DNA of 5,444 nt from Nitrospira sp. (lineage in GTDB: Bacteria; Nitrospirota; Nitrospiria; Nitrospirales; Nitrospiraceae). The stretch is from the NCBI GenBank assembly GCA_015904075.1, contig JABMDH010000003.1, positions 38,425 through 43,868 on the forward strand, read 5' to 3'. Both the position numbers and the translations under genes were made by a program. The notes beneath the pieces were generated by a model. That model had not been told where the DNA came from. It ran no database searches and was given only the letters and a program-made list of their open reading frames with translations. Below, one piece after another: positions 1 to 5,444 of this stretch. Numbering within the stretch: position 1 is the first letter of the stretch; each line of letters starts with the position of its first letter.

Positions 1-264
1 GTCGCCGACAAGACTGGCGCGCAATTCATCAAAGCGGAAAATCTCGGGAAGAAAAAGCTCGCCTATGAAGTGCGCCGTGAGCGGAAGGGCACGTATGCCT
101 ATTTCTACTTCAAGGCGCCGAATAACACGGTCGGTGAACTCGAGCGGGCCTATCGATTAGAAGATAACATTATCAAGTTTCTGACGGTTCATCATGAGAA
201 GCCCTTGGTGGAGCGGCGTCCGCTAGAAGTCTCGGCACAGGAGTCCGACGGTGGCCGGATTTAA
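1..264 (+). CDS. rpsF: 30S ribosomal protein bS6, 3' part (5' end off the window)
   Basis: This is the last 87 codons of ribosomal protein bS6, which binds 16S rRNA as a pair with bS18 in the platform of the small subunit. Reading frame 1 is open from the first base to a TAA at 262-264. The visible part aligns with the E. coli S6 core from memory: a G-x-Q/K-F-I strand, then NLGKKKLAYEVRRERKG (E. coli DWGRRQLAYPIN), the YFYFKAP strand, an ELERAYRLEDNIIKFL helix/strand, and a short charged tail. About 30 N-terminal residues should lie upstream. A GTG at 70 is internal and not the real start. The stop overlaps the ssb start by 14 bases, which suggests translational coupling. rpsR two genes downstream encodes its binding partner, the classic rpsF-ssb-rpsR arrangement. 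Identification is firm. Confidence 0.95.
   Translation, partial: VADKTGAQFIKAENLGKKKLAYEVRRERKGTYAYFYFKAPNNTVGELERAYRLEDNIIKFLTVHHEKPLVERRPLEVSAQESDGGRI
239..243 (+). promoter_or_regulatory. Ribosome binding site of ssb (AGGAG), inside rpsF
   Basis: AGGAG lies 7 bases before the GTG at 251 and within the last codons of rpsF. It supports the GTG start, which gives the expected SSB N-terminus (M-A-G-F-N-K-V-I-L) and makes ssb overlap the rpsF stop. Confidence 0.7.
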
Positions 265-652
265 TAAAGTCATTCTCATGGGGAATCTCACGCGGAATCC
301 CGAGCTGCGGTACACACCGAGCGGGACCCCAGTGGCAAGTTTCGGCCTCGCCGTGAGCCGCCGGTTCAAGCAGGGCGAGGATCTGAAGGAAGAAGTTTGT
401 TTTGTCGATATCGTGGTGTTCGGCAAGCAAGCGGAACATTGCGGGCAGTATCTCAGTAAGGGCAACGGCGCAATCGTCGAGGGACGGCTGCAGCAGCGGC
501 GATGGGAAACCGAAGACGGTCAAAAGCGCAGCAAGCACGAAGTCGTCGCGCAGGCTGTGACGTTTATGCCCAAACGTCAAGAGAGTGGGGCTGCCGGTGC
601 GGAGCCTCCGGCTCACGATGAGCCCGGCTATGACATGGATGAACAAGGTTGA
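251..652 (+). CDS. ssb: Single-stranded DNA-binding protein SSB, short and without the usual C-terminal tip
   Basis: The product is a 133-residue SSB. It coats single-stranded DNA during replication, recombination and repair, normally as a tetramer. Residues 1-108 form one OB fold: FNKVILMGNLTRNPELRYTPSG at the start matches the family signature, followed by PVASFGLAVSRRF, a FVDIVVFGKQAE strand (W/F-x-x-V-V-x-F-G-K), YLSKGNGAIVEGRLQQRRWE, and HEVVAQAVTFM. The tail after the fold is only about 25 residues and ends in D-M-D-E-Q-G. E. coli SSB ends in D-D-D-I-P-F, the peptide that recruits partner proteins. This tail is acidic but lacks the final Pro-Phe, and no frameshift that would restore it is evident just downstream. 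The GTG start is supported by AGGAG 7 bases upstream. The gene sits between rpsF and rpsR, the usual place. Confidence 0.95.
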   Translation: MAGFNKVILMGNLTRNPELRYTPSGTPVASFGLAVSRRFKQGEDLKEEVCFVDIVVFGKQAEHCGQYLSKGNGAIVEGRLQQRRWETEDGQKRSKHEVVAQAVTFMPKRQESGAAGAEPPAHDEPGYDMDEQG

Positions 653-664
653 GCGCGTAGGAAT

Positions 665-671
665 GAGGAGG
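665..671 (+). promoter_or_regulatory. Ribosome binding site of rpsR (GAGGAGG), decides the start
   Basis: GAGGAGG ends 5 bases before the ATG at 677 but only 2 bases before the in-frame GTG at 674. The spacing favours ATG 677, giving an 85-residue protein rather than 86. Confidence 0.7.
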
Positions 672-676
672 CAGTG

Positions 677-934
677 ATGGAACGGAGTAACGATAGTGAG
701 CGTGGCGGGGGCGGAGGCAGATTGTTTCAGCGGAGGCGGCCGTGCCGCTTTTGCCTGGAGAAGGCTCCGATCGATTTCAAGGACGCCGGGTTGCTGAGAA
801 ATTTTCTGACTGAGCGGGGGCGGATCGTCCCTCGCCGCATTTCGGGAAACTGTATGCGCCATCAACGGGAGTTGACCGTCGCCGTCAAGCGGGCGCGCCA
901 TATCGCCATCATCAGTTTCGCAGAGGAGCGATAA
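677..934 (+). CDS. rpsR: 30S ribosomal protein bS18, zinc-binding (C+) form
   Basis: The product is an 85-residue bS18, which pairs with bS6 on the platform of the small subunit. After a basic, glycine-rich N-terminus (five consecutive Gly) comes RRPCRFC, then [35 protein letters not shown] and [12 protein letters not shown]. This is the full conserved S18 core (E. coli: IDYKD, KNYITESGKIVPSRITG, QRQLARAIKRARYLSLLPY). Cys23, Cys26, Cys59 and His62 form a CxxC...CxxH set, the zinc-binding version that E. coli S18 has lost. ATG 677 is chosen over GTG 674 because of the spacing to GAGGAGG at 665-671. In many bacteria rplI follows rpsR. Here it is absent and a DUF177 gene begins 5 bases after the stop. 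Confidence 0.95.
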
Positions 935-939
935 CAAGC

Positions 940-1590
940 GTGACCGGTGATTGCAGCGTATTGGAGCGGGGCAGCGGTGAGTCGCTGGGGATCGGGATGG
1001 ATCTACTCACACCCAAGATTGCAGATATCACACCGGACGGCGTGTCACTCTCAGGAGATCTGACGGCTGAAGCGCTGGGGCTCACCGATGCGGACGTGTG
1101 TATCCATGGAACATTGTCGGTGGGGCTGGATCTTCGATCTGTCGATCGTACGATCTGTCTGACGGGAGTTGTGGAAGGAACGGCAGTTCATCAATGTGTA
1201 CGCTGTCTCAAGGGTTTTGAGAGTCCCGTCGCCTTCTCTGTGCGCGTTGCCTATGAACGGGAAACCAAGGCTGCGGCACCCGTGGCAAAGCAAGATGTTT
1301 CATGGAAGAAGAACGCAGTGCCGGCGGTTGAACCCAAGCTGGACGAGCCGGACGATGATTTGTATTATTACATAGGTGATCAGCTCGATCTGGCACCGAT
1401 GCTTCGCGAGCAGTTGATCCTTGCTTCTCCAATGCATCCGCTGTGTGTCGAGGAATGTCTTGGGCTCTGCGCCCAATGCGGGAAAAATTTAAATGAGGGG
1501 CCGTGTCACTGCGCCGCGGAACCGACGGGAAGTCCGTTTCAAGTTTTGCGCGGCATGAAAGAAAAGTTGCAAGAGCCTGCTGGCCAGTGA
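940..1590 (+). CDS. yceD: DUF177 / YceD family protein (23S rRNA accumulation protein)
   Basis: The product is a 216-residue member of the DUF177 (YceD) family, which is typically encoded just before rpmF and has been linked to 23S rRNA accumulation. The exact biochemical role is unknown. Visible family marks are a first cysteine pair, CVRC (Cys86, Cys89), in a G-V-V-E-G-T-A-V-H-Q strand. A charged, Pro/Ala-rich linker spans about residues 108-137, then DLYYYIGDQLDLAPMLREQLILASPMHPLC and a cysteine cluster (Cys169, 173, 177, 180, 189, 191) with GLCAQCGKNLN. The cysteines look able to bind metal; that is inference. The start is uncertain. GTG 940 follows AGAGGAG (922-928) at a long 11-base spacing. 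ATG 997 (residue 20) matches where the domain begins but has only a weak GGGG upstream. The gene ends 33 bases before the rpmF-like start stump. Confidence 0.85.
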   Translation: MTGDCSVLERGSGESLGIGMDLLTPKIADITPDGVSLSGDLTAEALGLTDADVCIHGTLSVGLDLRSVDRTICLTGVVEGTAVHQCVRCLKGFESPVAFSVRVAYERETKAAAPVAKQDVSWKKNAVPAVEPKLDEPDDDLYYYIGDQLDLAPMLREQLILASPMHPLCVEECLGLCAQCGKNLNEGPCHCAAEPTGSPFQVLRGMKEKLQEPAGQ

Positions 1591-1612
1591 AAGGTCCGGC
1601 AGTGGCTCGTAG

Positions 1613-1629
1613 AAGGAGTTGCCATGGCG
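1613..1629 (+). pseudogene. rpmF: Stump of rpmF: strong ribosome binding site, ATG and first codons, rest missing
   Basis: AAGGAG (1613-1618) is followed after 5 bases by ATG GCG at 1624. This is ideal initiation context exactly where rpmF (bL32) is expected between yceD and plsX. From that ATG the frame reads only 14 codons to a TGA at 1666-1668. Apart from Met-Ala it does not resemble L32, which normally runs into a basic N-terminus and then a CxxC zinc ribbon. From about 1626 the sequence is plsX in another frame. I infer that a deletion joined the second codon of rpmF to mid-plsX. The shared bases GGCG at the join would permit this, but the original sequence cannot be seen. Confidence 0.55.
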
Positions 1630-2291
1630 TGGAACGGCCGGCGATTGCCACCAGTTTGCCGACGGTGACCGGTGAAGCGATCATCCTTGATGTGGGTGCG
1701 AACGTTGATTGCGGGGCGAAGGATCTCCATCAGTTTGCTGTGATGGGGAATGAGTACGGGAAGTACTTATTCGGCAAGCCCAATCCCCGTGTCGGTCTGC
1801 TGAGCATCGGCGAAGAAGACAGCAAAGGCAATGAGGTCACGAAGGAAGCCTTCAAGCTATTGAAGGCGAGCTCGTTGAATTTCGTCGGCAATATTGAGGG
1901 GCGCGAGGTGTACAGCGGAAATGCGGATGTGGTGGTGTGCGACGGGTTTATTGGAAACGTTGCGCTGAAGATATCCGAAGGCGTTGCCGAGACGATCAGC
2001 AAATTGTTGCTCAAGGAGATTTCAGGCTCCTTGCTCGGACGGCTGGCGTATCCCTTGATTGCAGCTCCTCTGAAGAACCTCAAGCGGCGGATCGATTATG
2101 CCGAGTTCGGCGGCGCCCCGTTGCTTGGAGTCAACGGCATCACAATTATCTGTCATGGCCGTTCGTCGGCAAAAGCCATCAAGAACGCCATTCGTCGGGC
2201 TAAAGGTATGGCTGAAGGACGGGTGCAGGAGCTTATCCAGCGAAATATCGAAGGCAGTCTTGCTCGCCCTTCAGTGGAGCAGGAAACATGA
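1629..2291 (+). CDS. plsX: PlsX phosphate acyltransferase, N-terminally truncated (about 120 residues missing); possible pseudogene
   Basis: PlsX converts acyl-ACP and phosphate into acyl-phosphate for PlsY, the first step of phospholipid synthesis in most bacteria. Here the homology starts abruptly at V-E-R-P-A-I-A-T, which aligns with E. coli PlsX near residue 125 (GIERPALVT). From there it is continuous: DVGANVDC, QFAVMGNEYGK, NPRVGLLSIGEE, VVVCDGFIGNVALK, ISEGVAETI, FGGAPLLGVNG and ICHGRSSAKAIKNAI. The N-terminal part with the usual MGGD and AGNTGA motifs is absent. The frame stays open upstream to 1503, but that stretch is yceD read out of frame, so it is not PlsX protein. A GTG at 1629 lies 10 bases after AAGGAG (1613-1618) and could start a 220-residue fragment. 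Loss of half the catalytic domain should abolish activity. Its stop overlaps the fabH start (ATGA). Confidence 0.85.
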   Translation: MERPAIATSLPTVTGEAIILDVGANVDCGAKDLHQFAVMGNEYGKYLFGKPNPRVGLLSIGEEDSKGNEVTKEAFKLLKASSLNFVGNIEGREVYSGNADVVVCDGFIGNVALKISEGVAETISKLLLKEISGSLLGRLAYPLIAAPLKNLKRRIDYAEFGGAPLLGVNGITIICHGRSSAKAIKNAIRRAKGMAEGRVQELIQRNIEGSLARPSVEQET

Positions 2292-3262
2292 AGTCCCGCA
2301 TTGCCGGCACAGGCTCGTACGCACCTGTCAAGGTGCTGACAAATGCGGATCTTGAACGCATGGTGGCGACCTCGGATGAGTGGATTCGTGAACGGACCGG
2401 TATCCGAGAGCGGCATATCGCAGGTGCCGGAGAGGCATGCTCCGACTTGGCTGTTCAAGCTGGAAAGCGCGCACTGGCGGCGGCAGGTCTTGCCGCCACG
2501 GAGCTTGATATGGTCTTGGTCGCCACCTGTACGGGAGACTATCCACTTCCATCAACGGCCTGTTTGGTGCAGCATCAACTCGGGGCTACCAAGGCGGCGG
2601 CCTGTGACATCGCGGCCGCGTGCTGCGGCTTTGTCTATGCGTTGTCGGTGGCCGATGCGTATGTGAAGGCCGGGATGCGTCATGTCCTGGTGATTGGATC
2701 GGAAGTGATGTCCGCCATTACAGATTGGACGGATCGGAATACCTGTGTCCTATTCGGAGACGGGGCTGGAGCGGCGGTTGTCAGTGCGAGTGATGGAGAG
2801 CGGGGTATTTTGTCTACCCACCTTCGATCCGATGGAAAATTAAATGAACTGATCGCCGTGCCAGGGGGCGGATCTCGGATGCCACCGTCTCAAAAAACTA
2901 TTGCGGAACGAATGCAATGTATCAAGATGAAGGGGCATGAAACCTTCAAGGTCGCGGTGCGAAACCTTGAGGAGATCGCCCGGGAAACCTTGGCCGCGAA
3001 TCATCTCCGTGTGGAAGACCTTGATTTGTATGTGCCCCATCAGGCCAATTTCAGGATTCTCACGGCGGTGATGGAACGGCTCGGTCTTCCAGAGGAAAAA
3101 GTGATGCTCAATCTCGACCGGTATGGCAATACGTCGGCTGCGTCGATTCCGATTGCGTTGGATGAAGCGGTGCGTGCGGGGCGTATCAGGGACGGATCGC
3201 TGGTCATGCTCGGAGCATTTGGGGCCGGGTTGACATGGGCCTCTGCTATGATCCGGTGGTAA
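2288..3262 (+). CDS. fabH: Beta-ketoacyl-ACP synthase III
   Basis: FabH condenses an acyl-CoA primer (typically acetyl-CoA) with malonyl-ACP to start each fatty acid chain. The protein has 324 residues, the normal length. The thiolase-fold halves are complete. Residues 30-43 (DEWIRERTGIRERH) are the family signature. The nucleophile is Cys112 in A-A-C-C-G-F, at the same number as in E. coli, followed by a second Cys113 where E. coli has Ala. His251 lies in VPHQAN and Asn281 in GNTSAAS, completing the Cys-His-Asn triad. FGDGAGAAV (156-164) and the C-terminal GAFGAGLTWASAMIRW are also typical. ATG 2288 overlaps the plsX stop by four bases (ATGA), and GGAG at 2276-2279 gives an 8-base spacing, so translation is probably coupled to plsX. 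No deletion is seen here, unlike the genes on both sides. Confidence 0.97.
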   Translation: MKSRIAGTGSYAPVKVLTNADLERMVATSDEWIRERTGIRERHIAGAGEACSDLAVQAGKRALAAAGLAATELDMVLVATCTGDYPLPSTACLVQHQLGATKAAACDIAAACCGFVYALSVADAYVKAGMRHVLVIGSEVMSAITDWTDRNTCVLFGDGAGAAVVSASDGERGILSTHLRSDGKLNELIAVPGGGSRMPPSQKTIAERMQCIKMKGHETFKVAVRNLEEIARETLAANHLRVEDLDLYVPHQANFRILTAVMERLGLPEEKVMLNLDRYGNTSAASIPIALDEAVRAGRIRDGSLVMLGAFGAGLTWASAMIRW

Positions 3263-3336
3263 TGGCGCAGTGGTTGGTATACTCAAAACTTTTTCCCGTT
3301 GACATTCCAGGGGAATTCTAAGATATCTAACAGCCT
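3263..3336 (+). promoter_or_regulatory. fabH-fabD gap with weak promoter-like elements
   Basis: This 74-base gap is richer in A/T than its neighbours. It holds an extended -10-like TGGTATACT at 3275-3283 without a good -35, and a perfect TTGACA at 3299-3304 with only a poor -10 (GATATC, 3322-3327) at 17 bases. Neither is a complete promoter. An internal promoter for fabD onward is possible. No clear ribosome binding site lies close to the fabD ATG; AGGGGA at 3309-3314 is 22 bases away. Confidence 0.3.
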
Positions 3337-4119
3337 ATGACATCCGGGATCGGCCTGGTATTCCCAGGCCAAGGTTCGCAGTCTGTGAGCAGTATCGCTG
3401 CGTTGAAAACATTGGAGTCAGCAGGGATACAGCCAGTTGCAGTGGCAGGTCACAGTTTGGGTGAGTATTCGGCGCTGGTAGCGGCAGGTGGTGTGTCGTT
3501 TCGGGATGCAGTCGGATTGGTCCAAAAGCGCGGCCGCTATATGTCAGAAGCCGTGGCTCCGGGTACAGGTCTTGTCGCCGCGTTGTTGGGCTTGACGCCG
3601 GATGTCGTCAAAGATGTTTGTCGAGCGGCATCAGTGGTTGGAGTCGTGGCTGCTGCCAATTTCAATTCGCCGGGCCAGGTCGTGATTGCCGGTGAAAAGG
3701 CGGCGGTGGAACGGGCTATCGAGTTGGCCAAAGAGAAAGGCTGCAAGAAGGCGATTCCTTTGCCGGTGAGTGTGCCGGTACATACGCCGTTGATGCAGCG
3801 CGCGGCCGATCGATTGGCCAAGGACCTGGCGGCAATCCGCTGGTCGGACCTTCGGGCGCCCCTCATCAATAATGCTGAGGCGCGGGCGATCAGCCGAGCG
3901 AACGAAATTCACGCGTCGTTGGTCAAGCAATTGCCGTCTTCCGTGCTATGGGAAGACACGATCAGGACCATGGGCACGATGGGGGTGACGACGTTCGTGG
4001 AGGTAGGGCCGGGGGCGGTGTTGACCGGCTTAATCAAGCGTATTCTTCCCGAGGCGCGTCTGCTGAATGTGAACGATCCCAAGTCGCTGGAAACCACCTT
4101 GAACAACGTGAACAGGTGA
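3337..4119 (+). CDS. fabD: Malonyl-CoA:ACP transacylase with a 53-residue internal loss
   Basis: FabD moves malonyl groups from CoA to ACP, supplying the extender for fatty acid synthesis. The N-terminus LVFPGQGSQ carries the oxyanion Gln12. The nucleophile Ser40 lies in GHSLGEYSA, Arg65 in QKRGRYMSEAV and His149 in PVSVPVHTPLM. The C-terminal VEVGPGAVLTGLIKRI is normal. The E. coli equivalents are Gln11, Ser92, Arg117 and His201. The offset jumps from +1 to -52 and then stays constant, so 53 residues are missing between V17 and S18 (join near nt 3387). They correspond to E. coli residues 17-69, which include the conserved TQPALLT segment. The protein is 260 residues, against about 310 for the family. 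The frame is kept, but the lost helices belong to the hydrolase core, so activity is doubtful. A stop at 3328-3330 rules out an upstream start. The ATG lacks a good ribosome binding site. Confidence 0.92.
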   Translation: MTSGIGLVFPGQGSQSVSSIAALKTLESAGIQPVAVAGHSLGEYSALVAAGGVSFRDAVGLVQKRGRYMSEAVAPGTGLVAALLGLTPDVVKDVCRAASVVGVVAAANFNSPGQVVIAGEKAAVERAIELAKEKGCKKAIPLPVSVPVHTPLMQRAADRLAKDLAAIRWSDLRAPLINNAEARAISRANEIHASLVKQLPSSVLWEDTIRTMGTMGVTTFVEVGPGAVLTGLIKRILPEARLLNVNDPKSLETTLNNVNR

Positions 4120-4136
4120 AAGTCGGCAAGTAAGTA

Positions 4137-4158
4137 GCGTGCATCGATACGTGCACGT
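4137..4158 (+). other. Small hairpin in the fabD-fabG gap, possible weak terminator or processing site
   Basis: CGTGCA (4138-4143) pairs with TGCACG (4152-4157), extendable by one G-U pair at each end. It contains the perfect 10-base palindrome ACGTGCACGT (4149-4158). A short T-rich run, TCTAATTTT, follows at 4158-4166. The stem is short and the T-run interrupted, so strong termination is unlikely; attenuation, RNA processing or a protein-binding site are alternatives. Confidence 0.3.
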
Positions 4159-4178
4159 CTAATTTTCAAGCTTCGAGC

Positions 4179-4183
4179 AGGAG
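4179..4183 (+). promoter_or_regulatory. Ribosome binding site of fabG (AGGAG), decides the start
   Basis: AGGAG lies 6 bases before ATG 4190 but directly against the in-frame TTG at 4184. This favours ATG 4190 (247 residues) over the 249-residue reading. Confidence 0.75.
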
Positions 4184-4189
4184 TTGGTT

Positions 4190-4933
4190 ATGTCTTTGCA
4201 GGGAAGGGTTGCAATTGTTACTGGTGCCGCGCAGGGAATCGGTCGGGCCATTGCTGAAACCCTTGCGCAAGCAGGCGCAGATATCGTGGTCGGTGATATT
4301 GATCCGGGCCGTTCCCTCGAAACCGTGAACGCAGTTGAGAAGCTGGGGCGGAGGGCGTTGAATGTCAAAGTCAACGTCGCGGAGGCCGATGACACCAAAG
4401 CGATGGTTGAGCAGGTGCTCAAGGCATGGGGGAAAATCGATATCCTGGTCAATAATGCCGGGATCACCCGTGATGGCCTCTTGCTGCGTATGAAAGAAGA
4501 GGATTGGAACCTGGTGCTTCAGGTCAATCTCAATGGAACCTTCAATTGCACGAAGGCGGTCTTGCAGGCAATGACTAAGCAGCGGTATGGTCGTATCGTG
4601 AATATTGCATCGATCGTGGGAGTCATGGGCAACGCAGGGCAGGCCAATTACGCCGCGTCGAAAGCGGCCGTCATCGGCTTTACCAAAACGGTTGGACGGG
4701 AATATGCCAGCCGCAATGTTACGGTCAATGCCGTGGCTCCTGGCTTTATCGATACTGCGATGACCCATGGGTTGTCGGCAGATGTGAAAGAGACGCTGCA
4801 GAAGCAGATTCCGTTGGGCCGGCTTGGTACACCGGCGGACATTGCGGCGGCTGTGCGGTTTCTCGTGTCCGAAGACGCAGCCTATATTACCGGCCATGTG
4901 TTACATGTAAACGGTGGAATGTTGATGGCGTGA
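4190..4933 (+). CDS. fabG: 3-oxoacyl-ACP reductase
   Basis: FabG reduces beta-ketoacyl-ACP to beta-hydroxyacyl-ACP with NADPH, the first reduction in each elongation cycle. It is a classical short-chain dehydrogenase of 247 residues, full family length. The cofactor loop is TGAAQGIG (11-18). NNAG is at 88-91. The catalytic tetrad is Asn113 (VNLNG), Ser141 (NIASIVG), Tyr154 and Lys158 (YAASK), each three higher than in E. coli FabG. PG at 184-185 and the C-terminal ITGHVLHVNGGMLM are standard. ATG 4190 is chosen from the ribosome binding site spacing. The gene lies 70 bases after fabD and 91 before acpP, the common fabD-fabG-acpP order. No damage is seen. Confidence 0.97.
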   Translation: MSLQGRVAIVTGAAQGIGRAIAETLAQAGADIVVGDIDPGRSLETVNAVEKLGRRALNVKVNVAEADDTKAMVEQVLKAWGKIDILVNNAGITRDGLLLRMKEEDWNLVLQVNLNGTFNCTKAVLQAMTKQRYGRIVNIASIVGVMGNAGQANYAASKAAVIGFTKTVGREYASRNVTVNAVAPGFIDTAMTHGLSADVKETLQKQIPLGRLGTPADIAAAVRFLVSEDAAYITGHVLHVNGGMLMA

Positions 4934-5006
4934 GGCATCGGAGCTGATTTCAATGTATGGCCGTGACAGATCCCCATGTGACGGCGACGAGTGAGTCCTA
5001 TCGGGG

Positions 5007-5020
5007 AAGGAGGTAGGGAG
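5007..5020 (+). promoter_or_regulatory. Strong double ribosome binding site of acpP
   Basis: AAGGAGGT at 5007-5014 is a near-full match to the 16S rRNA tail, 10-11 bases before ATG 5025. AGGGAG at 5015-5020 is a second, closer match at 4 bases. Strong initiation fits the high abundance expected of acyl carrier protein. Confidence 0.65.
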
Positions 5021-5024
5021 AGCA

Positions 5025-5258
5025 ATGGCAACCGTTGAGGAACGTGTAAAAAAGATTATTGCCGAGCAGCTTGGTGTGGAGGAGGATGAAGTGACCCCTG
5101 AGGCATCCTTCGTCGAAGACCTCGGCGCCGATTCGCTCGACACGGTCGAGCTGGTGATGGCGCTTGAAGAGGAGTTCTCGATCGAGATTCCGGATGAGGA
5201 TGCGGAGAAGATTCTCACGGTTGGAAAGGCCCTGGATTACATCAAGGAAAAATCATAA
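5025..5258 (+). CDS. acpP: Acyl carrier protein
   Basis: The product is a 77-residue acidic acyl carrier protein, full length. It holds growing acyl chains on a phosphopantetheine arm attached to Ser37 in the [10 protein letters not shown] motif. Helix I is about residues 3-16 ([14 protein letters not shown]). Helix II (37-51, [15 protein letters not shown]) is the surface recognised by FabD, FabH, FabG, FabF and PlsX. The C-terminus [21 protein letters not shown] is typical. It is translated from a strong double ribosome binding site and sits between fabG and fabF as in most bacteria. The 91-base gap before it shows no convincing promoter. A TCCCC/GGGGA pair (4971-4975 with 5003-5007) is too weak to call a structure. 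Confidence 0.97.
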
Positions 5259-5272
5259 GGCCCATCTTTGTG

Positions 5273-5444
5273 ATGTCTGATCGACCTACACGCCGAGTTG
5301 TTGTGACCGGCCTCGGATTAGTGACTCCCCTCGGTACGGGTGTCGAAAAAACATGGAACGCTCTCTGTGCTGGAGAGTCGGGGATCCGCCGGATCACTCG
5401 CTTTGATCCGGCCGGGTATGATGCACAGATTGCCGGGGAAGTCA
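5273..5444 (+). CDS. fabF: Beta-ketoacyl-ACP synthase II, 5' part (runs off the window)
   Basis: This is the first 57 codons of the elongation condensing enzyme FabF, which extends acyl-ACP with malonyl-ACP. RRVVVTGLGLVTPLGTGVEKTWNALCAGESGIRRITRFDP is the standard N-terminus of the FabF/FabB family. The catalytic Cys-His-His residues lie beyond the window. ATG 5273 gives the usual M-S-x-R start. A GTG at 5270, immediately before it and in frame, sits 9 bases after TAAGG (5256-5260) and is an equal alternative. It follows acpP by 14 bases, as is common for acpP-fabF. FabF is preferred over FabB because of this context. Confidence 0.93.
   Translation, partial: MSDRPTRRVVVTGLGLVTPLGTGVEKTWNALCAGESGIRRITRFDPAGYDAQIAGEV

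Follow-up and report, generated by a model that had tools for sequence, protein, structure and literature searches.

Apparent loss of rpmF and of parts of plsX and fabD from a Nitrospira operon most likely reflects unmarked local assembly errors

Comparison of a Nitrospira sp. operon with related loci revealed two places at which coding sequence is missing, one comprising nearly all of rpmF together with the 5' part of plsX and the other 52 codons of fabD. Judged by these sequence comparisons, both missing pieces are very probably local errors of metagenome assembly that left no mark in the record. The apparent loss is thus most likely not a real change in a living cell, and rpmF, plsX and fabD are most likely intact in the cell and arranged in their usual order. 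The stretch of DNA analysed, referred to as the window, comprises 5,444 nucleotides (positions 38,425 to 43,868, forward strand, of contig JABMDH010000003.1 in assembly GCA_015904075.1). It holds the operon rpsF-ssb-rpsR-yceD-(rpmF)-plsX-fabH-fabD-fabG-acpP-fabF on the + strand, with the following features:

1..264, + strand: rpsF (bS6), 5' end outside the window (Pfam PF01250, NCBIfam TIGR00166)
251..652, + strand: ssb (PF00436, TIGR00621)
677..934, + strand: rpsR (bS18) (PF01084, TIGR00165)
940..1590, + strand: yceD (DUF177) (PF02620)
1614..1626, + strand: sole remainder of rpmF, namely the ribosome binding site AGGAG and the start codon ATG (alignment with the rpmF start of L003, L004, L008 and L081)
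1626..1627, no strand: junction 1, lacking 811 bp that both of the closest relatives have (remainder of rpmF, spacer and the first ~119 codons of plsX; alignments)
1629..2291, + strand: plsX remnant of 220 codons if read from a possible GTG start, corresponding to PlsX residues 120-339 (TIGR00182 profile 118-329 of 337)
2288..3262, + strand: fabH, intact (TIGR00747 profile 1-322 of 322)
3337..4119, + strand: fabD, 52 codons (about residues 17-68) absent in frame (TIGR00128, 251.8 bits versus cut-off 260.9; alignments)
3384..3388, no strand: junction 2, with 156 bp absent inside fabD (equal in size in all 7 comparisons with other loci; backed by 7 loci in the loss scan)
4190..4933, + strand: fabG, intact (TIGR01830)
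5025..5258, + strand: acpP (acyl carrier protein), open frame, named by eye and synteny; constrained
5270..5444, + strand: 5' part of fabF, running off the window; open frame, named by eye and synteny

The ssb gene starts with GTG and overlaps the 3' end of rpsF by 14 bases (251-264). Among species-representative genomes, the closest relatives of the window are Nitrospira-type MAGs with FabH identities of 96% (locus L001) and 94% (L002). The yceD-rpmF-plsX-fabH-fabD-fabG-acpP cluster of Nitrospira relatives has the same gene order as the window, and yceD, rpmF, plsX and fabH are all present in 55 of 61 loci; in the window, by contrast, rpmF is gone and plsX and fabD are truncated. In E. coli and Rhodobacter capsulatus, rpmF and plsX likewise lie in one operon, according to an excerpt of a published study (PMC11381497).

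At junction 1, an AGGAG (1614-1618) precedes an ATG (1624-1626) whose frame closes after 14 codons, just as an earlier note on this DNA had described for the site where rpmF belongs. Bases up to 1626 align with the rpmF start of relatives and those from 1626 onwards with plsX from codon ~119. A relative's PlsX matched the window over residues 119-339 only in a tblastn search, and a relative's bL32 gave no significant tblastn match in the window (best E 0.61), with no bL32 coding sequence between yceD and plsX. Alignment and tblastn hence agree with the earlier note on the gene content and on the site of the loss, a single junction near 1626 that removes rpmF and the first part of plsX. The PlsX domain is incomplete in the window (PF02504 profile 120-321 of 324, TIGR00182 118-329 of 337); despite this truncation the remnant passes the TIGR00182 cut-off (253.1 bits versus 243.4), and a possible GTG start located 10 nt after AGGAG keeps it translatable.

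The extent of the loss is larger than the 0.55-0.6 kb proposed in that note. The contigs of the two closest MAGs stop within the rpmF-plsX interval, and neighbouring contigs (L081, L082) were added to measure it; based on the coordinates of the overlapping contigs, 811 bp are missing compared with both. The corresponding values are 819, 860, 754 and 687 bp against L003, L004, L008 and L009. The left side of junction 1 is supported by L003, L004 and L008, these being among the 40 of 80 loci listed in the first alignment of the window to relatives, and in addition by L081 and L082.

Judged on the flanks of relatives, shared bases at the joins do not exceed what is expected by chance, and microhomology through GGCG was rejected. 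Junction 1 shares about 1 bp with the flanks of the closest relatives, or up to 3 bp if the strain had ATGGC, and junction 2 shares 2-3 bp with relatives' flanks; some loci in the loss scan described below have 2-3 unaligned bases at junction 2 in place of shared ones. A GGCG shared at the first join, assumed previously from an rpmF start ATGGCG, does not fit the closest relatives, both of which start rpmF with ATGCC, as do 42 of the 59 Nitrospira-like loci with a match (ATGGC in 16; one cut by a contig end). Of the two origins offered on that basis, the argument for microhomology falls away and misassembly is favoured.

Two further candidates for the origin of junction 1 were discarded. A two-species chimera is at odds with the similar identities left and right of the join (91.8%/92.5% for the G001 pieces and 83.2%/85.4% for the G002 pieces), with both sides appearing to belong to a single species. 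An interspersed repeat in the rpmF-plsX spacer was dismissed for the nearest lineage, where the L001 spacer has matches in just 2 of 7 genomes, at its own locus and in copies at contig ends. In L004, the spacer (3663-3960) is an interspersed repeat with inverted ends and arms of ~20 nt, with 1-32 matches per genome in 7 genomes. The spacers of L003 and L045 contain an interspersed repeat of the same kind, which may be relevant to the loss in L045 described below.

A second loss, not described in the earlier note, of exactly 156 bp, equivalent to 52 codons in frame, is located in fabD at about 3384-3388, 1.76 kb downstream of junction 1, and has the same size compared with all seven loci examined (L001, L002, L003, L004, L008, L009 and L017). 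FabD of the window consists of 260 instead of 312 residues and, with 251.8 bits, falls under the TIGR00128 equivalog cut-off of 260.9. It retains the motifs GQGSQ and GHSLG. No 21-mers are shared at junction 2. Two truncated database FabD proteins, P0033 and P0045, begin 0 and 7 residues from its right edge, which is no more than suggestive of a site that is hard to assemble. General compaction of the operon was rejected as a cause; right of junction 1, no loss of more than 1 bp besides the 156 bp in fabD was seen compared with L001 and L002. It is the presence of this second deletion that shifts the balance towards assembly error.

The remaining codons are under purifying selection. For the plsX remnant, dN/dS is 0.040 compared with L001 and 0.047 compared with L002; the values are 0.065 for the fabD remnant (L002) and 0.062 and 0.038 for fabH. 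Against L004, L008 and L009, fabD (0.070-0.098) is somewhat above fabH (0.037-0.042). The comparison of fabD with L003 gave no usable dS, and the plsX piece of L009 has one stop in the compared segment.

Intact alleles occur close to the window. FabD proteins P0026-P0030 are 98-99% identical over the retained parts and contain the missing segment (their listed starts lie 18 residues in); the same identity over the retained part and presence of the missing segment hold for PlsX protein P0121. The missing sequence is also present in P0002, P0003, L001 and L002. Among the loci with a match, a relative's protein is spanned in 75 of 77 cases for FabD, 76 of 78 for PlsX and 72 of 76 for bL32, the exceptions being contig ends or diverged matches. 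Neither junction was found in the other loci examined. Relatives with the same short arrangement, which the earlier note had considered, are thus not among them; L045 differs; its own unmarked loss begins within the same spacer between rpmF and plsX. Viral contigs yielded neither a FabH relative nor the junction. A PlsX relative of 252 aa on a 67,128-bp contig (P0204) is listed as a protein without the first 87 residues, possibly due to another such truncation, a contig end or the start-site call.

Copy numbers were surveyed in the genomes of 14 relatives. All 14 have a single PlsX. bL32 also occurs in every one of them, as a single copy save for one extra contig-end fragment. FabD over the cut-off is present, as a single copy, in 13, the remaining one being cut by a contig end. 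PlsY is present in 12 (over the cut-off in 11), and PlsB over the cut-off was found in none, with one weak match below it. FabD is an essential enzyme. In B. subtilis, which does without PlsB, PlsX and PlsY are essential according to an excerpt of PMC1950310, and loss of bL32 is tolerated in Glaesserella parasuis and B. subtilis as stated in the excerpt of PMC11381497. A cell affected by all three losses would presumably fail to grow unless it had further copies.

The contigs of relatives also suggest that the region around junction 1 is difficult to assemble. The two closest MAGs each have a contig that starts within rpmF and was left unjoined to its neighbour, with an overlap of 164 bp (97.6% identity, L001/L081) or 344 bp (98.3%, L002/L082); such ends would reflect strain variants that the assembler did not merge. 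Upstream of plsX, 14 contig ends were counted over 3.9 kb, five of them in the last 400 bp, where 1.4 would be expected (p 0.010, with the bin chosen post hoc); this count omits L060, whose contig starts inside plsX, and L080, which is limited by the flank requested. The most widely shared 21-mer of the L004 operon, present in 12 of 35 other loci, begins at rpmF codon 3; elsewhere, others reach up to 11 of 35 and 10 of 35.

Similar unmarked losses of essential-type genes were detected in 2 of 61 Nitrospira-like loci, L030 and L045. Indicating an observation beyond chance, a scan of the window and these 61 loci, in which support from at least four other loci was required, flagged only fabD of the window, L030 and one place in L045; the scan is blind to junction 1, where the 3' end of yceD is diverged and few loci align on the left, and to the plsX loss in L045. 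None of 567 gene instances had 15 or more residues missing inside its best match, a measure that cannot register the loss of a whole gene or of an N-terminus, as seen in L045 and L030. In a survey of gene presence, flags for rpsR and rpsF other than that for L030 rpsR were taken to reflect ordinary length differences, and a flag for L045 fabG an N gap.

In L030 (SWDR01000003.1, Nitrospira RSF8; 3098-3101), 450 bp are absent, and the 5' part of rpsR runs directly into the middle of yceD, the join having 1 bp in common; rpsR was not found elsewhere in this genome record (2.0 Mb). In L045 (SWDN01000005.1, Nitrospira RSF48; 4999-5001), 1,338 bp are absent and the rpmF-plsX spacer is joined to fabH such that plsX and the 5' end of fabH are lost; no PlsX was found in its genome record. 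A further unmarked loss of 379-392 bp lies downstream on the same scaffold (8788-8790), which also contains runs of 100 N at 2947-3046 and 7395-7494. Although both MAGs may be incomplete, the sequences flanking the lost genes were recovered and abut each other directly. In its excerpted text, a paper on rapid-sand-filter MAGs (PMC8751384) calls RSF8 the most microdiverse of its species, and gives IDBA-UD as the assembler of the reads and MeDuSa as the scaffolding tool for the Nitrospira bins. It is tied to L030 by the isolate name RSF8 only, and RSF48 is not named in the excerpt.

Based on these data, we propose that reads from a strain-diverse Nitrospira population left two places unresolved, the conserved 5' end of rpmF and a site within fabD, and that the sequences flanking each of these places would have been joined without a marked gap. 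Since the joins share no sequence long enough for k-mer collapse, the faulty step would be gap closing, scaffolding or chimeric reads. Support for misassembly comes from two independent losses only 1.76 kb apart within otherwise clean coding sequence, from the constrained remnants, from the 98-99% identical alleles that carry the missing segments, from the single copies in relatives, from the contig breaks at rpmF and from the precedents in L030 and L045. Several observations speak against it. The one contig encoding an identical FabD (P0001), of which the window is probably a part, is long (59,534 bp), and the P0001 cluster has a second member. The loss in fabD is exactly in frame, for which the chance is 1 in 3, while the GTG start keeps plsX translatable and the PlsX remnant is still over the TIGR00182 cut-off. 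Finally, the joins share no long sequence, and no k-mer at junction 2, so that plain k-mer collapse fails as an explanation.

Some of these observations would fit deletions that are real and recent, generated by end joining with 0-3 shared bases in cells that are a dying variant or are rescued by intact copies elsewhere in the genome. Clean joins, a fabD gene still in frame, a possible start for plsX and matching identities on both sides of junction 1 are compatible with this. We nevertheless consider it unlikely, as two large hits would have occurred within 1.8 kb in genes expected to be essential, intact close alleles exist, and the 14 genomes, which are those of relatives and not the window's own, contain no second PlsX, bL32 gene or over-cut-off FabD. 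If the window represented a second, decaying copy of the operon beside an intact one in the same genome, the two losses would be harmless to the cell; given that the other genes are intact and constrained, that both remnants are constrained too, and that relatives have single copies, such a copy appears highly improbable.

Most difficult to accept is that PlsX and FabD, though shortened, function as reduced enzymes in a viable lineage without bL32, a reading to which we give almost no credence. Both remnants are translatable, FabD keeps GQGSQ and GHSLG, PlsX exceeds the TIGR00182 cut-off, and loss of bL32 is tolerated in the two species mentioned above (PMC11381497, excerpt). However, the sequences of solved PlsX and FabD structures align across the lost segments, and neither join occurs in any other locus examined. 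Models of the remnants were poor (mean pLDDT 51.9 and 52.2), which with shallow alignments and no intact control proves little. A broader reading, which overlaps with that of real deletions and that of reduced enzymes, invokes a living Nitrospira lineage that lacks bL32 and relies either on a PlsX truncated at the N-terminus together with a 260-residue FabD or on unlinked replacements, and in which the interval between rpmF and plsX would be a hot spot of deletion that has also affected the lineage of L045; we regard this as very unlikely.

If the losses are assembly artefacts, they serve as a warning that genes expected to be essential are deleted without any mark from public Nitrospira contigs of 60-280 kb. 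Users of such records could take these deletions for true gene loss or for novel short enzymes, exemplified by a protein cluster of 260-residue 'FabD' and a missing bL32. If, on the other hand, the deletions were real, the essential status of PlsX and FabD would be called into question by a bacterium that has no PlsB and lives with the former broken and the latter shortened.

Local errors in MAG assemblies have been described before, and IDBA-UD was suspected of causing them frequently (Chen et al. 2020, PMC7111523, excerpt). As far as the excerpt goes, those errors differ from the ones proposed here in that they comprise unsupported sequence, N gaps and wrong repeat numbers, with clean deletions not specifically described; they would resemble the window in unsupported joins within contigs and in incomplete or incorrect genes that enter public records. 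L030 and L045 differ from the window in their endpoints. As in the window, their joins are clean and unmarked, with 0-2 bases in common, and essential-type genes of this operon are lost there; by analogy, the losses in all three loci may share a common cause.
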